A DNA stretch of 64,000 nt from the NCBI RefSeq assembly GCF_028649455.1, contig NZ_JAQSIO010000001.1, positions 682,001 through 746,000 of the forward strand. Reading direction: 5' to 3'. This DNA is from Curvibacter microcysteis (GTDB taxonomy: Bacteria; Pseudomonadota; Gammaproteobacteria; Burkholderiales; Burkholderiaceae_C). Position 1 is the first letter of the stretch. Each line of letters begins with the position of its first letter. The position numbers and the translations under genes were made by a program. Shown one piece after another: positions 1-64,000 of this stretch. The notes below the pieces were generated by a model that saw nothing but the letters and a program-made list of their open reading frames with translations, was not told the DNA's origin and searched no databases.

Positions 1-1
1 T

Positions 2-232
2 CTGAAGTCCCGCCCGGACATCGGTGAGCGGCTCGAAAACGCCCTGCGCCAATTGCCCGAAACACAACGCAAAGCCATGCGCCAGCGCTGGCTGGAGGGC
101 CGCCAGCAAGGCGGCGAAGACGCTCGGGTGCGCTGGTTGACCCGGCTGGGCTTGAGCCTGGCCGGCCTGGCCCTGCTGGGACTGGCACTGGCCTGGTGGC
201 GATCGCGTGGGGCCGCCTCCGATGAAGCCTGA
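2..232 (+). CDS. C-terminal end of an unrecognised membrane protein (5' cut by window)
   Basis: An open frame runs in from the left edge and ends at a TGA at 230-232. The visible 76 residues are an Arg/Gln/Glu-rich, probably helical segment (LPETQRKAMRQRW) followed by one strongly hydrophobic Leu/Ala/Gly stretch of about 18 residues and a short basic tail (WWRSRG). This is what the end of a tail-anchored or single-pass inner-membrane protein would look like. The start lies outside the window. The stop overlaps the ATG of the next gene (222) by 11 bases, so the two are probably co-transcribed and coupled. I do not recognise the family, and no function is proposed. Confidence 0.6.
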   Translation: MKSRPDIGERLENALRQLPETQRKAMRQRWLEGRQQGGEDARVRWLTRLGLSLAGLALLGLALAWWRSRGAASDEA

Positions 233-2483
233 CCGCAACACCGAGCAGACGCGGGCAGCATCGGGCCACCCTGTCGCCCAATGGCCCCTGGGCCTCGCGG
301 CCTTGGGGGCCGCTGCGCTGTATGCGTCGCTGGCCTTCATGGGCATTGAAATCTCCCGACTGCCCGGCAGCGTGGCCACCCTTTGGTACGCCAACCTCGC
401 TGGTGCCTGGGCGCTGGCGCATCGGCCCCACCGCGACTGGTTGCTGATGCTGCCCTTGATGATGGCCGCCAATGTCGCGGTGAACCTGGCGCTCGGTGAC
501 GCCCTGCTCCCGGCCCTGTGTTTTGTGCCGGCCAACCTGCTGGAGACCGCTCTGGCCGCCTGGGCGGTGCAGCGGGTCACGCGCTGGCCCGAGCTGCTGC
601 GCAGCCCGACCCTGCTGGCCAAGGCGCTGCTGCTGGCCGGGGTGGCACCGGCCCTGCTGGGCTCGGTCGTGGGGGCGGCCTTGCTGGCCTGCGCCAGTGA
701 GCAAGACTTTGCCTATTTATGGCCGCGGTGGCTGGAGGGGGGGCTGATCGGCGGCATCTCCTTGCTGCCCCTGGTGCTGGTGCTGCTGCACCGCCGGGAC
801 GCCCCCTTGCTGCGGCCCGGGCGCCGCTTGGAGGCGGTGTCGCTGCTGCTGCTGAGCGCGGGGGTGTCGCTGGTCGTGCCCCTGGCCGTGCCCTACCCCT
901 TTGTCTACATCGCCCTGCCGCTGGCGCTGATCGCCTTGCGCCAGGGCCTGGCCTTGACCGCCATCGCCAACCTGATGACCTCGGTGCTGACTGGCACCCA
1001 GATCGGCCTGGGCCTGCTGGTGGCGCCGCCCACCACGCTGCATTGGCAACACGTGCTGTTTTACCTGCCCATCCTGGCCGTGATCGTGCCGCCGATTCTG
1101 CTGGCCACCGCCATGGAGGGCTACCGCCACGGCCTGCGGGAGCTGCGCGCGAGCGAGCAGCGCTTTCGCAACCTCTACACCCACACGCCCGCCTTGCTGA
1201 TGTCATTTTTGCCCGATGGCCGCCTGGTCAGCGCCAGCGACCTGTGGCTGGAGAAACTGGGCCGACAAGGGCCCGAGGTGCTGCAGCAGCCCTTCACCCG
1301 CTTCATGCCGGCCGTGTCGGCCCAGCGCATGCATGACGTGGTGCTGCCCACCCTGCGCCGCACTGGCGTTTGCCAGGACGAGCCCTGCCAGTGGCTCACG
1401 GCCCAAGGCGAACTCATCGAGGCCCGCTTGTCCGCGGTGTGGGAGCGCGATGCCCTGGGCGAACCCAGCCGAGCCTTGGCCGTGATCGAGGACGTGACCG
1501 AGCAACAACGCCTGGCCTTGTTCGCCGCCGAGCGCGAATTCACCGAAGTGACCCTGCACTCGATCGGCGACGGCGTGGTGGCCTGTGACCCGGAGGGCCG
1601 GGTCCAGTACCTCAACCCGGTGGCGGCCAAGCTGCTGGGCAGCCCGGCCGAGGCCTTGCGCGGCCGCCTGTTTGACGAAGTGATCGTGCTGCTGGACCAA
1701 GACACGCAGCAACGGATCGACAGCCCGGTACAACGCTGCCTGCGCGAGCAGCGCGTGTCCGGCCTGCCCAGCACCGCCTTGCTGAAAGGCGCCCATGGGG
1801 CCTTGCACCCCATTCAGGATTCGGTGGCACCGATCTTCGGACGCGAAGGTCGGCTGATGGGCGCGGTGATGGTATTTCAGGACGTGCGTGAAGCGCGCGC
1901 CATGGCCCAGCGCATGGCCCACCTGGCTCACCACGACGCCCTGACCGACCTGCCCAACCGCGTGCTGCTGCAAGACCGCATCGAGCAGGCCTGCGAACAC
2001 AGCCAGCGCGTGGGCGGGCAGTTTGGGGTGATGTTCCTGGACCTGGACCACTTCAAGGAGGTCAACGACTCGCTGGGCCATGCCGCCGGTGACGAGTTGC
2101 TGCGCACCGTGGCGCGCCGCCTGCAAACCACGCTGCGCCAGTGCGACACCATTTGCCGACTGGGCGGCGACGAGTTTGTGGTGCTGATCGGCCAGGTCGA
2201 CTCGGCCCAGGACCTGGCCGCCGTGGCCGACAAAGTGCTGGCCCAGGTGGCCCAGCCCTGCCACGTGGCCGGTCAGACCATCACGGTGTCCATCAGCCTG
2301 GGCCTGGCCTTGTACCCGGACGACGGCAGCACGGTGGAGCGCCTGATGAAGCACGCCGACATCGCCATGTACCGGGCCAAACGCGCGGGCCGCAACCGCT
2401 ATGAGTTCTTTTCAGCGCCGCCCGCCGCGCCCCCAGGCGGCGAGCCCAGCGACGCGGTGAGCCGACCGCCGCCCCCCGCTTGA
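222..2483 (+). CDS. Membrane-bound diguanylate cyclase (MASE1-PAS-PAS-GGDEF)
   Basis: A 753-residue inner-membrane signalling protein predicted to make cyclic di-GMP from two GTP. Residues about 20-300 are a polytopic MASE1-like sensor with many hydrophobic helices. Two PAS domains follow (about 310-430 and 440-565), then a GGDEF domain (about 570-735). The active-site GGDEF is intact at residues 648-652. An RQCD sequence (639-642) sits exactly five residues before it, matching the RxxD product-inhibition site, so feedback control is expected. There is no EAL domain. The ATG at 222 is preferred over the upstream GTG (207) because it overlaps the preceding stop. The signal sensed by MASE1 and the PAS domains cannot be told from sequence. 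Confidence 0.9.
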   Translation: MKPDRNTEQTRAASGHPVAQWPLGLAALGAAALYASLAFMGIEISRLPGSVATLWYANLAGAWALAHRPHRDWLLMLPLMMAANVAVNLALGDALLPALCFVPANLLETALAAWAVQRVTRWPELLRSPTLLAKALLLAGVAPALLGSVVGAALLACASEQDFAYLWPRWLEGGLIGGISLLPLVLVLLHRRDAPLLRPGRRLEAVSLLLLSAGVSLVVPLAVPYPFVYIALPLALIALRQGLALTAIANLMTSVLTGTQIGLGLLVAPPTTLHWQHVLFYLPILAVIVPPILLATAMEGYRHGLRELRASEQRFRNLYTHTPALLMSFLPDGRLVSASDLWLEKLGRQGPEVLQQPFTRFMPAVSAQRMHDVVLPTLRRTGVCQDEPCQWLTAQGELIEARLSAVWERDALGEPSRALAVIEDVTEQQRLALFAAEREFTEVTLHSIGDGVVACDPEGRVQYLNPVAAKLLGSPAEALRGRLFDEVIVLLDQDTQQRIDSPVQRCLREQRVSGLPSTALLKGAHGALHPIQDSVAPIFGREGRLMGAVMVFQDVREARAMAQRMAHLAHHDALTDLPNRVLLQDRIEQACEHSQRVGGQFGVMFLDLDHFKEVNDSLGHAAGDELLRTVARRLQTTLRQCDTICRLGGDEFVVLIGQVDSAQDLAAVADKVLAQVAQPCHVAGQTITVSISLGLALYPDDGSTVERLMKHADIAMYRAKRAGRNRYEFFSAPPAAPPGGEPSDAVSRPPPPA

Positions 2484-2493
2484 GGCTGCCGCC

Positions 2494-3561
2494 TCAGGTC
2501 CAGCCCTGCAGCACCACCTTGCCGCGCGCCTGACCGGACTCGATCCAGGCGTGGGCGCGGCGCAGGTTGCTGGCGTTGATGGGGCCCATGTGTTCGCCCT
2601 CGGTGCTGCGCAGGCGGCCCGCATCGACCAAGTCGCTGACACGCTGCAGCAAGCGGTGCTGTTCGACCATGTCTGGCGTGCCAAAGCGGCTGCGCGTGAA
2701 CATCAGCTCCCAGTGCAGGCTCAGGCACTTGGCCTTGAAGGCCATCAAGTCCACCGCGCCGGGCTCGAAGTCGTCAATCAAGGCCAGTTGGCCCTGCGGC
2801 GCCAGGGCCTCGATGATGTGCGCCACATGCTGGCCGGTGTGGGTCAGCGAAGCCGCCCGCTGCACCGGGCCGATGCCAGCCGCCTGCAGCTGCGGGCCCC
2901 ACGGCTGGTGGTGGTCGATCACGTGGTGAGCCCCCAGCGCGAGGCACCATGACTGGGTGTCGGGGCGCGAGGCCGTGGCCACCACGGTCAAACCGGTGAG
3001 CTGGCGCGCCAGCTGGATCAGGATGGAGCCCACGCCACCGGCCGCGCCCACGATCAGCAAGGTCTGCCCCTCGCCCCCGCGCGCATCGGCCTGCAAGGGC
3101 ACGCCCAGGCGATCAAACAGCAGCTCCCAGGCGGTGATGGCCGTCAGCGGCAAAGCTGCGGCCTGGGCATCAGTCAGCGTGCGCGGCGCGTGGGCCGTGA
3201 TGCGCTCGTCCACGCGCTGCAGCTGGGCATTGCTGCCCGGACGCACGATGCTGCCCGCGTACCAGACCCGGTCGCCCGGCTGGAACAGGCTGACCGCCGA
3301 GCCCACGGACTGCACCGTGCCCACCGCGTCCCAGCCCAGCACCTCGGCCTGGCCGGCGCTGGGTGCTCGGCTGCGCCGCACCTTGGTGTCCACGGGGTTG
3401 ACCGACACCGCAGAGACCGCCACCAGCAGGTCGTGCGGGTCCAGGTCGGCGGCCTGGGGCGCGGGCAGACGCAGGTCGAGCAGGGCCTCGGGGTGGTCGA
3501 TGGGCAGGGGCTGGTGGTAGCCCACGGCTTGCATGGTGGTCAGAGGGGCAGCAGCGCTCAT
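2494..3561 (-). CDS. Zinc-type alcohol dehydrogenase-like / quinone oxidoreductase (MDR family)
   Basis: A 355-residue medium-chain dehydrogenase/reductase. The N-terminal GroES-like fold has the family sequence VSVNPVDTKVRR (about 53-63), and the Rossmann domain carries the nucleotide-binding GAAGGVGS (172-179). It resembles the subgroup annotated as zinc-binding alcohol dehydrogenase family proteins, but the catalytic-zinc Cys/His pattern of true alcohol dehydrogenases is not evident, so an NADPH-dependent quinone or enone reductase is more likely. The substrate is unknown. It is divergent from the LysR regulator at 3667, which is its probable controller. The start could instead be the Met at residue 10, where family similarity begins. 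Confidence 0.85.
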   Translation of the reverse strand: MSAAAPLTTMQAVGYHQPLPIDHPEALLDLRLPAPQAADLDPHDLLVAVSAVSVNPVDTKVRRSRAPSAGQAEVLGWDAVGTVQSVGSAVSLFQPGDRVWYAGSIVRPGSNAQLQRVDERITAHAPRTLTDAQAAALPLTAITAWELLFDRLGVPLQADARGGEGQTLLIVGAAGGVGSILIQLARQLTGLTVVATASRPDTQSWCLALGAHHVIDHHQPWGPQLQAAGIGPVQRAASLTHTGQHVAHIIEALAPQGQLALIDDFEPGAVDLMAFKAKCLSLHWELMFTRSRFGTPDMVEQHRLLQRVSDLVDAGRLRSTEGEHMGPINASNLRRAHAWIESGQARGKVVLQGWT

Positions 3562-3666
3562 GGCAGTCCTTCAAATGGCAATCAAGAAATGAAAACGGGT
3601 TGATGAAGGAGAATCTAATTCTTCTCGAATTTCAGATAAACCTCTTTAAAAAGGCATCAGTTTCAA
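3562..3666. promoter_or_regulatory. Divergent promoter/operator region between the dehydrogenase and LysR genes
   Basis: A 105-bp AT-rich gap between divergently transcribed genes. It contains an imperfect inverted repeat (GAGAATCTAATTCTTCTC, 3610-3627). A second, perfect one (GTTTC-AAAT-GAAAC, 3660-3673) overlaps the LysR start codon. LysR proteins commonly bind such dyads to repress themselves and control the divergent gene. The assignment is an inference from layout. Confidence 0.45.
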
Positions 3667-4623
3667 ATGAAACTTGAAAATCTGGACGAGCTGCGTGTGG
3701 CCCTGGCCTGTGCCGAGACGGGCAGCCTGACCGCCAGCGCGGCGCGCCTGCACACCAGCCCGGCCGCCGCCAGCGCCGCGCTCAAGAAGCTGGAAGCCCG
3801 GCTCGGAGCACGCCTGTTCGAGCGCAGCACGCGCAGCATGCGCATCACCGCCGAAGGGGAGCTGTTCACGGCCTATGCGCGCCGTGCGCTGGACCTGCTG
3901 GACGAAGGCCAGGCCCAGTTGCGCGAAGGTGATGCGCAGCTGATGGGCACGGTGCGCCTGGCAGCGCCCAGCGACCTGACCCGGCGCGTGCTGCTGGACT
4001 GGCTGGACGACTTCCTCGCCGCCCACCCCGGGGTGGAGCTGCAGCTGGCCGTCAGCGACAGCCTCAGCGATGTGGTGCGCGACCAGGTCGACCTGGCCTT
4101 GCGCTACGGCGAGCTGGACGACTCGCGCCTGGTGGCGCGGCGCCTGCTGACCACCCGCCGCGTGCTGTGCGCCGCGCCCAGCTACCTCGCGCGCCACGGC
4201 ACACCGCGACACCCCAGCGAACTGAGCCAACATGAATGCCTGAGCTTTGTGGTGCGCGGGCGGCGCCTGCTGCAGTGGCCCTTCACCCGCAGCGACGGGC
4301 GCGAGAGCCTGAGCGTGCGCGTGCACGGCCGCCGCAGCGCCGACGACGCCGAGATCGCCCACCGCTGGGCCCTGGCCGGCCACGGCCTGGTCTGCAAGAG
4401 CGAGGTCGACCTGCACGCCGACCTGGCCAGTGGCGCCCTGGTGCGCGTGCTGCCCGACTGGCAGGGCCTCACCATGCCGCTGTACGCGGTGCTGCCCAGC
4501 AACCGCTTTGTGCCAGCGCGGGTGCGCGCCCTGATCGAGGCCCTGGCCCAGCGCTGCCAGCAGTCGGGCATGGGCCTGGACGGGAGCGGGCCGGCGCCGG
4601 CTTCGCTACCATCGACGCCATGA
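3667..4623 (+). CDS. LysR-family transcriptional regulator
   Basis: A 318-residue LysR-type regulator. The winged helix-turn-helix occupies about residues 1-60 (VALACAETGSLTASAARLHTS...ALKKLEARLGARLFER), followed by a periplasmic-binding-protein-like effector domain. It is divergent from the MDR dehydrogenase at 2494-3561 and probably regulates it. Its stop codon overlaps the ATG of the next gene, an alanyl-tRNA editing protein (ATGA at 4620-4623), which suggests co-translation with a housekeeping function. The effector molecule is unknown. Confidence 0.9.
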   Translation: MKLENLDELRVALACAETGSLTASAARLHTSPAAASAALKKLEARLGARLFERSTRSMRITAEGELFTAYARRALDLLDEGQAQLREGDAQLMGTVRLAAPSDLTRRVLLDWLDDFLAAHPGVELQLAVSDSLSDVVRDQVDLALRYGELDDSRLVARRLLTTRRVLCAAPSYLARHGTPRHPSELSQHECLSFVVRGRRLLQWPFTRSDGRESLSVRVHGRRSADDAEIAHRWALAGHGLVCKSEVDLHADLASGALVRVLPDWQGLTMPLYAVLPSNRFVPARVRALIEALAQRCQQSGMGLDGSGPAPASLPSTP

Positions 4624-5375
4624 CCCAAGACCTGTTTCGCCAAGATGCCACGCTGCCAGAGTGCCGCGCCACCGTGACCGCCCTCAGCGAGGCCGGCGTG
4701 GTGCTGGACCGCACGGTGTTCTACCCCCTGGGCGGCGGCCAGGCCGGCGACAGCGGCTGGCTGGTGTTGGCGGATGGAAGCGAATTGCTGATTGCCGACA
4801 CGCGCAAGGTCAAGGATGAACAAGGCCAGCCCACCGCCGACATCGTGCATGTGCCCGCACCCGGCCAGGAGGCGCTGCTGGCGCAACTGCAGCGGGGGCA
4901 GGGCGTGACGGCACGCCTTGACTGGGCCCGCCGCCACCGGCTGATGCGCTTTCACACCAGCACCCACTTGCTGTGCCACCTGGTGGCGCAACCCGTGAAC
5001 GGCTGCTCCATCACGGCCGACGCAGCGCGGCTGGACTTCCACATGACCGAGCCGCTGGACAAAGACGTGCTCAACGCGGGCCTGGCCCGCCTGGTGGCGG
5101 CCGCGTTGCCCGTGACGGTGGGCGCGGTCAGCGACGCCGAACTCGACGCCAACCCGGCCCTGGTCAAAAGCATGTCGGTGCAGCCGCCCCGGGGCAGCGG
5201 CCAGGTGCGCACCATCCACATCGCCGCCCTGCCCGGCAGTGACCTGGCCGTGGACCTGCAGCCTTGTGGTGGCACCCATGTGGCCAACACCGCCGAGATC
5301 GGCGCCGTGGTGGTCACCAAGATTGAAAAGAAAAGCGCCCAGTCGCGCCGTGTGGTGCTGGGTTTCGCGCCCTGA
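4620..5375 (+). CDS. Alanyl-tRNA editing protein (AlaX-like)
   Basis: A 251-residue free-standing relative of the AlaRS editing domain, predicted to hydrolyse mischarged Ser- or Gly-tRNA(Ala) in the cytoplasm. The four zinc ligands of the family are visible: HTSTH (H112, H116) and CGGTH (C216, H220). An N-terminal AlaRS-like beta domain carries FYPLGGGQ (34-41). It lacks the aminoacylation domain, so it is not an AlaRS fragment. The ATG at 4620 overlaps the stop of the upstream LysR gene (ATGA). DsbD begins 43 bp downstream on the same strand. Confidence 0.9.
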   Translation: MTQDLFRQDATLPECRATVTALSEAGVVLDRTVFYPLGGGQAGDSGWLVLADGSELLIADTRKVKDEQGQPTADIVHVPAPGQEALLAQLQRGQGVTARLDWARRHRLMRFHTSTHLLCHLVAQPVNGCSITADAARLDFHMTEPLDKDVLNAGLARLVAAALPVTVGAVSDAELDANPALVKSMSVQPPRGSGQVRTIHIAALPGSDLAVDLQPCGGTHVANTAEIGAVVVTKIEKKSAQSRRVVLGFAP

Positions 5376-5418
5376 GGGCGCTGGAACTTCCCCGCGCCTG
5401 CACGCTCCCACCCAGCCC

Positions 5419-7695
5419 ATGCCCCACACCACCTTGTTTGATCGGCTCCGCGCACGGCTGCGTGGCGCCCCCCTGGGCACCGCCCTGGCCCTGAGCGCCT
5501 GGCTGTTGACCGCCCCCGCCGTGGCCCAGCTGGACCTGCGCCCCGGCGCCCACAGCCCGGCCCGCGCCCTCCAAAACGCCGCCAGCGCCAGCGTGACCAC
5601 CCCCCGTGTGCAAGCCGAACTGGTGGCCCTGGCACCCCAGGGCGTGGGGCCAGGCCAGCCGCTGTGGCTGGGCCTGAGCATCACCCACCAGCCCGGCTGG
5701 CACACCTACTGGAAGAACCCTGGCGACTCCGGCCTGCCCACCCAACTGAGCTGGCAGCTGCCTGCCGGCCTGAGTGCCGGCGAGATTGAATGGCCGGTGC
5801 CGCACAAGATCCGCATCGGCCAATTGGCCAACCTGGGGTACGAAGGCACGGTGTTGTTGCCGGTGCCGGTGCAGGTCGCGCGCCACTGGCAGGCCCAGGG
5901 CGGCGCGGTGCCCATCCGCCTGCACGCCGAGTGGCTGGTGTGCCGCCAGGAATGCATTCCCGAACAAGCCGACCTGGCGCTGGACCTGCCCGTGGCCGGC
6001 TCCACGGCGGCCCAGGCCCCGGCTTTTGCGGCCGCCCGCGCCGCCCTGCCCCAGGCCTTGAGCGGCCCGCACAGCGCCCGCGTGGACGGCCAGACCTTGA
6101 GCGTGCGCATCGCCGGCCTGCCAGCCACCTGGCGCGGCCAGCCACTGACGCTGTTCCCTGAAGAACCCGAAGTGCTGGACATTGCCGCGCCCAGCGCCGC
6201 GCGCTGGGACGGTGCGGTCTGGACCGCCGAGGTCCCGCTGTCGGCGCAGCGCAGCAGCAGCCCCGGCCAGCTCGGTCTGGTGTTGCCCAGCCCGCAAGCC
6301 GGCGGCGTGGCCTACCGCGCCCAGGTGAGCGTGCAAGGCGAGTGGCCCGCCGTGGCCGCCGCCAGCACGGTGTCGCCCGCGCTCAGCGCCGCCCTGGCGG
6401 CCAACCAGTCGGCCGCCAACACGGCCGCCCCTTCCGACCCAGCAGCCACGCCGGTAGGCGCCCTGGCCTGGGCCTTGGCCTTGCTGGGCGCGCTGGTCGG
6501 CGGCTTGGTGCTCAACCTCATGCCCTGCGTGTTCCCGGTGCTGGCCATCAAGCTGCTGAGCTTTTCGCGCCACAGCGGTGCCGAGGGCGCGCGCGCCCTG
6601 CGCCTGCAAGGCCTGGCCTACACCGGCGGCGTGGTGCTGTCCTTTGCCGCCCTGGGCGCCCTGATGCTGGCTTTGCGCGCTGGCGGCGCGCAGCTGGGTT
6701 GGGGCTTTCAGCTGCAGTCGCCCTGGGTGGTGGCGGCGCTGGCCGCGCTGTTCACCGTGATCGGCCTCAACTTGGCCGGCCTGTTCGAGTTCGGCGCCTG
6801 GCTGCCCAGCCGACTGGCCAGTGCCCAGGCACGTCACCCGGTGGCGGACGCCGCGCTGTCGGGCGTGTTGGCAGTGGCCATTGCCTCGCCCTGCACCGCG
6901 CCTTTCATGGGCGCCTCGCTGGGCTTTGCGGTGGCCTTGCCGGCCGCCCAGGCCTTGGCGATTTTTGTCGCCCTGGGTCTGGGCATGGCCCTGCCCTACC
7001 TGGCCGTGGCGGTGCTGCCTGGCCTGAGCCAGGTCCTGGCCCAGCGCCTGCCCAGGCCTGGAGCCTGGATGGAGACCTTCCGCCAGTTGATGGCTTTTCC
7101 CATGTTTGGCACCGTGGCCTGGCTGGTCTGGGTGCTGGGCCAGCAAAGTGGCATCGATGGCGCGGGCTCGCTGCTGGGCCTGCTGGTGGCCCTGAGCGCC
7201 CTGGCCTGGGCCCTGAACCGCCCGGGCCGCAGCCGCCTGTACTTGAGCGGGCTGTGCGCCGCCTTGCTGCTGTGGCTGGCTTGGGTGCTGGGGCCCAACC
7301 TCAACCTGGCGCCCGAAGCCCCGGTGGGCAGCGCCAGCCCCTCCGCCGAATCCGGTTGGTCCCCCTGGTCCGAAGCGCGCGCCCAGGCGCTGTTGGCCGA
7401 GGGGCGGCCCGTGTTCATCGACTTCACCGCGGCCTGGTGCGTGACCTGCCAGGTCAACAAACGCGGCACGCTGGCCAACCCGGCCCTGCTGAAAGACATG
7501 GCCGATCAGCGCGTGGCCTTGCTGCGCGCCGACTGGACCCGGCAAGACCCCACCATCACCCAGGCCCTGAAGGCCCTGGGCCGCAGCGGGGTGCCGGTTT
7601 ATGTGGTGCTGCGCCCGGGCCAAGCGCCCGTGGTGCTGTCCGAACTGCTGAGCGTGGGCGAGGTGCGCCAAGCCCTGGCCCTGCCCAACACCTGA
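5419..7695 (+). CDS. dsbD: Thiol:disulfide interchange protein, DsbD/ScsB type
   Basis: A 758-residue inner-membrane reductant conduit that moves electrons from cytoplasmic thioredoxin to the periplasm. A signal peptide ends near TAPAVAQ. A periplasmic N-terminal domain with a Cys pair (C175 and C179, CRQEC) resembles ScsB more than classical E. coli DsbD. Eight or so membrane helices follow, with the redox cysteines in NLMPCVFP (C370) and ASPCTAPF (C492). The C-terminal thioredoxin-like domain has CVTC (C674-C677). The start was set at the ATG at 5419 because the upstream in-frame sequence lies inside the preceding gene. A separate small thioredoxin-like gene follows within 25 bp and is a plausible partner. 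DsbD is the safe family name; the ScsB subtype is an inference. Confidence 0.9.
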   Translation: MPHTTLFDRLRARLRGAPLGTALALSAWLLTAPAVAQLDLRPGAHSPARALQNAASASVTTPRVQAELVALAPQGVGPGQPLWLGLSITHQPGWHTYWKNPGDSGLPTQLSWQLPAGLSAGEIEWPVPHKIRIGQLANLGYEGTVLLPVPVQVARHWQAQGGAVPIRLHAEWLVCRQECIPEQADLALDLPVAGSTAAQAPAFAAARAALPQALSGPHSARVDGQTLSVRIAGLPATWRGQPLTLFPEEPEVLDIAAPSAARWDGAVWTAEVPLSAQRSSSPGQLGLVLPSPQAGGVAYRAQVSVQGEWPAVAAASTVSPALSAALAANQSAANTAAPSDPAATPVGALAWALALLGALVGGLVLNLMPCVFPVLAIKLLSFSRHSGAEGARALRLQGLAYTGGVVLSFAALGALMLALRAGGAQLGWGFQLQSPWVVAALAALFTVIGLNLAGLFEFGAWLPSRLASAQARHPVADAALSGVLAVAIASPCTAPFMGASLGFAVALPAAQALAIFVALGLGMALPYLAVAVLPGLSQVLAQRLPRPGAWMETFRQLMAFPMFGTVAWLVWVLGQQSGIDGAGSLLGLLVALSALAWALNRPGRSRLYLSGLCAALLLWLAWVLGPNLNLAPEAPVGSASPSAESGWSPWSEARAQALLAEGRPVFIDFTAAWCVTCQVNKRGTLANPALLKDMADQRVALLRADWTRQDPTITQALKALGRSGVPVYVVLRPGQAPVVLSELLSVGEVRQALALPNT

Positions 7696-7719
7696 GTCCT
7701 TCTCCCCCCCGTGCCCACC

Positions 7720-8052
7720 ATGACCGCTGAACTGCGCTATTCCCCCCAAGCCCCCAGCCGGGCGGATGTCGACACCTGGCCTGGCGCCACGCTGCTGCAG
7801 TTTGGCACCGACTGGTGTGCCCACTGCCAGGCCGCGCAAGGCCCGGTGATCGAGGCCCTGGCCGCCCGCCCCGGGCTGCGCCACCAGTTGGTGGAAGACG
7901 GCAGTGGGCGCCCCCTGGGCCGGTCTTTTGCCGTGAAGCTCTGGCCGACCTTGATCGCGCTGGTCGATGGGCAGGAAACCGGCCGCCTGGTGCGCCCCAC
8001 CGACACCGCCACCGTGGCACAGTGGCTGACCCAGGCGCTGCCGCCGGCCTGA
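7720..8052 (+). CDS. Small thioredoxin-like protein
   Basis: A 110-residue single-domain thioredoxin-fold protein with the active site WCAHC (C33, C36) and the family cis-Pro region (LWPTLIAL). It has no signal peptide, so it is predicted to be cytoplasmic. It follows dsbD by 24 bp and probably shares its transcript, so it may feed electrons to DsbD, but that is an inference. The ATG at 7720 is chosen; a GTG at 7711 is a possible alternative. The CAHC dipeptide differs from the usual CGPC of thioredoxin, which would shift its redox potential. Confidence 0.85.
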
Positions 8053-8180
8053 AGCCCAGCCAAACCGGCACCGCGGCCAGGTCGACCCAGCGGTGCAGGG
8101 CAGCGACAAAATGCGCATCGCCTGACTTGGTGCAAGAAAGCGCCAGGGCCAGCCCCGGGCGCTGCTGCGACAATCGCAGG

Positions 8181-9326
8181 ATGAGCACCTCTGCCGCCCC
8201 CACCACCGCCACCAGCAGCCGCTTTGCGCCGCTGCAAAACGACACCTTCTTGCGCGCCTGCTGGCGCCAGGCCACGGACCACACGCCGCTGTGGCTGATG
8301 CGCCAAGCTGGCCGCTACCTGCCGGAGTACGTGGCCACCCGGGCCAAGGCTGGCAGCTTCATGGGCCTGGCGACCAACACCGACTACGCCACCGAGGTCA
8401 CGTTGCAGCCGCTGGAGCGTTATGCCTTGGACGCGGCCATCCTGTTCTCCGACATCCTGACCGTGCCCGACGCCATGGGCCTGGGCCTGTCTTTCGCGCA
8501 GGGCGAGGGCCCGCGCTTTGCCAGCCCGGTGCGCGATGAAGCCGCTGTGGCCGCGCTCGAGGTGCCCGACATGGACCGCCTGCGCTATGTGTTCGACGCC
8601 GTGACCAGCATCCGCCGCGCCCTGAACGGCCGCGTGCCGCTGATTGGTTTCTCGGGCAGCCCCTGGACCCTGGCCTGCTACATGGTCGAAGGCAAGGGCA
8701 GCGACGACTACCGCCTGGTCAAGTCCATGCTGTACAGCCGCCCCGACCTGATGCACCGCATGCTAGAGGTCAACGCCGACTCGGTGGCCGCCTACCTGAA
8801 CGCCCAGATCGAAGCCGGCGCGCAAGCGGTGATGATTTTCGACAGCTGGGGTGGGGTGCTGGCCGACGGCGCCTTCCAGCAGTTCAGTCTGGCCTACACC
8901 GAGCGCGTGCTCAAGCAACTCAAGCGCGAACACGACGGCGTGGCCATCCCGCGCATTGTGTTCACCAAGGGCGGCGGCCTGTGGCTGGACAACATGGCCG
9001 CCCTGGACTGCGAGGTGCTGGGCCTGGACTGGACGGTGAACCTGGGCCAGGCCCGCGCCCGCGTGGGCGGCGCCGTGGGAGGCCCGGGCAAGGCCTTGCA
9101 GGGCAACATCGACCCCAATGTGCTGTTTGCCCCGCCGGCCCAGATCGCCACCGAGGTGGCGCGCGTGCTGGACAGCTTTGGCACCCCGCACCTGGACCCC
9201 AGCACCACCGGCCCGACCCACATCTTCAACTTGGGCCACGGCATCAGCCAGTACACCCCGCCGGAGCATGTGGCGGCCCTGGTCGAAGCCGTGCACACCC
9301 ATTCGCGCCGCCTGCGCGGCGGCTGA
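8181..9326 (+). CDS. hemE: Uroporphyrinogen decarboxylase
   Basis: A 381-residue cytoplasmic enzyme that removes four carboxyl groups from uroporphyrinogen III to give coproporphyrinogen III in heme synthesis. The N-terminal signature [15 protein letters not shown] and the later [16 protein letters not shown] and FDSWGG motifs are intact. The length is a little over the usual 350-360 because of a short Ala/Thr/Ser-rich N-terminus ([13 protein letters not shown]). A T-rich terminator hairpin follows at 9363-9394, after which the repeat region begins. The neighbouring gene across that region is priA. Confidence 0.97.
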
Positions 9327-9362
9327 GTCCCGTGGGCCCACAGGCCCAGCCTGCACCGAACA

Positions 9363-9394
9363 CCGCCACCGGCCACGGCCGCTGGCGGTTTTTT
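9363..9394 (+). terminator. Rho-independent terminator after hemE
   Basis: The arms CCGCCA (9363-9368) and TGGCGG (9383-9388) enclose a GC-rich inner stem and are followed directly by six T residues. It is placed 36 bp after the hemE stop. Confidence 0.8.
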
Positions 9395-9455
9395 CGTGCC
9401 TCTTGACGCCTGCCGGGGTCGGCCAAAGCCCAAAATCAAGAGCACGTCAAGAGAC

Positions 9456-9797
9456 TTGTGCACAATTTTTCTGGTGCGGTGCACCACGGTCCCAGCGCCA
9501 GACGCAAACACCGAGAGAACTCTAAGTCATTGATTTATATGACTATTTGTTTTTGCCGATTTTCCAGGCAATCTAAGAAAAGCCTTGTGGGACAAGGCTT
9601 GCGCGCGGCTCAGGGGCAGATGTCAACAAAGTTATCCACAGCTTTTGTGAATTTCCGTAAATCCCCCTCAAAATCAAGGACTTAGCGTCGGCGTGGCGCC
9701 CATCGGTCACCTCTCTAGCCCGCTGGGTCAGCGTGTCAGCACCCGACGAACGCGAGGCACCGGTTCGCCGTCCAAAGTGGCGCCCGGGCCGCCTCAG
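9456..9797 (+). repeat. Repeat unit 1 of a three-copy, ~352-bp DnaA-box repeat array
   Basis: The first and most diverged unit. It opens with the self-complementary TTGTGCACAA (9456-9465), one mismatch from a DnaA box. The AT-rich motif TAAGTCATTGATTTATATGA is at 9523-9542. A perfect 9-bp inverted repeat with a 3-base loop lies at 9580-9600 (arms AAGCCTTGT and ACAAGGCTT). The perfect DnaA box TTATCCACA is at 9632-9640, followed by GTGAATTTCC (9647-9656) and AATCAAG (9672). No convincing gene is seen here. Confidence 0.8.
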
Positions 9798-10149
9798 TTA
9801 TGCACAGAAGCACGCCCCTAGGTTTTCCAAACACCTGCAGCGGTTTTTTCACAGGGAAGGTTTTGAAGCACCGCTAAGTTGTTGATTTATATAGAAATCA
9901 AACACTGCCCAATAAATAAGCAATCTGTCAGAGGCCAAGGGAGACAAGGATTTGGCCTGCAACCCGCCTGGCTATCCCCAAAGTTATCCACAGAAACCCG
10001 GGATGGTGTGAATTTCCCAGTGGAATCAAGCACTTGGCACACATTGCCACCAAGCCACCTGAAGCGGACAAGTCTGTGGACAGCTTGTGCAAGGGGCGGG
10101 ACAAGTCCAAGTCCAATTTGGTGCATGGGCGAATTCGCGGCGCGCTTAC
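9798..10149 (+). repeat. Repeat unit 2 of the DnaA-box repeat array
   Basis: The elements are in the same order and spacing as in unit 1: TTATGCACA (9798-9806), TAAGTTGTTGATTTATATAG (9875-9894), an inverted repeat with GGCCAA and TTGGCC arms (9933-9957), TTATCCACA (9984-9992), GTGAATTTCC (10008-10017) and AATCAAG near 10024. Corresponding elements lie 342-361 bp from those of unit 1, mostly 352. Confidence 0.85.
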
Positions 10150-10360
10150 TTATGCACAAAATTCGCTGGCCTGGTTGAAGGTGGCGGAACCGACAAAAAC
10201 GCGAGCCAAAGTGCTACTGAATCCCGATAAGTTGTTGATTCATATAGACTTAAGTTGGATGATCAATTTTTAAGCAAATCAGCCAAGCCCTTGTCACACA
10301 AGGCTTTTGTCTGTGTCGAGACACTCTATCAACAAAGTTATCCACAGAAATGCTGAACAC
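10150..10360 (+). repeat. Repeat unit 3 (partial) of the DnaA-box repeat array
   Basis: The third copy carries TTATGCACA (10150-10158), TAAGTTGTTGATTCATATAG (10228-10247), an imperfect hairpin AAGCCCTTGT/ACAAGGCTT (10285-10305) and TTATCCACA (10338-10346), followed by CACTTGGC as in unit 2. The unit stops about 100 bp before the priA start, so it lacks the GC-rich tail of the other two. Confidence 0.85.
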
Positions 10361-10461
10361 TTGGCGCCAAGCTGCCAAATCCAGCACTCAGCGCGCATCC
10401 CCTGAACAGATCCCCTCCCCGTGGCGGGCACAAGCGCGCCGCTGACGCACAATGCCAGCCC

Positions 10462-12567
10462 ATGCATCACCGGCTTGCCGTCGTGGTCCAGACGCCCGCG
10501 CACAGCGGCCTGTCTGGCCCCCTCACCTACCAAAGCCCCGAGGCCCTGCCCCCGGGCACCTTGGTGCGGGTGCCCCTGGGCAAACGTGAAACCCTGGGCG
10601 TGGTGTGGCCGGTGGCCGAGCAGGACCTGGACACCGAGGGCGTGACCGAGCGCCCAGTCGCCGGTGTGCTGGCCGGCTTGCCCCCGCTGGGGCCCGCCTG
10701 GATGCGCCTGGTGAGCTTTGCGTCGCGTTACTACCAGCGCTCGCTCGGCGAGGTAGCGCTGGCCTCGCTGCCGCCCCAGTTGCGCGAATTGGGACCGGAG
10801 CAACTGGCGCGGCGCCTGAAGCGCCCCCAGGCGGCCGCCCCCGACCCCGCCACACCAACGCCAGCGGGCCTGGCGCTGACCGCCGAACAGGCCGAGGTCT
10901 GCGCACAGCTTGAACAGCACCCAGGCCCGTTTTTGCTGTTTGGCGCCACGGGCAGCGGCAAGACCGAGGTCTACCTGCACGCCGTGCAGGCCCTGCTGGA
11001 GCGCGACCCGAGCGCACAGGCCCTGATCATGGTGCCCGAGATCAACCTCACCCCCCAGTTGGAAGAGCGCTTTCAGGCCCGCTTTGCGCCGCGCTGGGGC
11101 GTCCAGGCCGTGGTGTCGATGCACAGTGGCATGACCCCGGCCCAGCGCCTGAAGAGCTGGCTGGCCGCCCACAGCGGCCAGGCGCGCATGGTGCTGGGCA
11201 CCCGCATGTCGATCTTTGCGTCCATGCCCGGCTTGCAACTGATCATCGTGGACGAGGAACACGACCCCAGCTACAAGCAACAAGAAGGGGCGCGCTACTC
11301 GGCGCGCGACCTGGCCGTGTACCGGGGCCAGCAAGAAGGGGCCAAGGTGCTGCTGGGCTCCGCCACGCCCTCGCTGGAGAGTTGGCACCACAGCCGGCCC
11401 AGCGCCGAGGGCGGGCGGTACCAGCGCCTGCTCATGCCCACCCGGGTGGGGGCGGCCGCCGACGCCGGCCTGCCCCGGGTGCGCCGCGTGGACATGAACC
11501 GGCAAAGCAAGGGCACGGTGTTCTCGCCCCAGTTGGTGAGCGCCATGCAAGAGCGCGTGGCGCGCGGCGAGCAGGTGATGGTCTTTTTGAACCGGCGCGG
11601 CTACGCCCCGGTGCTGCACTGCAATGACTGCGGCTGGAAAAGCGAGTGCCCGCATTGCAGCGCCTTCCGCGTCTTCCACCGCATTGACCGCACCCTGCGC
11701 TGCCACCACTGCGGCTTCACCCAGGCGGTGCCGCGCGCCTGCCCGGACTGCGGCAACCTGGACATCGCGCCGCTGGGCCGGGGCACGGAGCGCTTGGAGG
11801 AGCAACTGGCCGAGCTGATGAGCGAGACCTTGCGCCCCGACGGCCAGCCCGCGCGCATCGCCCGCATCGACGCCGACAGCACCCGGGCCAAGGGCGCCCT
11901 GGAGAGCCAGTTGGCCCAAGTCCACGGGGGCGAGGTCGACGTGCTGGTCGGCACCCAGATGATCGCCAAGGGACACGACTTCCGCCGGGTCACCCTGGTG
12001 GCGGCCATCAACCCGGACGGCGCGCTGTTCTCCAGCGACTTCCGTGCGCCCGAACGCCTGTTTGCCCTGCTCATGCAGGCGGCCGGCCGGGCCGGGCGCG
12101 ACGCGGCCTTTGTCAGTGCGCAAAAAAGCGAAGGCGAGATGTGGGTGCAGACCTTCTACCCCACGCACCCGCTGTTCGAGGCGCTCAAGACCCACGACTA
12201 CCCGGCCTTTGCTCAGGCCCAGCTCGAAGAGCGCGAGCAGGCCGGCATGCCGCCGTTTTCCTTCCAGGCCCTGGTGCGTGCGGAAGCGCGCACCCAGGCG
12301 GTGGCGCAAGGTTTTCTGAACAGCGCCAGCGCGGCCGGCGCCGAGCTGGAGGGGGCCAGCCAGGTGTTTCGCTTCTCGGCCGTGCCCATGACGATTCAGC
12401 GCGTGGCCAACATCGAGCGCGCCCAGATGCTGATCGAATCGCCCTCGCGGGCCGCCCTGCAACGCTTTCTGGCGCAGTGGCAAGCCGTGCTGCACGCCAC
12501 CCGCGCCGCGCCCGAGCACAAAGGCCTGATCCGCTGGGCGGTGGATGTGGATCCGCTGCTCATTTGA
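10462..12567 (+). CDS. priA: Primosomal protein N' (replication restart helicase PriA)
   Basis: A 701-residue superfamily-2 DNA helicase that recognises stalled forks and reloads the replisome. The N-terminal 3'-end-binding domain is followed by the helicase core with Walker A GATGSGKT (161-168) and a DEEH box (264-267). Cysteine pairs for two zinc ions begin at C387 (CNDCGW..CPHC, CHHCGF..CPDCG), and later helicase motifs include GTQMIAKGHDF. The length is normal. The ATG at 10462 begins MHHRLAVVVQ, where family similarity starts. Its upstream region is the DnaA-box repeat array, so its transcription may respond to DnaA; this is an inference. Confidence 0.97.
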   Translation: MHHRLAVVVQTPAHSGLSGPLTYQSPEALPPGTLVRVPLGKRETLGVVWPVAEQDLDTEGVTERPVAGVLAGLPPLGPAWMRLVSFASRYYQRSLGEVALASLPPQLRELGPEQLARRLKRPQAAAPDPATPTPAGLALTAEQAEVCAQLEQHPGPFLLFGATGSGKTEVYLHAVQALLERDPSAQALIMVPEINLTPQLEERFQARFAPRWGVQAVVSMHSGMTPAQRLKSWLAAHSGQARMVLGTRMSIFASMPGLQLIIVDEEHDPSYKQQEGARYSARDLAVYRGQQEGAKVLLGSATPSLESWHHSRPSAEGGRYQRLLMPTRVGAAADAGLPRVRRVDMNRQSKGTVFSPQLVSAMQERVARGEQVMVFLNRRGYAPVLHCNDCGWKSECPHCSAFRVFHRIDRTLRCHHCGFTQAVPRACPDCGNLDIAPLGRGTERLEEQLAELMSETLRPDGQPARIARIDADSTRAKGALESQLAQVHGGEVDVLVGTQMIAKGHDFRRVTLVAAINPDGALFSSDFRAPERLFALLMQAAGRAGRDAAFVSAQKSEGEMWVQTFYPTHPLFEALKTHDYPAFAQAQLEEREQAGMPPFSFQALVRAEARTQAVAQGFLNSASAAGAELEGASQVFRFSAVPMTIQRVANIERAQMLIESPSRAALQRFLAQWQAVLHATRAAPEHKGLIRWAVDVDPLLI

Positions 12568-12748
12568 GCCACCGAAACCCGGATCGGCGCCACTCGATAC
12601 CCCAGAGAAGTTACAGGCATTTCAAATCGAAAAAGCCTGATCTGCCAGTCCCTGCAGGCGATGACACTGCGCAGGCGACGCGGGCCTTCGGCGAAGGCGC
12701 TTCGGGCTTGACGCGGCGCACACAAGAAGATTCTCGGGAGCACTCCAA

Positions 12749-13501
12749 ATGAAATTCACTGCTTGGCTGGGCACGGCCCTGGCCGTCACCCTGACCCTCC
12801 ACACCGGCCTGTCCGAGGCCTTTGACCTCGGCAGCGCCATCGATGCCGCCAGCAAAGGCGTCAAAGCCGCCACGCTGAGCGACGCCGAAGTCGCCGATGT
12901 GGCCCGACAGGTCAGCGCCAGCGAGGACAAACGCAACAAGGTCGCTCCAGCGGGCTCGCCCTATGCCGTGCGCCTGGGCAAAGTGGTGGCCGGACTGCAG
13001 AACGAGGATGGGCTGAAACTCAACTTCAAGGTCTACCTCACCCCGGATGTGAACGCCTTCGCGATGGCCGATGGCACAGTGCGCGTCTACAGCGGCCTGA
13101 TGGACAAGATGAGTGACGACGAATTGCGCTTTGTCATTGGGCACGAGATCGCGCATGTGAAACTGGGCCACAGCAAGAAGGCTTTGCAGACCGCCTACGC
13201 CACCTCCGCTGCCCGCGACGCGATGGCCGCCTCCGGCAACACGGCCGCCGTGGTGATCAGCCAATCGGCTTTGGGCGGTTTGGCCGAAAAGCTGATCCAC
13301 GCCCAGTTCTCACAAAGCCAGGAGAGCGACGCGGACGCCTACTCGGTGCGCTTCATGCAGAAACACAATTACAACCTCACTGCGGCCGCCAGCGCGCTGC
13401 GCAAGCTGCAGGACTTGGGCGGCGGTGAGAACAGCATGTTCTCCAGCCACCCGGCCCCCGGCGACCGCGCCAGCAAAGTGGAAACCCAATTGAAGGGTTG
13501 A
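12749..13501 (+). CDS. Secreted M48-family zinc metalloprotease
   Basis: A 250-residue protein with an N-terminal signal peptide (ends around GLSEA) and no lipobox. The peptidase domain has the zinc site HEIAH (132-136) and a third ligand in ESDADAY (E192). The size and motifs match the periplasmic YggG/LoiP and YcaL group of M48 proteases, which act on misfolded envelope proteins under stress. It is preceded by a 181-bp gap after priA and a good ribosome-binding context (CGGGAG). It converges on the AEC transporter gene, with stops only 2 bp apart. Confidence 0.88.
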   Translation: MKFTAWLGTALAVTLTLHTGLSEAFDLGSAIDAASKGVKAATLSDAEVADVARQVSASEDKRNKVAPAGSPYAVRLGKVVAGLQNEDGLKLNFKVYLTPDVNAFAMADGTVRVYSGLMDKMSDDELRFVIGHEIAHVKLGHSKKALQTAYATSAARDAMAASGNTAAVVISQSALGGLAEKLIHAQFSQSQESDADAYSVRFMQKHNYNLTAAASALRKLQDLGGGENSMFSSHPAPGDRASKVETQLKG

Positions 13502-13503
13502 GC

Positions 13504-14481
13504 TCAGGTCAGCAGCGCGACAGCGGCTGAAAAACTGACAAAGGCCGCGGCCGTGGAGATCAAGATGATGCGCGCCACGCGGCCGGTGTCGGCGTCAAAA
13601 CGCTCGGCCAGCATGGACACATTGCTGGCACTGGGCAGGGCCGCCACCAGCACCACCACGGTCAGCGCAAACGGATCCAGCGGCCAGCCGGCGGCCATGG
13701 CCAGGCGCCCCACACCCCACACGAGCAGTGGGTGCAGCACCAGTTTGTAGAGCGCAATCCGGGGCACATCACCCCAGCCGCGCACGGGCAGGGCATGGCG
13801 CGAGGACAGCATCTGTGACCGCGCCAACACCGCGCCAATGGTGAACAAGGCCACGGGGGAGGCCGCATCGGCCAGCAAGGACACGGTTTTCTGCACCGGT
13901 GCGGGCAGGCTGAAACTGGCTGCCGAGGCCGCGCCACCCAGCAAAATCGACCAGGGCATGGGGTTGGCCACCATGCCTTTGAAGGCGTTGCGCAAGGCCT
14001 GGCCTGCGCCGTGCTTGTCGGCTCCGTCCAGGCGGGACAAGGCGATGCACAGCGAGGAGGTGATCACCAGGTCCACCGTGATCGTCACGATGGCCGGCCC
14101 CGCCGCCGCCGCGCCCAACAAGGCCACCAGCAAGGGCACGCCCATGAAGCCGGTGTTCGGGAAAGCCGCCACCAGCGCGCCAAAGGCGGCGTCGTTCCAG
14201 CCCACCGGACCGCCCCTGTGACGGTTTCGGGTGCTGAGCACCGTCCACGCCAACATCAACAAAGCGCACAGCAGGTAGACGAAAAACAGGCTCGCATCGA
14301 GCAACTGCGCCAGCGGCGTGCTGGCGCCAAAGCGGTACAGCATGCAAGGCAGGGCGAAGAACAGCACGAAGGTGTTGAGGCCGGGTATGGCCTCCAGCGG
14401 CAGCATGCGCCGCCGCGCGGCGAGGTAGCCGCACAGGACCAAGGCAAAAAAGGGGAAGGTGACCAGCAGGATCGACAGCAC
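13504..14481 (-). CDS. AEC-family (auxin efflux carrier-like) transporter
   Basis: A 325-residue integral membrane protein with about ten hydrophobic helices, of the bile/auxin carrier superfamily. Conserved landmarks include LNTFVLFFALPCMLYRF near the N-terminus and AAFPNTGFMGVPLLVALLG in the middle. Bacterial members export or import small organic acids such as malate or malonate; the substrate here is unknown. Translation would start at a GTG (14481). It stands alone, convergent with the protease gene. Confidence 0.88.
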   Translation of the reverse strand: MLSILLVTFPFFALVLCGYLAARRRMLPLEAIPGLNTFVLFFALPCMLYRFGASTPLAQLLDASLFFVYLLCALLMLAWTVLSTRNRHRGGPVGWNDAAFGALVAAFPNTGFMGVPLLVALLGAAAAGPAIVTITVDLVITSSLCIALSRLDGADKHGAGQALRNAFKGMVANPMPWSILLGGAASAASFSLPAPVQKTVSLLADAASPVALFTIGAVLARSQMLSSRHALPVRGWGDVPRIALYKLVLHPLLVWGVGRLAMAAGWPLDPFALTVVVLVAALPSASNVSMLAERFDADTGRVARIILISTAAAFVSFSAAVALLT

Positions 14482-14634
14482 GCGGGGACGCTTTCAGCCG
14501 GAAGCCCGGCGCCGGGGTGAACAGGGCAGGTGAAGCCGCTATTCTGCCGCCGGTGGCGCGGAGCTGCTGGCGCCGCAGGCCCGGTACGCCGGGCCCAGGC
14601 GACGCGGGCAGGACGGCCTCCTGCCCGGGGCGCG

Positions 14635-15606
14635 TCAGCGTGTGGTCGCAGAAGTGGCGCTCGGGGAAAGCAAACTGGGCGGCAAGGCCGGGGTGTCACT
14701 GCCTCCCGAGGCGGCGCCGGTGCCTGCGCCCGTGCCCAGCGCTGCCGCTTCGGCGGCACAGTCGCGGGTGCTGGCCGTCACGGTTTGGCGCAGCACGGCC
14801 ACCTCCTGCTGGGCCAAGGCCATTTGCGCGCGGAACACCGCATCGCTGTGCAAACGCGCCACGACGCCGGCGGCGACCAAACGCCCGTTGTCCACATCGC
14901 TTTGCCAGTGGGCACCACAGACCACCCGGCTTTGACCAAAGGCCAGCCCGCGCTGCAACAGGGCGTTGGTGCGCTCAGGCGAGACCTCGGACAAGAGCAG
15001 CGCCCAGGTCCAGCCAATCGCCGTGTGGCCCGAGGGGTAAGAGCCGTCCTTGGCCAAGGCTGCATCGCTGGAGGGCAGGCAGGTGCTGGTCTTGTTGACG
15101 ACAAAGGGGCGCACGCGGTTGTAGTAGTTCTTGGCCTTGTAGGTGGCCAGGCCCGCATCGGCAAAGGTGCGACGCAGCAAGGCATTCAGATGGGGGCTTC
15201 GATCGGCCTGGATGTCCATGCCCAAAGCGCAGGCGAACTGGTTGGGCGCATGGGGAAAACTCAAGTCGGCGTCTTGTTTCGCCACCTCGCCCCGTGCACC
15301 CTTCTCTGCGGCGCGCGTGCTCTCAAAGGCGTATTGGTCGGCCAAGTAGGGTGGCAAGCCAGTCACGGGTGGTGGGGGCAGCAAGGCCAGGCTGTCAGGC
15401 CAGGCCGAAGGGGCCAGATAACCCCGCCACACCCCTGAGCCTGCGGGGTAGTCGCCGATCTGGCTTGACGTGGTCGGCGGCGGGGAGCCATCGGCGCTGG
15501 CGGCGCCCGAGTCAGAGCAAGCCCCCAGGCTGAGCAGCATGCACAAGGTGGTGCCGGTAGCCAAGAGCCAGTGGCTGGCTTGGCCAAGGTGAGAAGGAAA
15601 ACGCAT
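14635..15606 (-). CDS. Class A non-specific acid phosphatase-like lipoprotein (PAP2 superfamily)
   Basis: A 323-residue envelope phosphatase. The three-part phosphatase signature is complete: KAKNYYNRVRP, then YPSGHTAIGW, then GQSRVVCGAHWQSDVDNGR with the catalytic His. It resembles PhoN/PhoC class A enzymes that release phosphate from varied organic esters in the periplasm. The N-terminus looks like a lipoprotein signal with lipobox LGAC, which is unusual for soluble PhoN. The start at 15606 places that signal at the N-terminus; longer in-frame starts up to 15810 would bury it. The C-terminal 45 residues are Ala/Gly/Ser-rich. Confidence 0.82.
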   Translation of the reverse strand: MRFPSHLGQASHWLLATGTTLCMLLSLGACSDSGAASADGSPPPTTSSQIGDYPAGSGVWRGYLAPSAWPDSLALLPPPPVTGLPPYLADQYAFESTRAAEKGARGEVAKQDADLSFPHAPNQFACALGMDIQADRSPHLNALLRRTFADAGLATYKAKNYYNRVRPFVVNKTSTCLPSSDAALAKDGSYPSGHTAIGWTWALLLSEVSPERTNALLQRGLAFGQSRVVCGAHWQSDVDNGRLVAAGVVARLHSDAVFRAQMALAQQEVAVLRQTVTASTRDCAAEAAALGTGAGTGAASGGSDTPALPPSLLSPSATSATTR

Positions 15607-15790
15607 GGGCAAAGGTCTCCGTGGAAAGTGGTTCAGGGAACACATGGCCAGGAGCCCCCGGCCATCACGCGTCCGCTCGACAAGCGTTGTCGCAGCGAGC
15701 CCGACAGCGGCAGCCGCTATCATTGCGGGCCGCATTGCCTCCCCGTCCCCCCTCGGCCCACCCACAGGCGCCGCCCATCTCGCCCATCCC

Positions 15791-17854
15791 ATGTCCGCCG
15801 GTCTGAACATCGCCCAACTTGAAGCTGTGAATTACGTGCAAGGCCCTTGCTTGGTGCTGGCCGGCGCGGGCTCGGGCAAGACGCGCGTGATCACGATGAA
15901 GATCGCGCACCTGATCGATTCCGGCCTGGACCCCAAGCGCATCGCGGCCATCACCTTCACGAACAAGGCCGCGGCGGAAATGCGCGAGCGCGCCAAGGGC
16001 CTGATCGGGCGCAAGGCCAAGGACATCGTGATCTGCACCTTCCACGCCCTGGGCGTGCGCCTGATGCGCGAGGATGGCGCGGTGCTGGGCCTCAAGCCCC
16101 AGTTCAGCATCCTGGACGCGGACGACGTGACCGGCATCCTCAAGGACTGTGGCGGCAGCCCCGACATGGCCACCGCCCGCCAGTGGCAATGGACCATCAG
16201 CGCCTGGAAGAACCAGGGCCTGAACGCGTCCCAGGCCATGGCCCAGGCCGAGAACGACCACGAGCGCGTGATCGCCGAGATCATGGCCCGCTACGAAGAG
16301 CGCCTGACGGCCTACCAAAGCGTGGACTTTGACGACCTGATCGGCATGCCGCTGAAGCTGCTGCGCGACCACGCCGAGGTGCGCGAAAAGTGGCAAAAAA
16401 TGCTGGGCCATGTGCTGGTCGACGAGTACCAGGACACCAACGCCACCCAGTACGAAGTGCTCAAGGCCCTGGTGGGCCAGCGCGGCCGCTTCACCGCCGT
16501 GGGCGACGACGACCAGTCCATCTACGGCTGGCGCGGCGCCACGCTGGACAACCTGCGCAAGCTGCCGGTGGACTTCCCGGACCTGAAGGTGATCAAGCTG
16601 GAGCAGAACTACCGCTCCACCTCGGCCATCCTGCGCGCGGCCAACAACGTGATCCAGCCCAACCCCAAGCTGTTCCCGAAGACCCTGTTCTCGGAACTCG
16701 GCGAAGGCGAGCCGGTGCGCGTGGTCGACGCCGACAACGAAGAACACGAGGCCGAGCGCGCCGTGGCCCGCATCCAGAGCCTGCGTGCCACCTCGAAGTG
16801 GAAGGACCTGAAGGACTTCGCCATCCTCTACCGCGCCAACCACCAGGCGCGCATGTTTGAGCAGGCGCTGCGTCGTGCGCAAATCCCGTACAAGGTGTCG
16901 GGCGGCCAGAGCTTTTTTGACCGCGCCGAAATCAAGGACTTGTGTGCCTGGTTCCGGCTGTGGATCAACAACGACGACGACCCCGCCTTCCTGCGCGCCA
17001 TCACCACCCCCAAGCGCGGCATCGGCCACACCACGCTCGGCCAGTTGGGCGTGTACGCGAGCCAGTACAAGCTGAGCCTGTTCGAGTCGCTGTTCAGCGC
17101 CTCGCTGCAAAACGTGTTGCCGGCACGCGCCAGCGGCAGCCTGCAAGAGTTTGGCCGTTATGTGAACGACCTCGAATACCGCGCCCGCCAGACCCTGGGC
17201 GCCGAAGACGCACGCACCTTCTTGCTCGACTTCCTCAAAGAGATTGGCTACGAGCAGCATCTGTACGACAACGAGGACAGCGAAAAAGCCGCCGCCACGC
17301 GCTGGACCAACGTACTGGAGTTCTGCGACTGGATGTCGGGCCGCTGCGGCGGCCAGATCGACGACGCCGCCGGGGTCAGCACCACGCGCGAGGTGAAGAA
17401 CCTGCTTGAAGTCGCCCAGACCATTGCCCTGCTGTCCACCATCAGCGAGCGCGAGCAAGACCAGGACGTGGTCACCTTGTCGACCCTGCACGCCTCCAAA
17501 GGCCTGGAGTGGCCGCATGTGATGCTGGTCGGCGTGAACGAAAACATCCTGCCCTTCAAGATGGACCAGGAGCCCGGCAGCGAGGTCAGCGGCGAGAGCC
17601 TGGCCCTGCGTCTGCAGGAAGAGCGCCGCCTGATGTACGTGGGCATCACCCGCGCCCAACGCACGTTGGCCGTGAGCTGGACCCGGCGGCGCAAGAAAGG
17701 CCGCGAGATGGTGGCCGCCCTGCCCAGCCGCTTCATCGCTGAAATGGCCCTGGACCAGAACACCGTCAAGGAAGACCCACGCGAAAAGCTCAAAGCCTTG
17801 CGCGCTGAGTTTGCCAAGCGCGCGGCCAGCGCTGCCCAGTCCTCCGGGGGCTGA
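15791..17854 (+). CDS. rep: ATP-dependent DNA helicase Rep (UvrD/PcrA superfamily 1)
   Basis: A 687-residue 3'-5' helicase that removes proteins ahead of replication forks. Walker A GAGSGKT is at 25-31. Motif II is DEYQD (211-215), followed by GDDDQSIYGWRGA and later motifs LEQNYRST, VVTLSTLHASKGLEWPHVM and RLMYVGITRAQ. The length fits Rep rather than RecB or UvrD2. The ATG at 15791 gives the family-typical MSAGLNIAQLEAVNY; earlier in-frame codons from 15605 encode unconserved sequence. The choice of Rep over UvrD is based on length and the N-terminal sequence. Confidence 0.92.
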   Translation: MSAGLNIAQLEAVNYVQGPCLVLAGAGSGKTRVITMKIAHLIDSGLDPKRIAAITFTNKAAAEMRERAKGLIGRKAKDIVICTFHALGVRLMREDGAVLGLKPQFSILDADDVTGILKDCGGSPDMATARQWQWTISAWKNQGLNASQAMAQAENDHERVIAEIMARYEERLTAYQSVDFDDLIGMPLKLLRDHAEVREKWQKMLGHVLVDEYQDTNATQYEVLKALVGQRGRFTAVGDDDQSIYGWRGATLDNLRKLPVDFPDLKVIKLEQNYRSTSAILRAANNVIQPNPKLFPKTLFSELGEGEPVRVVDADNEEHEAERAVARIQSLRATSKWKDLKDFAILYRANHQARMFEQALRRAQIPYKVSGGQSFFDRAEIKDLCAWFRLWINNDDDPAFLRAITTPKRGIGHTTLGQLGVYASQYKLSLFESLFSASLQNVLPARASGSLQEFGRYVNDLEYRARQTLGAEDARTFLLDFLKEIGYEQHLYDNEDSEKAAATRWTNVLEFCDWMSGRCGGQIDDAAGVSTTREVKNLLEVAQTIALLSTISEREQDQDVVTLSTLHASKGLEWPHVMLVGVNENILPFKMDQEPGSEVSGESLALRLQEERRLMYVGITRAQRTLAVSWTRRRKKGREMVAALPSRFIAEMALDQNTVKEDPREKLKALRAEFAKRAASAAQSSGG

Positions 17855-17968
17855 GCCCGGCGCGGGCGCTTTCGACTCACGCTAAGCTACGCGCCCCGAG
17901 CCCGCCCAAGCGGTGGGACAGACCGGCCCCAGACCTGTTGCATTGCCCACTGCCCACTGCCCACTGCC

Positions 17969-18445
17969 ATGAATGACACCTTCTTTTCAAGATGCCTGCG
18001 CCGCCTGGGTATGGCGTGCTGGTGGGCCTGCGGCCTGGCGTCGCTGGCCACGTGGGCCGACGCCCCGCCGCCCCCACCGCCGCCCAGCGCCCCCAGCCGC
18101 TGCCCCAGCCTGGAGGATTGGCAGCCCAGCGACCTGTACGGGCTTTGGCGCGCCGAGTTCAGCCCCGGCGCCCCCACGCCCATCACTTTGTTGCTGGAGC
18201 GCCACCCTGAACTGCCCGGCAGCGTGCGCGGCGTGATGCAGAGAGACGGTCAACGCGTCTGGCTGAGCGGTGATGTGGACAATGGCGACTTCACCCTCGA
18301 AGAATCAGACAACGGCCGCAACATCTCAGCCACCTGGCTGGGCACCGTGACAGAGCAGCGCTGCGGCCGGGAAATCAAAGGCACATGGACTTCCGACAAA
18401 ACCCCCTCAACACGCCAGTTCGTGTTGCGCAAACTGGCCGATTGA
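17969..18445 (+). CDS. Conserved hypothetical secreted protein
   Basis: A 158-residue protein with a probable signal peptide (basic start, hydrophobic core, cleavage near TWADA), then a run of Pro residues and a small globular domain. It contains two Cys (in SRCPSL and EQRCGRE) that could form a disulfide in the periplasm. Phrases such as YGLWRAEF, DNGDFTLEES and ISATWLGTV suggest a beta-rich fold. I do not recognise a named family. Its 3' end overlaps the proposed start of the phospholipase gene by 61 bp in another frame, so the two are probably one transcript. Confidence 0.65.
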   Translation: MNDTFFSRCLRRLGMACWWACGLASLATWADAPPPPPPPSAPSRCPSLEDWQPSDLYGLWRAEFSPGAPTPITLLLERHPELPGSVRGVMQRDGQRVWLSGDVDNGDFTLEESDNGRNISATWLGTVTEQRCGREIKGTWTSDKTPSTRQFVLRKLAD

Positions 18446-19725
18446 GTCGCCTGATCAGCCGCCTGCGCGGACAAGCGCACAGCGCAGCGCGCACCACGGC
18501 CCTGGTGGCCGGTCTGCTGATCGCCCTGCCCGGCGCCCCCGCCCTGGCCCAAAGCAGCCCCACCCCAGCCGCCCCCAAGCCAAGCGCGGCCGCGGCCCCA
18601 GCCACCGGTTGGCAGGCCTGCCGAGCCCTGGCCAACGACCCCGCCGCGCGCCTGGCCTGTTTTGACGACTGGGCCCAAGCGGCGGCGCTGCCTGGCGCCA
18701 TTCCTGGTTCCGCTGCGGCGCTGGCGCCCAGCGCGACGCCCCCCGCGGCACGTGAACTGACCGTGTCGCCCGGGGCCTTGGCCAGCCAGCAGCCTGACAC
18801 CCGCCCGGTGGACACCACTTTGCCCGCCACACGCCTGATCAGCGTGGGCACCGAAGCCGGCTGCCAGGACCGCCAGTACACCGAAACCTCGCGCTTTTGG
18901 GAGCTTGAGAACGGCAGCGACTGCGGTACTTTTGGCATCCGCGGCTACCGGCCCATCAGCTTGGCCTTGATCATGTCGGACAGCGTGAACACCCAGCCCA
19001 GCTCGCCCAGCGCCGGCCACACCCAAAGCGCGCCGGTCGAGTACAAACGCACCGAAACCCGCCTGCAGCTGTCGGTGCGCACCAAGATCGCCCAAGGCCT
19101 GCTGACACAAGGTCACCCCACGCTCAAGGACTCGCTGTGGTTTGGCTACACCCAGCAGTCGTATTGGCAGCTGTTCACGCCGCAGCTGTCGCGCCCCTTC
19201 CGCAGCACCGACCACGAGCCTGAGGTGATGTATGTCTACCCCACCGATGCAGCCCTGCCCGGCGGCTGGCGCTGGCGCTACACCGGCGTGGGCCTGGCGC
19301 ACCAGTCCAACGGCCAAAGCCTGCCGCTGTCGCGCAGCTGGAACCGCTACTACCTCATGAGCGGGGCTGAGCTGGACACGCGCTGGCGCGTGCAAGGCCG
19401 CCTGTGGCGCCGCATCAATGAAAGCGCCAACAGCGACGACAACCCGGGCATCAGCAACTACGTGGGCCGCGGCGAAGCCACGGTCTACTACCACCCCAGC
19501 CCAGACAACACCTTGGGCGCAACGGTGCGGCACTCGCTGGGCTCGCAAGCCCGCGGCTCGGTGCGGCTGGAATGGCTGCGCGCCCTGGGCAATGGGCCGG
19601 AGGCCGGCGGCAAGAGCGGGCTGCGCCTGCACACCCAGCTGTTCAGCGGCTACGGCGACAGCCTGCTGGACTACAACCGGCGCCGCGTGGTGTTCAGCGT
19701 CGGCCTGAGCCTGGTCGACTTCTGA
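18385..19725 (+). CDS. pldA: Outer membrane phospholipase A (OMPLA)
   Basis: An outer-membrane beta-barrel lipase that degrades surface-exposed phospholipids and lysophospholipids. The catalytic block HQSNGQSLPLSRSWNR holds H306, S308 and N320, with the same spacing as H142, S144 and N156 of the E. coli enzyme. An N-terminal extension of about 130 residues is Ala/Pro-rich and includes a signal peptide ending GAPALAQ. The ATG at 18385 overlaps the previous gene by 61 bp. A TTG at 18442 overlapping that gene's stop (TTGA) would give a shorter, more standard signal peptide, so the start is uncertain. The frame ends in a typical barrel C-terminus (LSLVDF, terminal Phe). Confidence 0.9.
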   Translation: MDFRQNPLNTPVRVAQTGRLSRLISRLRGQAHSAARTTALVAGLLIALPGAPALAQSSPTPAAPKPSAAAAPATGWQACRALANDPAARLACFDDWAQAAALPGAIPGSAAALAPSATPPAARELTVSPGALASQQPDTRPVDTTLPATRLISVGTEAGCQDRQYTETSRFWELENGSDCGTFGIRGYRPISLALIMSDSVNTQPSSPSAGHTQSAPVEYKRTETRLQLSVRTKIAQGLLTQGHPTLKDSLWFGYTQQSYWQLFTPQLSRPFRSTDHEPEVMYVYPTDAALPGGWRWRYTGVGLAHQSNGQSLPLSRSWNRYYLMSGAELDTRWRVQGRLWRRINESANSDDNPGISNYVGRGEATVYYHPSPDNTLGATVRHSLGSQARGSVRLEWLRALGNGPEAGGKSGLRLHTQLFSGYGDSLLDYNRRRVVFSVGLSLVDF

Positions 19726-19839
19726 ACCCGATCTCTGAGACCTGCTACGAAAAACCTAGCGCAAAGACAGTGCCCCAACGGCCTGGACGCCCTGGATAAC
19801 CGGGGGTTTTAGGCCCGTTTTCCGGCTCTTGCCCTCGCG

Positions 19840-19863
19840 GTGCCCCGACCACAATCGGGGCAC
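19840..19863. promoter_or_regulatory. Perfect 9-bp hairpin just upstream of the 132-residue gene
   Basis: The arms GTGCCCCGA (19840-19848) and TCGGGGCAC (19855-19863) enclose a 6-base loop, 12 bp before the ATG at 19876. No T-run follows. It could be an operator dyad or a structured 5' leader adjoining the ribosome-binding site. Confidence 0.4.
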
Positions 19864-19875
19864 GAGGACACACCC

Positions 19876-20274
19876 ATGGACCTGCAATACCAACTCAAAT
19901 CCGGCAGCTACTACCTGTACGACATGACCGAAGCGCCCAGCCCGTTCACGGGTGAGCGGCGCTTTAGGCTCAAGACCGACACGGTGGCCATCGCCTTTGA
20001 CCGCCACACCGGCGAATTGCACCAACACGGCAGCCCCACACGCATCCAGTCCTGGGCCACTGGGGCCCGACGCCGTCTGCGCGCGGCCGGTGCCGTGGAC
20101 ATTGCCAACGACATCGTGGTGGTGTCAGGCCCACTGCCCGTGGAAGAGATCAACAAATGCCTGGGCATCACCGGGTATTGCCGGCGCTTGTTCCACCGCC
20201 TGCACGCCCTGCCCCACGGCAAATTCCCCAAAGCCAGCCCCCCCAAGAGCCGGGCCGGGTTTCAGGCGGCCTGA
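19876..20274 (+). CDS. Conserved hypothetical protein
   Basis: A 132-residue soluble protein with no signal peptide or membrane segment. Its N-terminal half is mixed polar and aromatic (SGSYYLYDMTEAPSPFTGERRFRLKTDTVAIAFD). The C-terminal half is basic (GYCRRLFHRLHALPHGKFPKASPPKSR), which could suit nucleic acid or polyanion binding. I do not recognise the family. It is an isolated gene with a hairpin directly upstream (19840-19863) and a palindrome downstream (20296-20314). The ATG at 19876 follows GAGGACA; the in-frame start at 19840 would run through the hairpin and is rejected. Confidence 0.6.
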   Translation: MDLQYQLKSGSYYLYDMTEAPSPFTGERRFRLKTDTVAIAFDRHTGELHQHGSPTRIQSWATGARRRLRAAGAVDIANDIVVVSGPLPVEEINKCLGITGYCRRLFHRLHALPHGKFPKASPPKSRAGFQAA

Positions 20275-20295
20275 GCCGCCCCATCGGGACGGCGC

Positions 20296-20314
20296 TGGGG
20301 CGCCAGGCGCCCCA
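20296..20314. terminator. GC palindrome between convergent genes (possible bidirectional terminator)
   Basis: TGGGGCGCC-A-GGCGCCCCA is a perfect palindrome with 9-base arms, located between the convergent 132-residue gene and qorB. It lacks a clear T-run on either side, so termination would be weak or depend on other factors. Confidence 0.4.
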
Positions 20315-20350
20315 ATCTCCCTCCACCCAGCGGCAGGGTGAGCCAAGCCC

Positions 20351-21202
20351 TCAAGCCAAGGCAGCTTCCACCAAGGAGGCCAATGATGCCGTTGGGCGAC
20401 CCAGCAAAGCGCTGAGCTGGCGACCCTCATCGAACAAAGCGCCCTGGGCGGCCCCGGCATCCGAATCCGCCAACAGGCTGGCCAGCCCCTCAGGCAGCCC
20501 CGCACCCACCAAAGCCTTTTGGTATTCCGCTTCCGGCAGGTTGATGTAAGGGATGGTCTTGCCCGACTGGCGACTGAGTTCGGCGGCGAACTCAGCCAGG
20601 GTGTAGGACGTGTCGCCCGCCAACTCATAGACCCGACCGGCCTGGTCTGGCAAGGTCAGCACACGGGCGGCGGCTTCGGCGTAGTCCACCCGAGCGGCCG
20701 ACGCGATGCGGCCTTCGCCCGCGCTGCCAATGAAAGCGCCATGCTGCAAGGCCGGCGGCACGCTGGCCAGGTAGTTCTCGGTGTACCAGCCATTGCGCAA
20801 CAGCACATGGGGCAGGCCCACCGACTTCAGATAGGCCTCGGTGGCCTGGTGCTCGGCAGCCAAACCCAGCGGTGAACTGTCGGCGCGCAGCAGGCTGGTG
20901 TAAGCCAGCAACTGGACACCCGCACGCTGGGCCGCATCGATCACGTTATGGTGCTGCACGGTGCGCTGCCCCACCTCGCTGGACGAAATCAGCAGCACCT
21001 TTTCAGCCCCCTGGAATGCCGCATCCAAGGTGGCAGGCTGGGTGTAATCGGCCTGGCGCACCTGCACGCCCAGGGCGGCGAGGTCCGTCGCCTTGGCGGG
21101 TTGGCGCACGGCGGCGACGATTTGCGAGGCAGGCACTTGGCGCAGCAAAGCCTGGATGACGAGTTGGCCCAGTTGGCCCGAGGCGCCGGTGACGACGATC
21201 AT
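20351..21202 (-). CDS. qorB: NAD(P)H:quinone oxidoreductase, QorB/YtfG-like (atypical SDR, NmrA-type)
   Basis: A 283-residue cytoplasmic reductase of the extended/atypical short-chain dehydrogenase group. The dinucleotide motif TGASGQLG (about 5-12) starts the Rossmann fold. Long stretches match what is known of E. coli YtfG/QorB: VRQADYTQPATLDAAFQGAEKVLL, ISSSEVGQR, AYTSLLRADSSPLGLA and LLRNGWYTENYL. The E. coli enzyme reduces quinones with NADPH. The ATG at 21202 is chosen because it starts directly at the fold (MIVVTGAS). It is divergent from an HxlR regulator, the same pairing as ytfG/ytfH in E. coli. Confidence 0.9.
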   Translation of the reverse strand: MIVVTGASGQLGQLVIQALLRQVPASQIVAAVRQPAKATDLAALGVQVRQADYTQPATLDAAFQGAEKVLLISSSEVGQRTVQHHNVIDAAQRAGVQLLAYTSLLRADSSPLGLAAEHQATEAYLKSVGLPHVLLRNGWYTENYLASVPPALQHGAFIGSAGEGRIASAARVDYAEAAARVLTLPDQAGRVYELAGDTSYTLAEFAAELSRQSGKTIPYINLPEAEYQKALVGAGLPEGLASLLADSDAGAAQGALFDEGRQLSALLGRPTASLASLVEAALA

Positions 21203-21290
21203 GGTGTGAATTCCTAATGCGTTGAATGAAGACAAGCACTATCATTTGGTAAGCACTAACTTTTTACAAGTACGCACCAAAAGGTAAGCG
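21203..21290. promoter_or_regulatory. Divergent qorB/HxlR control region
   Basis: An 88-bp AT-rich gap between divergent genes. It contains an inverted repeat TTTGGT (21245-21250)/ACCAAA (21276-21281) and a direct repeat GGTAAGC (21248-21254 and 21283-21289). These are candidate binding sites for the adjacent HxlR regulator, as expected for the qorB/qorR arrangement. Confidence 0.5.
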
Positions 21291-21740
21291 ATGCAAAATC
21301 CAGACGAACCCCGGGCCGTGGGCCCCATCCGCCCCCGTTCACTGGCCGAGGGGCTGGAGCGCGGCAACTTGTTTGCCGAAGCGTGCCCGTCGCGGGAGGT
21401 GCTGCGCCACGTCACCAGCCGCTGGGGCGTGCTGGTGCTGGTCGCGCTGCTGCGCAAGACGCACCGCTTCAGCGAGTTGCGCCGCAAGATCAACGGCGTG
21501 AGCGAAAAAATGCTGGCCCAGACCCTGCAGTGGCTGGAGAGCGATGGCCTGGTGCTGCGCGTGTCCTACCCCGTGGTGCCGCCCCACGTCGAGTACTCGC
21601 TGACCCCGCTGGGCCAGGAGGTGGGCCTGCGGGTGGAAGACCTGGCGGACTGGATTGAGGGCAACCTGCCCAGGATGATGGAGGCGCGCAGCGAGCGCGT
21701 GGTGGTGGGGGCAGCGGAAAGCGCGAGGGTGGCGGGCTGA
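21291..21740 (+). CDS. HxlR-family transcriptional regulator (QorR/YtfH-like)
   Basis: A 149-residue winged-helix regulator of the HxlR family. Conserved parts include ACPSREVLRHVTSRWGVLVLVALL, RFSELRRKINGVSEKMLAQTLQWLESDGLVLR and YSLTPLGQEV. A Cys in the N-terminal ACPSR sequence is in the place where some members sense electrophiles or oxidants by thiol chemistry. It is divergent from qorB and probably represses it until a reactive quinone or aldehyde appears; this is an inference from the family and gene pair. The 3' end shows no strong terminator. Confidence 0.88.
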   Translation: MQNPDEPRAVGPIRPRSLAEGLERGNLFAEACPSREVLRHVTSRWGVLVLVALLRKTHRFSELRRKINGVSEKMLAQTLQWLESDGLVLRVSYPVVPPHVEYSLTPLGQEVGLRVEDLADWIEGNLPRMMEARSERVVVGAAESARVAG

Positions 21741-21914
21741 GGGCCAGGTGGATCCGCTCATGGGGGCTGCGACCGCAAGAAGAATCCGTCCCGGCCAGCG
21801 CCTCCTGGCTCGGGAAGAAGCGACAGCAACACCCTGCGTTGAACCCCTGCGTTGCAACCGAGCCCACCGCCAACGGCGACTTCGGGCTACCGGGAACGCG
21901 AGCGCTCCAATGCG

Positions 21915-21949
21915 AAACGCCCCAGGCTCTTTCGAGTGCTGGGGCGCTT
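21915..21949 (-). terminator. Hairpin terminator candidate downstream of tRNA-Phe
   Basis: The CGCCCCAG/CTGGGGCG stem has an inner CTC-GAAA-GAG tetraloop helix. Read on the - strand it is followed by TTTCGCATT, a weak T-rich tail. It lies 6 bp beyond the encoded CCA of tRNA-Phe. Confidence 0.6.
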
Positions 21950-21955
21950 AAATTC

Positions 21956-22031
21956 TGGTGGCCTGGGGCGGAATCGAACCACCGACACGCGGATTTTCAA
22001 TCCGCTGCTCTACCAACTGAGCTACCAGGCC
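21956..22031 (-). tRNA. tRNA-Phe (anticodon GAA)
   Basis: A complete 76-base cloverleaf on the - strand. The acceptor GGCCTGG pairs with CCAGGCC, followed by an A discriminator and an encoded CCA. The anticodon loop is TTGAAAA, giving GAA, and the T-loop is GGTTCGATTCC. It sits between the HxlR gene and the ntrX-like gene, just downstream of the latter, so it may be transcribed with it or from its own promoter. Confidence 0.97.
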
Positions 22032-22082
22032 TGCAAGACTTAAATTATAACCAGTTTTTTGGGGTCCGCGCAAGAAGTTCGT

Positions 22083-22748
22083 TTAAATCGCATTTCTTTT
22101 GCTGCGCGAGAGGTCGACCCCCAGTTGGCGCAGCTTGCGGTACAGGTGGGTGCGCTCCAGGCCGGTCTTCTCGGCCACGCGGGTCATGGAGCCGTTTTCC
22201 TGCGCGAGATGGAATTCAAAGTAGGCCTTCTCGAAGCCGTCACGCGCTTCGCGAAGGGGCTTGTCCAGATCAAACAGCTGCTGGGCTTGGGATGGCGCCT
22301 CGCTGACCGGCAGCACCGGCGCGGGCGCGGGCTCGACACGGGGCTCGGGCAGGCTGGGGGCGGCGGGCGCGGTCTTGCGCAGCTGATGGCGGGCCAGGCC
22401 CTGCTCCACCGCCTTGAGCAGCTTTTGCAGGGTGATGGGTTTTTCCAGAAACGAGAAGGCACCGATGCGGGTGGCTTCAACGGCGGTGTCGATGGTCGCG
22501 TGGCCGCTCATCATGATCACCGGCATGGACAGCAGGCCGCCAGCCGCCCATTCCTTGAGCAGGCTGACGCCGTCGGTGTCGGGCATCCAGATGTCGAGCA
22601 GCACCAGGTCAAATTCGTCACGTTGGCGGGCATTGCGCGCTTGCGAGGCGTTTTCTGCCAACTCGACGTTGTGGCCCTCATCGTTGAGAATTTCGGACAG
22701 CAGATCGCGAATGCCCAACTCGTCGTCGACCACCAGTATGTTTGCCAT
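22083..22748 (-). CDS. NtrX-like response regulator lacking the AAA+ domain
   Basis: A 221-residue two-component regulator. The receiver domain (about 1-120) has the acidic pair DD (8-9), phospho-acceptor D52 (LLDIWMP) and a Lys in EKPI. A Pro/Ala-rich linker (about 123-155) leads to a Fis-type helix-turn-helix (GSMTRVAEKTGLERTHLYRKLRQLGVDL). NtrX proteins of other bacteria carry a sigma-54-interacting AAA+ ATPase between these parts; it is absent here, so this protein cannot activate sigma-54 promoters in the usual way. It lies 50 bp downstream of the ntrY-like kinase gene, its evident partner. Confidence 0.88.
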   Translation of the reverse strand: MANILVVDDELGIRDLLSEILNDEGHNVELAENASQARNARQRDEFDLVLLDIWMPDTDGVSLLKEWAAGGLLSMPVIMMSGHATIDTAVEATRIGAFSFLEKPITLQKLLKAVEQGLARHQLRKTAPAAPSLPEPRVEPAPAPVLPVSEAPSQAQQLFDLDKPLREARDGFEKAYFEFHLAQENGSMTRVAEKTGLERTHLYRKLRQLGVDLSRSKRNAI

Positions 22749-22798
22749 GATTAAAAGATTGCGATTCCAGGAGAGAGGAGACGAAGGGCGCTTGCGCC

Positions 22799-25078
22799 TC
22801 AGGCCACACGGGCCTGTGCAGTGGCGAATGATAGCGACACTTGGGCCCCCGCAATTTTGTCGCCACGCAAGTGGTTGGACAGATCAATGCGCGCGCCGTG
22901 CTCGTCAGCGATTTTCTTCACCACAGCAAGTCCCAGGCCGGTGCCTTTGGATTTGGTGGTGACGTAGGGCTCAAAGGCCCGTTTGAGGATGTGCTCGGGA
23001 AAGCCAGTGCCGTGGTCGCGCACGATCAGGCGCACGCGCTGGGTGCTTTCGCTCCAGCGCGTGCGGATTTCCACGGCCGGTACATCGCTGTCTTCGCGGC
23101 TGCCTTCGGTGGCGTCCTGCGCGTTTTGCAGCAGGTTGTGCACGACCTGGCGCAGTTGCTGGGCGTCGCCCAGCACTGGCGGGCAGCGCGGATCCAGTTC
23201 AACGTGCACGGGCACGTCGGCGTTCTCGGGGCTGTAGAGCTGCAAGATGTCTTGCACCAGGGTGTTGAGGTCCAACGGCTTGAGCTCGGCCGCAGGCAGG
23301 CGCGCGTAGTCACGGAACTCGTTGACCAGGCGCTTCATGGCGTCGACTTGATCGACGATGGTTTTGACCGACTTGGTGACGATGGCCTGCTCGGGCGCGG
23401 CGACTTTGCCCGCCAGCTTCATCTCCAGGCGCTCGGCAGACAGTTGGATGGGCGTGAGTGGGTTTTTGATCTCGTGCGCCAAACGGCGCGCCACTTCGCC
23501 CCAGGCCTGGGCGCGCTGGGCCGACACGATTTCGGAGATGTCGTCAAACACCAGCAGGCGGGCGGCGCCCGGCAGCTCGGCGCCGCGCGCCACCAAGGTG
23601 ATCATGGTGGACGAGGCGCCGGTTTGTCCGTCGGGCAACTCAAAGGACTGCTGCCAGTGGTCCAGCCCATGCTGCAGGGCGTTTTCGCCCAAGAACGCAT
23701 CAAACTGGTTTTGCACCCGGGCGGCAAAACCTTCCAGCCCAGGAATGGCCGACAAGGGGCGCCCCTCATAAGCGGCCAGCGGCACCTTCAGGATGCGGGT
23801 GGCGCCGGGGTTGGAGGACTGGATGCTGCCCTGCCCGTCCAGCACGATCACGCCTGCCGTCAGGTTGTCGAGGATGGTCTGCAGGTTGGCGCGCGCCGTG
23901 CTGACCTGGCGCATGCTTTTCTCGACCGTCGCGCGCGCATCGGCCAGCTGCTGGGTCATGTCCGCAAAAGATCGGGTCAGGCCCCCCAGCTCGTCCTTGC
24001 CTTGCAAGACGGCTTTGGGGCTGAGGTTGCCAGCGGCCACTTCGCGCACGCCTTCGGCCAGCACCAGCAGCGGACGCGCCAGCTGGTTGCCCAGCAGCAC
24101 GGCCAAGAGCACGGCACCAAACACCGCCAGGAAGAGGCTCAAGGTCAAGGTGCCGATGTACATGCGGCGCAGGCCCACGCGGGCCAGGGCGCGTTCTTGG
24201 TACTCGCGGTTGGCTTCCTGCACCGCCATGGCGTTGGCGACCAGGGTCGGCGGCAGGGGCACGGACACCTGCAAAAAGCGGGCTTCGGACAACAAGCCCA
24301 GGCTGGAACTGCTGACCAGGGCCATGGCTCGGATGCGGGCGTTGCTCAGGGCCGCGGGGTTGCCGGGGTCGTCCAGGCCTTCGATCTGGGCCAGGGCGCG
24401 CTGTTTGCGCACGTTGCGGATGACCTGTACCGAGGGGCGCTCGGGGTTGAGCTGAAACCGGGACTGGCCCACGCTGGCCACCAGTTGGCCAGAGGCGCCC
24501 CAGAGCACCACGTCACTGGCCCCCAGTTGGTCGCGGATTTTTTCCAGCACCAGGCCGGCGGTGGCGTCGGGCACATCGGTCAGCTGGTTGCCCGCCGCAC
24601 GGGTCTTGTTGGCCAGGTCGTTGGCCAAGGTATCCAAGGTGGCCCGCCCCAAGCTGACCCCTGCATCCAAGGCACCTTCGACCTTGACGTCAAACCAGCT
24701 CTCGATCGAGCGTGAGACAAATTGGTAGGACACCACATAGATCAGCATGCCCGGCACGAAGCCGACCAGGGCAAAAATAGCGGCCAACTTGACCAACAGG
24801 CGGCTGCCAAAACGCCCTCGGCGCAGGCGCTGGTAAAGCCGCAGCGCGATCCACAAGATGGCGGCGAGCAAGGCGCTGGCCACCACCAGGTTGATGACAA
24901 ACAGGCGCAGGTAATTGCGCTCGTAGAGGTCGCGGTTGTTGGTGGCCTGGGTCAGCAGGAACAGCAGCACGATGCCGGTGACCACCATGGTGGCGATGCC
25001 CAGGCCGACGGTCCAGCGGGCGGTGCGCGAGCTGAACAGCGAGTGCCGGTCAATGCGCTGGGCCGGGGTCACGCTCAC
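22799..25078 (-). CDS. NtrY-like membrane sensor histidine kinase
   Basis: A 759-residue inner-membrane kinase. N-terminal hydrophobic helices flank an extracytoplasmic region, followed by HAMP (around NQLARPLLVLAEGVREVAAGNL), a PAS domain, and a HisKA domain with the phospho-acceptor H535 in RRLAHEIKNPLTPIQLSAERL. The HATPase domain (N box HNLLQNAQDAT, G boxes DHGTGFP and KGTGLGLAVVKKI) ends the protein. The architecture matches NtrY, which senses nitrogen or redox state. It starts at a GTG (25078) that overlaps the stop of the upstream DUF4390 gene (GTGA), so the two are coupled. Its partner is the response regulator at 22083. Confidence 0.93.
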   Translation of the reverse strand: MSVTPAQRIDRHSLFSSRTARWTVGLGIATMVVTGIVLLFLLTQATNNRDLYERNYLRLFVINLVVASALLAAILWIALRLYQRLRRGRFGSRLLVKLAAIFALVGFVPGMLIYVVSYQFVSRSIESWFDVKVEGALDAGVSLGRATLDTLANDLANKTRAAGNQLTDVPDATAGLVLEKIRDQLGASDVVLWGASGQLVASVGQSRFQLNPERPSVQVIRNVRKQRALAQIEGLDDPGNPAALSNARIRAMALVSSSSLGLLSEARFLQVSVPLPPTLVANAMAVQEANREYQERALARVGLRRMYIGTLTLSLFLAVFGAVLLAVLLGNQLARPLLVLAEGVREVAAGNLSPKAVLQGKDELGGLTRSFADMTQQLADARATVEKSMRQVSTARANLQTILDNLTAGVIVLDGQGSIQSSNPGATRILKVPLAAYEGRPLSAIPGLEGFAARVQNQFDAFLGENALQHGLDHWQQSFELPDGQTGASSTMITLVARGAELPGAARLLVFDDISEIVSAQRAQAWGEVARRLAHEIKNPLTPIQLSAERLEMKLAGKVAAPEQAIVTKSVKTIVDQVDAMKRLVNEFRDYARLPAAELKPLDLNTLVQDILQLYSPENADVPVHVELDPRCPPVLGDAQQLRQVVHNLLQNAQDATEGSREDSDVPAVEIRTRWSESTQRVRLIVRDHGTGFPEHILKRAFEPYVTTKSKGTGLGLAVVKKIADEHGARIDLSNHLRGDKIAGAQVSLSFATAQARVA

Positions 25079-25734
25079 TTGGCGGGCTCCAGGCTCAAGC
25101 GCTGGTTGCGGCTGGTGGCCAAGTTCCAGTCCGTGCGTCCGGTCACCCCCAGCTGGAAGGGCCGGGGCAGTTGAGACACGTCCAGTCTGAAGCGCAGATT
25201 GATGTTGTGTTTGGCTTCGCCATCGATTTCGCTGGGCTCGGCGATCTTCCAGCGCGAGATGCGCTGCACGGCGGCCAGCGCATCTTCCAACTCTTCAAAG
25301 CTTTGGGCCAAGCTCACGCCCAAACCAGAATTGGTGATGGGGGTGGGGGCCACCTGCAGGCGCCAGCGCCGGGTCAACGGCTGGTAGGCCAGCCGCATGT
25401 AGCGCGATGCGCTGGCCACCTGCCTGTCGTACCAGTACCAGCGGTCGCGCAGCACCTCGGCTTCCGCGACGAAGTACAGGGGTATGCCTTTGACGGCTGC
25501 ATCGTTGACCAACTGAGGCAACTCGAAGCGCAGCAAGGCGGACAGGAACAGCCCTTCTTCGCTGCGCTCGACCCTCATTTGGGTCACTTCAATGTCGGGC
25601 GTGTCGGCCCACGCTGGGCGCAGGCCGATCAGCAAGCAGACGGCCAGCAGCCATCCCGCGAGAAAGACGAAGCGGTCAATCTGCGCGTTTTTCGAGCAAG
25701 GCGTAGAAAAATCCGTCGAAGTCACGGTGCCCAT
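25075..25734 (-). CDS. DUF4390 domain protein (predicted secreted)
   Basis: A 219-residue protein with an N-terminal hydrophobic signal segment (FLAGWLLAVCLLIGLRPAWA) and a beta-rich domain of the DUF4390 type (IEVTQMRVERSEEGLFLSALLRFELP). Its function is unknown. It sits between rsmB and ntrY and overlaps both: its 5' end overlaps rsmB by 59 bp and its stop overlaps the ntrY GTG. This fixed position beside an NtrYX pair suggests a role linked to the kinase, perhaps as a periplasmic accessory, but that is only contextual. The exact start within the rsmB overlap is uncertain. Confidence 0.8.
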   Translation of the reverse strand: MGTVTSTDFSTPCSKNAQIDRFVFLAGWLLAVCLLIGLRPAWADTPDIEVTQMRVERSEEGLFLSALLRFELPQLVNDAAVKGIPLYFVAEAEVLRDRWYWYDRQVASASRYMRLAYQPLTRRWRLQVAPTPITNSGLGVSLAQSFEELEDALAAVQRISRWKIAEPSEIDGEAKHNINLRFRLDVSQLPRPFQLGVTGRTDWNLATSRNQRLSLEPAK

Positions 25735-27064
25735 TGTCCCGGACAGCGTCCCCCTTGCGCGCCGTGCGGGGGATTAAATGCCCAGGCGATGGCCGTAATA
25801 CCGCATCAGTGTTGTGTGCAAGAAACGTTTGAATCTGCTGCTCGCCCTCGGCCTTGAACACCGAGCAGGTGCAATACAGCAGACGCCCCCCCGGCCGGAC
25901 CAAAGGCCAAAGCAGCGACAGCAGGGCGGCTTGAATCACGGCCAGTTGGCCGATATCGCTCTCACGGCGCAGCCAACGCACATCGGGGTGGCGGCGCACG
26001 ATGCCCGAAGCCGTGCAGGGCGCGTCGAGCAAGATGCCGTCAAACAACTCACGCTGACCATTCACGGGCCACCATTGGTCCAGGTCACGGGCATCGGCCG
26101 CCACCACCCGGGCTTGCAACTGCAGGCGCTCCAGGTTTTGGTGGATGCGTTCGCAGCGCTTGGGGTCGATGTCCAGTGCGGTGACTTCGGCCTCGGCCAG
26201 TTCCAGCAAATGGGCGGTTTTGCCGCCCGGGGCGGCACAGGCGTCCAGCAGACGCAGAGGCCGCCCCTGCGGTGGCGTCAACTCGCCCAACAGCAGGGGG
26301 GCGGCCAGTTGGGCCCCCGCGTCCTGCACCGACACCACGCCGTCGGCAAAACCGGGCACGTCCTGCACCGGGCGAGCTTGCCACAGCATCACGGCCTGCC
26401 CGCCCAGCGCTAGGGCGTCGATGCCTTGAGCGGCCAGGCGCGCGAGGTAGTCACTCACGGTGGTCTGGCGCTCGTTGACGCGCAGGGTCATGGGTGCCTG
26501 GGTGGCGTTGGTGCGCAAGATCTCCTGCCAGTGACGGGGGTGGTCCTGGCGCAGCCGGTCGATCCACCAGCGCGGGTGGTTCCATTGCGCCATGGGCTCG
26601 CGCGCCGTGGCCTCGACCAAGGCCTCGCGCTCGCGCAAGAAGCGGCGCAGGCAGGCGTTGATGAACGCCGATTGTGGGCGCGTGGCAGGGGTGCGCTTGG
26701 CCGCTTCCACCGCCTGGTCGACCAGGGTGAACATTTCGTAGGGGGCATCGGCCTCGCGCCAGCCCAGGGCCAAAGCGGTGCACAGCAGGGCATCGGCCAC
26801 GGGCGGCGGGTTGCGCGGGGCCAGCTTGCGGCGCAGGGCCTCGGCCTGACCCAGCCAGCGCAGCACATGGAACAGCAGGGCCTGCACGCCCGGGCGCAGC
26901 GCCGAGGGCACGGCTTCCAGGGCCGTGGTGGCCGAGGCCCCAGCACGCACATCGGCCAGGGCCTGGGCCACGGCCTGCAACTGCTGCCACAGGGGAACGG
27001 CGTCGGCGTAGTCACCGGTACGGGAGCCGGTTGAAGCGGTCATGGTCTGTTGATCTCTTGTCAT
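25676..27064 (-). CDS. rsmB: 16S rRNA (cytosine-967 C5)-methyltransferase RsmB
   Basis: A 462-residue enzyme that methylates C967 of 16S rRNA with S-adenosylmethionine. An N-terminal NusB-like RNA-binding domain precedes the Rossmann methyltransferase domain. That domain holds the SAM site DACAAPGGKTAHLLELA, the motif IV DAPCTASGIVRRHPDVRW with its Cys, and the motif VI LLYCTCSVF with the catalytic Cys near residue 400. The start at 27064 was chosen because its ATG overlaps the stop of the upstream gene (ATGA); the 5' extension up to 27217 lies within that gene and is not conserved. Confidence 0.95.
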   Translation of the reverse strand: MTRDQQTMTASTGSRTGDYADAVPLWQQLQAVAQALADVRAGASATTALEAVPSALRPGVQALLFHVLRWLGQAEALRRKLAPRNPPPVADALLCTALALGWREADAPYEMFTLVDQAVEAAKRTPATRPQSAFINACLRRFLREREALVEATAREPMAQWNHPRWWIDRLRQDHPRHWQEILRTNATQAPMTLRVNERQTTVSDYLARLAAQGIDALALGGQAVMLWQARPVQDVPGFADGVVSVQDAGAQLAAPLLLGELTPPQGRPLRLLDACAAPGGKTAHLLELAEAEVTALDIDPKRCERIHQNLERLQLQARVVAADARDLDQWWPVNGQRELFDGILLDAPCTASGIVRRHPDVRWLRRESDIGQLAVIQAALLSLLWPLVRPGGRLLYCTCSVFKAEGEQQIQTFLAHNTDAVLRPSPGHLIPRTARKGDAVRDNGHRDFDGFFYALLEKRAD

Positions 27065-27615
27065 AGGGGGCGGGCCAGCCGGTAAGCAAACACCCGGGCC
27101 AGGATCAGGGCGGGAAACTGGCGGACGGCCTCGTTGTATTGGGTAATGGCCACGTTGAACACCTCCACCGCAGCCTGGTCCTGTCGCATCATCTGGTCCC
27201 ACTGGGGAACCAGCCATTCTGGCACCCGCAGCGCCCCTGACTCGTCAGGGCTGAGCGTTTGGCGGATGGCCATGAGCAGCACGGACCATGCCGAGGACAA
27301 AGCACCTAAGCGTTCGGCGTTCAGCGGAGCGGCTTTGGCAGCGTGCAAGCAGGCGCGGAACTGGGCCATGGCGGGTTGCACCACCGTCCAGTCGCCTGCC
27401 GCGGGTTGGGGGCCGGCATCACTGGGCACCGGGCCGGCCTGCACGTCGATCCAGGCCAAGTGCCGCAACCACTGCGACTCCAGCAGGCTGAAAGCCTGCA
27501 CGGCCGAGGCGCGCAGGCGCACCAGCCGGTTGTAAGCACCGACGGCCCAGAACAGCAGCAGCGCTGCGGTGATCCAGACCCCAATCGGCCATTCAAGCAC
27601 ATCGCCCCAGGACAT
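27061..27615 (-). CDS. LemA-like membrane protein (divergent)
   Basis: A 184-residue protein with one N-terminal membrane helix (IGVWITAALLLFWAVGAYNRLVRL) followed by a helical, mostly cytoplasmic or periplasmic domain. The pattern helix-YNRLVRLR and later VAITQYNEAVRQFPALILARVFAYR resembles LemA proteins, although overall similarity looks weak. LemA proteins are of unknown biochemical function. The ATG at 27615 is preferred over 27645 because GGAGAG lies 7 bp upstream of it. Its stop overlaps the rsmB start. A rho-independent terminator for rpoC (27654-27694) separates it from the rpoBC operon. Confidence 0.6.
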   Translation of the reverse strand: MSWGDVLEWPIGVWITAALLLFWAVGAYNRLVRLRASAVQAFSLLESQWLRHLAWIDVQAGPVPSDAGPQPAAGDWTVVQPAMAQFRACLHAAKAAPLNAERLGALSSAWSVLLMAIRQTLSPDESGALRVPEWLVPQWDQMMRQDQAAVEVFNVAITQYNEAVRQFPALILARVFAYRLARPL

Positions 27616-27653
27616 GACGGGCTCTCCAGTGGTCACAAAAAGCATTGTCCGAT

Positions 27654-27694
27654 GAAAAACGCCCCAGACCCATCATGTGACGGGCCTGGGGCGC
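27654..27694 (-). terminator. Rho-independent terminator of the rpoBC operon
   Basis: Read on the - strand, the stem CGCCCCAGGCCC...GGGTCTGGGGCG has a 10-base loop and runs straight into TTTTT. It begins about 29 bp after the rpoC stop, which is typical of a strong operon end. Confidence 0.9.
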
Positions 27695-27722
27695 CAGGCT
27701 GAGAAAGCGTTAACCGCCGAAT

Positions 27723-30700
27723 TTACTCGGTGGCAGCGCCTTCTTCAGAGGTGGACTCCTGGCTGGCAGCCAAGTCGGCGGCTTCGGCTTCGGAGATGGC
27801 GCGGCGCTCGGCCTCGTCCATGGCGTCCTTGGCCTTGCGTGCTTGGTGGTATGCCAAACCGGTACCGGCCGGGATCAGACGACCCACGATCACGTTTTCC
27901 TTCAGGCCACGCAGCTCGTCGCGCTTGCCCATGATGGCCGCTTCGGTCAACACGCGGGTGGTTTCCTGGAAGGAAGCCGCGGAGATGAACGAGTCGGTGG
28001 ACAGCGAGGCCTTGGTGATCCCCAGCAGCAAGTTCGTGTAGGTCGCAGGCACCTTGTCTTCACGTTGCAGCGCTTCGTTGGTGTTCAGGATTTCCGAACG
28101 TTCCACTTGTTCGCCAGCAATGTAGTTCGACTCGCCGGTGTTTTCGACCACGACGCGGCGCAGCATCTGGCGAACGATCACCTCGATGTGCTTGTCGTTG
28201 ATCTTCACGCCTTGCAAGCGGTACACGTCCTGCACTTCGTCCACGATGTAGCGAGCCAGTTCTTCCATGCCCAGCAAACGCAGGATGTCTTGCGGGTCGG
28301 CCGGGCCGTCCACAATCGATTCGCCCTTGTTCACCACCTGGCCTTCGTGCACCAAGATGTTCTTTTCCTTGGGCACGAGTTCTTCGAACACGCGGCCTTC
28401 CGGATCGGTGATCTGCAAGCGGACCTTGCCCTTGGTTTCCTTACCGAACGACACGGTACCGGTCATTTCGGCCAGGGTGCCCTTGTCCTTCGGCGTACGG
28501 GCTTCGAACAGCTCGGCCACACGCGGCAGACCCCCGGTAATGTCGCGGGTCTTTTGACCTTCGACCGGGATACGGGCCAGCACTTCGCCTGGGCCCACGT
28601 CTTGGCCGTCGCGCACCTGAATCAGAGCGCCGACTTGGAAGCCAATGGTCACCGAGTGATCGGTACCCGGGATCTTGACTTCTTGGTTCTGCGCGTCGAT
28701 CAGCTTCACTTGCGGACGCACGACCTTGGCGGAGCCACGACGCTTCGGATCGATCACCACCAGGGTGGACAGACCGGTCACTTCGTCGACCTGCTTGGCC
28801 ACGGTCAGACCTTCTTCGACGTTCTCGAACTTCACCTGACCGGCGAACTCGGTGATGATCGGGCGGGTCAGCGGATCCCAGTTGGCCAAGATGGTGCCGG
28901 CCTTGATGGTTTGATCGGCCTTGATGGCCAAGATCGCGCCGTAAGGCACCTTGTGGCGTTCGCGTTCGCGACCATGCTCGTCCTGGATGATGATTTCACC
29001 CGAACGTGCAATCACCACCAGTTCACCCTTGGTGTTGCTCACATAACGCATCGTGGCATTGAAGCCGATGATGCCGTTGGACTTGGCTTCCACGCTGGAG
29101 GCGATGGCAGCGCGCGAAGCGGCACCACCGATGTGGAAGGTCCGCATGGTCAGCTGGGTACCCGGCTCACCGATGGACTGGGCAGCGATCACACCCACGG
29201 CTTCGCCGAGGTTGATCAGGCCGCCGCGGCCCAAGTCGCGACCGTAGCACTTGGCGCACAGGCCATAGCGGGTTTCGCAGATCAGAGCCGTACGCACCTT
29301 CACTTCGTCGACGCCAGCGGCTTCGAGTTCTTCGATGAGGTCTTCGTCCAGCATCTGGCCGGCCTTGGCCAGCACCACGCGGGTTTCGGGGTGCAGCACA
29401 TCGTCGGCTGCGGTGCGACCGAGGATACGGTCGCGCAGCGATTCGATCACTTCACCGCCTTCAACGATGGCGCGCATCAGCGAACCATTGTTGGTGCCGC
29501 AATCGTCCTCGGTCACGACCAAGTCCTGCGTCACGTCGACCAGACGACGGGTCAGGTAACCCGAGTTGGCCGTCTTCAACGCCGTATCCGCCAGACCCTT
29601 ACGGGCACCGTGGGTGGAGATGAAGTACTGCAACACGTTCAGACCTTCACGGAAGTTCGCCGTGATGGGGGTCTCAATGATCGAGCCGTCAGGCTTGGCC
29701 ATCAGGCCCCGCATACCGGCCAACTGGCGAATCTGCGCTGCGGAACCGCGGGCGCCGGAGTCGGCCATCATGTAAATCGAGTTGAACGATTCCTGATCGA
29801 CTTCCTTGCCGTGGCGGTCAATGGTCTTTTGCTTGGCCAACTGGGCCATCATGACCTTGGAGACTTCGTCACCGGCCTTGCCCCAGATGTCCACGACCTT
29901 GTTGTAGCGCTCGCCCGAGGTCACGAGACCGGAGACGTACTGCTGTTCGATCTCCTTCACTTCCTTTTCGGAGCGCTCGATGATGCCGTGCTTTTCTGGC
30001 GGCACCAACATGTCGTCGATGCAGATCGAGATGCCGGCGCGGGTGGCCAGACGGAAACCGTTTTGCAGCAGCTTGTCCGCGAAGACCACCGTTTCCTTCA
30101 GACCGCACTTGCGGAAGGACACGTTGATCAGCTTGGAGATTTCCTTCTTCTTGAGCGCCTTGTTGATGTTGGCAAAAGGCAGGCCCTTGGGCAGGATTTC
30201 AGACAGCAGCGCGCGGCCAGCGGTGGTTTCCACCAGCTTGGTGTCGGGCACGAATTCGCCAGTGGCCTTGTCCTTGTTCCACTCGGTGATCCGCACGGTG
30301 ACGCGGGCGGTCAGGTCCACCTGGCCGGCGTCGAAAGCACGTTGCACTTCATGGGTGTCGGAGAACACCAGGCCTTCGCCCTTGGCGTTGATGCGGTCGC
30401 GGGTCGTGTAGTACAGACCCAGCACCACGTCTTGCGAAGGAACGATGGAGGGCTCACCCGAGGCCGGGAACAGCACGTTGTTGGAGGCCAGCATCAAGGT
30501 GCGGGCTTCCATTTGCGCTTCCACCGACAGCGGGACGTGAACAGCCATCTGGTCACCGTCGAAGTCGGCGTTGAAGGCCGCGCAAACCAGTGGGTGCAGT
30601 TGGATGGCCTTGCCTTCGATCAGGATCGGCTCGAAAGCTTGGATGCCCAGTCGGTGCAGCGTCGGCGCCCGGTTGAGCATGATCGGGTGTTCCTTGATGA

Positions 30701-31937
30701 CTTCTTCAAGGATGTCCCACACCACGGGGGTGCCAGATTCAACTTCCTTCTTCGCGGCCTTGATGGTGGTCGCGATGCCCATGGCTTCGAGACGCGAGAA
30801 GATGAAAGGCTTGAACAGCTCCAGTGCCATCAGCTTGGGCAGACCGCACTGATGCAGCTTCAGGGTTGGGCCCACGGTAATGACCGAACGACCCGAGTAG
30901 TCGACGCGCTTGCCCAGCAAGTTCTGACGGAAACGACCGCTCTTGCCCTTGATCATGTCGGCCAGCGACTTGAGAGCACGCTTGTTGGCGCCGGTCATGG
31001 CCTTGCCGCGGCGGCCGTTGTCCAGCAAGCTGTCCACGGCTTCTTGCAGCATCCGCTTTTCGTTGCGGGCGATGATTTCCGGAGCCTTCAACTCGAGCAG
31101 ACGGCGCAGACGGCTGTTGCGGTTGATGACGCGGCGGTACAGGTCGTTCAGGTCGGAGGTGGCGAAACGGCCACCGTCCAGCGGCACCAGCGGACGCAGG
31201 TCCGGCGGCAGCACGGGCAGCACTTCGAGCACCATCCAGCCCGGCTTGATGCCAGACTTCTTGAAGGCTTCGAGCACCTTCAGGCGCTTGGCGTTCTTCT
31301 TGACCTTGACTTCGGAGCCGGTCAGATCGCCGCGCAGGCGTTCGATTTCGGAGTCGATTTCAATCGATTCCAGCAGGTCCTTGATGCCTTCAGCGCCCAT
31401 CTTGGCGATGAATTCGTCGCCGTATTCCTTGCGCTTGGCTTCGTAATCGTCCTCGCTCATGATGCTGAACTTCTTCAGCGGGGTCATGCCGGGGTCGGTC
31501 ACCACGTAGGCTTCAAAGTACAGCACGCGTTCGATGTCGCGCAGGGTCATGTCGAGCACCAGGCCCAGACGCGACGGCAGCGACTTCAGGAACCAGATGT
31601 GGGCGCAAGGCGCGGCCAGGTCGATGTGACCCATGCGTTCGCGACGCACCTTGGTTTGCGTGACTTCAACGCCGCACTTCTCGCAGATCACACCGCGGTG
31701 CTTGAGGCGCTTGTACTTGCCGCACAGGCATTCATAGTCCTTGATGGGACCAAAAATCTTGGCGCAGAACAGGCCGTCACGTTCGGGCTTGAAGGTGCGG
31801 TAGTTGATGGTTTCGGGCTTCTTCACCTCACCGAAAGACCAGGAACGGATCTTCTCGGGCGAGGCCATGCCGATGCGGATGGCATCGAAATGCTCGTCAG
31901 GCGTGAATTGCTTGAACAGGTCGAGTAGCGATTTCAT
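27723..31937 (-). CDS. rpoC: DNA-directed RNA polymerase subunit beta'
   Basis: A 1,404-residue catalytic subunit of RNA polymerase, the normal length for Betaproteobacteria. The N-terminal zinc ribbon [20 protein letters not shown], the catalytic magnesium loop [16 protein letters not shown] near residue 460, the rudder and bridge-helix regions and the second zinc cluster ([16 protein letters not shown]) are all intact. It follows rpoB with a 20-bp gap and ends the operon, with a strong terminator at 27654-27694. The very long open frame on the opposite strand (27843-31928) is a codon-usage shadow and is not annotated. Confidence 0.99.
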
Positions 31938-31957
31938 GTGACTCTTTCCCTTTCAAA

Positions 31958-36082
<4,125 letters not shown>

Positions 36083-36323
36083 GAAATCTCCGGGCAAAGA
36101 CATGAGTCCTGGGTCTTCGACGATGGGAAACGCTCGGTGGCGCACGCTGGGGCACACTCGGGCGAGACTTGGCGGTTGGCCACTACCAACCATGGCTGAC
36201 GGCGATGCATTGCACATCGCCCGAACCAAGGCGTCTTCTGCTGTCGGGGTCAGAAAACACTCAGAAGGCGCCACTGTGCGCCTTTTGGGTGTGCTCTGCT
36301 TGGATTGATCCAAGAAGCACCAA

Positions 36324-36354
36324 AGGCTGGAGGCCTTTTAGAGCACTCCAGCCT
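36324..36354 (-). promoter_or_regulatory. Hairpin in the rplL-rpoB spacer (attenuator or RNase III-type site)
   Basis: A perfect 9-bp stem AGGCTGGAG/CTCCAGCCT with a 13-base loop starts 15 bp after the rplL stop, within a 287-bp spacer. There is only a short TT tail. In E. coli the same position holds a partial terminator and an RNase III site that lower rpoBC expression relative to the ribosomal proteins; a similar role is inferred. Confidence 0.6.
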
Positions 36355-36369
36355 CTGAGCGAGACCCAA

Positions 36370-36744
36370 TTACTTGAGTTCGACCTTGGCGCCAGCTTCT
36401 TCCAGCTTCTTCTTGGCAGCTTCGGCGTCGGCCTTGGCAATGCCTTCCTTGACGGCCTTGGGAGCGCCGTCGACCAGGTCCTTGGCTTCCTTCAGACCCA
36501 GGCCGGTGATTTCGCGCACGGCCTTGATGACGGACACCTTGTTGGCGCCGGCTTCCAGCAGCACAACGTTGAACTCGGTCTTTTCTTCAGCGGCCGGGGC
36601 GGCAGCGCCACCACCAGCAGCGGGAGCGGCCATGGCGGCAGCGCTCACGCCAAACTTCTCTTCGATGGCCTTGACCAGGTCGTTGAGTTCGAGGACCGTC
36701 ATGCTGTCGAGAGCGGTCAGAAATGCGTCTTTATCGAATGCCAT
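36370..36744 (-). CDS. rplL: 50S ribosomal protein L7/L12
   Basis: A 124-residue stalk protein present in multiple copies on the ribosome, where it recruits translation GTPases. The N-terminal dimerisation domain ([32 protein letters not shown]), an Ala/Pro/Gly-rich hinge (about 37-52) and the C-terminal domain with [14 protein letters not shown] are standard. It lies 40 bp after rplJ. The 287-bp spacer to rpoB contains a hairpin at 36324-36354. Confidence 0.98.
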
Positions 36745-36784
36745 TTTTAAATTCCTAACAATTGGTTAACAGGTGACTGCGCGC

Positions 36785-37324
36785 TCAAGCAGCAGCCACT
36801 TCTTCGGTAGCGGCAACTGCCACTTCCTCGGTTGCGCCTTCGCCCTTTTTGGCCGCCAGAGCACCCAGCACCACAGCGGTACGGGAGATGGGGGACATCA
36901 ACAAGCCGCACAACTGGGCCAACAGCACGTCCTTCGACGGAATGCTGGACAGTTGCTTAACGCCGTTCACATCCAGGGCCTTGCCTCCGATGGCGCCACC
37001 GCGAATCACCAACTTGTCGTTGGTCTTCGCGAAATCGGCCACCACCTTAGCGGCGGCCACAGCGTCTTCAGAGAAGCCATAGATCAGCGGACCGGTCATC
37101 TGGTCGGCGACGATGTCGAACTGGGTACCAGCCACAGCACGGCGTGCCAGGGTGTTCTTCAGAACACTCAGGGTCACACCCTTGCTGCGTGCATCGACGC
37201 GCAGTTTGGTCATGTCGGCGACCGTGATGCCACGGTATTCCGCGATCACGAGCGTTTGAGCTTTAGCGGCGAGGCTGGTCACTTCGGAAATGACCGCTTC
37301 TTTCTCACTGCGATTCAGACTCAA
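36785..37324 (-). CDS. rplJ: 50S ribosomal protein L10
   Basis: A 179-residue stalk base protein that binds 23S rRNA and carries L7/L12 dimers. Family landmarks [22 protein letters not shown] and [14 protein letters not shown] are present. The start codon is TTG at 37324 ([21 protein letters not shown]), preceded by an ideal AAGGAG six bases upstream; no ATG is available near the conserved N-terminus. In many bacteria L10 with L7/L12 represses its own translation through the upstream leader, and the weak start codon fits that control. Confidence 0.97.
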
Positions 37325-37567
37325 GGTCTACTCCTTCAAAATGCGTTTTGGGTCGGAACCCGCAACGCGCCTTAGTGCAGCGACCAACTGTTTTGGAAAA
37401 TTTCCATCTGCAGCGGGATCGCCATCTGCGCTGGCCCCTCGGGTATTAAGTGCCTGCCTTGCGGCGTGCACACCAGCGGTCTTGGATGGCCCCTGACAGC
37501 TTTGCAGCCATCAGGGCCCACCACACCAGAGGGCTTGCGCCCCCTGACGATTTCTTCGATCGAGCGA
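37325..37567 (-). promoter_or_regulatory. Probable L10 leader (ribosomal-protein autoregulatory 5' region)
   Basis: A 243-bp spacer between rplA and rplJ with no gene. Its inverted repeats would fold the transcript, for example CCCTGA...TCAGGG arms around 37485-37520 and the GGTGTGCACGCC segment. Its position matches the known L10 leader bound by the L10-(L12)4 complex. The call rests on position and foldability, not on a covariance search. Confidence 0.55.
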
Positions 37568-38263
37568 TTAAGCTGCGATGGATTGGGTGTCGACGCGAAC
37601 GCCCACGCCCATGGTCGAGGACACAGCCACCTTGCGCAGGTAAACACCCTTGCTGGTTGCCGGCTTGGCCTTGTTCAGAGCGTCCACCAGAGCTGCCAGG
37701 TTGGCTTGCAGCTTGTCGGTGTCGAACGAGCGACGGCCGATGGTCGAGTGGATGATGCCGGCCTTGTCGACGCGGAATTGCACTTGACCAGCCTTGGCGT
37801 TCTTCACAGCCGTGGCGACATCGGGGGTCACGGTGCCAACCTTCGGGTTAGGCATCAGACCGCGCGGGCCCAGGATTTGACCCAGGGTACCCACAACGCG
37901 CATGGCGTCAGGGGCAGCGATCACGACGTCGAAGGGCATGTCGCCCGCCTTGACCATGGCAGCCAGATCGTCCATGCCGACCACGTCAGCGCCAGCAGCC
38001 TTGGCTTCTTCAGCCTTGGCGCCTTGGGCGAACACAGCCACGCGCTTGGTCTTGCCGGTGCCGTTGGGCAGCACGACAGCGCCACGAACCACTTGGTCCG
38101 ACTTCTTGGCGTCAACGCCGAGTTGCACAGCCACGTCGATGGATTCATCGAACTTGGCAGTTGCGCAATCCTTCACCAGGGTGATGGCGTCAGTCAGGGG
38201 GTACAGCTTGTTGCTGTCAACCTTGCCTTGCAGGGCTTTTGCTTTTTTGGTGAGCTTAGTCAT
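37568..38263 (-). CDS. rplA: 50S ribosomal protein L1
   Basis: A 231-residue protein of the ribosomal L1 stalk that also represses its own mRNA in many bacteria. Recognisable sequences are [15 protein letters not shown] at the start, [19 protein letters not shown] in the middle and [19 protein letters not shown] near residue 130-150. The ATG at 38263 shares one base with the rplK stop (TGATG), so the pair is translationally coupled. A GTG one codon earlier (38266) is an unlikely alternative. Confidence 0.98.
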
Positions 38264-38694
38264 CACAGACCTTCCACCGTCACGCCCATCGAGCGTGCGG
38301 AACCGGCAATGGTACGAATGGCGGCATCAACGCTGGCAGCGTTCATGTCCTTCATCTTGGTCTTGGCGATCTCTTCGAGCTGAGCACGGGTGATCTTGCC
38401 GACCTTGTCGCTGTGCGGACGGGGCGAACCCTTGTCCAGCTTGATGGCCTTCTTGATCAAGGTGGTCGCCGGGGGCGTCTTGATGATGAAGGTGAAGCTC
38501 TTGTCAGCGAACGCGGTGATCACCACCGGCAGCGGCAGGCCGGGCTCAACACCTTGGGTCTGGGCGTTGAACGCCTTGCAGAATTCCATGATGTTCAGGC
38601 CACGTTGACCCAGTGCCGGGCCGATCGGGGGGGACGGGTTGGCCTTGCCAGCTGGCACTTGCAGCTTCACAAAACCGACGATTTTTTTCGCCAT
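38263..38694 (-). CDS. rplK: 50S ribosomal protein L11
   Basis: A 143-residue protein of the GTPase-associated centre that is also needed for the RelA stringent response. The Pro-rich N-terminal domain ([35 protein letters not shown]) and the rRNA-binding C-terminal domain are complete. The ATG has AAGGAG upstream. The 139-bp spacer from nusG has a small inverted repeat GAAGC-AGCGCA-GCTTC (38735-38750) that might take part in L1 autoregulation of rplKA, though this is not established by the sequence. Confidence 0.98.
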
Positions 38695-38833
38695 GCTTTA
38701 CTCCTTGCGGGTCAAACGCGACGCTGTTCAACATGAAGCAGCGCAGCTTCCCGGGGTTAACGACTCTGAGTTTTGACGCTGTGCCGAGTCGGGTGACACA
38801 ACAACCGGCGAACCGGCCAAAGGGGGAGTGGAC

Positions 38834-39421
38834 TCAGGTTTTTTCGACCTGGGTGAACTCGAGCTCGACAGGGGTGGCGCGACCGAAGATGGTCACCGAC
38901 ACGCGAACCTTGCTCTTTTCGTAATTGACTTCTTCCACCGAGCCGTTGAAGTCGGTGAATGGGCCTTCCTTGACACGCACCAGTTCGCCAACTTCGAACT
39001 CAACCTTGTGACGTGGCTTATCGGTGCCTTCTTGCATCTGACTCACGATCTTCTGCACTTCGGCTTCGGAGATCGGAGCAGGGCGGTTCTTGGCGCCACC
39101 CACAAAGCCAGTGACTTTGTTGGTGTGCTTGACCAAATGCCAGGACTCATCGTCCATCACCATCTCCACCAGCACATAACCGGGGAAGAAGCGACGTTCA
39201 GTGGTCTTGCGCTGACCGTTCTTCATCTCCACCACTTCTTCGGTGGGAACCAAGATGCGACCAAACTTGTGCTGCATGCCGGCGCGGTTGATGCGCTCCA
39301 GGATGTTGCGTTCAACAGCCTTTTCCATACCCGAATAGGCATGCACCACGTACCAGCGCAGGTCTGGATTCACGGGCGCCGCAGCCGCTTCGCCTGCGGT
39401 GTTGTCAACAGCGTCAGTCAT
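38834..39421 (-). CDS. nusG: Transcription termination/antitermination protein NusG
   Basis: A 195-residue elongation factor that binds RNA polymerase and couples it to Rho or the ribosome. The NGN domain ([23 protein letters not shown]) and the C-terminal KOW domain ([24 protein letters not shown]) are intact. The N-terminus has a short acidic extension ([16 protein letters not shown]). The ATG at 39421 shares a base with the secE stop (TAATG). Longer in-frame codons to 39460 lie inside secE and are rejected. Confidence 0.98.
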
Positions 39422-39804
39422 TATTTCTTCCAACCCAGAATCAAGTCGTAGAACAACCATTCCAGGGTTTTGTCAGTGAACCAGAGGAACAAAGCCATGA
39501 CGACCACAAAAGCAAACACGTAGGCCGTGATCTGCATGGCTTCTTTGCGGGTGGGCCAGACCACCTTGCGCACTTCGCGCACCGCCTCGCGACCGAAGGC
39601 CACCAATTGGCGACCCGGCTCTGAGGTCAGAAACACGGCGACAGCCGCAGCCAGGCCGACGATCAGGGCAGCCCACTGAGCCAAAGCGCCTTGACGCGAC
39701 AGCAGATAAAACGCCACCAAGGCTGCAAGCACCAAAGCACTTGCAGCCGCGATCTTGGCCTTATCGGCCCCGGCATTGACGGTTTCAACCTGTGAAGTTG
39801 CCAT
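39421..39804 (-). CDS. secE: Preprotein translocase subunit SecE
   Basis: A 127-residue inner-membrane subunit of the SecYEG channel. Like the E. coli form it has three hydrophobic segments: two N-terminal helices (about 17-60) and the essential C-terminal one ([20 protein letters not shown]), preceded by the conserved amphipathic [14 protein letters not shown]. It is encoded between tRNA-Trp and nusG and is translationally coupled to nusG by a TAATG overlap. Confidence 0.97.
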
Positions 39805-39850
39805 GATGGGCTGGTTCCCGCTTCAAATATGTTGCGTGTCCTGAGACACC

Positions 39851-39876
39851 GAAGCCCGTCAGGTCTTGACGGGCTT
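39851..39876. terminator. Hairpin between tRNA-Trp and secE
   Basis: The perfect 10-base arms AAGCCCGTCA and TGACGGGCTT surround a 6-base loop. The T-run (TTTT) is on the + strand side, so on the - strand operon it would act as a pause, processing site or weak attenuator rather than a full terminator. Confidence 0.45.
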
Positions 39877-39895
39877 TTGGGTTGCCACCTTCAGG

Positions 39896-39971
39896 TGGCA
39901 GGGGCAGTAGGAATCGAACCTACAACCTTCGGTTTTGGAGACCGACGCTCTGCCAATTGAGCTATACCCCT
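39896..39971 (-). tRNA. tRNA-Trp (anticodon CCA)
   Basis: A 76-base tRNA on the - strand with acceptor AGGGGTA/TGCCCCT, a G discriminator and an encoded CCA. The anticodon loop CTCCAAA gives CCA. It begins 9 bp after the tuf stop and precedes secE, so it is probably processed from the tuf-secE transcript. Confidence 0.97.
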
Positions 39972-39980
39972 CCGTATCAA

Positions 39981-41171
39981 TTAGGCAATGATGGTGGCCA
40001 CAACACCAGCACCCACGGTCTTGCCGCCTTCGCGGATGGCGAAGCGCAGACCTTCTTCCATGGCGATGGGGTTGATCAGCTTCACAGTGATCGACACGTT
40101 GTCACCAGGCATCACCATTTCCTTGTCGGCCGGCAGCTCGATGGCGCCAGTCACGTCAGTCGTACGGAAGTAGAACTGAGGACGGTAGTTGTTGAAGAAC
40201 GGCGTGTGACGACCACCTTCGTCCTTGGACAGAACGTACACTTCGGCGGTGAAGTGGGTGTGGGGCTTGATCGAGCCGGGCTTGCACAGCACTTGACCAC
40301 GCTCAACTTCTTCGCGCTTCGTGCCGCGCAGCAAGATACCAACGTTGTCGCCAGCTTGACCTTGGTCCAGCAGCTTGCGGAACATTTCCACGCCGGTGCA
40401 GGTGGTCTTCAGGGTGGGCTTGATACCGACGATTTCGATTTCTTCGCCAACCTTGATGATGCCGCGCTCGATACGGCCGGTCACCACGGTGCCGCGACCC
40501 GAGATCGAGAACACGTCTTCCACGGGCATCAGGAAAGCGCCGTCAACAGCACGTTCCGGGGTCGGGATGTAGGTGTCCAGGGCTTCGGCCAGCTTCATGA
40601 TGGCGCCTTCGCCCAGCTCGCCCTTGTCGCCATCCAGCGCCAGACGTGCCGAACCCTTGATGATCGGGGTGTCGTCGCCAGGGAAGTCGTACTTGGACAG
40701 GAGTTCGCGAACTTCCATTTCCACCAGTTCCAGCAGCTCGGCGTCATCCACCAGGTCAGCCTTGTTCAGGAACACGATGATGTAGGGCACGCCCACTTGA
40801 CGCGACAGCAGGATGTGTTCGCGGGTTTGGGGCATCGGGCCGTCAGCAGCCGAGCACACCAAGATAGCGCCGTCCATTTGAGCGGCGCCGGTGATCATGT
40901 TCTTCACATAGTCAGCGTGGCCGGGGCAGTCCACGTGAGCGTAGTGGCGGTTGGCCGTTTCGTACTCAACGTGAGCGGTGTTGATGGTAATACCGCGGGC
41001 CTTTTCTTCGGGCGCTGCGTCGATCTGGTCGTAAGCCTTGGCTTCGCCGCCGAACTTGGCTGCCAGAACGGTTGCGATAGCAGCCGTCAGCGTGGTCTTG
41101 CCGTGGTCAACGTGACCGATGGTGCCGACGTTTACGTGCGGCTTGGTACGTTCAAACTTGCCTTTTGCCAT
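39981..41171 (-). CDS. tuf: Elongation factor Tu
   Basis: A 396-residue GTPase that delivers aminoacyl-tRNA to the ribosome. The G1 motif GHVDHGKTT (about 19-27), DCPGHADY (G3), NKADLVDD (G4) and the C-terminal [10 protein letters not shown]-type ending (here [14 protein letters not shown]) are all present. It is preceded by tRNA-Tyr, tRNA-Gly and tRNA-Thr and followed by tRNA-Trp, the usual tufB-type operon of this group. Betaproteobacteria often have a second copy near rpsL/fusA, which is not in this window. Confidence 0.99.
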
Positions 41172-41250
41172 TTTTTCGACTCCGAAAAAAATTACCTAAA
41201 TCAACACAACGAGGGTCAAAGCGCCTCCTGACAGGAGACGCAAAAGAACG

Positions 41251-41325
<75 letters not shown>

Positions 41326-41378
41326 ATCTGAAGACCGTCCAGCGGACTTCAAAAATCTAACTCAACTCGAACCGACTG

Positions 41379-41452
41379 TGGAGCGGGAGACGGGAATCGA
41401 ACCCGCGTCATTAGCTTGGAAGGCTAGGGTTCTACCATTGAACTACTCCCGC
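41379..41452 (-). tRNA. tRNA-Gly (anticodon TCC)
   Basis: A 74-base tRNA with acceptor GCGGGAG/CTCCCGC, a T discriminator and an encoded CCA. The anticodon loop CTTCCAA gives TCC. It lies in the middle of the three-tRNA cluster ahead of tuf. Confidence 0.97.
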
Positions 41453-41526
41453 CAAAGCAATGACAAGACAGTTCAAGGCATCACCTCGCGCAGCATTCCG
41501 GTCGCCACACACATCAATTCAATCGC

Positions 41527-41612
41527 TGGTGGAGGAGGCTGGATTCGAACCAGCGTAGGCGTTAGCCAACAGATTTACAGTCTGCCCCCTTTAGCCACTC
41601 GGGCACCCCTCC
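41527..41612 (-). tRNA. tRNA-Tyr (anticodon GTA)
   Basis: An 86-base class II tRNA with a long variable arm, acceptor GGAGGGG/CTCCTCC (one G-T pair), an A discriminator and an encoded CCA. The anticodon loop CTGTAAA gives GTA. It is the first gene of the tRNA-tuf-secE-nusG-rplKAJL-rpoBC block. Confidence 0.97.
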
Positions 41613-41624
41613 GGCGAATCTCGA

Positions 41625-41652
41625 ATTATAGCACAAATTTTAAGGCTTGAAC
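41625..41652 (-). promoter_or_regulatory. Sigma-70 promoter of the tRNA-tuf operon
   Basis: On the - strand a perfect -10 TATAAT (41630-41625) is preceded by TGC, giving an extended -10. A weak -35 GTTCAA/TTCAAG lies 15-16 bases further up. It stands 12 bp before the first base of tRNA-Tyr in a markedly AT-rich stretch, as expected for a strong stable-RNA promoter. Confidence 0.75.
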
Positions 41653-41802
41653 TACGTTTATTTCGAGCTGCAAACTTCCGAAAAGAATTTGCAAGACCGC
41701 TATTATGACCCGAATTTCGAGACCATCCGGCTTCTCGTGCAGTTTTTTTGCTTGGCGTCGAAAATTTTAAGGCGGCCCCTCAAGCCAGAGGCCATGCCAA
41801 GT

Positions 41803-42558
41803 TCATAGCGCCGAACCCGCCGACGCCTGCTGGTCACGCCAAGCCCGTGCCTGTGAGAAGTGCCCACAACCGATGAAAGGGAGCGGCGGCCGCAAGGCCG
41901 ACAAGGGCGAGGGATGGTTGGCCGTCAGCACCAAGTGGCGCTCAGCATCGATCATGGGGCGCTTGCTCTGCGCGTGGGCACCCCAAAGCATGAAGACCAC
42001 CGGCCGCGGCCCTTGCGCCACGTGCTGGATGACTGCGTCCGTCAAACGCTCCCAACCCCGACCGGCGTGGCTGGCCGGCTGACCCTCCTCCACCGTCAGG
42101 CAGGTGTTGAGCAACAACACGCCTTGCCGGGCCCAGGACGCCAGGCTGCCTCCGGGCACGGGGAAGGCTGGAAAAGGAGTGCCCAGATCGCGTTGCAATT
42201 CTTTGAAAATATTGCGCAGCGAGGGTGGAACGGGCACGCCAGGCGCCACCGAAAAAGCCAAGCCTTCCGCCTGATGCCGTCCATGGTAAGGGTCTTGCCC
42301 CAGGATCACGACCCGAACCTGCTCGGGTGGCGTCAGTTGCAAGGCGCGCAGGGGCTGGGGCGGAAACACCACCGCGCCCTGGTCCAGACGCTGCTGCAAA
42401 AAGGCCAGCAAGCGCTTCCCTTCCGCCTGGGCAAAAAAGCCGGCCACCAAATCCGCCCAGGCGGGCGCGACAGGCCACTGGCTAGGGTCTGCATGGAGCA
42501 ACTGATCGGCCGCCGCTGCGGTCGACTCCAAACCCAGATCAGACGTCGGGCGTGACAT
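41803..42558 (-). CDS. ung: Uracil-DNA glycosylase
   Basis: A 251-residue family-1 glycosylase that removes uracil from DNA to start base excision repair. The water-activating motif GQDPYH is at 87-92 (D89) and the DNA-intercalating HPSPLS at 215-220; the uracil-binding region LLLNTCLTVEEGQPASH is also intact. The ATG at 42558 is preferred to a TTG two codons earlier. It follows trpC by 15 bp on the same strand, so it is probably transcribed from the trp operon. Confidence 0.97.
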   Translation of the reverse strand: MSRPTSDLGLESTAAAADQLLHADPSQWPVAPAWADLVAGFFAQAEGKRLLAFLQQRLDQGAVVFPPQPLRALQLTPPEQVRVVILGQDPYHGRHQAEGLAFSVAPGVPVPPSLRNIFKELQRDLGTPFPAFPVPGGSLASWARQGVLLLNTCLTVEEGQPASHAGRGWERLTDAVIQHVAQGPRPVVFMLWGAHAQSKRPMIDAERHLVLTANHPSPLSALRPPLPFIGCGHFSQARAWRDQQASAGSAL

Positions 42559-42573
42559 GATCAACGCCTCGGA

Positions 42574-43362
42574 TCAAGCGAACAAACGGGCCAGGGCCTC
42601 ACCCGGGTCTGGTGCCCGCATGAAAGCCTCGCCGACCAAAAAGGCGTGGACGTTGGCTTCGCGCATGCGGGCCACATCGGCCGGCGCCAGGATGCCCGAT
42701 TCGGTGACCAGCAAGCGGTCAGCCGGGACATCGGCCAGCATGCCCAGGGTGGTGTCCAGCGTCACTTCGAAGGTGCGCAGGTTGCGGTTGTTGATGCCTA
42801 CCAAGGGGGTCTTCAGGCGCAGGGCGCGCTCCAACTCGGCGCGGTCATGCACCTCGACCAGCACCGCCATGTCCAGGCTGCGGGCAATGGCCTCGAAGTC
42901 GGCCATTTGGGCGTCATCCAGACAGGCGGCGATCAGCAAAATCGCATCGGCACCCATGGCCCGGGCCTCGTAGACCTGGTAGGCGTCAATCAGGAAATCC
43001 TTGCGCAAGACCGGCAAGGCGCATGAGGCGCGGGCTTGCTTGAGAAAGTCCACGCTGCCCTGAAAAAACTGCTTGTCAGTCAGCACGGACAGGCAGGCCG
43101 CACCATGCTCGGCGTAGCTCTGGGCGATGTCGGCAGGGATGAAGTCAGCGCGAATCACGCCCTTGGAGGGGCTGGCCTTCTTGACCTCGGCAATCACAGC
43201 GGCTTGGCCTGCAGCGATCTTCTGGCGCAAAGCGCCGACGAAGTCGCGCGTGAGCACACGGCTCTCGGCGTCGGCCCGCATGGCCGCAAGCGGCACCTTC
43301 TTGAGGCTGGCGGCGAGTTCTTCGTGCTTCACAGCCACGATTTTGTTGAGGATGTCACTCAT
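42574..43362 (-). CDS. trpC: Indole-3-glycerol phosphate synthase
   Basis: A 262-residue TIM-barrel enzyme converting carboxyphenylaminodeoxyribulose phosphate to indole-3-glycerol phosphate in tryptophan synthesis. The active-site strands are visible: [16 protein letters not shown] (catalytic Lys), [52 protein letters not shown] and VTESGI. It is a stand-alone TrpC, not fused to TrpF. It is 130 bp downstream of trpD, a larger gap than elsewhere in the operon; that gap shows no gene. Confidence 0.97.
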
Positions 43363-43492
43363 TTTGGGCGGGCTTCAGGAGCCATTTTCAAATCTTCAGA
43401 AACGCCTGGTTCGGGCCTCCAAGCCCCCACCAGGAACAGAACAGGCATACCCAGGGCAATCCAGCCGGCTGGTTCATGCCATGGGCTCATAC

Positions 43493-44545
43493 TCAAGCCT
43501 GGGTGGGGCTCAAGGATTGGCTGGCAGCCACCAAAGCCGACAGGCTTTGCTTGGCGGCGCCACTGGCCAAAGCCGCGCGGGCCAGCTTCACCCCATCGGC
43601 CATGCTGGGCGCGACGTTGGCAGCATAAAGCGCCACACCGGCGTTGAGCAGCACGATATCGCGAGCGGCGCGCACGGCAGGGTCCTCGCTGTTGTCCAGC
43701 ACGGCCAACAGCAAGTCGCGCGACTGCTCGGGCGTGTCCACCTTCAGCGCACGGTTGCTGGCCATGGGCAGATCAAAGTCTTCAGGGTGGATTTCGTACT
43801 CGCGCACCTGGCCGTTGTGCAACTCGCCCACCAGGGTGGCCGCGCCCAGACTGACCTCGTCCATGCCGTCTCGGCCATAGACGACCACCGCGTGCTCCGC
43901 CCCCAGGCGCTGCAAGGCACGCACTTGGATGCCCACCAGATCGGAGTGGAACACCCCCATCAGGATGTTGGGTGCACTCGCCGGGTTGGTCAGCGGGCCC
44001 AGGATGTTGAAGATGGTGCGCACGCCCAGCTCTTTGCGCACCGCCGCCACGTTCTTCATGGCCGGGTGGTGGTTGGGCGCGAACATGAAGCCGATGCCAG
44101 TTTGCTCGATGCAGCGCGAGATCGCCTCTGGCGGCAGGTTGATGTTGACGCCCAGGGCCTCCAGCACGTCCGCACTGCCCGACTTGCTGGACACACTGCG
44201 TCCACCGTGTTTGCTGACCTTGGCGCCCGCGGCAGCGGCCACAAACATCGAGCAGGTGCTGATGTTGAACGTGTGCGAGCCGTCGCCACCGGTGCCGACG
44301 ATGTCGACCAGGTGGGTCTTGTCAGCCACATGGACCTTGGTCGAGAACTCACGCATCACTTGGGCCGCGGCAGTGATTTCGCCAATGGTTTCCTTCTTGA
44401 CACGCAGACCGGTGATCAAGGCCGCCGTCATCACGGGCGACAGCTCGCCGCTCATGATCAAGCGCACGATCTTGAGCATCTCGTCGTGGAAGATCTCGCG
44501 GTGTTCGATGGTGCGCTGAAGCGCTTCCTGGGGGGTGATGGGCAT
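43493..44545 (-). CDS. trpD: Anthranilate phosphoribosyltransferase
   Basis: A 350-residue enzyme that joins anthranilate and phosphoribosyl pyrophosphate. The PRPP loop [17 protein letters not shown] and the [21 protein letters not shown] region are conserved, as is [13 protein letters not shown]. The ATG at 44545 has GGAG 8 bases upstream; codons to 44566 lie upstream of this site and are not conserved. It is separated from trpG by an intervening LysE-type exporter gene, leaving a 34-bp gap between exporter stop and trpD start. Confidence 0.97.
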
Positions 44546-44579
44546 GCAAATGTCTCCAGAGTTCAAGGGACCGACGCGC

Positions 44580-45236
44580 TCAAGGCACGGGCCGGTCCGA
44601 CAAAGCCAATTTCAAACCAAAGCCGATGAACAAAGCGCCAGCCACGCGGTCCAGCACCTGCAGGCGGTGCTGCACCACGTCCATGCGGCGCGCCATCCAG
44701 GTGGCCACCGCAGCCCAGCCGATGTTGATGGGAATCGCGTTCACATTGAACAAGGTGCCCAGCAGCACAAAAGCCAAGGCTTTGTTGTCGGTGCCGGGGG
44801 CGATGAATTGCGGCACAAAGGCCAGAAAAAACAAGGCCACCTTGGGGTTGAGCACATTGGTCCAAAAGCCGCCCAGGAACACCTTGCTCAGTGGCTCTGC
44901 CGCCCCCCCCTGCCCGACCGAGATCACCGGCGTCGAACCAGCCCCCGAGGCAGGTCGCGACAGCAGCATGCGCACACCCATCCACATCAGGTAGGCGGCC
45001 CCCACCCACTTGAGCACGGTGAACGCCGTGCCCGATGCCGACAGCAAGGCCCCAACGCCAATGGCGGCGGCCGCGATGTGCACAAAGCAGCCTGCTGTGA
45101 TTCCCAAACCCGCCACCACGCCGGCGCGCAGTCCGGACCTGAGCGAGTGGGACACGATGTAGAGCACATCGGGCCCCGGCGTCAGGTTGAGCAACCAACC
45201 CGCGGCCATGAACAGCCAGAGGGTTTGCCAGTCCAT
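44580..45236 (-). CDS. LysE/RhtB-family amino-acid exporter inside the trp operon
   Basis: A 218-residue inner-membrane protein with about six hydrophobic helices and the family signature [34 protein letters not shown]. LysE/RhtB proteins export amino acids or related compounds. Its ATG shares a base with the trpG stop (TGATG), so it is translated with trpG. That placement suggests export of tryptophan, anthranilate or another aromatic intermediate when the pathway overflows, which is an inference. A frame extending to 45644 is an artefact running into trpG. Confidence 0.9.
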
Positions 45237-45817
45237 CACGGACGCACCAGGAAGTTCTTCAGCATGGCGTGGCCGTGCTCGGTGAGGATGGACTCGGGGT
45301 GGAACTGCACGCCCTCGATGTCCAGCGAGCGGTGGCGCACGCCCATGATCTCGCCGTCCTCGGTCCAGGCGGTGACCTTCAGATCGGCCGGGCAGCTGCT
45401 GCGTTCGATGGCCAGCGAGTGGTAGCGGTTGACGGTGAACTGCTCGGGCAGGCCGGCAAACACGCCCTCTTGCGTGGTCGTGATGACGCTGGTCTTGCCG
45501 TGCATGAGTTGCTGGGCGCGGATGATCTTGCCCCCCAGGGCGGCGCCAATCGCCTGGTGACCCAGGCACACGCCCAGGATCGGCAGCTTGCCTGCAAAGT
45601 GCTGGATCGCCGCCACCGAGATGCCTGCCTCGGCGGGTGAGCACGGACCAGGCGAAATCACCAGGCGGTCGGGCGCGCGCGCCGCAATGCCTTCCAACGT
45701 GATCTCATCGTTGCGGAAGACCTCGACTTCCGCACCCAACTCACCAAAATACTGCACGATGTTGAAGGTGAACGAATCGTAGTTGTCCACCATGAGGAGT
45801 TTGATTTTTTGCGTCAT
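45236..45817 (-). CDS. trpG: Anthranilate synthase component II (glutamine amidotransferase)
   Basis: A 193-residue class I glutamine amidotransferase supplying ammonia to TrpE. The opening [20 protein letters not shown], the catalytic Cys in [10 protein letters not shown] and the HPES motif ([14 protein letters not shown]) with its catalytic His are present. The same subunit may also serve p-aminobenzoate synthesis in some bacteria. The ATG at 45817 has GGAG 8 bases upstream; a GTG at 45826 overlapping the trpE stop is possible. The LysE-type exporter is coupled downstream. Confidence 0.97.
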
Positions 45818-45822
45818 GGCGT

Positions 45823-47334
45823 TCACTCCAGGCCTTCTTCAACGAGTTCAGCAGCGCGCAACAACGCGCGCGCCTTGTGTTCGGTTTCTCTCCATTCCAT
45901 CTCGGGCACCGAGTCCGCCACCACGCCGGCCGCCGCCTGCACATAGAGCATCTGGTCCTTGATGATGCCGGTGCGGATGGCAATGGCCACGTCCATGTCG
46001 CCGGCGTAGCTGATGTAGCCACAGGCGCCGCCGTACAGGCCGCGCTTGGTCGGCTCAAGCTGGTCGATCAGTTCCATGGCGTGCACCTTGGGGGCGCCGG
46101 TCAGAGTGCCGGCCGGGAAGGTGGCCTTGAGCACATCGATGGCGTCCATGCCGTCGAGCAGGGTCCCTTCGACATTACTCACGATGTGCATCACATGGCT
46201 GTAGCGCTCCACGGCGAAGGCCTCGGTCACCTTGACGCTGCCGGTCTTGGCGATGCGGCCGATGTCGTTGCGCGCCAGGTCGATCAGCATCACATGCTCG
46301 GCACGCTCCTTGGGGTCGTTGATCAGCTCGACTTCGGTGGCCTTGTCCTTGTCGGGCGTGGCGCCACGCGGGCGGGTGCCGGCCAGCGGGCGGATCGTCA
46401 CCTTCTGTTCCGCCACACCATCGACCTCGACGCGCTCCTGACGCACCAGGATCTCGGGCGAGGCCCCCACCACATGGAAATCCCCAAAGTGGTAGTAGTA
46501 CATGTAGGGCGAGGGGTTGAGCGAGCGCAGCGCGCGGTACAAGGACAGCGGGCTTTCGGTGTACCGCTTCTTGATGCGCTGACCCACCTGCACCTGCATG
46601 AAGTCACCCGCGGCGATCAGCTCCTTGGCGCGGTCGACCGCCGCCAGGTAGTCGGCCTTGGCAAAGTCGCGCTCGGCCGGATAGCTTTGCGTGGCCTTGA
46701 CCACCGGCGCGCTGACCGAGTACTTGAGCTGATCTTTCAAGTCACGCAGACGCTTCTTGGCATTGGCAAAGGCTTCAGGCGTGGCGGGATCGGCGTAGAC
46801 GATGAGGTAGAGCTTGCCCGACAGGTTGTCGATCACGGCCAACTCTTCGCACTGCAGCAGCAGGATGTCAGGGGTGCCCAAGGTGTCGGGCGGGCAGGTT
46901 TTCTCGAGCTTGCGCTCGACATAGCGCACCGCGTCGTAGCCAAAGTACCCGGCCAGGCCGCCGCAAAAACGCGGCAAGCCCGGGCGCAGGGCCACTTTGA
47001 AGCGCTTTTGGTAGCTGGCAATGAAGTCCAACGGGTTGCCCTGGGCGGTCTCAATGACCACGCCATCGCGCACCACCTCGGTCTTGGCCTGATCGCCAAA
47101 ACCGCTGGCCCGCACCAGGGTGCGCGCCGGCAGGCCGATGAAGCTGTAGCGACCAAAACGTTCACCGCCCACCACCGACTCCAGCAAGAAGCTGAGCTTG
47201 CCGCCGTCGCGTGAATGCGCCAGCTTCAGGTACAGGGACAGGGGGGTTTCCAGGTCGGCAAACGCCTCAGCGATGAGGGGAATGCGGTTGTAGCCCTGCA
47301 AGGCAAGGCTTTTGAATTCAAGTTCGGTGATCAC
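45823..47334 (-). CDS. trpE: Anthranilate synthase component I
   Basis: A 503-residue chorismate-using enzyme and first committed step of tryptophan synthesis. The N-terminal feedback-inhibition region has [18 protein letters not shown]. The C-terminal chorismate-binding domain has [40 protein letters not shown] and [18 protein letters not shown]. It starts at a GTG (47334) with GGAGG 9 bases upstream. A hairpin (47356-47386) precedes the ribosome-binding site. The gene order trpE-trpG-exporter-trpD-trpC-ung reads down the - strand. Confidence 0.97.
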
Positions 47335-47355
47335 GGCAAAGAGCCTCCAGCTCAG

Positions 47356-47386
47356 GCGGCACCGCAGTTCAAAGGAAAGGTGCCGC
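47356..47386 (-). promoter_or_regulatory. Hairpin in the trpE 5' leader
   Basis: The perfect 8-bp arms GCGGCACC and GGTGCCGC are separated by 15 bases and lie 22 bp before the trpE start codon. No T-run follows and no short leader peptide rich in Trp codons was found, so a classical attenuator is not supported. It may influence translation initiation. Confidence 0.35.
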
Positions 47387-47739
47387 GTTCATTCTCGAGA
47401 TGGACCCAGACAAAGGGCCCCCGGGCGCATGCCGGCGCTGCCCGGACATGCTGTCAGTGGTGCACGTGAACAGGCTTGCGCCAGGGCCAGGCTCCCCGGT
47501 CGCTGCAACCTGTGATGAAAGTGCGGTGAATGAACATTGGCGCCCAGTGTAGCAAACCTGGCCACCCCTGCGGCCGCCCTGATGCCAGGCCACCAGATGT
47601 GCCCCCTCACGACCCCTGGGCTGCAGGAGGGCCCATCGAAAACCCCCTTGTCAAACAGAAGACGACTAGCGCAGACTAAACAGTAACGCAAGACCCCAGG
47701 GCGCCACAAAACAATCTTTTCATCTGCCGCGATGGCTTT
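47387..47739. other. Intergenic region between divergent trpE and the chalcone isomerase-like gene
   Basis: About 350 bp with no convincing gene. Frames here are short and lack ribosome-binding sites. It must hold the two divergent promoters, but none stands out clearly by eye. Confidence 0.4.
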
Positions 47740-48336
47740 ATGACCCCTCTTCGTTTTTTTTGTTGTCTGCCCCTGAGCATCCTGCTGTGCTTGCCCCTGA
47801 GGGGGCAAGGCGCCCCTGTCACGCTGCAAGGCGTGCATTTCAAGGACCCGCTTGAGCTCAATGGGAGCGCGCTTCAGCTCAATGGCGCAGGTGTTCGCTA
47901 CAAAGCCGTTTTCAAGGTCTACGCCATGGGCCTTTACTTGGGGCACAAAGCCCAGACGGCAGATGCCGTTCTGGCCACAGCCGGCCCCAAACGCATCAGC
48001 ATCACGATGCTGCGCGACATCGATGCCAATGAGCTGGGCAAGTTGTTCACGCGTGGCGTTGAAGACAATGCCCCCAAAGGTGAGATGTCCCGGCTGGTGC
48101 CCGGACTGATCCGCATGGGTGAGGTGTTTGCCGAGTTGAAGAAACTCCAGGCGGGCGACAACTTCACCATCGACTGGCTGCCCGACACAGGCACGGTGCT
48201 GACCGTGCGGGGCCAGGTGCAGGGCGCCCCCTTTCGTGAGGCAGAATTCTTCAACGCCCTGCTGCGCATCTGGCTGGGTCCGGCGCCGGCAGACGGCAAG
48301 CTCAAAGACGCCTTGCTGGGCAAGGATGGAAACTGA
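47740..48336 (+). CDS. Secreted chalcone isomerase-like protein
   Basis: A 198-residue protein with a signal peptide (FFCCLPLSILLCLPLRGQGA) and a chalcone isomerase fold: GVRYKAVFKVYAMGLYLGHKA, PKRISITMLRDIDANELGKLFTRGVEDN and FTIDWLPDTGTVLTVRG. Bacterial members are usually periplasmic, lack true flavonoid isomerase activity and are related to fatty-acid-binding forms of the fold; their role is unknown. It stands divergent from trpE and 116 bp upstream of the chemoreceptor genes. Confidence 0.85.
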   Translation: MTPLRFFCCLPLSILLCLPLRGQGAPVTLQGVHFKDPLELNGSALQLNGAGVRYKAVFKVYAMGLYLGHKAQTADAVLATAGPKRISITMLRDIDANELGKLFTRGVEDNAPKGEMSRLVPGLIRMGEVFAELKKLQAGDNFTIDWLPDTGTVLTVRGQVQGAPFREAEFFNALLRIWLGPAPADGKLKDALLGKDGN

Positions 48337-48452
48337 GGCATGTCAAAGTCACCCGTCTTAGCGCCGTGCAAGATCACCGGCGCCCGTGTTCAGCCCCCTG
48401 ATGCCGTCGCCCCTTTTGCCTTGTTCCCGACCTTATTGAGCCAACCCCACCC

Positions 48453-50117
48453 ATGAACTTCAACCAGATCAAAATTGGATACCGCCTGGCCACCGCCTTT
48501 GCGGTCATCCTGGTGATCACCGTGCTGGTCGCGGTGATCGGCGTGCAACGCATTGGGGTATTGCAGGAGGCTTCTGAGCGCGTGGCCACCGTGGACCTGG
48601 AACAGCAAGCCCTGGTCAACGACTGGGCGACCGACATACGGGTGAACTGGGTGCGTACCGAAGCGCAACTGCGCGGTGTCGACGTGGTGTACATCGAACG
48701 CCTGAAAAAAGACATCGAGGCCACCTCCGTGGGCACTGCCAAAAAGATCAAGCGCCTGGAAGAGCTGATGCAGGATGACAGCAGCAAGGCCGTGATGGAA
48801 GACATTGGCAAGGTGCGCGACGCCTACCGAATCAAGCGCGCTGAGCTGCAGAAGCTCCAATCCATGGGCGAAGACATCAGCGCCATGATCGACAGCCAGT
48901 TGCGCCCCATGGCCGATGCCTACCTCAAAGTGCTCGATGGCTTGCACCAACGCATGACCGAGCAACTGGCCCAGAGCATGGACAAAAACAAAGCCTTGAG
49001 CACGCTCAGTCGCACCCTTCTGTTGGGCGCAGCCGCCGTGGCCGTGGCCCTGGGCGCTTTTCTGGCCTGGGCGGTCACGCGCTCCATCACCCGCCCCGTG
49101 CAAGAAGCGGTGGACGCCGCCACCGCGATCGCCCATGGCGATTTATCGGTTCACATCGCCACTGGCGGACAAGATGAAACCGGCCAACTGCTCCATGCCC
49201 TGAGCGAAATGCAGCAACGCCTGGCCGCCCTGGTGGGCGAAGTGCGCCAAAACGCCGACGGCGTGGCCACCGCGAGCGCCGAAATCGCCCAAGGCAACAA
49301 CGACCTGTCCGCCCGCACCGAGCAGCAGGCTTCTGCACTCGAAGAGACCGCCGCATCGATGGAAGAGCTGGGCTCCACCGTCAAGCAAAACGCGGACAAC
49401 GCGCGCTCCGCCAACCAGCTGGCGTTGAACGCCTCCAACGTCGCCACCCAGGGCGGCGAAGTGGTGGCCGAGGTGGTCAGCACCATGAAGGGCATCAACG
49501 ACAGCTCACGCAAGATCGCCGACATCATCGGCGTGATCGATGGCATCGCCTTCCAGACCAACATCCTGGCCCTGAATGCAGCCGTGGAAGCCGCCCGCGC
49601 CGGTGAACAAGGCCGGGGTTTCGCGGTGGTGGCCAGCGAGGTGCGCAGCCTGGCTGGGCGCAGCGCCGAAGCAGCGCGGGAGATCAAGACCCTGATCGGT
49701 GCCAGCGTGGAGCGGGTCGAACAAGGCACCGCCCTGGTGGACCGGGCGGGGACCACCATGACCGAGGTGGTGAGCGCCATCCGGCGCGTGACCGACATCA
49801 TGGGCGAGATCAGCGCGGCCAGTTCCGAGCAAAGCGCGGGTGTGTCGCAAGTGGGCGAGGCGGTCACGCAGATGGACCAGGCCACGCAGCAAAACGCGGC
49901 CTTGGTGGAGCAGTCGGCGGCCGCCGCCGCCAGCCTGCGCACCCAAGCGGGCCAGTTGGTCGAGGCGGTGTCGGCCTTCACCCTGGGCGCGTCCAGCGCG
50001 GGTCGGTCCGTGGAGGTGAGCGCCCGCCGTGCCACCCGCTCCGGCATCCCGCCCAGCCCGCCGTACGAAGGTCCGGAGCGTCGAGCCCCCAGCAGCAGCG
50101 ACCGCCGCCACGCCTGA
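48453..50117 (+). CDS. Methyl-accepting chemotaxis protein (first of a tandem pair)
   Basis: A 554-residue inner-membrane chemoreceptor. TM1 is at about 10-32, a four-helix-bundle-type periplasmic domain at about 33-188, TM2 ([21 protein letters not shown]) follows and HAMP runs to about 265. The cytoplasmic coiled coil has the conserved hairpin tip [44 protein letters not shown]. The C-terminus ends SSDRRHA with no CheR-tethering pentapeptide, although a shared PYEGPERR tail precedes it. It is followed by a closely related receptor gene 144 bp downstream, suggesting duplication. Confidence 0.95.
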
Positions 50118-50261
50118 AGCACCTCGCCTGCGGCGCGGGCGCCAGCGCCGCAGGCCATGTCGCGGCGCCTTGTCCCAAAATGCCACTTGGAGTCTGTAGG
50201 GATAAAAGGTTACATTTCGCTTCAAGAGTCCAGCTCGCTCGCTGGAACGAGGGGAGCGTCG

Positions 50262-51983
50262 ATGCGTTTGACTGACTTGAAACTCGGATTCCGACTGGGC
50301 CTGGCCTTTGGTGTGATGCTTTTGCTGGTGGGGCTGGTCACCGCACTGGGCATGAGCCGCATTCAGGTTCTGAAAACGTCCAACACCCAACTGGCGACCG
50401 TCGAGCTGACGCGGCAAAAACTGGTTCAAGAGTGGCTCAACGACACGCAAATGAACTGGCTGCGCACCGAGGCCAGCTTCAAAGCCGACAACAAGGCCTA
50501 CCTGGAGCAACTCCAGCGTGATACGCAAACCGTGGTGGGACTGCAAACGCAGCGCATCGAAGCGGTGAAAAGCCAGCTGGTGGGCGCCGATGAGCAACAG
50601 CGCTACGAAAAAGCCCTGAGCCGCCGCAAGGACTACCAAAGCACTCGAAACGACCTGCGCCAACGCCAGCAGGCCGGCGAAGAAGTCGCCGCCTTGGTGG
50701 ACTCCCGATTGCGCAGTGACTTCCAGGCCTACGAGGCCGAGATCCAGCAACTCAAATCGATGCTGGACGGCAGTCTCCAGAGCGAGTTGAGCCGCACCTT
50801 GCAACAAGCCGACACCAGCCTCTATGGCCTGGCCACAGGCGCCCTGGTGTCCGTCATGGCCAGCATGCTGCTGGCGTGGATCATCACCCGCTCGGTGACC
50901 CAACCGGTGGGGCAGGCGGTGATGCTGGCCACCGCCATTTCACAGGGCGACCTGTCGAGCCAGCCAATGAGCAGCGGTCGCGACGAAACTGGGCAATTGC
51001 TGCAAGTGCTGGGCGGGATGCAGGCACGCTTGGCCAGTTTGGTCAGTGAGGTGCGAAGCAATGCCCAGAGCGTGGCCGAGACCAGCGCCGAGATGGCGCA
51101 GGGCAACCATGACCTGTCAGCGCGCACCGAGCAGCAGGCCTCCGCGTTGGAGGAAACCGCCGCTTCCATGGAGGAGTTGGAGTCCACCGTGAAGACCAAT
51201 GCCGACAGTGCCCGCAACGCCAACCAATTGGCGCAGCAGGCCTCGCAGGTGGCGGCACAAGGGGGGGAGGTGGTGGCCGAGGTGGTGGAGACCATGAAAG
51301 GCATCAACGACAGCTCGCGCAAGATCGCGGACATCATCGGCGTCATTGACAGCATTGCCTTCCAAACCAACATCCTGGCCCTGAACGCGGCCGTGGAAGC
51401 GGCCCGCGCCGGGGAACAGGGTCGCGGGTTTGCAGTGGTGGCGGCCGAAGTGCGCTCGCTGGCCCAGCGCAGTGCAGAAGCAGCCAAGGAAATCAAAGCA
51501 CTGATCCACGCCAGCGTGGAGCGGGTCGAGCGGGGCTCCAATTTGGTCGACCGAGCGGGTCACACCATGAGCGAAGTGGTGCAGGCGATCCAACGCGTGA
51601 CGGTCATCGTGGCTGAGATCAGCACCGCCAGCTCGGAACAAAGCGAAGGCCTGTCCCAAGTCGGAGAGGCTGTGGTGCAGATGGACCACAGCACCCAGCA
51701 AAACGCCGCCTTGGTGGAGCAATCGGCCGCCGCCGCCGCCAGCCTGCGCCAACAATCCCAGCAACTGGTGGACGCCGTCGCGGTGTTCAAGCTCGGTGCG
51801 AAGGCCTTGCCCACCGTGGAGGTCAAGGCACAGCGGGCCACCCGCTCGCCGCAGCCCCCGGCCACGCCCTATGCCGGTCCGGAGCGCCGCCAAACAGCCA
51901 GCGCCAGCGCCAAAACCAGCACACCGCCGCCGCGCCCGGCATCTCCCAGCGCGAGTTCAGAACAGGACTGGACCTCGTTCTAA
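50262..51983 (+). CDS. Methyl-accepting chemotaxis protein with CheR-binding pentapeptide
   Basis: A 573-residue chemoreceptor with the same plan as its upstream neighbour: TM1 near residue 10-32, periplasmic four-helix region, TM2 around 188-210, HAMP, and signalling tip [29 protein letters not shown]. It shares the tail motif PYAGPERR but then continues into a flexible linker ending DWTSF. That fits the xWxxF pentapeptide that tethers the methyltransferase CheR, so this receptor can probably recruit CheR also for its shorter neighbour. The ATG at 50262 follows GGGGAG. The ligand is unknown. Confidence 0.95.
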
Positions 51984-52000
51984 GGGCAGCCGCCCTGCCC
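51984..52000. terminator. Small hairpin between convergent chemoreceptor and gph genes
   Basis: The GGGCAG/CTGCCC arms have a 5-base loop, directly after the chemoreceptor stop and 6 bp from the gph stop. No T-run is present, so it is only a possible terminator. Confidence 0.4.
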
Positions 52001-52005
52001 AAGGC

Positions 52006-52716
52006 TCAGGCCAATTCAGCCAGAGAGTCCAAAAACGCGTCGGCAGCCACCGCCCGGATGGGCTGGCCATGGTTGTAGCCATAGGTCACCAGCCAGACCG
52101 GGCAACCCGCGGCATGCGCAGCCTGGGCATCGTTGCTGGAATCCCCCACCATCACGGTGCGCGCCGGGACCGTGCCCAGCGCGGCGCAAGTGCCCAGCAG
52201 CGGCTGCGGATCGGGCTTTTTGCGCTCAAAAGAGTCACCACCAAAGACGTGGCTGAAGTAAGTGATCAAGCCCTTGGCCTCCAACAAAGGTCTGGCAAAG
52301 GCCAAGGGCTTGTTGGTCAGGCAGGCCAGGGCCAGTCCCCGGTGACGCAAGGCCTCCAGGCCCTGCACGACACCCGGGTAAACGGTGGCGAACTGACCGT
52401 TGATGTCCAGGTAATGGGCTTGGTAGCGTGTCCAGGCCGCAGGAAACAAAGCCTCGACCCGCTCGGTCAGGCCGGCCTCTTGCAGGCCTTGGGAACGACT
52501 CAAGACCTGGCCCAGCACCGTGCGCAGCAGGTGTTCGGAGCCCTTGCCGACCATGTTGACAATCAGCTCAGGTGCGATGGAGGGCAGGGACAAGTCGGCC
52601 AGCATGCGATTCAGGGCCTGGGCAAAATCGCCCAGGGTGTCCACCATGGTGCCGTCGAGGTCCAGGATCACGGCATCCAAAGGCAAGGGGGTCAGGGAGA
52701 GGGCGTTGGGCTGCAT
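52006..52716 (-). CDS. gph: Phosphoglycolate phosphatase (HAD superfamily)
   Basis: A 236-residue hydrolase that removes phosphoglycolate produced by DNA repair or oxygenase side reactions. The HAD motif I DLDGTMVDT holds nucleophile D19 and D21. Motif II (CLTNKP), the Lys of motif III (RKKPDPQPLL) and motif IV (MVGDSSNDAQAA) are present. The ATG at 52716 (MQPNALSLTPLPLDAVILDLDG) is chosen; the frame continues upstream to 53217 but only as the antisense of arsC. Genes gph and rpe are often linked in proteobacteria, and both occur here about 600 bp apart. Confidence 0.93.
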   Translation of the reverse strand: MQPNALSLTPLPLDAVILDLDGTMVDTLGDFAQALNRMLADLSLPSIAPELIVNMVGKGSEHLLRTVLGQVLSRSQGLQEAGLTERVEALFPAAWTRYQAHYLDINGQFATVYPGVVQGLEALRHRGLALACLTNKPLAFARPLLEAKGLITYFSHVFGGDSFERKKPDPQPLLGTCAALGTVPARTVMVGDSSNDAQAAHAAGCPVWLVTYGYNHGQPIRAVAADAFLDSLAELA

Positions 52717-52854
52717 GGCGTCAAGAATTGAAAGAGGCCCCGATTCTGGCAGCAGCCAGGTCAACCCACACTCGCCGCAAAATAGCGCTTTGCGCTTGGC
52801 AGTGCGCCCCACCCTTCTCTTGTCAACAGGCCCGTCCATGGGCCCAGAGCCCCC

Positions 52855-53292
52855 ATGAGTGACATCACGATTTACCACAACCCGAAGTGCGGCACCTCGC
52901 GCAACACCCTGGCCCTGATCCGCAACAGCGGCGAAGAGCCCCGTGTGGTGCTGTACCTGGAAACCCCACCGAGCCTGGACGAACTGCGCGCGCTGGTGGC
53001 CGCCACCGGCGAGCCCGTGCGGGCCTTGCTGCGCCAGAAAGGCACGCCTTACGACGAGCTGGGCTTGGGCCAAGCCCACTGGAGCGATGAAGACTTGCTT
53101 GGCTTCATGGTGGCGCACCCGATCTTGATCAACCGCCCCCTGGTGGTCACGCCCCTGGGGACTCGGCTGTGCCGGCCTTCCGAAGCCGTGCTGGACTTGC
53201 TGCCCCAGCCGCAGCAAGGGGCCTTCAACAAAGAAGATGGCGAAGCGGTGATCGACGCCCGGGGCCGGCGCCTGCCGCCTCAGGCCGCTTGA
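52855..53292 (+). CDS. arsC: Arsenate reductase, glutaredoxin type (ArsC)
   Basis: A 145-residue enzyme of the ArsC/Spx fold, reducing arsenate to arsenite with glutathione and glutaredoxin. The catalytic C12 is in YHNPKCGTSRNTL, and the region HPILINRPLVVTPLG carries the anion-binding Arg of the family. No arsR, arsB or acr3 gene is nearby, so it is an isolated chromosomal arsC and may have a broader redox role. It lies between gph and rpe, both on the other strand. Confidence 0.92.
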   Translation: MSDITIYHNPKCGTSRNTLALIRNSGEEPRVVLYLETPPSLDELRALVAATGEPVRALLRQKGTPYDELGLGQAHWSDEDLLGFMVAHPILINRPLVVTPLGTRLCRPSEAVLDLLPQPQQGAFNKEDGEAVIDARGRRLPPQAA

Positions 53293-53314
53293 GCGCCACA
53301 GCGGCGCCCGTCGT

Positions 53315-54019
53315 TCAGCGCGCCACGTCAGCCAGCTGGCTGCGCATGGCCTCGATCACGCTCTGGTAGCTGGGCTGGCCAAAAATCGCGCTGCCCGCGA
53401 CGAAGGTGTCCGCCCCCGCCGCGGCGACGCGGGCGATGTTGTCGGTCTTGATGCCGCCATCCACTTCCAGGCGGATGTCCTTGCCCGACGCGTCGATGCG
53501 ACGGCGCACGGCCTCGATCTTGCGCAGGGTGGAGTCAATGAAGCTCTGACCACCAAAACCCGGGTTGACGCTCATCAAGAGGATCAGGTCCAGGTCCTCA
53601 ATCACCCAGTCCAGCACGTCGAGCGGCTGTGCCGGGTTGAACACCAAGCCCGCCTTCACGCCCTTGCTCTTGATGGCCTGGATGCTGCGATGAACATGGC
53701 CCGAGGCGTCGGGGTGGAAGCTGATGTAGTCGGCACCAGCCTCGGCAAAGGCAGCAGCCAGCGCGTCCACCGGCTGGATCATCAGGTGCACGTCGATCGG
53801 CACGGCCTGGCCCTCGGGGGTCTTGGCATGCGGCTTGAGCGCCTGGCAAATCATCGGTCCGAAGGTCAGGTTCGGCACGTAATGGTTGTCCATGACGTCG
53901 AAGTGAATCCAGTCGGCACCGGCGGCGATGACATGGCGCACTTCCTCTCCCAACCGAGCAAAGTCGGCCGACAGAATGGAAGGAGCAATGCGATAGGGGG
54001 TGGGGGCGGAGGTCTTCAT
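53315..54019 (-). CDS. rpe: Ribulose-phosphate 3-epimerase
   Basis: A 234-residue TIM-barrel enzyme of the pentose phosphate pathway interconverting ribulose-5-phosphate and xylulose-5-phosphate. Landmarks are [17 protein letters not shown], the metal His in [26 protein letters not shown]-type sequence, [15 protein letters not shown] and [11 protein letters not shown] Met three codons earlier (54028) is an alternative start, and neither has a strong ribosome-binding site. It is divergent from apaG. Confidence 0.96.
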
Positions 54020-54191
54020 GCCCGACATTGTCGCAGCAGCCCCACGGCACCGGGAAGGGCTGGACGGGAAGGCCCTGAGCAGCCTGACCCGCGAGAAGGT
54101 CGATTTCAGCGCCCCTTGCCCGCGATGCGGCGCTGAATGCCAGAATGCGGGAACTTCAGAGCCGCTTTGACTCTCCACTTTCCTGACGCCC

Positions 54192-54590
54192 ATGTCCAGC
54201 AAATACCAGATCAGCATCGTCGTCGAGCCCCAGTACCTGGCCGACCAGTCCCATCCCGAGCAGTCGCTGCACGGCTTCGCCTACACCGTGACCGTCACCA
54301 ACACCGGCGAGGTGGCCGCGCAACTGATCTCTCGGCACTGGCTGATCAATGACGCGCGCGGCCACTGCGAAGAGGTCAAAGGCCTGGGCGTGGTGGGCCA
54401 ACAACCGCTGCTGAAACCGGGTGAATCCTTCCAATACACCAGCGGCTGCCGCCTGCGCACCCCCAGTGGCACCATGCGCGGCAGCTACTTTTTTGTGGCC
54501 GAAGACGGCGAGCGCTTTGACGCCCCCATCCCCCTGTTCGTGCTCGAAGCACAAGCCGGACCCCACACGCCGGCCCGGGTGCTGCACTGA
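54192..54590 (+). CDS. apaG: ApaG protein
   Basis: A 132-residue single-domain ApaG protein with a fibronectin-III-like beta fold. Typical sequences are [63 protein letters not shown] and [12 protein letters not shown]. It is annotated in some genomes as a Co2+/Mg2+ efflux-associated protein; its biochemical role is unsettled. It follows rpe divergently and precedes the Gcr-type gene by 40 bp on the same strand. Confidence 0.95.
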
Positions 54591-54630
54591 ACTGGGGACC
54601 TTACAACCCTTCCCCCCTTTTTTCTGATCG

Positions 54631-56616
54631 ATGAAGCAACACCTGCCCGACCTGCCCCAACTTCTGGACTCGTTGAACCCGCATGCCTCGCTGGTGCAGC
54701 GCCACCTGTGGCTGATCAGCATGCTGCAATGGGTGCGCGGGCAGGGTGAGGACACCCAGGCGGCCGTCGCTCGGGTGCGCCTGCTGCTGGACGCGGTGCA
54801 GTTGCGTCCCGAATGGCAGGCCCAATGGCAGCTTTGGTGGCGCCGCTTCATGGATGCGGTGGACGCCACTGCGCTGCTGGCCGACCACGGCTTTGCCCCG
54901 CACAACGCCTTCATGAGTGAATTGGGCAACCGCCTGCGTAAAAAGCTCCTGCCGCGCACGCCAGAGACAACCGACCTGGCCGAGCTGTTCGAGCTGCTGC
55001 TGCCCAGTCCCTTTGACGCCGAGTGGCTGCGCGCACTCGACAGCGACACCCTGCTGCGCGTGCAAACCCTGCTCTTCCCCCCTCCGGCCCCAAGCGCGCC
55101 AGACCAAGCCCCCACCAGCCTCGGCCAGCGCTTGCTGCTGGACGCCCTGACCTACAGCGTCGGCCAGGTCAGCGCAACGGGCTTTGCCTCTGAGATCCGC
55201 CAGCGCATGTCCGAGCAAGCGCAGCGCGATCGGCCTTTTCACGAACTGCCAGCCCACTTTGAACGCCTGCGCCAAGCCGTGCTGAGCGAGGGACCGCGAA
55301 GTCCGGTCGCCCTGGCCGCGGCCGATGTGCTGCGGCAACAACTCGACGCCTGCCGTCGGGCCGCCCAAACGGTCTACACCCACCTGGAAGAGCACGGCAT
55401 CTCGGTGGGCATCGTGTTCCGCCTGCGCCAGCTGCGCGAACGGGTGCGGCGCATCCGCGAGCTGCTCAGCTGCCTGCAAAGCAGCACCCCCACCGAAGAC
55501 ACCACCCGCTTGTTGGCCCGCCTGGTGCTGGTCAGCCAAGAGGGCCGCAGCGTGCGCGCCCTGATCGCGGCCAGCTCGCAACTCACGGCCGCCAAAGTGG
55601 CCGAGCGCAGCGCAGAAAGCGGCGAGCACTACATCACCCGCGATGCGGCCGAGTACCGTGAGATGCTGCGCACCGCCGCCGGCGGAGGCCTGGTGCTGGC
55701 CTTCACCACCTGGGCCAAATTCAGCATCTATGCGCTGGGCTTGTCTGCGTTCTGGGGCGGCTTGGCCTCGGGCCTGAGCTACGCACTGTCTTTTGTCATC
55801 GTCATGCTGCTGCACTGGACGGTGGCCACCAAACAACCCGCCGTCACGGCACCCGCCATGGCGGCCAAGCTCAAGGACATGAGTGCCCCCGACTCGGTGG
55901 ACACCTTCGTCGACGAGGTGGCCCACCTGCTGCGCTCCCAGATCGCCGCCATCATTGGCAACCTGGGCCTGGTGATCCCGGCGGTGCTGCTGATCTGTGC
56001 CACCCTGCATGCGGCGGGCCTGCGCCCCATGGTGGACGAGGCCCATGCACGGCAAACCCTGCACGACTTGAGCCTGCTCGGCCCCACCGCTTTGTTTGCC
56101 GCCTTCACCGGGGTGCTGTTGTTTGCCTCCAGCATCATCGCGGGCTGGGTCGAGAACTGGTTTGTGCTGCAGCGTCTGGATTCAGCCCTGAGCTACAACC
56201 CGCGCTTCACCCAATGGCTGGGGGCGGCGCGCGCGCAGCGCTGGGGCCAATGGTTGCGGCGCAACGTATCAGGCCTGGCAGCCAACATCTCGCTGGGCTT
56301 GATGCTGGGCCTGGTGCCAGCCTTTGCGGGCTTTTTTGGTCTGGGCCTGGAAGTGAGGCACGTCACCCTGTCCACCGGTCAGGTCAGTGCCGCCGCGGCC
56401 ACGCTGGGCTGGGCCGCACTGGGCAGCGCTGACTTCTGGTGGGCCGTGGCCGGTCTGCTGGCGATTGGGCCCCTGAACCTGGCGGTCAGTTTTTACCTGG
56501 CCTTCCGACTGGCTTTGCGCGCCCAGAGCGTCGGCGGCTTGGAGCGCCAGCGCATCCGCCAAGCCATCTGGACCCGCCTGCGCCAAGCGCCCGCCAGTTT
56601 CTTTGTGCCGCGCTGA
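54631..56616 (+). CDS. Gcr-type polytopic membrane protein (annotated elsewhere as 'site-specific recombinase')
   Basis: A 661-residue protein of the family usually named site-specific recombinase Gcr. About the first 340 residues are a soluble helical region (DLPQLLDSLNPHASLVQRHLWLISMLQWV...). The rest has at least five strong membrane helices, for example GLSYALSFVIVMLLHWTV, NLGLVIPAVLLICATLHAA, LFAAFTGVLLFASSIIAGW and ISLGLMLGLVPAFAGFFGL. I see no tyrosine- or serine-recombinase catalytic pattern, so the name is doubtful and an inner-membrane role is more likely. It sits 40 bp after apaG and is probably co-transcribed. Confidence 0.85.
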   Translation: MKQHLPDLPQLLDSLNPHASLVQRHLWLISMLQWVRGQGEDTQAAVARVRLLLDAVQLRPEWQAQWQLWWRRFMDAVDATALLADHGFAPHNAFMSELGNRLRKKLLPRTPETTDLAELFELLLPSPFDAEWLRALDSDTLLRVQTLLFPPPAPSAPDQAPTSLGQRLLLDALTYSVGQVSATGFASEIRQRMSEQAQRDRPFHELPAHFERLRQAVLSEGPRSPVALAAADVLRQQLDACRRAAQTVYTHLEEHGISVGIVFRLRQLRERVRRIRELLSCLQSSTPTEDTTRLLARLVLVSQEGRSVRALIAASSQLTAAKVAERSAESGEHYITRDAAEYREMLRTAAGGGLVLAFTTWAKFSIYALGLSAFWGGLASGLSYALSFVIVMLLHWTVATKQPAVTAPAMAAKLKDMSAPDSVDTFVDEVAHLLRSQIAAIIGNLGLVIPAVLLICATLHAAGLRPMVDEAHARQTLHDLSLLGPTALFAAFTGVLLFASSIIAGWVENWFVLQRLDSALSYNPRFTQWLGAARAQRWGQWLRRNVSGLAANISLGLMLGLVPAFAGFFGLGLEVRHVTLSTGQVSAAAATLGWAALGSADFWWAVAGLLAIGPLNLAVSFYLAFRLALRAQSVGGLERQRIRQAIWTRLRQAPASFFVPR

Positions 56617-56760
56617 CAGCTCAGTCACCCATTGAATCAGCCCACTGACAAATCGTGCATGCGTTCTGTGCCACGAGGGAGAAGGCGACTTGGCCTGCGG
56701 GCACAATAGGCGGCAAGGTACACGCCGCTGACCCGTTGGGGGTGAGCGGCCCCAGAAGCC

Positions 56761-57834
56761 ATGACCGCCCCAGTTTTGAACGCTAAACCACCGCGGCCCG
56801 CGCTGCTGTCCGCCTCCTTGGTCGAGGCGCTGATCACCCACGACCTCAGCGCACCTGTGGCGGTGGTGGACCTTGAACTGTGCTTGGTCTACACCAATGC
56901 CGCCTACGCCCGTTGGTTTCAACGCACGCCTGGAGAGATGGCTGGCCAAAGCCTGCTCACCTTGTACGGCCCAGACCACATGGCGCCGCTGCAGGCTCAC
57001 CTCGATCGGGTGCTGCAAGGCGAGGTCGTGCACTACCAGCGTCAAGTGCCCGACGCCCTGGGTGTGCCCAGCTGGCACAACATCAGCCTGAGCCCTTGGC
57101 ACGATGAAGAGGGCAATGTCATTGGCATCGTCAACGTGGCCCTGCGGGTGCATGAATTGAAGGTGACGGCAGACGCCCTGCGCGTGGCCAACCAACGACT
57201 GGCATCCCACATGGAAAACAGCCCCTTGGGGGTGCTGGAAATGGACGCCGATCTGACCCTGCTGCACTGCTCCTCGCGGGCCAGCCAATGGTTTGGCTGG
57301 TCACTGGATCAGGTTCGGGGACGCGCCTTGCCCGAGTTGCTCCAGCAAAGCCAGGCCCAGGGCCCGCTGGACGCAGCCCTGAAACGCCTGCGCAGCGGCC
57401 AAGAACTGCAAAACCGGGCGGAACTCACCCTGGTTCAACACGATGGCGCGATCTTGCACACGGTGTGGTTCAACTCGGCCATGACCCAGCCGCAAGGCCA
57501 AGTCGACTCCATCATGTCCCAGGTGGAAAACGTGACTGAGCGCGTCATGGCCGCCCGGCAACTGTGGCCGCAAGCTCCTCAGTCGCCACCCGACTCGATC
57601 GCCAGCCTGCTCGACCGCAGCGATTTCCTGGCCAAAATCTGCGCCACCCTGCAACTGACACCGGCGGAAGCCCGGGTCGCTGTGCTGTTGACGGAGGGCC
57701 ATCCGCTCAAGCGAATCGCCCAGATGACCGACCTGTCGATTCACACCGTGCGCAGCCAGGTCAAAAGCGCCTTGGCCAAACAAAACCTGCACCGGCAGGT
57801 GGATTTGGTCCGCCGGGTGATGTCGGTGCGTTGA
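56761..57834 (+). CDS. PAS-PAS-LuxR-type transcriptional regulator
   Basis: A 357-residue cytoplasmic regulator. Two PAS domains occupy about residues 20-135 (APVAVVDLELCLVYTNAAYARWFQRTPGEMAGQ) and 145-265 (MENSPLGVLEMDADLTLLHCSSRASQWFG). The C-terminal LuxR/GerE helix-turn-helix (LTPAEARVAVLLTEGHPLKRIAQMTDLSIHTVRSQVKSALAKQ) ends the protein. No receiver domain or kinase neighbour is present, so the PAS domains probably sense a ligand or redox state directly. A GC hairpin (57838-57855) without a T-run follows the stop. Confidence 0.85.
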   Translation: MTAPVLNAKPPRPALLSASLVEALITHDLSAPVAVVDLELCLVYTNAAYARWFQRTPGEMAGQSLLTLYGPDHMAPLQAHLDRVLQGEVVHYQRQVPDALGVPSWHNISLSPWHDEEGNVIGIVNVALRVHELKVTADALRVANQRLASHMENSPLGVLEMDADLTLLHCSSRASQWFGWSLDQVRGRALPELLQQSQAQGPLDAALKRLRSGQELQNRAELTLVQHDGAILHTVWFNSAMTQPQGQVDSIMSQVENVTERVMAARQLWPQAPQSPPDSIASLLDRSDFLAKICATLQLTPAEARVAVLLTEGHPLKRIAQMTDLSIHTVRSQVKSALAKQNLHRQVDLVRRVMSVR

Positions 57835-58264
57835 AAAGCCCGGCGCAGGCCGGGCCGAAAAAGGGGTGGCACATTGGGGGAATGGTCCGCCGCGGCAGCG
57901 GACCTCAGGACTCAAAAAGGACGCGTCTCCCACGCCTCCCATCCCTTTGCTCATCTCAAGAACATGGGAGACGCGCCTTGTTGACCCTGGATCTCTTCTT
58001 ATTTCCCTGGCGGCAAAGCCGCATACCAACGTCGTCTTGTGTGACAGCTAACACGGTTGCTTGGCGCAGAAGCCCCTTTTGACGGGTAGCCTGATACGCA
58101 AGCATGGGCCGAATGTTAAAAAATATTCCCCCTGATGACCATCCCACAAATGAGGGATAAGCCCCCAACCCCGGGTCTGAGCGCCCAAGAGCGATCCGTC
58201 ACAGGCTGCGCGCCTCGCCCCGTGTGCGGCAGCCCTTATGCTTGGGCCCTCAAGAGGAATCCCC
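57835..58264. other. Gene-poor spacer with an 11-bp inverted repeat and an AT-rich patch
   Basis: 430 bp with no credible gene. It contains a GCCCGGC/GCCGGGC hairpin (57838-57855). A long inverted repeat has 11-bp arms CGCGTCTCCCA (57922-57932) and TGGGAGACGCG (57965-57975). A patch of low GC lies near 58111-58125 (TGTTAAAAAATATTC). A TTGACG near 58078 could be a -35 box. It may hold the thiL promoter and perhaps a small RNA, neither of which can be shown by eye. Confidence 0.4.
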
Positions 58265-59239
58265 ATGGGTGAGTTTGACCTGATCGCACGTTTTTTCACA
58301 CGCCCGCCCCGTCCCGGGGGCCCCACCCTGCTGGGGGTTGGTGACGATTGCGCCCTGGTTCAGCCCTCTCCCGGGACCGCTCTGGCCATCTCCAGCGACA
58401 TGCTGGTGGAAGGCCGGCACTTTTTGAGCACCGTCGCGCCCGAGCGCCTGGGCCACAAGGCCCTGGCCGTGAACCTCAGCGACCTGGCCGCCTGCGGTGC
58501 CACGCCGGTGGCCTTCACCCTGGCGCTGGCCCTGCCGCGCGCTGACGCACAGTGGCTGGAACCTTTTTCACGCGGTCTGCTGGCCCTGGCCGACGCCCAT
58601 GGCTGCGAGTTGATTGGCGGCGACACCACCCAAGGCCCGCTGAACCTGTGCATCACGGTGTTTGGTGAGGTGCCATTGCAAGGTGGACGCAGCCAGGCTC
58701 TGCTGCGCAGCGGGGCCCAAGTCGGTGACGACCTGTATGTGAGCGGTCAATTGGGCGACGCCCGCCTGGCGCTGGAAGTGTTCCGAGGCCAGCTGAGCGT
58801 CCCGGCCGAGGTGTTTGAAGCAGCGCGCGCGCGCATGGAAACCCCCAGCCCCCGCGTCGCCCTGGGCCAGGCCCTGCGCGGGGTGGCCAGCGCCGCCGCC
58901 GACGTGAGCGATGGCCTGATCGGAGACCTGGGCCACATCCTGCGCCGCTCCGGGGTTGGGGCCTGCATCGACACAGACGCCGCGCTGGGCCTGATCGCCG
59001 CCCGCCACGCACTGGACGCGGACCAGGCCCTGGGCTTCGTGCTGGCCGGTGGGGATGACTATGAGTTGGTCTTCACCGCCCCCGCCAACGCCCGCGAGGC
59101 GGTGCAAGCCGCCAGTGCGCACAGCCAGACCCCGGTGACCCGCATTGGCCGCATCGAAGCCGAGCCCGGCCTGCGGCTGCGCGACGCACAAGGCCGACTG
59201 CTGCAACGCCAGGACCAGGCTTTCGATCACTTCAAGTGA
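58265..59239 (+). CDS. thiL: Thiamine-monophosphate kinase
   Basis: A 324-residue ATP-dependent kinase making thiamine diphosphate from thiamine monophosphate. It has the AIRS-like fold with metal-binding aspartates in GVGDDCALV and SSDMLVEGRHFL, plus the conserved LGHKALAVNLSDLAACGATP, GGDTTQGP and DVSDGLIGDLGHIL. The ATG at 58265 follows AGAGG; an ATG at 58238 upstream is less well placed. It precedes the pgpA group by about 1.5 kb; thiL and pgpA are commonly adjacent in proteobacteria. Its stop overlaps the convergent tautomerase gene by 8 bp. Confidence 0.95.
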   Translation: MGEFDLIARFFTRPPRPGGPTLLGVGDDCALVQPSPGTALAISSDMLVEGRHFLSTVAPERLGHKALAVNLSDLAACGATPVAFTLALALPRADAQWLEPFSRGLLALADAHGCELIGGDTTQGPLNLCITVFGEVPLQGGRSQALLRSGAQVGDDLYVSGQLGDARLALEVFRGQLSVPAEVFEAARARMETPSPRVALGQALRGVASAAADVSDGLIGDLGHILRRSGVGACIDTDAALGLIAARHALDADQALGFVLAGGDDYELVFTAPANAREAVQAASAHSQTPVTRIGRIEAEPGLRLRDAQGRLLQRQDQAFDHFK

Positions 59240-59639
59240 GCGCTGGCTGGGACGCGCGCGGACTTTCGACCTCCGTGTGCCCCCCAGCGCCCCAATGGCT
59301 GGGCGGCAATTCATGCACCAGCACATGGCTCATGCGCTCCAAGGGGCCGCCATAGGCCAGCTGGCGCTGCAACTCCTGGAAAGCCTGTTCAATGAAGTCG
59401 GCACGCTGGGCCGGGCTGCTGCTGCCCTGGTTCAAGGTGATGTCGAGCTGCGCCGTCGGGCGCTCAACGGCTTCGCCCCCCACATACCAGCGGGCGGCGG
59501 GCAGGTCGTCGATCAACACCACCACCGTCTCGGCCGGCAACTGCAGCACACGGGCGCTGAGCTCGGTCAAGGCCCGCGCCAGGCTGCGGTAGCGCTCGGG
59601 GTTTTGCAGTGGGGCGACTTTGAGGTGCAGGCTGGGCAT
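59232..59639 (-). CDS. Tautomerase-superfamily protein, apparently two fused 4-OT-like units
   Basis: A 135-residue protein beginning Met-Pro, so after Met removal Pro2 would be the catalytic N-terminal proline of the family. Two similar halves are visible: PSLHLKV...LIDDLPAARWYVGG (2-55) and PTAQLDI...LVHELPPSHWGAGG (61-120). The second opening, PTAQLDI, closely resembles the N-terminus of 4-oxalocrotonate tautomerase (PIAQIHI). This suggests an ancient duplication and fusion in which only the first unit keeps a free N-terminal proline. The substrate is unknown. It lies convergent with thiL and divergent from a LysR regulator at 59805, which may control it. Confidence 0.75.
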   Translation of the reverse strand: MPSLHLKVAPLQNPERYRSLARALTELSARVLQLPAETVVVLIDDLPAARWYVGGEAVERPTAQLDITLNQGSSSPAQRADFIEQAFQELQRQLAYGGPLERMSHVLVHELPPSHWGAGGHTEVESPRASQPALT

Positions 59640-59804
59640 GGGTCTCCTGGGTAGGCGCAAGGCCTTTTTTATCTGCGGCCACTGTAGGCACAAGTCCCAC
59701 CGCGCGAAACAGCACGCACAGCAAACCCGTTTTGCAGGCGCTGCAAAACCCTTCGACGCCCTGCGTGGGTCCGCCCAGCCCGCCAGACCGCTAACATCGG
59801 GCGG

Positions 59805-60728
59805 GTGAAAGACCTCGACTTTGATGACATGGCTTTGTTCGTGCGCGTGGCCACCCGCGGCACGCTGTCGGCGGTGGCGCGCGAGCGCCAGGTGCCGGTG
59901 AGCCAGATCTCCCGCTCGCTCAGCCGCATTGAAAAGCAATGCGGCGTGCGACTGGTCCTGCGCTCCACCCAGGGCCTGTCACTGACCGACGAGGGCCAGA
60001 CTTTTTTGGGCTACTGCCAGCGCATCACCGGCACGCTGGAAGAACTGGAGGCTGAATTCGCCAGCCAGACCCGCGAGGTCAGTGGCAGCGTGCAGGTGGC
60101 GGTCAGCCCTGCCCTGGGCCACTTCATCATCGTGCCCAGCCTGGTCGGCCTGTCGGCGCGCCACCCGCGCCTGCAGATCGAGCTGCACTCGGACGACCGC
60201 CTGATCGACATGGCCCAAGAAGGCGTGGACATCACCTTGCGCACGGGTGCACCGCACAGCGAATCCATGGTGGCGCGAGAAATCGGCCACCACGGCCGCG
60301 CCCTCTACGCCAGCCCCAGCTACCTGGCGCGTTTTGGCCGGCCCCAGCACCCTGACGAACTGGCCGCGCACCGCCTGATCACCAACAGCGCGGCCATGCA
60401 CCTGAACCGCTGGCCTTTCATCATCGACGGCCAAGCCACCGAGTTGCCGGTGCAAGGCCACTACCGGGCCAATTCCACCGGCATCATGATGACCATGGTG
60501 CTGCACGACCTGGGCATTTGCCGCTGCAACACCTTGATCGCCGCTCCCCTGGTGGCCCAGGGCCGGCTGCAGCCGGTGCTGGAGGACTGGGTCGATGTGC
60601 AGCACTTCCCGATCTACGCCATGCTGATGCCGCAGCGCCACCGCTTGCCCAAAATCCAGGCCTGCATCGACTATTGGAGCGAATGGTTCCAGCAGATGCA
60701 GCCCCATGCCACCTCGCCCGCCCCATGA
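59805..60728 (+). CDS. LysR-family transcriptional regulator
   Basis: A 307-residue LysR-type regulator with an N-terminal winged helix ([47 protein letters not shown]) and a substrate-binding-like domain. The GTG at 59805 is a likely start; an ATG at 59829 is possible. It is divergent from the tautomerase gene across 165 bp, the usual arrangement for a LysR target. Its stop overlaps the pgpA start (ATGA), making it the first gene of a LysR-pgpA-pncC run of overlapping genes. Confidence 0.9.
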   Translation: MKDLDFDDMALFVRVATRGTLSAVARERQVPVSQISRSLSRIEKQCGVRLVLRSTQGLSLTDEGQTFLGYCQRITGTLEELEAEFASQTREVSGSVQVAVSPALGHFIIVPSLVGLSARHPRLQIELHSDDRLIDMAQEGVDITLRTGAPHSESMVAREIGHHGRALYASPSYLARFGRPQHPDELAAHRLITNSAAMHLNRWPFIIDGQATELPVQGHYRANSTGIMMTMVLHDLGICRCNTLIAAPLVAQGRLQPVLEDWVDVQHFPIYAMLMPQRHRLPKIQACIDYWSEWFQQMQPHATSPAP

Positions 60729-61285
60729 ACACCAGCCTCCCGCCTGAACCGACCCTGGCCAGCGCCAACCCGCCCCTGCCCCGCCCCCGCGTGCGCCCAA
60801 GCGCCCGCTTCATGTGGTCGCACCCGGCCCATGTGATCGCCATGGGCTTTGGTTCCGGGCTCAGCCCGGTGGCACCAGGCACCGCGGGCACGCTGTGGGC
60901 CTGGGCGGCGTTTGGCTTGCTGCAGCGCTGGCTCAGCCCGGGCGAGATCGGCGCGCTGCTGCTGGCCTCCACCCTGGTGGGCTGGTGGGCCTGCACCGTC
61001 ACAGCACGCCACCTCAACACCCTGGACCCGGGCAACATCGTCTGGGACGAGGTGGTCGCCTTCTGGGCCGTGTTGTGGCTGATCACGCCGGCCAGCCTGA
61101 GCGGCCAACTGGTGGCTTTCGCGCTGTTTCGCTTCTTTGATGCGGTCAAGCCGGGCCCGGTGGGCTGGGCCGACAATTTGTGGCATGGCTTTGGCCCCAA
61201 GGGCGGCTTTGGCATTCTGTTCGACGACCTGGTGGCCGCCTTCTGCACCCTGCTGCTCATCGCCTTGTGGAGGTTTTTCGCATGA
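60725..61285 (+). CDS. pgpA: Phosphatidylglycerophosphatase A
   Basis: A 186-residue inner-membrane phosphatase that converts phosphatidylglycerophosphate to phosphatidylglycerol. Conserved sequences are GSGLSPVAPGTAGTLWAWAA, LDPGNIVWDEVVAFW with the acidic metal-binding residues, and FALFRFFDAVKPGPVGWAD. Hydrophobic helices fill the rest. The N-terminus has a Pro-rich extension of about 25 residues. Its ATG overlaps the LysR stop, and its own stop overlaps the pncC start, so the three genes are coupled. Confidence 0.95.
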   Translation: MNTSLPPEPTLASANPPLPRPRVRPSARFMWSHPAHVIAMGFGSGLSPVAPGTAGTLWAWAAFGLLQRWLSPGEIGALLLASTLVGWWACTVTARHLNTLDPGNIVWDEVVAFWAVLWLITPASLSGQLVAFALFRFFDAVKPGPVGWADNLWHGFGPKGGFGILFDDLVAAFCTLLLIALWRFFA

Positions 61286-61776
61286 GTTCCTGCACCGCTT
61301 TGGCTGACTTGCTGCGCCAGCAGCAGTGGAAACTGGTCACTGCCGAGAGCTGCACTGGCGGCCTGATCGCGGCCACCTGCACCGATCTGGCGGGCTCAAG
61401 CGACTGGTTTGAGCGCGGCTTTGTCACTTACTCCAACGCCGCCAAAACCGAGTCCCTGGGCGTGCCCGCCGAGCTGATCGAGCGCCACGGCGCCGTCAGC
61501 GAGGCGGTGGCCCGCGCCATGGCCGAAGGCGCGCTGCGCCACGCACCAGCCCAACTGAGTGTGGCAGTCACCGGCGTGGCCGGGCCAGGCGGCGGCAGCG
61601 CGGCCAAGCCCGTGGGCACGGTCTGGTTTGGCTTTGGCCAACGCCGCGGTGGCCCCGGCGCTCCGATTGCTGTGCACAGCGAAATGCGGCACTTTGAGGG
61701 CGACCGCGCTGCCGTGCGCGCCGCCACCGTGGCCCACGCCTTGCAGCGCCTGCTGGACCTGGCTGGCCAGGCCTGA
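61282..61776 (+). CDS. pncC: Nicotinamide-nucleotide amidase (CinA C-terminal domain, PncC)
   Basis: A 164-residue stand-alone CinA C-terminal domain that deamidates nicotinamide mononucleotide to nicotinate mononucleotide in NAD recycling. The nucleophile Ser lies in TAESCTGGLIAATCTD, and SVAVTGVAGPGGGSAAKPVGTVWFG is the other conserved block. There is no N-terminal competence-damage domain. The start overlaps the pgpA stop (ATGA at 61282-61285). Confidence 0.95.
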   Translation: MSSCTALADLLRQQQWKLVTAESCTGGLIAATCTDLAGSSDWFERGFVTYSNAAKTESLGVPAELIERHGAVSEAVARAMAEGALRHAPAQLSVAVTGVAGPGGGSAAKPVGTVWFGFGQRRGGPGAPIAVHSEMRHFEGDRAAVRAATVAHALQRLLDLAGQA

Positions 61777-61905
61777 AGCGCCAGACGCCCCGCCCACCTC
61801 AGTCCTTCTGGGCCGCTGACCGCCCTGCAGGCGACAGCCCCGTACAACCAGCCGGTGTAGCATCTGGCGCCATTGAGTCAGTCTCTTCTTTCTTTTGGAG
61901 CCCGC

Positions 61906-62400
61906 ATGCCCCAGCGCCCCAGCGACACCCTTCAACGCTTCTACACCGCTTTCAGCCAACTGGACCACGCCACCATGGCCGAGTGCTATGCCGCCGACGC
62001 CCAGTTCGATGACGAAGCCTTTTCTCTGCGCGGTCGCGACGAGGTGGCCGGCATGTGGCGCATGCTCTGTTCGGCCACCCGCAAAAGCGGGGCCGCGAAC
62101 TGGAAGCTGGAGTTCCGCGATCTGCAGGCCGAAGGCTCACAAGGCCGCGCCCATTGGGAAGCGCATTACACCTTCAGCGCCACCGGCCGGCGCGTGCACA
62201 ACATCATCGACGCTGAATTCACCTTCAACGAGGCGGGGCTGATCCTGCGCCACCGCGACCGTTTCAGCTTCTGGCGCTGGTCTCGCCAGGCCCTGGGCCT
62301 GCCCGGCCTGCTGTTGGGCTGGTCGCCCTCGCTCAAGCGCAAGGTGCGCAGCACCGCTGCCGGCAACCTGCGCAAATTCCTGGCCCTTCCCCCCGCCTGA
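61906..62400 (+). CDS. NTF2-like (SnoaL-type) nuclear-transport-factor-2 family protein
   Basis: A 164-residue protein with an NTF2-like fold: TLQRFYTAFSQLDHATMAECYAADAQFDDEAFSLRGRDEVAGMWRML followed by beta strands (WKLEFRDLQAEGSQGRAHWEAHYTF). Such domains bind small ligands or catalyse isomerisation, and the role of this one is unknown. The ATG at 61906 has GGAG 5 bases upstream; an earlier TTG (61873) is rejected. A dehalogenase-like hydrolase follows 37 bp downstream on the same strand, probably in the same transcript. Confidence 0.82.
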   Translation: MPQRPSDTLQRFYTAFSQLDHATMAECYAADAQFDDEAFSLRGRDEVAGMWRMLCSATRKSGAANWKLEFRDLQAEGSQGRAHWEAHYTFSATGRRVHNIIDAEFTFNEAGLILRHRDRFSFWRWSRQALGLPGLLLGWSPSLKRKVRSTAAGNLRKFLALPPA

Positions 62401-62437
62401 GCCCCCGCCCTGACGCCTCTTGTTTGAAGGACGCACC

Positions 62438-63343
62438 ATGACCTGGTTCCAAGGCTTTGAAGAGCAACGCATCCGCACCCGGGGCGCCGAGATTCACCTG
62501 CGCCAGGGCGGCAACCGCCAAGGCCCGGCCCTGCTGTTGGTGCACGGCTTTCCTCAGACCCATGCCATTTGGCACCGCGTGGCTCAGCAACTGGCCCCGC
62601 ACTTCCACCTGGTGATGCCCGACCTGCGGGGTTATGGTGACTCCTCCAAACCCGTGGGGGAAGCCGACCACGCCAACTACAGCAAGCGCGCGCTGGCCCA
62701 GGACCTGGTCGACGTCATGGACGCCCTGGGCTTGCCCCAGTTCCAGGTCTGTGGCCACGACCGAGGCGGTCGCGTGGCACACCGGCTGGCCCTGGACCAC
62801 CCGCAGCGCGTGCGAAAGCTGTGCCTGATCGACATTGCCCCCACGTTGGACATGTACGAGGCCACGGACATGGCCTTTGCGCGGGCTTACTACCACTGGT
62901 TCTTCCTGATCCAGCCCAGCCCCTTGCCCGAGCGCCTGATCGGCAGCACGCCAGCCATGGCGCGCGACTGGCTGCACAGCGCCCTGGGTGGCTGGGGCAG
63001 CCAGGGCCTGGACTGGATCGAGCCCGAGGCACTGGCCGAGTACGAGCGCTGCTTTGGCCAGCCCGAGTCCCTTCACGGGGCCTGCGAGGACTACCGCGCC
63101 AGCGCTGGCATCGACCTGGAGCACGACCGCGCCAGCCGCGCGCGCGGCGAACGCATCGCCTGCGACCTGCATGTGCTGTGGGGCGAGCGTGGCGTGGTGA
63201 ACCGCCTGTTCCAGCCGCTGGCCCTGTGGCAGGCCCAGTGCGCGGGCACGGTCACCGGCCAGGCGGTCGCGGCGGGGCACTTCATTCCTGAAGAAAAGCA
63301 CGCGCTCACCGCCCAGACGCTGCTCGATTTCTTCCAGCCCTGA
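62438..63343 (+). CDS. Alpha/beta hydrolase with fluoroacetate (haloacetate) dehalogenase signature
   Basis: A 301-residue hydrolase resembling fluoroacetate dehalogenases. Residues needed in the characterised enzyme are in matching positions: nucleophile D108 and carboxylate-binding R109 and R112 (GHDRGGR), H153-W154 in ARAYYHWFF, W186 in GGWGSQG, Y219 in EDYRASAGID, and the catalytic H281 (AGHFIPE). D132 in LIDIAPT would be the acid partner. The predicted reaction is hydrolytic cleavage of a carbon-halogen bond in a small haloacid; epoxide hydrolases are the nearest alternative but lack the RxxR and HW pair. It has no signal peptide and is followed by a terminator. Confidence 0.82.
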   Translation: MTWFQGFEEQRIRTRGAEIHLRQGGNRQGPALLLVHGFPQTHAIWHRVAQQLAPHFHLVMPDLRGYGDSSKPVGEADHANYSKRALAQDLVDVMDALGLPQFQVCGHDRGGRVAHRLALDHPQRVRKLCLIDIAPTLDMYEATDMAFARAYYHWFFLIQPSPLPERLIGSTPAMARDWLHSALGGWGSQGLDWIEPEALAEYERCFGQPESLHGACEDYRASAGIDLEHDRASRARGERIACDLHVLWGERGVVNRLFQPLALWQAQCAGTVTGQAVAAGHFIPEEKHALTAQTLLDFFQP

Positions 63344-63352
63344 CAACAACAA

Positions 63353-63374
63353 CGGCGCCCTGGGGCGCCGTTTT
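63353..63374 (+). terminator. Rho-independent terminator after the dehalogenase-like gene
   Basis: The CGGCGCC/GGCGCCG arms with a CTGG tetraloop are followed by TTTT. It is placed 10 bp after the stop codon and also between convergent genes. Confidence 0.85.
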
Positions 63375-63405
63375 CTGGTGTCTCAATTCAAGGCCCAGGC
63401 GCGCA

Positions 63406-64000
63406 TCAAGCGCCGTGGCATTTCTTGTACTTCTTGCCACTGCCGCAGGGGCAGGGGTCGTTGCGACCGGGTTCGGCTTCCTTGCGCAGGGTTTCCACGC
63501 GCGGGCCGAAGCTCTTCCAGAGTTGACGCAGGTCGTAGACCGCCCAGATGGCGTCACCAAATGCATCCAGTCGGGCTTGGCTCAGGCTGGGCGGGCCGTC
63601 TTCGGAGAACATCGACAGCTCTGGCTTGCCGGTGTCGTCCTCGGTCAAGGTGACGATGCGGGTCAGGGCATCGTCCAGCCACTCGGCGGCTTCCTTGTCG
63701 CGCGGAGCAGCCCAATCCTCGGGCCAGTTTTCCACGGCGAACATGAAGCCCAAGGCCCAGATCTGGCCAAACGAAGGGACTTCTTGGTCGCCCATCTCGG
63801 CCAGTTCTTCTTCGCTCAGGGTGGCAATGGCGCCACGCATGTCCATCACCTCAGGCTCGTAGCAGCGCTCGTCGCCCAGGTTGTCGACCTTGGTGTCCAA
63901 AGCGGTCTGCACTTCGTTCCAGCGGGCTTGCCACAGGCTGATGAAGCGCGCTTGCTGAGCGGCATCGGCAAACGCGGGCAAGGCGGGGATGCCGTCGGCA
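63406..64000 (-). CDS. YecA/UPF0149-family SEC-C zinc-binding protein (5' end beyond window)
   Basis: A cytoplasmic protein ending in a SEC-C motif ([18 protein letters not shown]), the zinc-binding module also found at the SecA C-terminus. The preceding roughly 160 residues are acidic and helical ([43 protein letters not shown]), typical of the UPF0149/YecA family, whose members may bind ribosomes or SecA. The frame is open to the right edge with no ATG (only a TTG at 63981), so the true start is probably outside the window. It is convergent with the hydrolase gene. Confidence 0.85.

Follow-up and report, generated by a model that had tools for sequence, protein, structure and literature searches.

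The spacer between hemE and priA in the 64,000-nucleotide stretch of Curvibacter microcysteis DNA analyzed here (the window) carries an array of six DnaA boxes in three diverged units, and this array is confirmed as real. On the basis of its motifs, each unit is predicted with good confidence to be a DnaA-IHF control element belonging to the datA/DARS class. The favored explanation, which we place somewhat above an even chance, is that the three form a tandem set of control modules; in this lineage they would most likely be datA-like, a sign of action held with just under even confidence. DnaA-inactivating and DnaA-reactivating loci have been worked out in E. coli, and the module is filed here as a variant within the datA/DARS class, a member of neither type. 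The features of the array are as follows:

9327..10461, + strand: hemE-priA spacer with the array, AT-richer than its flanks (ORF list, Pfam, composition)
9456..9464, + strand: unit 1 distal DnaA box (box 1), TTGTGCACA, seven of eight scored positions, one mismatch (motif)
9523..9535, - strand: unit 1 IHF consensus, TAAGTCATTGATT on the + strand (consensus match)
9583..9600, no strand: unit 1 palindrome CCTTGTGGGACAAGG (sequence)
9620..9628, + strand: unit 1 weak -12 box, ATGTCAACA, 5/8 (box score)
9632..9640, + strand: unit 1 core DnaA box (box C), TTATCCACA (exact motif)
9646..9654, - strand: unit 1 inverted +14 box, 6/8 (box score)
9798..9806, + strand: unit 2 distal DnaA box, TTATGCACA (exact motif)
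9875..9887, - strand: unit 2 IHF consensus, TAAGTTGTTGATT on the + strand (consensus match)
9935..9952, no strand: unit 2 palindrome, a less regular variant of that of unit 1 (sequence)
9972..9980, + strand: unit 2 weak -12 box, CTATCCCCA, 6/8; the +14 place scores 3/8 (box score)
9984..9992, + strand: unit 2 core DnaA box, TTATCCACA (exact motif)
10150..10158, + strand: unit 3 distal DnaA box, TTATGCACA (exact motif)
10228..10240, - strand: unit 3 IHF consensus, TAAGTTGTTGATT on the + strand (consensus match)
10289..10306, no strand: unit 3 palindrome CCTTGTCACACAAGG (sequence)
10326..10334, + strand: unit 3 weak -12 box, CTATCAACA, 6/8; the +14 place scores 4/8 (box score)
10338..10346, + strand: unit 3 core DnaA box, TTATCCACA (exact motif)

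The array fills the spacer between hemE (ending at 9326) and priA (starting at 10462), the flanking genes carrying Pfam URO-D and PriA domains. A preliminary description had placed the boxes at 9456, 9632, 9798, 9984, 10150 and 10338, all six on the + strand and with in-unit spacings of 176, 186 and 188 bp, and each of these values is borne out. Exact copies of TTATNCACA number five in the 64-kb window against 0.17 expected, with none of 100 shuffles reaching five, so the enrichment over a shuffled control that had been named as a check is present. The whole 4.82-Mb draft of this organism holds 28 exact boxes versus 12 matches to the reversed pattern; its densest group is formed by the five in the array, the next closest pair lying 786 bp apart.

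The three aligned units are 47–52% identical, and the repeats are old and diverged. Columns identical in all three units make up 16 of the 18 box columns versus 60 of the 219 others (Fisher p=3e-7, columns being treated as independent), and the total of 76 identical columns exceeds that in 20 shuffled sets (mean 27, maximum 36). The boxes are thus better kept than the rest of the repeat, both in the window and over 133 related modules, which is the reverse of the outcome that was to have spoken against the proposal. The idea of a tandem DnaA-binding module with boxes kept by selection is supported, DnaA binding itself being predicted from the motif. The preliminary description was right about the boxes but overlooked two further elements: each unit has a full IHF consensus, and boxes flank the core at -12 and +14. 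Each unit consists of a DnaA box, 74–85 bp, a full IHF consensus, 102–103 bp and TTATCCACA; all three match completely the consensus TAAnnnnTTGATW, as it appears in the accessible portions of PMC10950094 and PMC8682772. An IHF-beta-like gene is present, scoring at the cut-off of its family.

The palindrome CCTTGTGGGACAAGG, or variants of it, occupies a fixed place in each unit and recurs in relatives from the genus to which the window belongs. The unit 1 and unit 3 palindromes, together with an RNA fold of unit 3 that is better than that of shuffles (z -2.56), might suggest a structured RNA or a transposon-like repeat, which we nevertheless consider highly improbable: units 1 and 2 fold like shuffled sequence (z -0.59 and +0.99), an Rfam search of the spacer gave no match at E up to 1 (the whole window yielding five tRNAs only), and the best-kept letters over the 133 related modules are those of the protein-binding motifs. 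Three terminator-like sites are found in the spacer versus 1.6 in shuffles.

Conservation within the module falls on box 1, the IHF site, two palindromes (TGCC…GGCA and CCTTG…CAAGG) and the core GATATCAACAAAGTTATCCACAGAAA..CTGGAT. Exact distal boxes located 140-245 bp before 198 box-C sites number 113, and 96 of these lie at 185–189 bp; the remainder comprise 12 at 197–199 bp and single ones at 165, 176, 179, 180 and 244 bp, whereas no exact box on the opposite strand occurs in that interval. Distal boxes with one mismatch add 42 at 185–191 bp and 13 elsewhere. The 176-bp spacing of window unit 1 is about one helical turn short, and the rarer spacings are mostly about one turn off (10.5-bp period, R=0.73, n=17), with a nominal p of ~1e-4 that is inflated by relatedness: the off-mode spacings are non-independent, and among the 12 at 197–199 bp several seem to come from a single Acidovorax-like group. 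TTGATT usually lies 102-103 bp before box C, and the IHF consensus is present in 70 of 95 rows against 0.5 expected from shuffles. With C allowed at the first position it is found in 103/133 type-A, 25/26 type-B, 35/36 other and 21/23 outside-family sites, and in its strict form in 69/133, 4/26, 28/36 and 11/23, respectively; these counts are not independent proof because the search pattern already contained TTGAT, whereas the 70/95 shuffle test was made without it. The rigid box–IHF–box layout amid diverged filler points to a putative looped nucleoprotein complex. A distal box of the form TTATCCCCA occurs in 23 of 39 "other" sites; this group (L183, L198, L208, L241-L245 and others) has spacings of 188-190 bp and mostly a good -12 box, and TTATCCCCA is possibly a co-evolved DnaA site.

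The surroundings of TTATCCACA were scanned by scoring the eight box-consensus positions at every offset in the four site groups. The direct-offset maximum is -12 in all four (5.8–6.6 of 8 versus a mean near 2), and the inverted +14 offset ranks first or second in each (4.4–6.6 of 8); the inverted offset -11 peaks too, but a box there would share letters with the -12 box, and the two are not independent. Neither the -12 nor the +14 peak is seen around 24 other boxes of the Curvibacter genome. A -12 box of at least 6/8 is present in 107/133 A, 26/26 B, 33/36 other and 23/23 outside-family sites, and a +14 box of that quality in 28/133, 10/26, 8/36 and 21/23 (background 0.4%). Three loci (L181, L184, L185) were excluded from "other" because their matches were judged fortuitous, and L206, likewise marked for removal, stayed in B; the B group is impure, in that four of its 26 sites carry the TTATCCCCA distal box and L208 adjoins priA.

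These offsets bear upon the possibility of a DARS-type site, at which ADP-DnaA, its molecules on box C and on the +14 box facing each other head-to-head, would lose its ADP with the help of IHF, such that ATP-DnaA rises. In E. coli DARS1 a direct box at -12 and an inverted one at +14 (7 and 7 of 8) surround TTATCCACA, so that the offsets of the module agree with the DARS1 core to the base. Furthermore, both flanking boxes reach at least 6/8 in 21 of 23 sites of other families, hemE-priA copies included, although these sites were picked by eye; a set of 20 regions was moreover chosen for look-alike sequence, so that its strong cores represent a biased sample. The +14 place together with these good flanking boxes argues for reactivation. 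Against this, the inverted box is weak in most type-A sites of the family and in two of the three window units (6, 3 and 4 of 8 in units 1, 2 and 3), just 28 of the 133 type-A sites reach 6/8, and even DARS2 has no more than 5 and 5 at -12/+14, with higher scores elsewhere. IHF involvement has been reported for DARS2, and the module has an IHF site; yet this site and box 1 are both found beyond the -12 box, in a datA-like order, and the array is ori-proximal. We regard a DARS-type site as a possible, if rather unlikely, reading of the array.

According to the available text of PMC5742627, datA is made up of two boxes of high and one of low affinity plus a single IHF site, its essential boxes all pointing in one direction, while DARS has a three-box core of fixed spacing with box I opposed to boxes II and III. 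By motif, the datA set of two high-affinity boxes and one low-affinity box in the same direction plus one IHF site is found in all three units. The order is likewise that of E. coli datA, the DDAH or DnaA titration site (strong box, IHF in the same polarity, strong box, all in one direction, with a weak direct box), and box 2 of datA also has a direct -12 box, of 6/8. Differences exist as well. Box, IHF site and box lie at 0/72/162 in datA versus 0/84-85/186-188 in the array (0/74/176 in unit 1), and the 162-bp interval contrasts with 176, 186 and 188 bp in the window and mostly 185-189 bp in relatives; the inverted box beside datA box 3 is at +12 rather than +14. The gene context also differs, there are one to several tandem modules, and a sister locus exists.

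The accessible parts of the DARS2 papers PMC4245941 and PMC8682772 deal with gamma-proteobacteria near E. coli, whereas PMC10380432, in the portion available, describes DARS-like sequences in many proteobacteria and the corresponding part of PMC5742627 extends them to beta-proteobacteria. A literature search on DARS in beta-proteobacteria or Burkholderiales returned no DARS among the matches listed, which is weak evidence as subscription papers lie outside its scope, and a DARS relative of Burkholderiales may already be listed in further sources. Searches on DnaA boxes with hemE or priA or in Comamonadaceae gave Laribacter and Cupriavidus genome papers among the matches listed, and those on the DnaA reactivating sequence with Burkholderia gave secondary-chromosome and Vibrio papers among theirs.

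The best 80 hemE relatives, 79–87% identical, include Limnohabitans, Acidovorax, Comamonas, Rhodoferax and Hydrogenophaga. The stretch 3′ of hemE contains at least two exact boxes in 66 of these loci, one in 2 and none in 12 (for L087, among these 12, the contig simply stops short), and every exact box found there is on the + strand. TTATCCACA is present once in 51 of the 80 spacers, twice in 15, four times in a single one (L060) and is absent from 13. The number of tandem copies varies by lineage, five relatives of the window's genus having two or three modules. Where the hemE locus lacks boxes, the module pattern is still matched in eight of the 12 genomes: five copies adjoin a hemE–priA pair (L173, L174, L177, L178, L180), two adjoin priA with hemE not found within 3 kb (L171, L175), and the eighth is L176. 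The gene upstream in L171 contains a thioredoxin-like domain and matches DsbD below threshold. One Limnohabitans genome (G003) has two hemE-like loci, L051 and L177, which are 96% identical over 1,100 bp and align only there; priA and the module are beside one of them only. In the family as a whole, TTGAT-N82–107-AGTTATCCACA matches in 336 of 399 genomes, at hemE–priA or the sister locus, and is lacking in 63, while the reversed-pattern control gave 0 among the matches listed. Within the wider order 76 of 200 genomes match versus one control match, some of these surely by chance; seven of the 200 belong to the family, and all seven match.

The last box C ends 115 bp upstream of priA, a distance that would suit regulation of priA or hemE in cis by DnaA and IHF. 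This explanation is nonetheless improbable. The element stays where one or other of these genes is not found beside it: hemE is not found within 3 kb at L208 and L212, as at L171 and L175, and at L186 and L187 the element lies 3′ of hemE with priA not found in 3.1 kb, the next gene in L186 being a nucleotidyl transferase. In addition, a scan of the window's spacer revealed no sigma-70-like promoter, and the sister locus adjoins other genes.

This second site lies in many genomes between divergent xseA and exbB-like genes (identified by Pfam for L172) and has the consensus TTGCCCACA-AAG-TTATCCACA-G…TGTGGGT. Its flanking boxes retain the CCACA end that is absent from the type-A -12 box, although by letter count they are hardly better. 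A sister-type core, TTCTTCACA-AAG-TTATCCACA-GATTT-TGTGGGTGA, is found in the Curvibacter genome upstream of an exbB-like gene (C3:165601, - strand; L014 around 1501), together with an IHF-like site, TAAGCCCATGATT, one letter off the consensus. It was spotted by eye among the 28 box loci, a stricter sister-site pattern giving no match in this genome, and xseA was not found in its 3-kb locus. Among the chosen loci of other families, nine have hemE and priA (L217, L223, L288–L291, L294, L295, L303), five have xseA and exbB (L297, L298, L301, L302, L305) and five have priA (L296, L304) or xseA (L299, L300, L307) as a single gene, the rest being without all four; the +14 box scores 6–8 in seven of the nine hemE–priA loci and 3 in two.

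Eighteen genomes, chosen mostly for matches on a long first contig among the matches listed, were used for map positions, with OS-4 as a complete-genome record. In nine chosen genomes of one or two contigs the distance from dnaA to the array is 8.1–14.3% of the chromosome, and in thirteen that to the sister is 38.2–48.3%; the array distances omit G231 (~13.5%), G363 (~13%) and G173 (5.4%), where size is uncertain or contigs are many, and the sister entries include G303 and G304, not script-classed as B, and G142, accepted on its xseA and exbB neighbors. Besides OS-4, the 17 family genomes include five with the sister only, four with the hemE–priA site only and seven with both among the matches listed. 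In the Curvibacter draft the array is 430 kb from dnaA, of 4.82 Mb. E. coli datA, at 10.1%, resembles the array in its ori-proximal place, roughly a tenth of the chromosome away from the origin. In other families, the distance from dnaA is 1.8, 2.6 and 24.7% for three copies next to priA and 23.8–33.8% for three xseA copies. These positions may be inherited with the neighboring genes, which would explain part of the pattern.

Clustered DnaA boxes, an IHF site and AT-rich DNA are also characteristics of oriC, and the array was considered, and rejected, as oriC or a second origin, to which we now attach almost no likelihood. Twenty 20-kb stretches sampled from the complete genome of C. testosteroni show a skew that stays negative as far as 18 kb and turns positive in the next 2-kb step; it is positive also in the stretches sampled between 160 kb and 1.86 Mb, comes close to zero at 2.04 Mb and is negative beyond. 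The array, at 336 kb, is thus well inside one arm and not at the skew minimum. Runs such as TACTACTACTACTAT, which we take to be DnaA-trio-like unwinding elements, occur near a DnaA box 391 kb (Curvibacter), 317 kb (C. testosteroni) and 480 kb (OS-4) from the array, that is, elsewhere in all three genomes, whereas none is found in 81 spacers, the window's included. The skew of OS-4 is too weak by itself to place the origin, as is that of the Curvibacter genome, which changes near 1,083 kb. In the latter, the segment C1:1,082,650-1,083,500 (L047 about 7650-8500) contains, twice and 786 bp apart, a DnaA box followed by a TACTATTACTACTAT or TACTACTACTACTAT run; situated 391 kb from the array and ~38 kb from dnaA, it is the better candidate and likely oriC. 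The usual picture is of oriC beside dnaA, from which this genome differs, its dnaA-rpmH spacer (L049 2562-2901) having one exact DnaA box only.

We return to the datA-like reading. IHF, to judge from its full consensus, would introduce a sharp bend between box 1 and box C and thereby bring DnaA on box 1 into contact with a few DnaA molecules assembled on box C and on the weak box at -12. The resulting DnaA–IHF complex is predicted to change the amount of free active ATP-DnaA. If the action is datA-like, it would titrate DnaA or promote ATP hydrolysis, blocking early re-initiation, and extra tandem copies would add dosage. Such action is favored by the strong boxes in the same direction, the degenerate inverted box in two of the three units and copying soon after initiation. 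The sign of the effect on DnaA is given as datA-like with just under even confidence, slightly reduced because, by letter count, the core of the sister is hardly stronger than that of the array. The analysis shows motifs, geometry, conservation and map positions, and from these the protein binding, the loop, the effect on DnaA and its sign are all surmised.

The xseA-exbB sister, in the late-replicating half of the chromosome, may constitute a second, perhaps opposing, site. We tentatively suggest, at odds a little lower still, a pair of IHF-gated DnaA-control sites, one early (hemE-priA) and one late (xseA-exbB), derived from a single ancestral module with a datA-type arm and a DARS-type core, the early copy having been amplified in tandem in particular lineages; the pair would read the ori/ter copy ratio, set the timing of initiation and be widespread in Burkholderiales. 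The fixed-geometry module present at either site in 336 of the 399 family genomes, together with its mapped partner, offers concrete sites for deletion, and the natural copy-number variants provide a way to learn if initiation is set by how many such sites are present.
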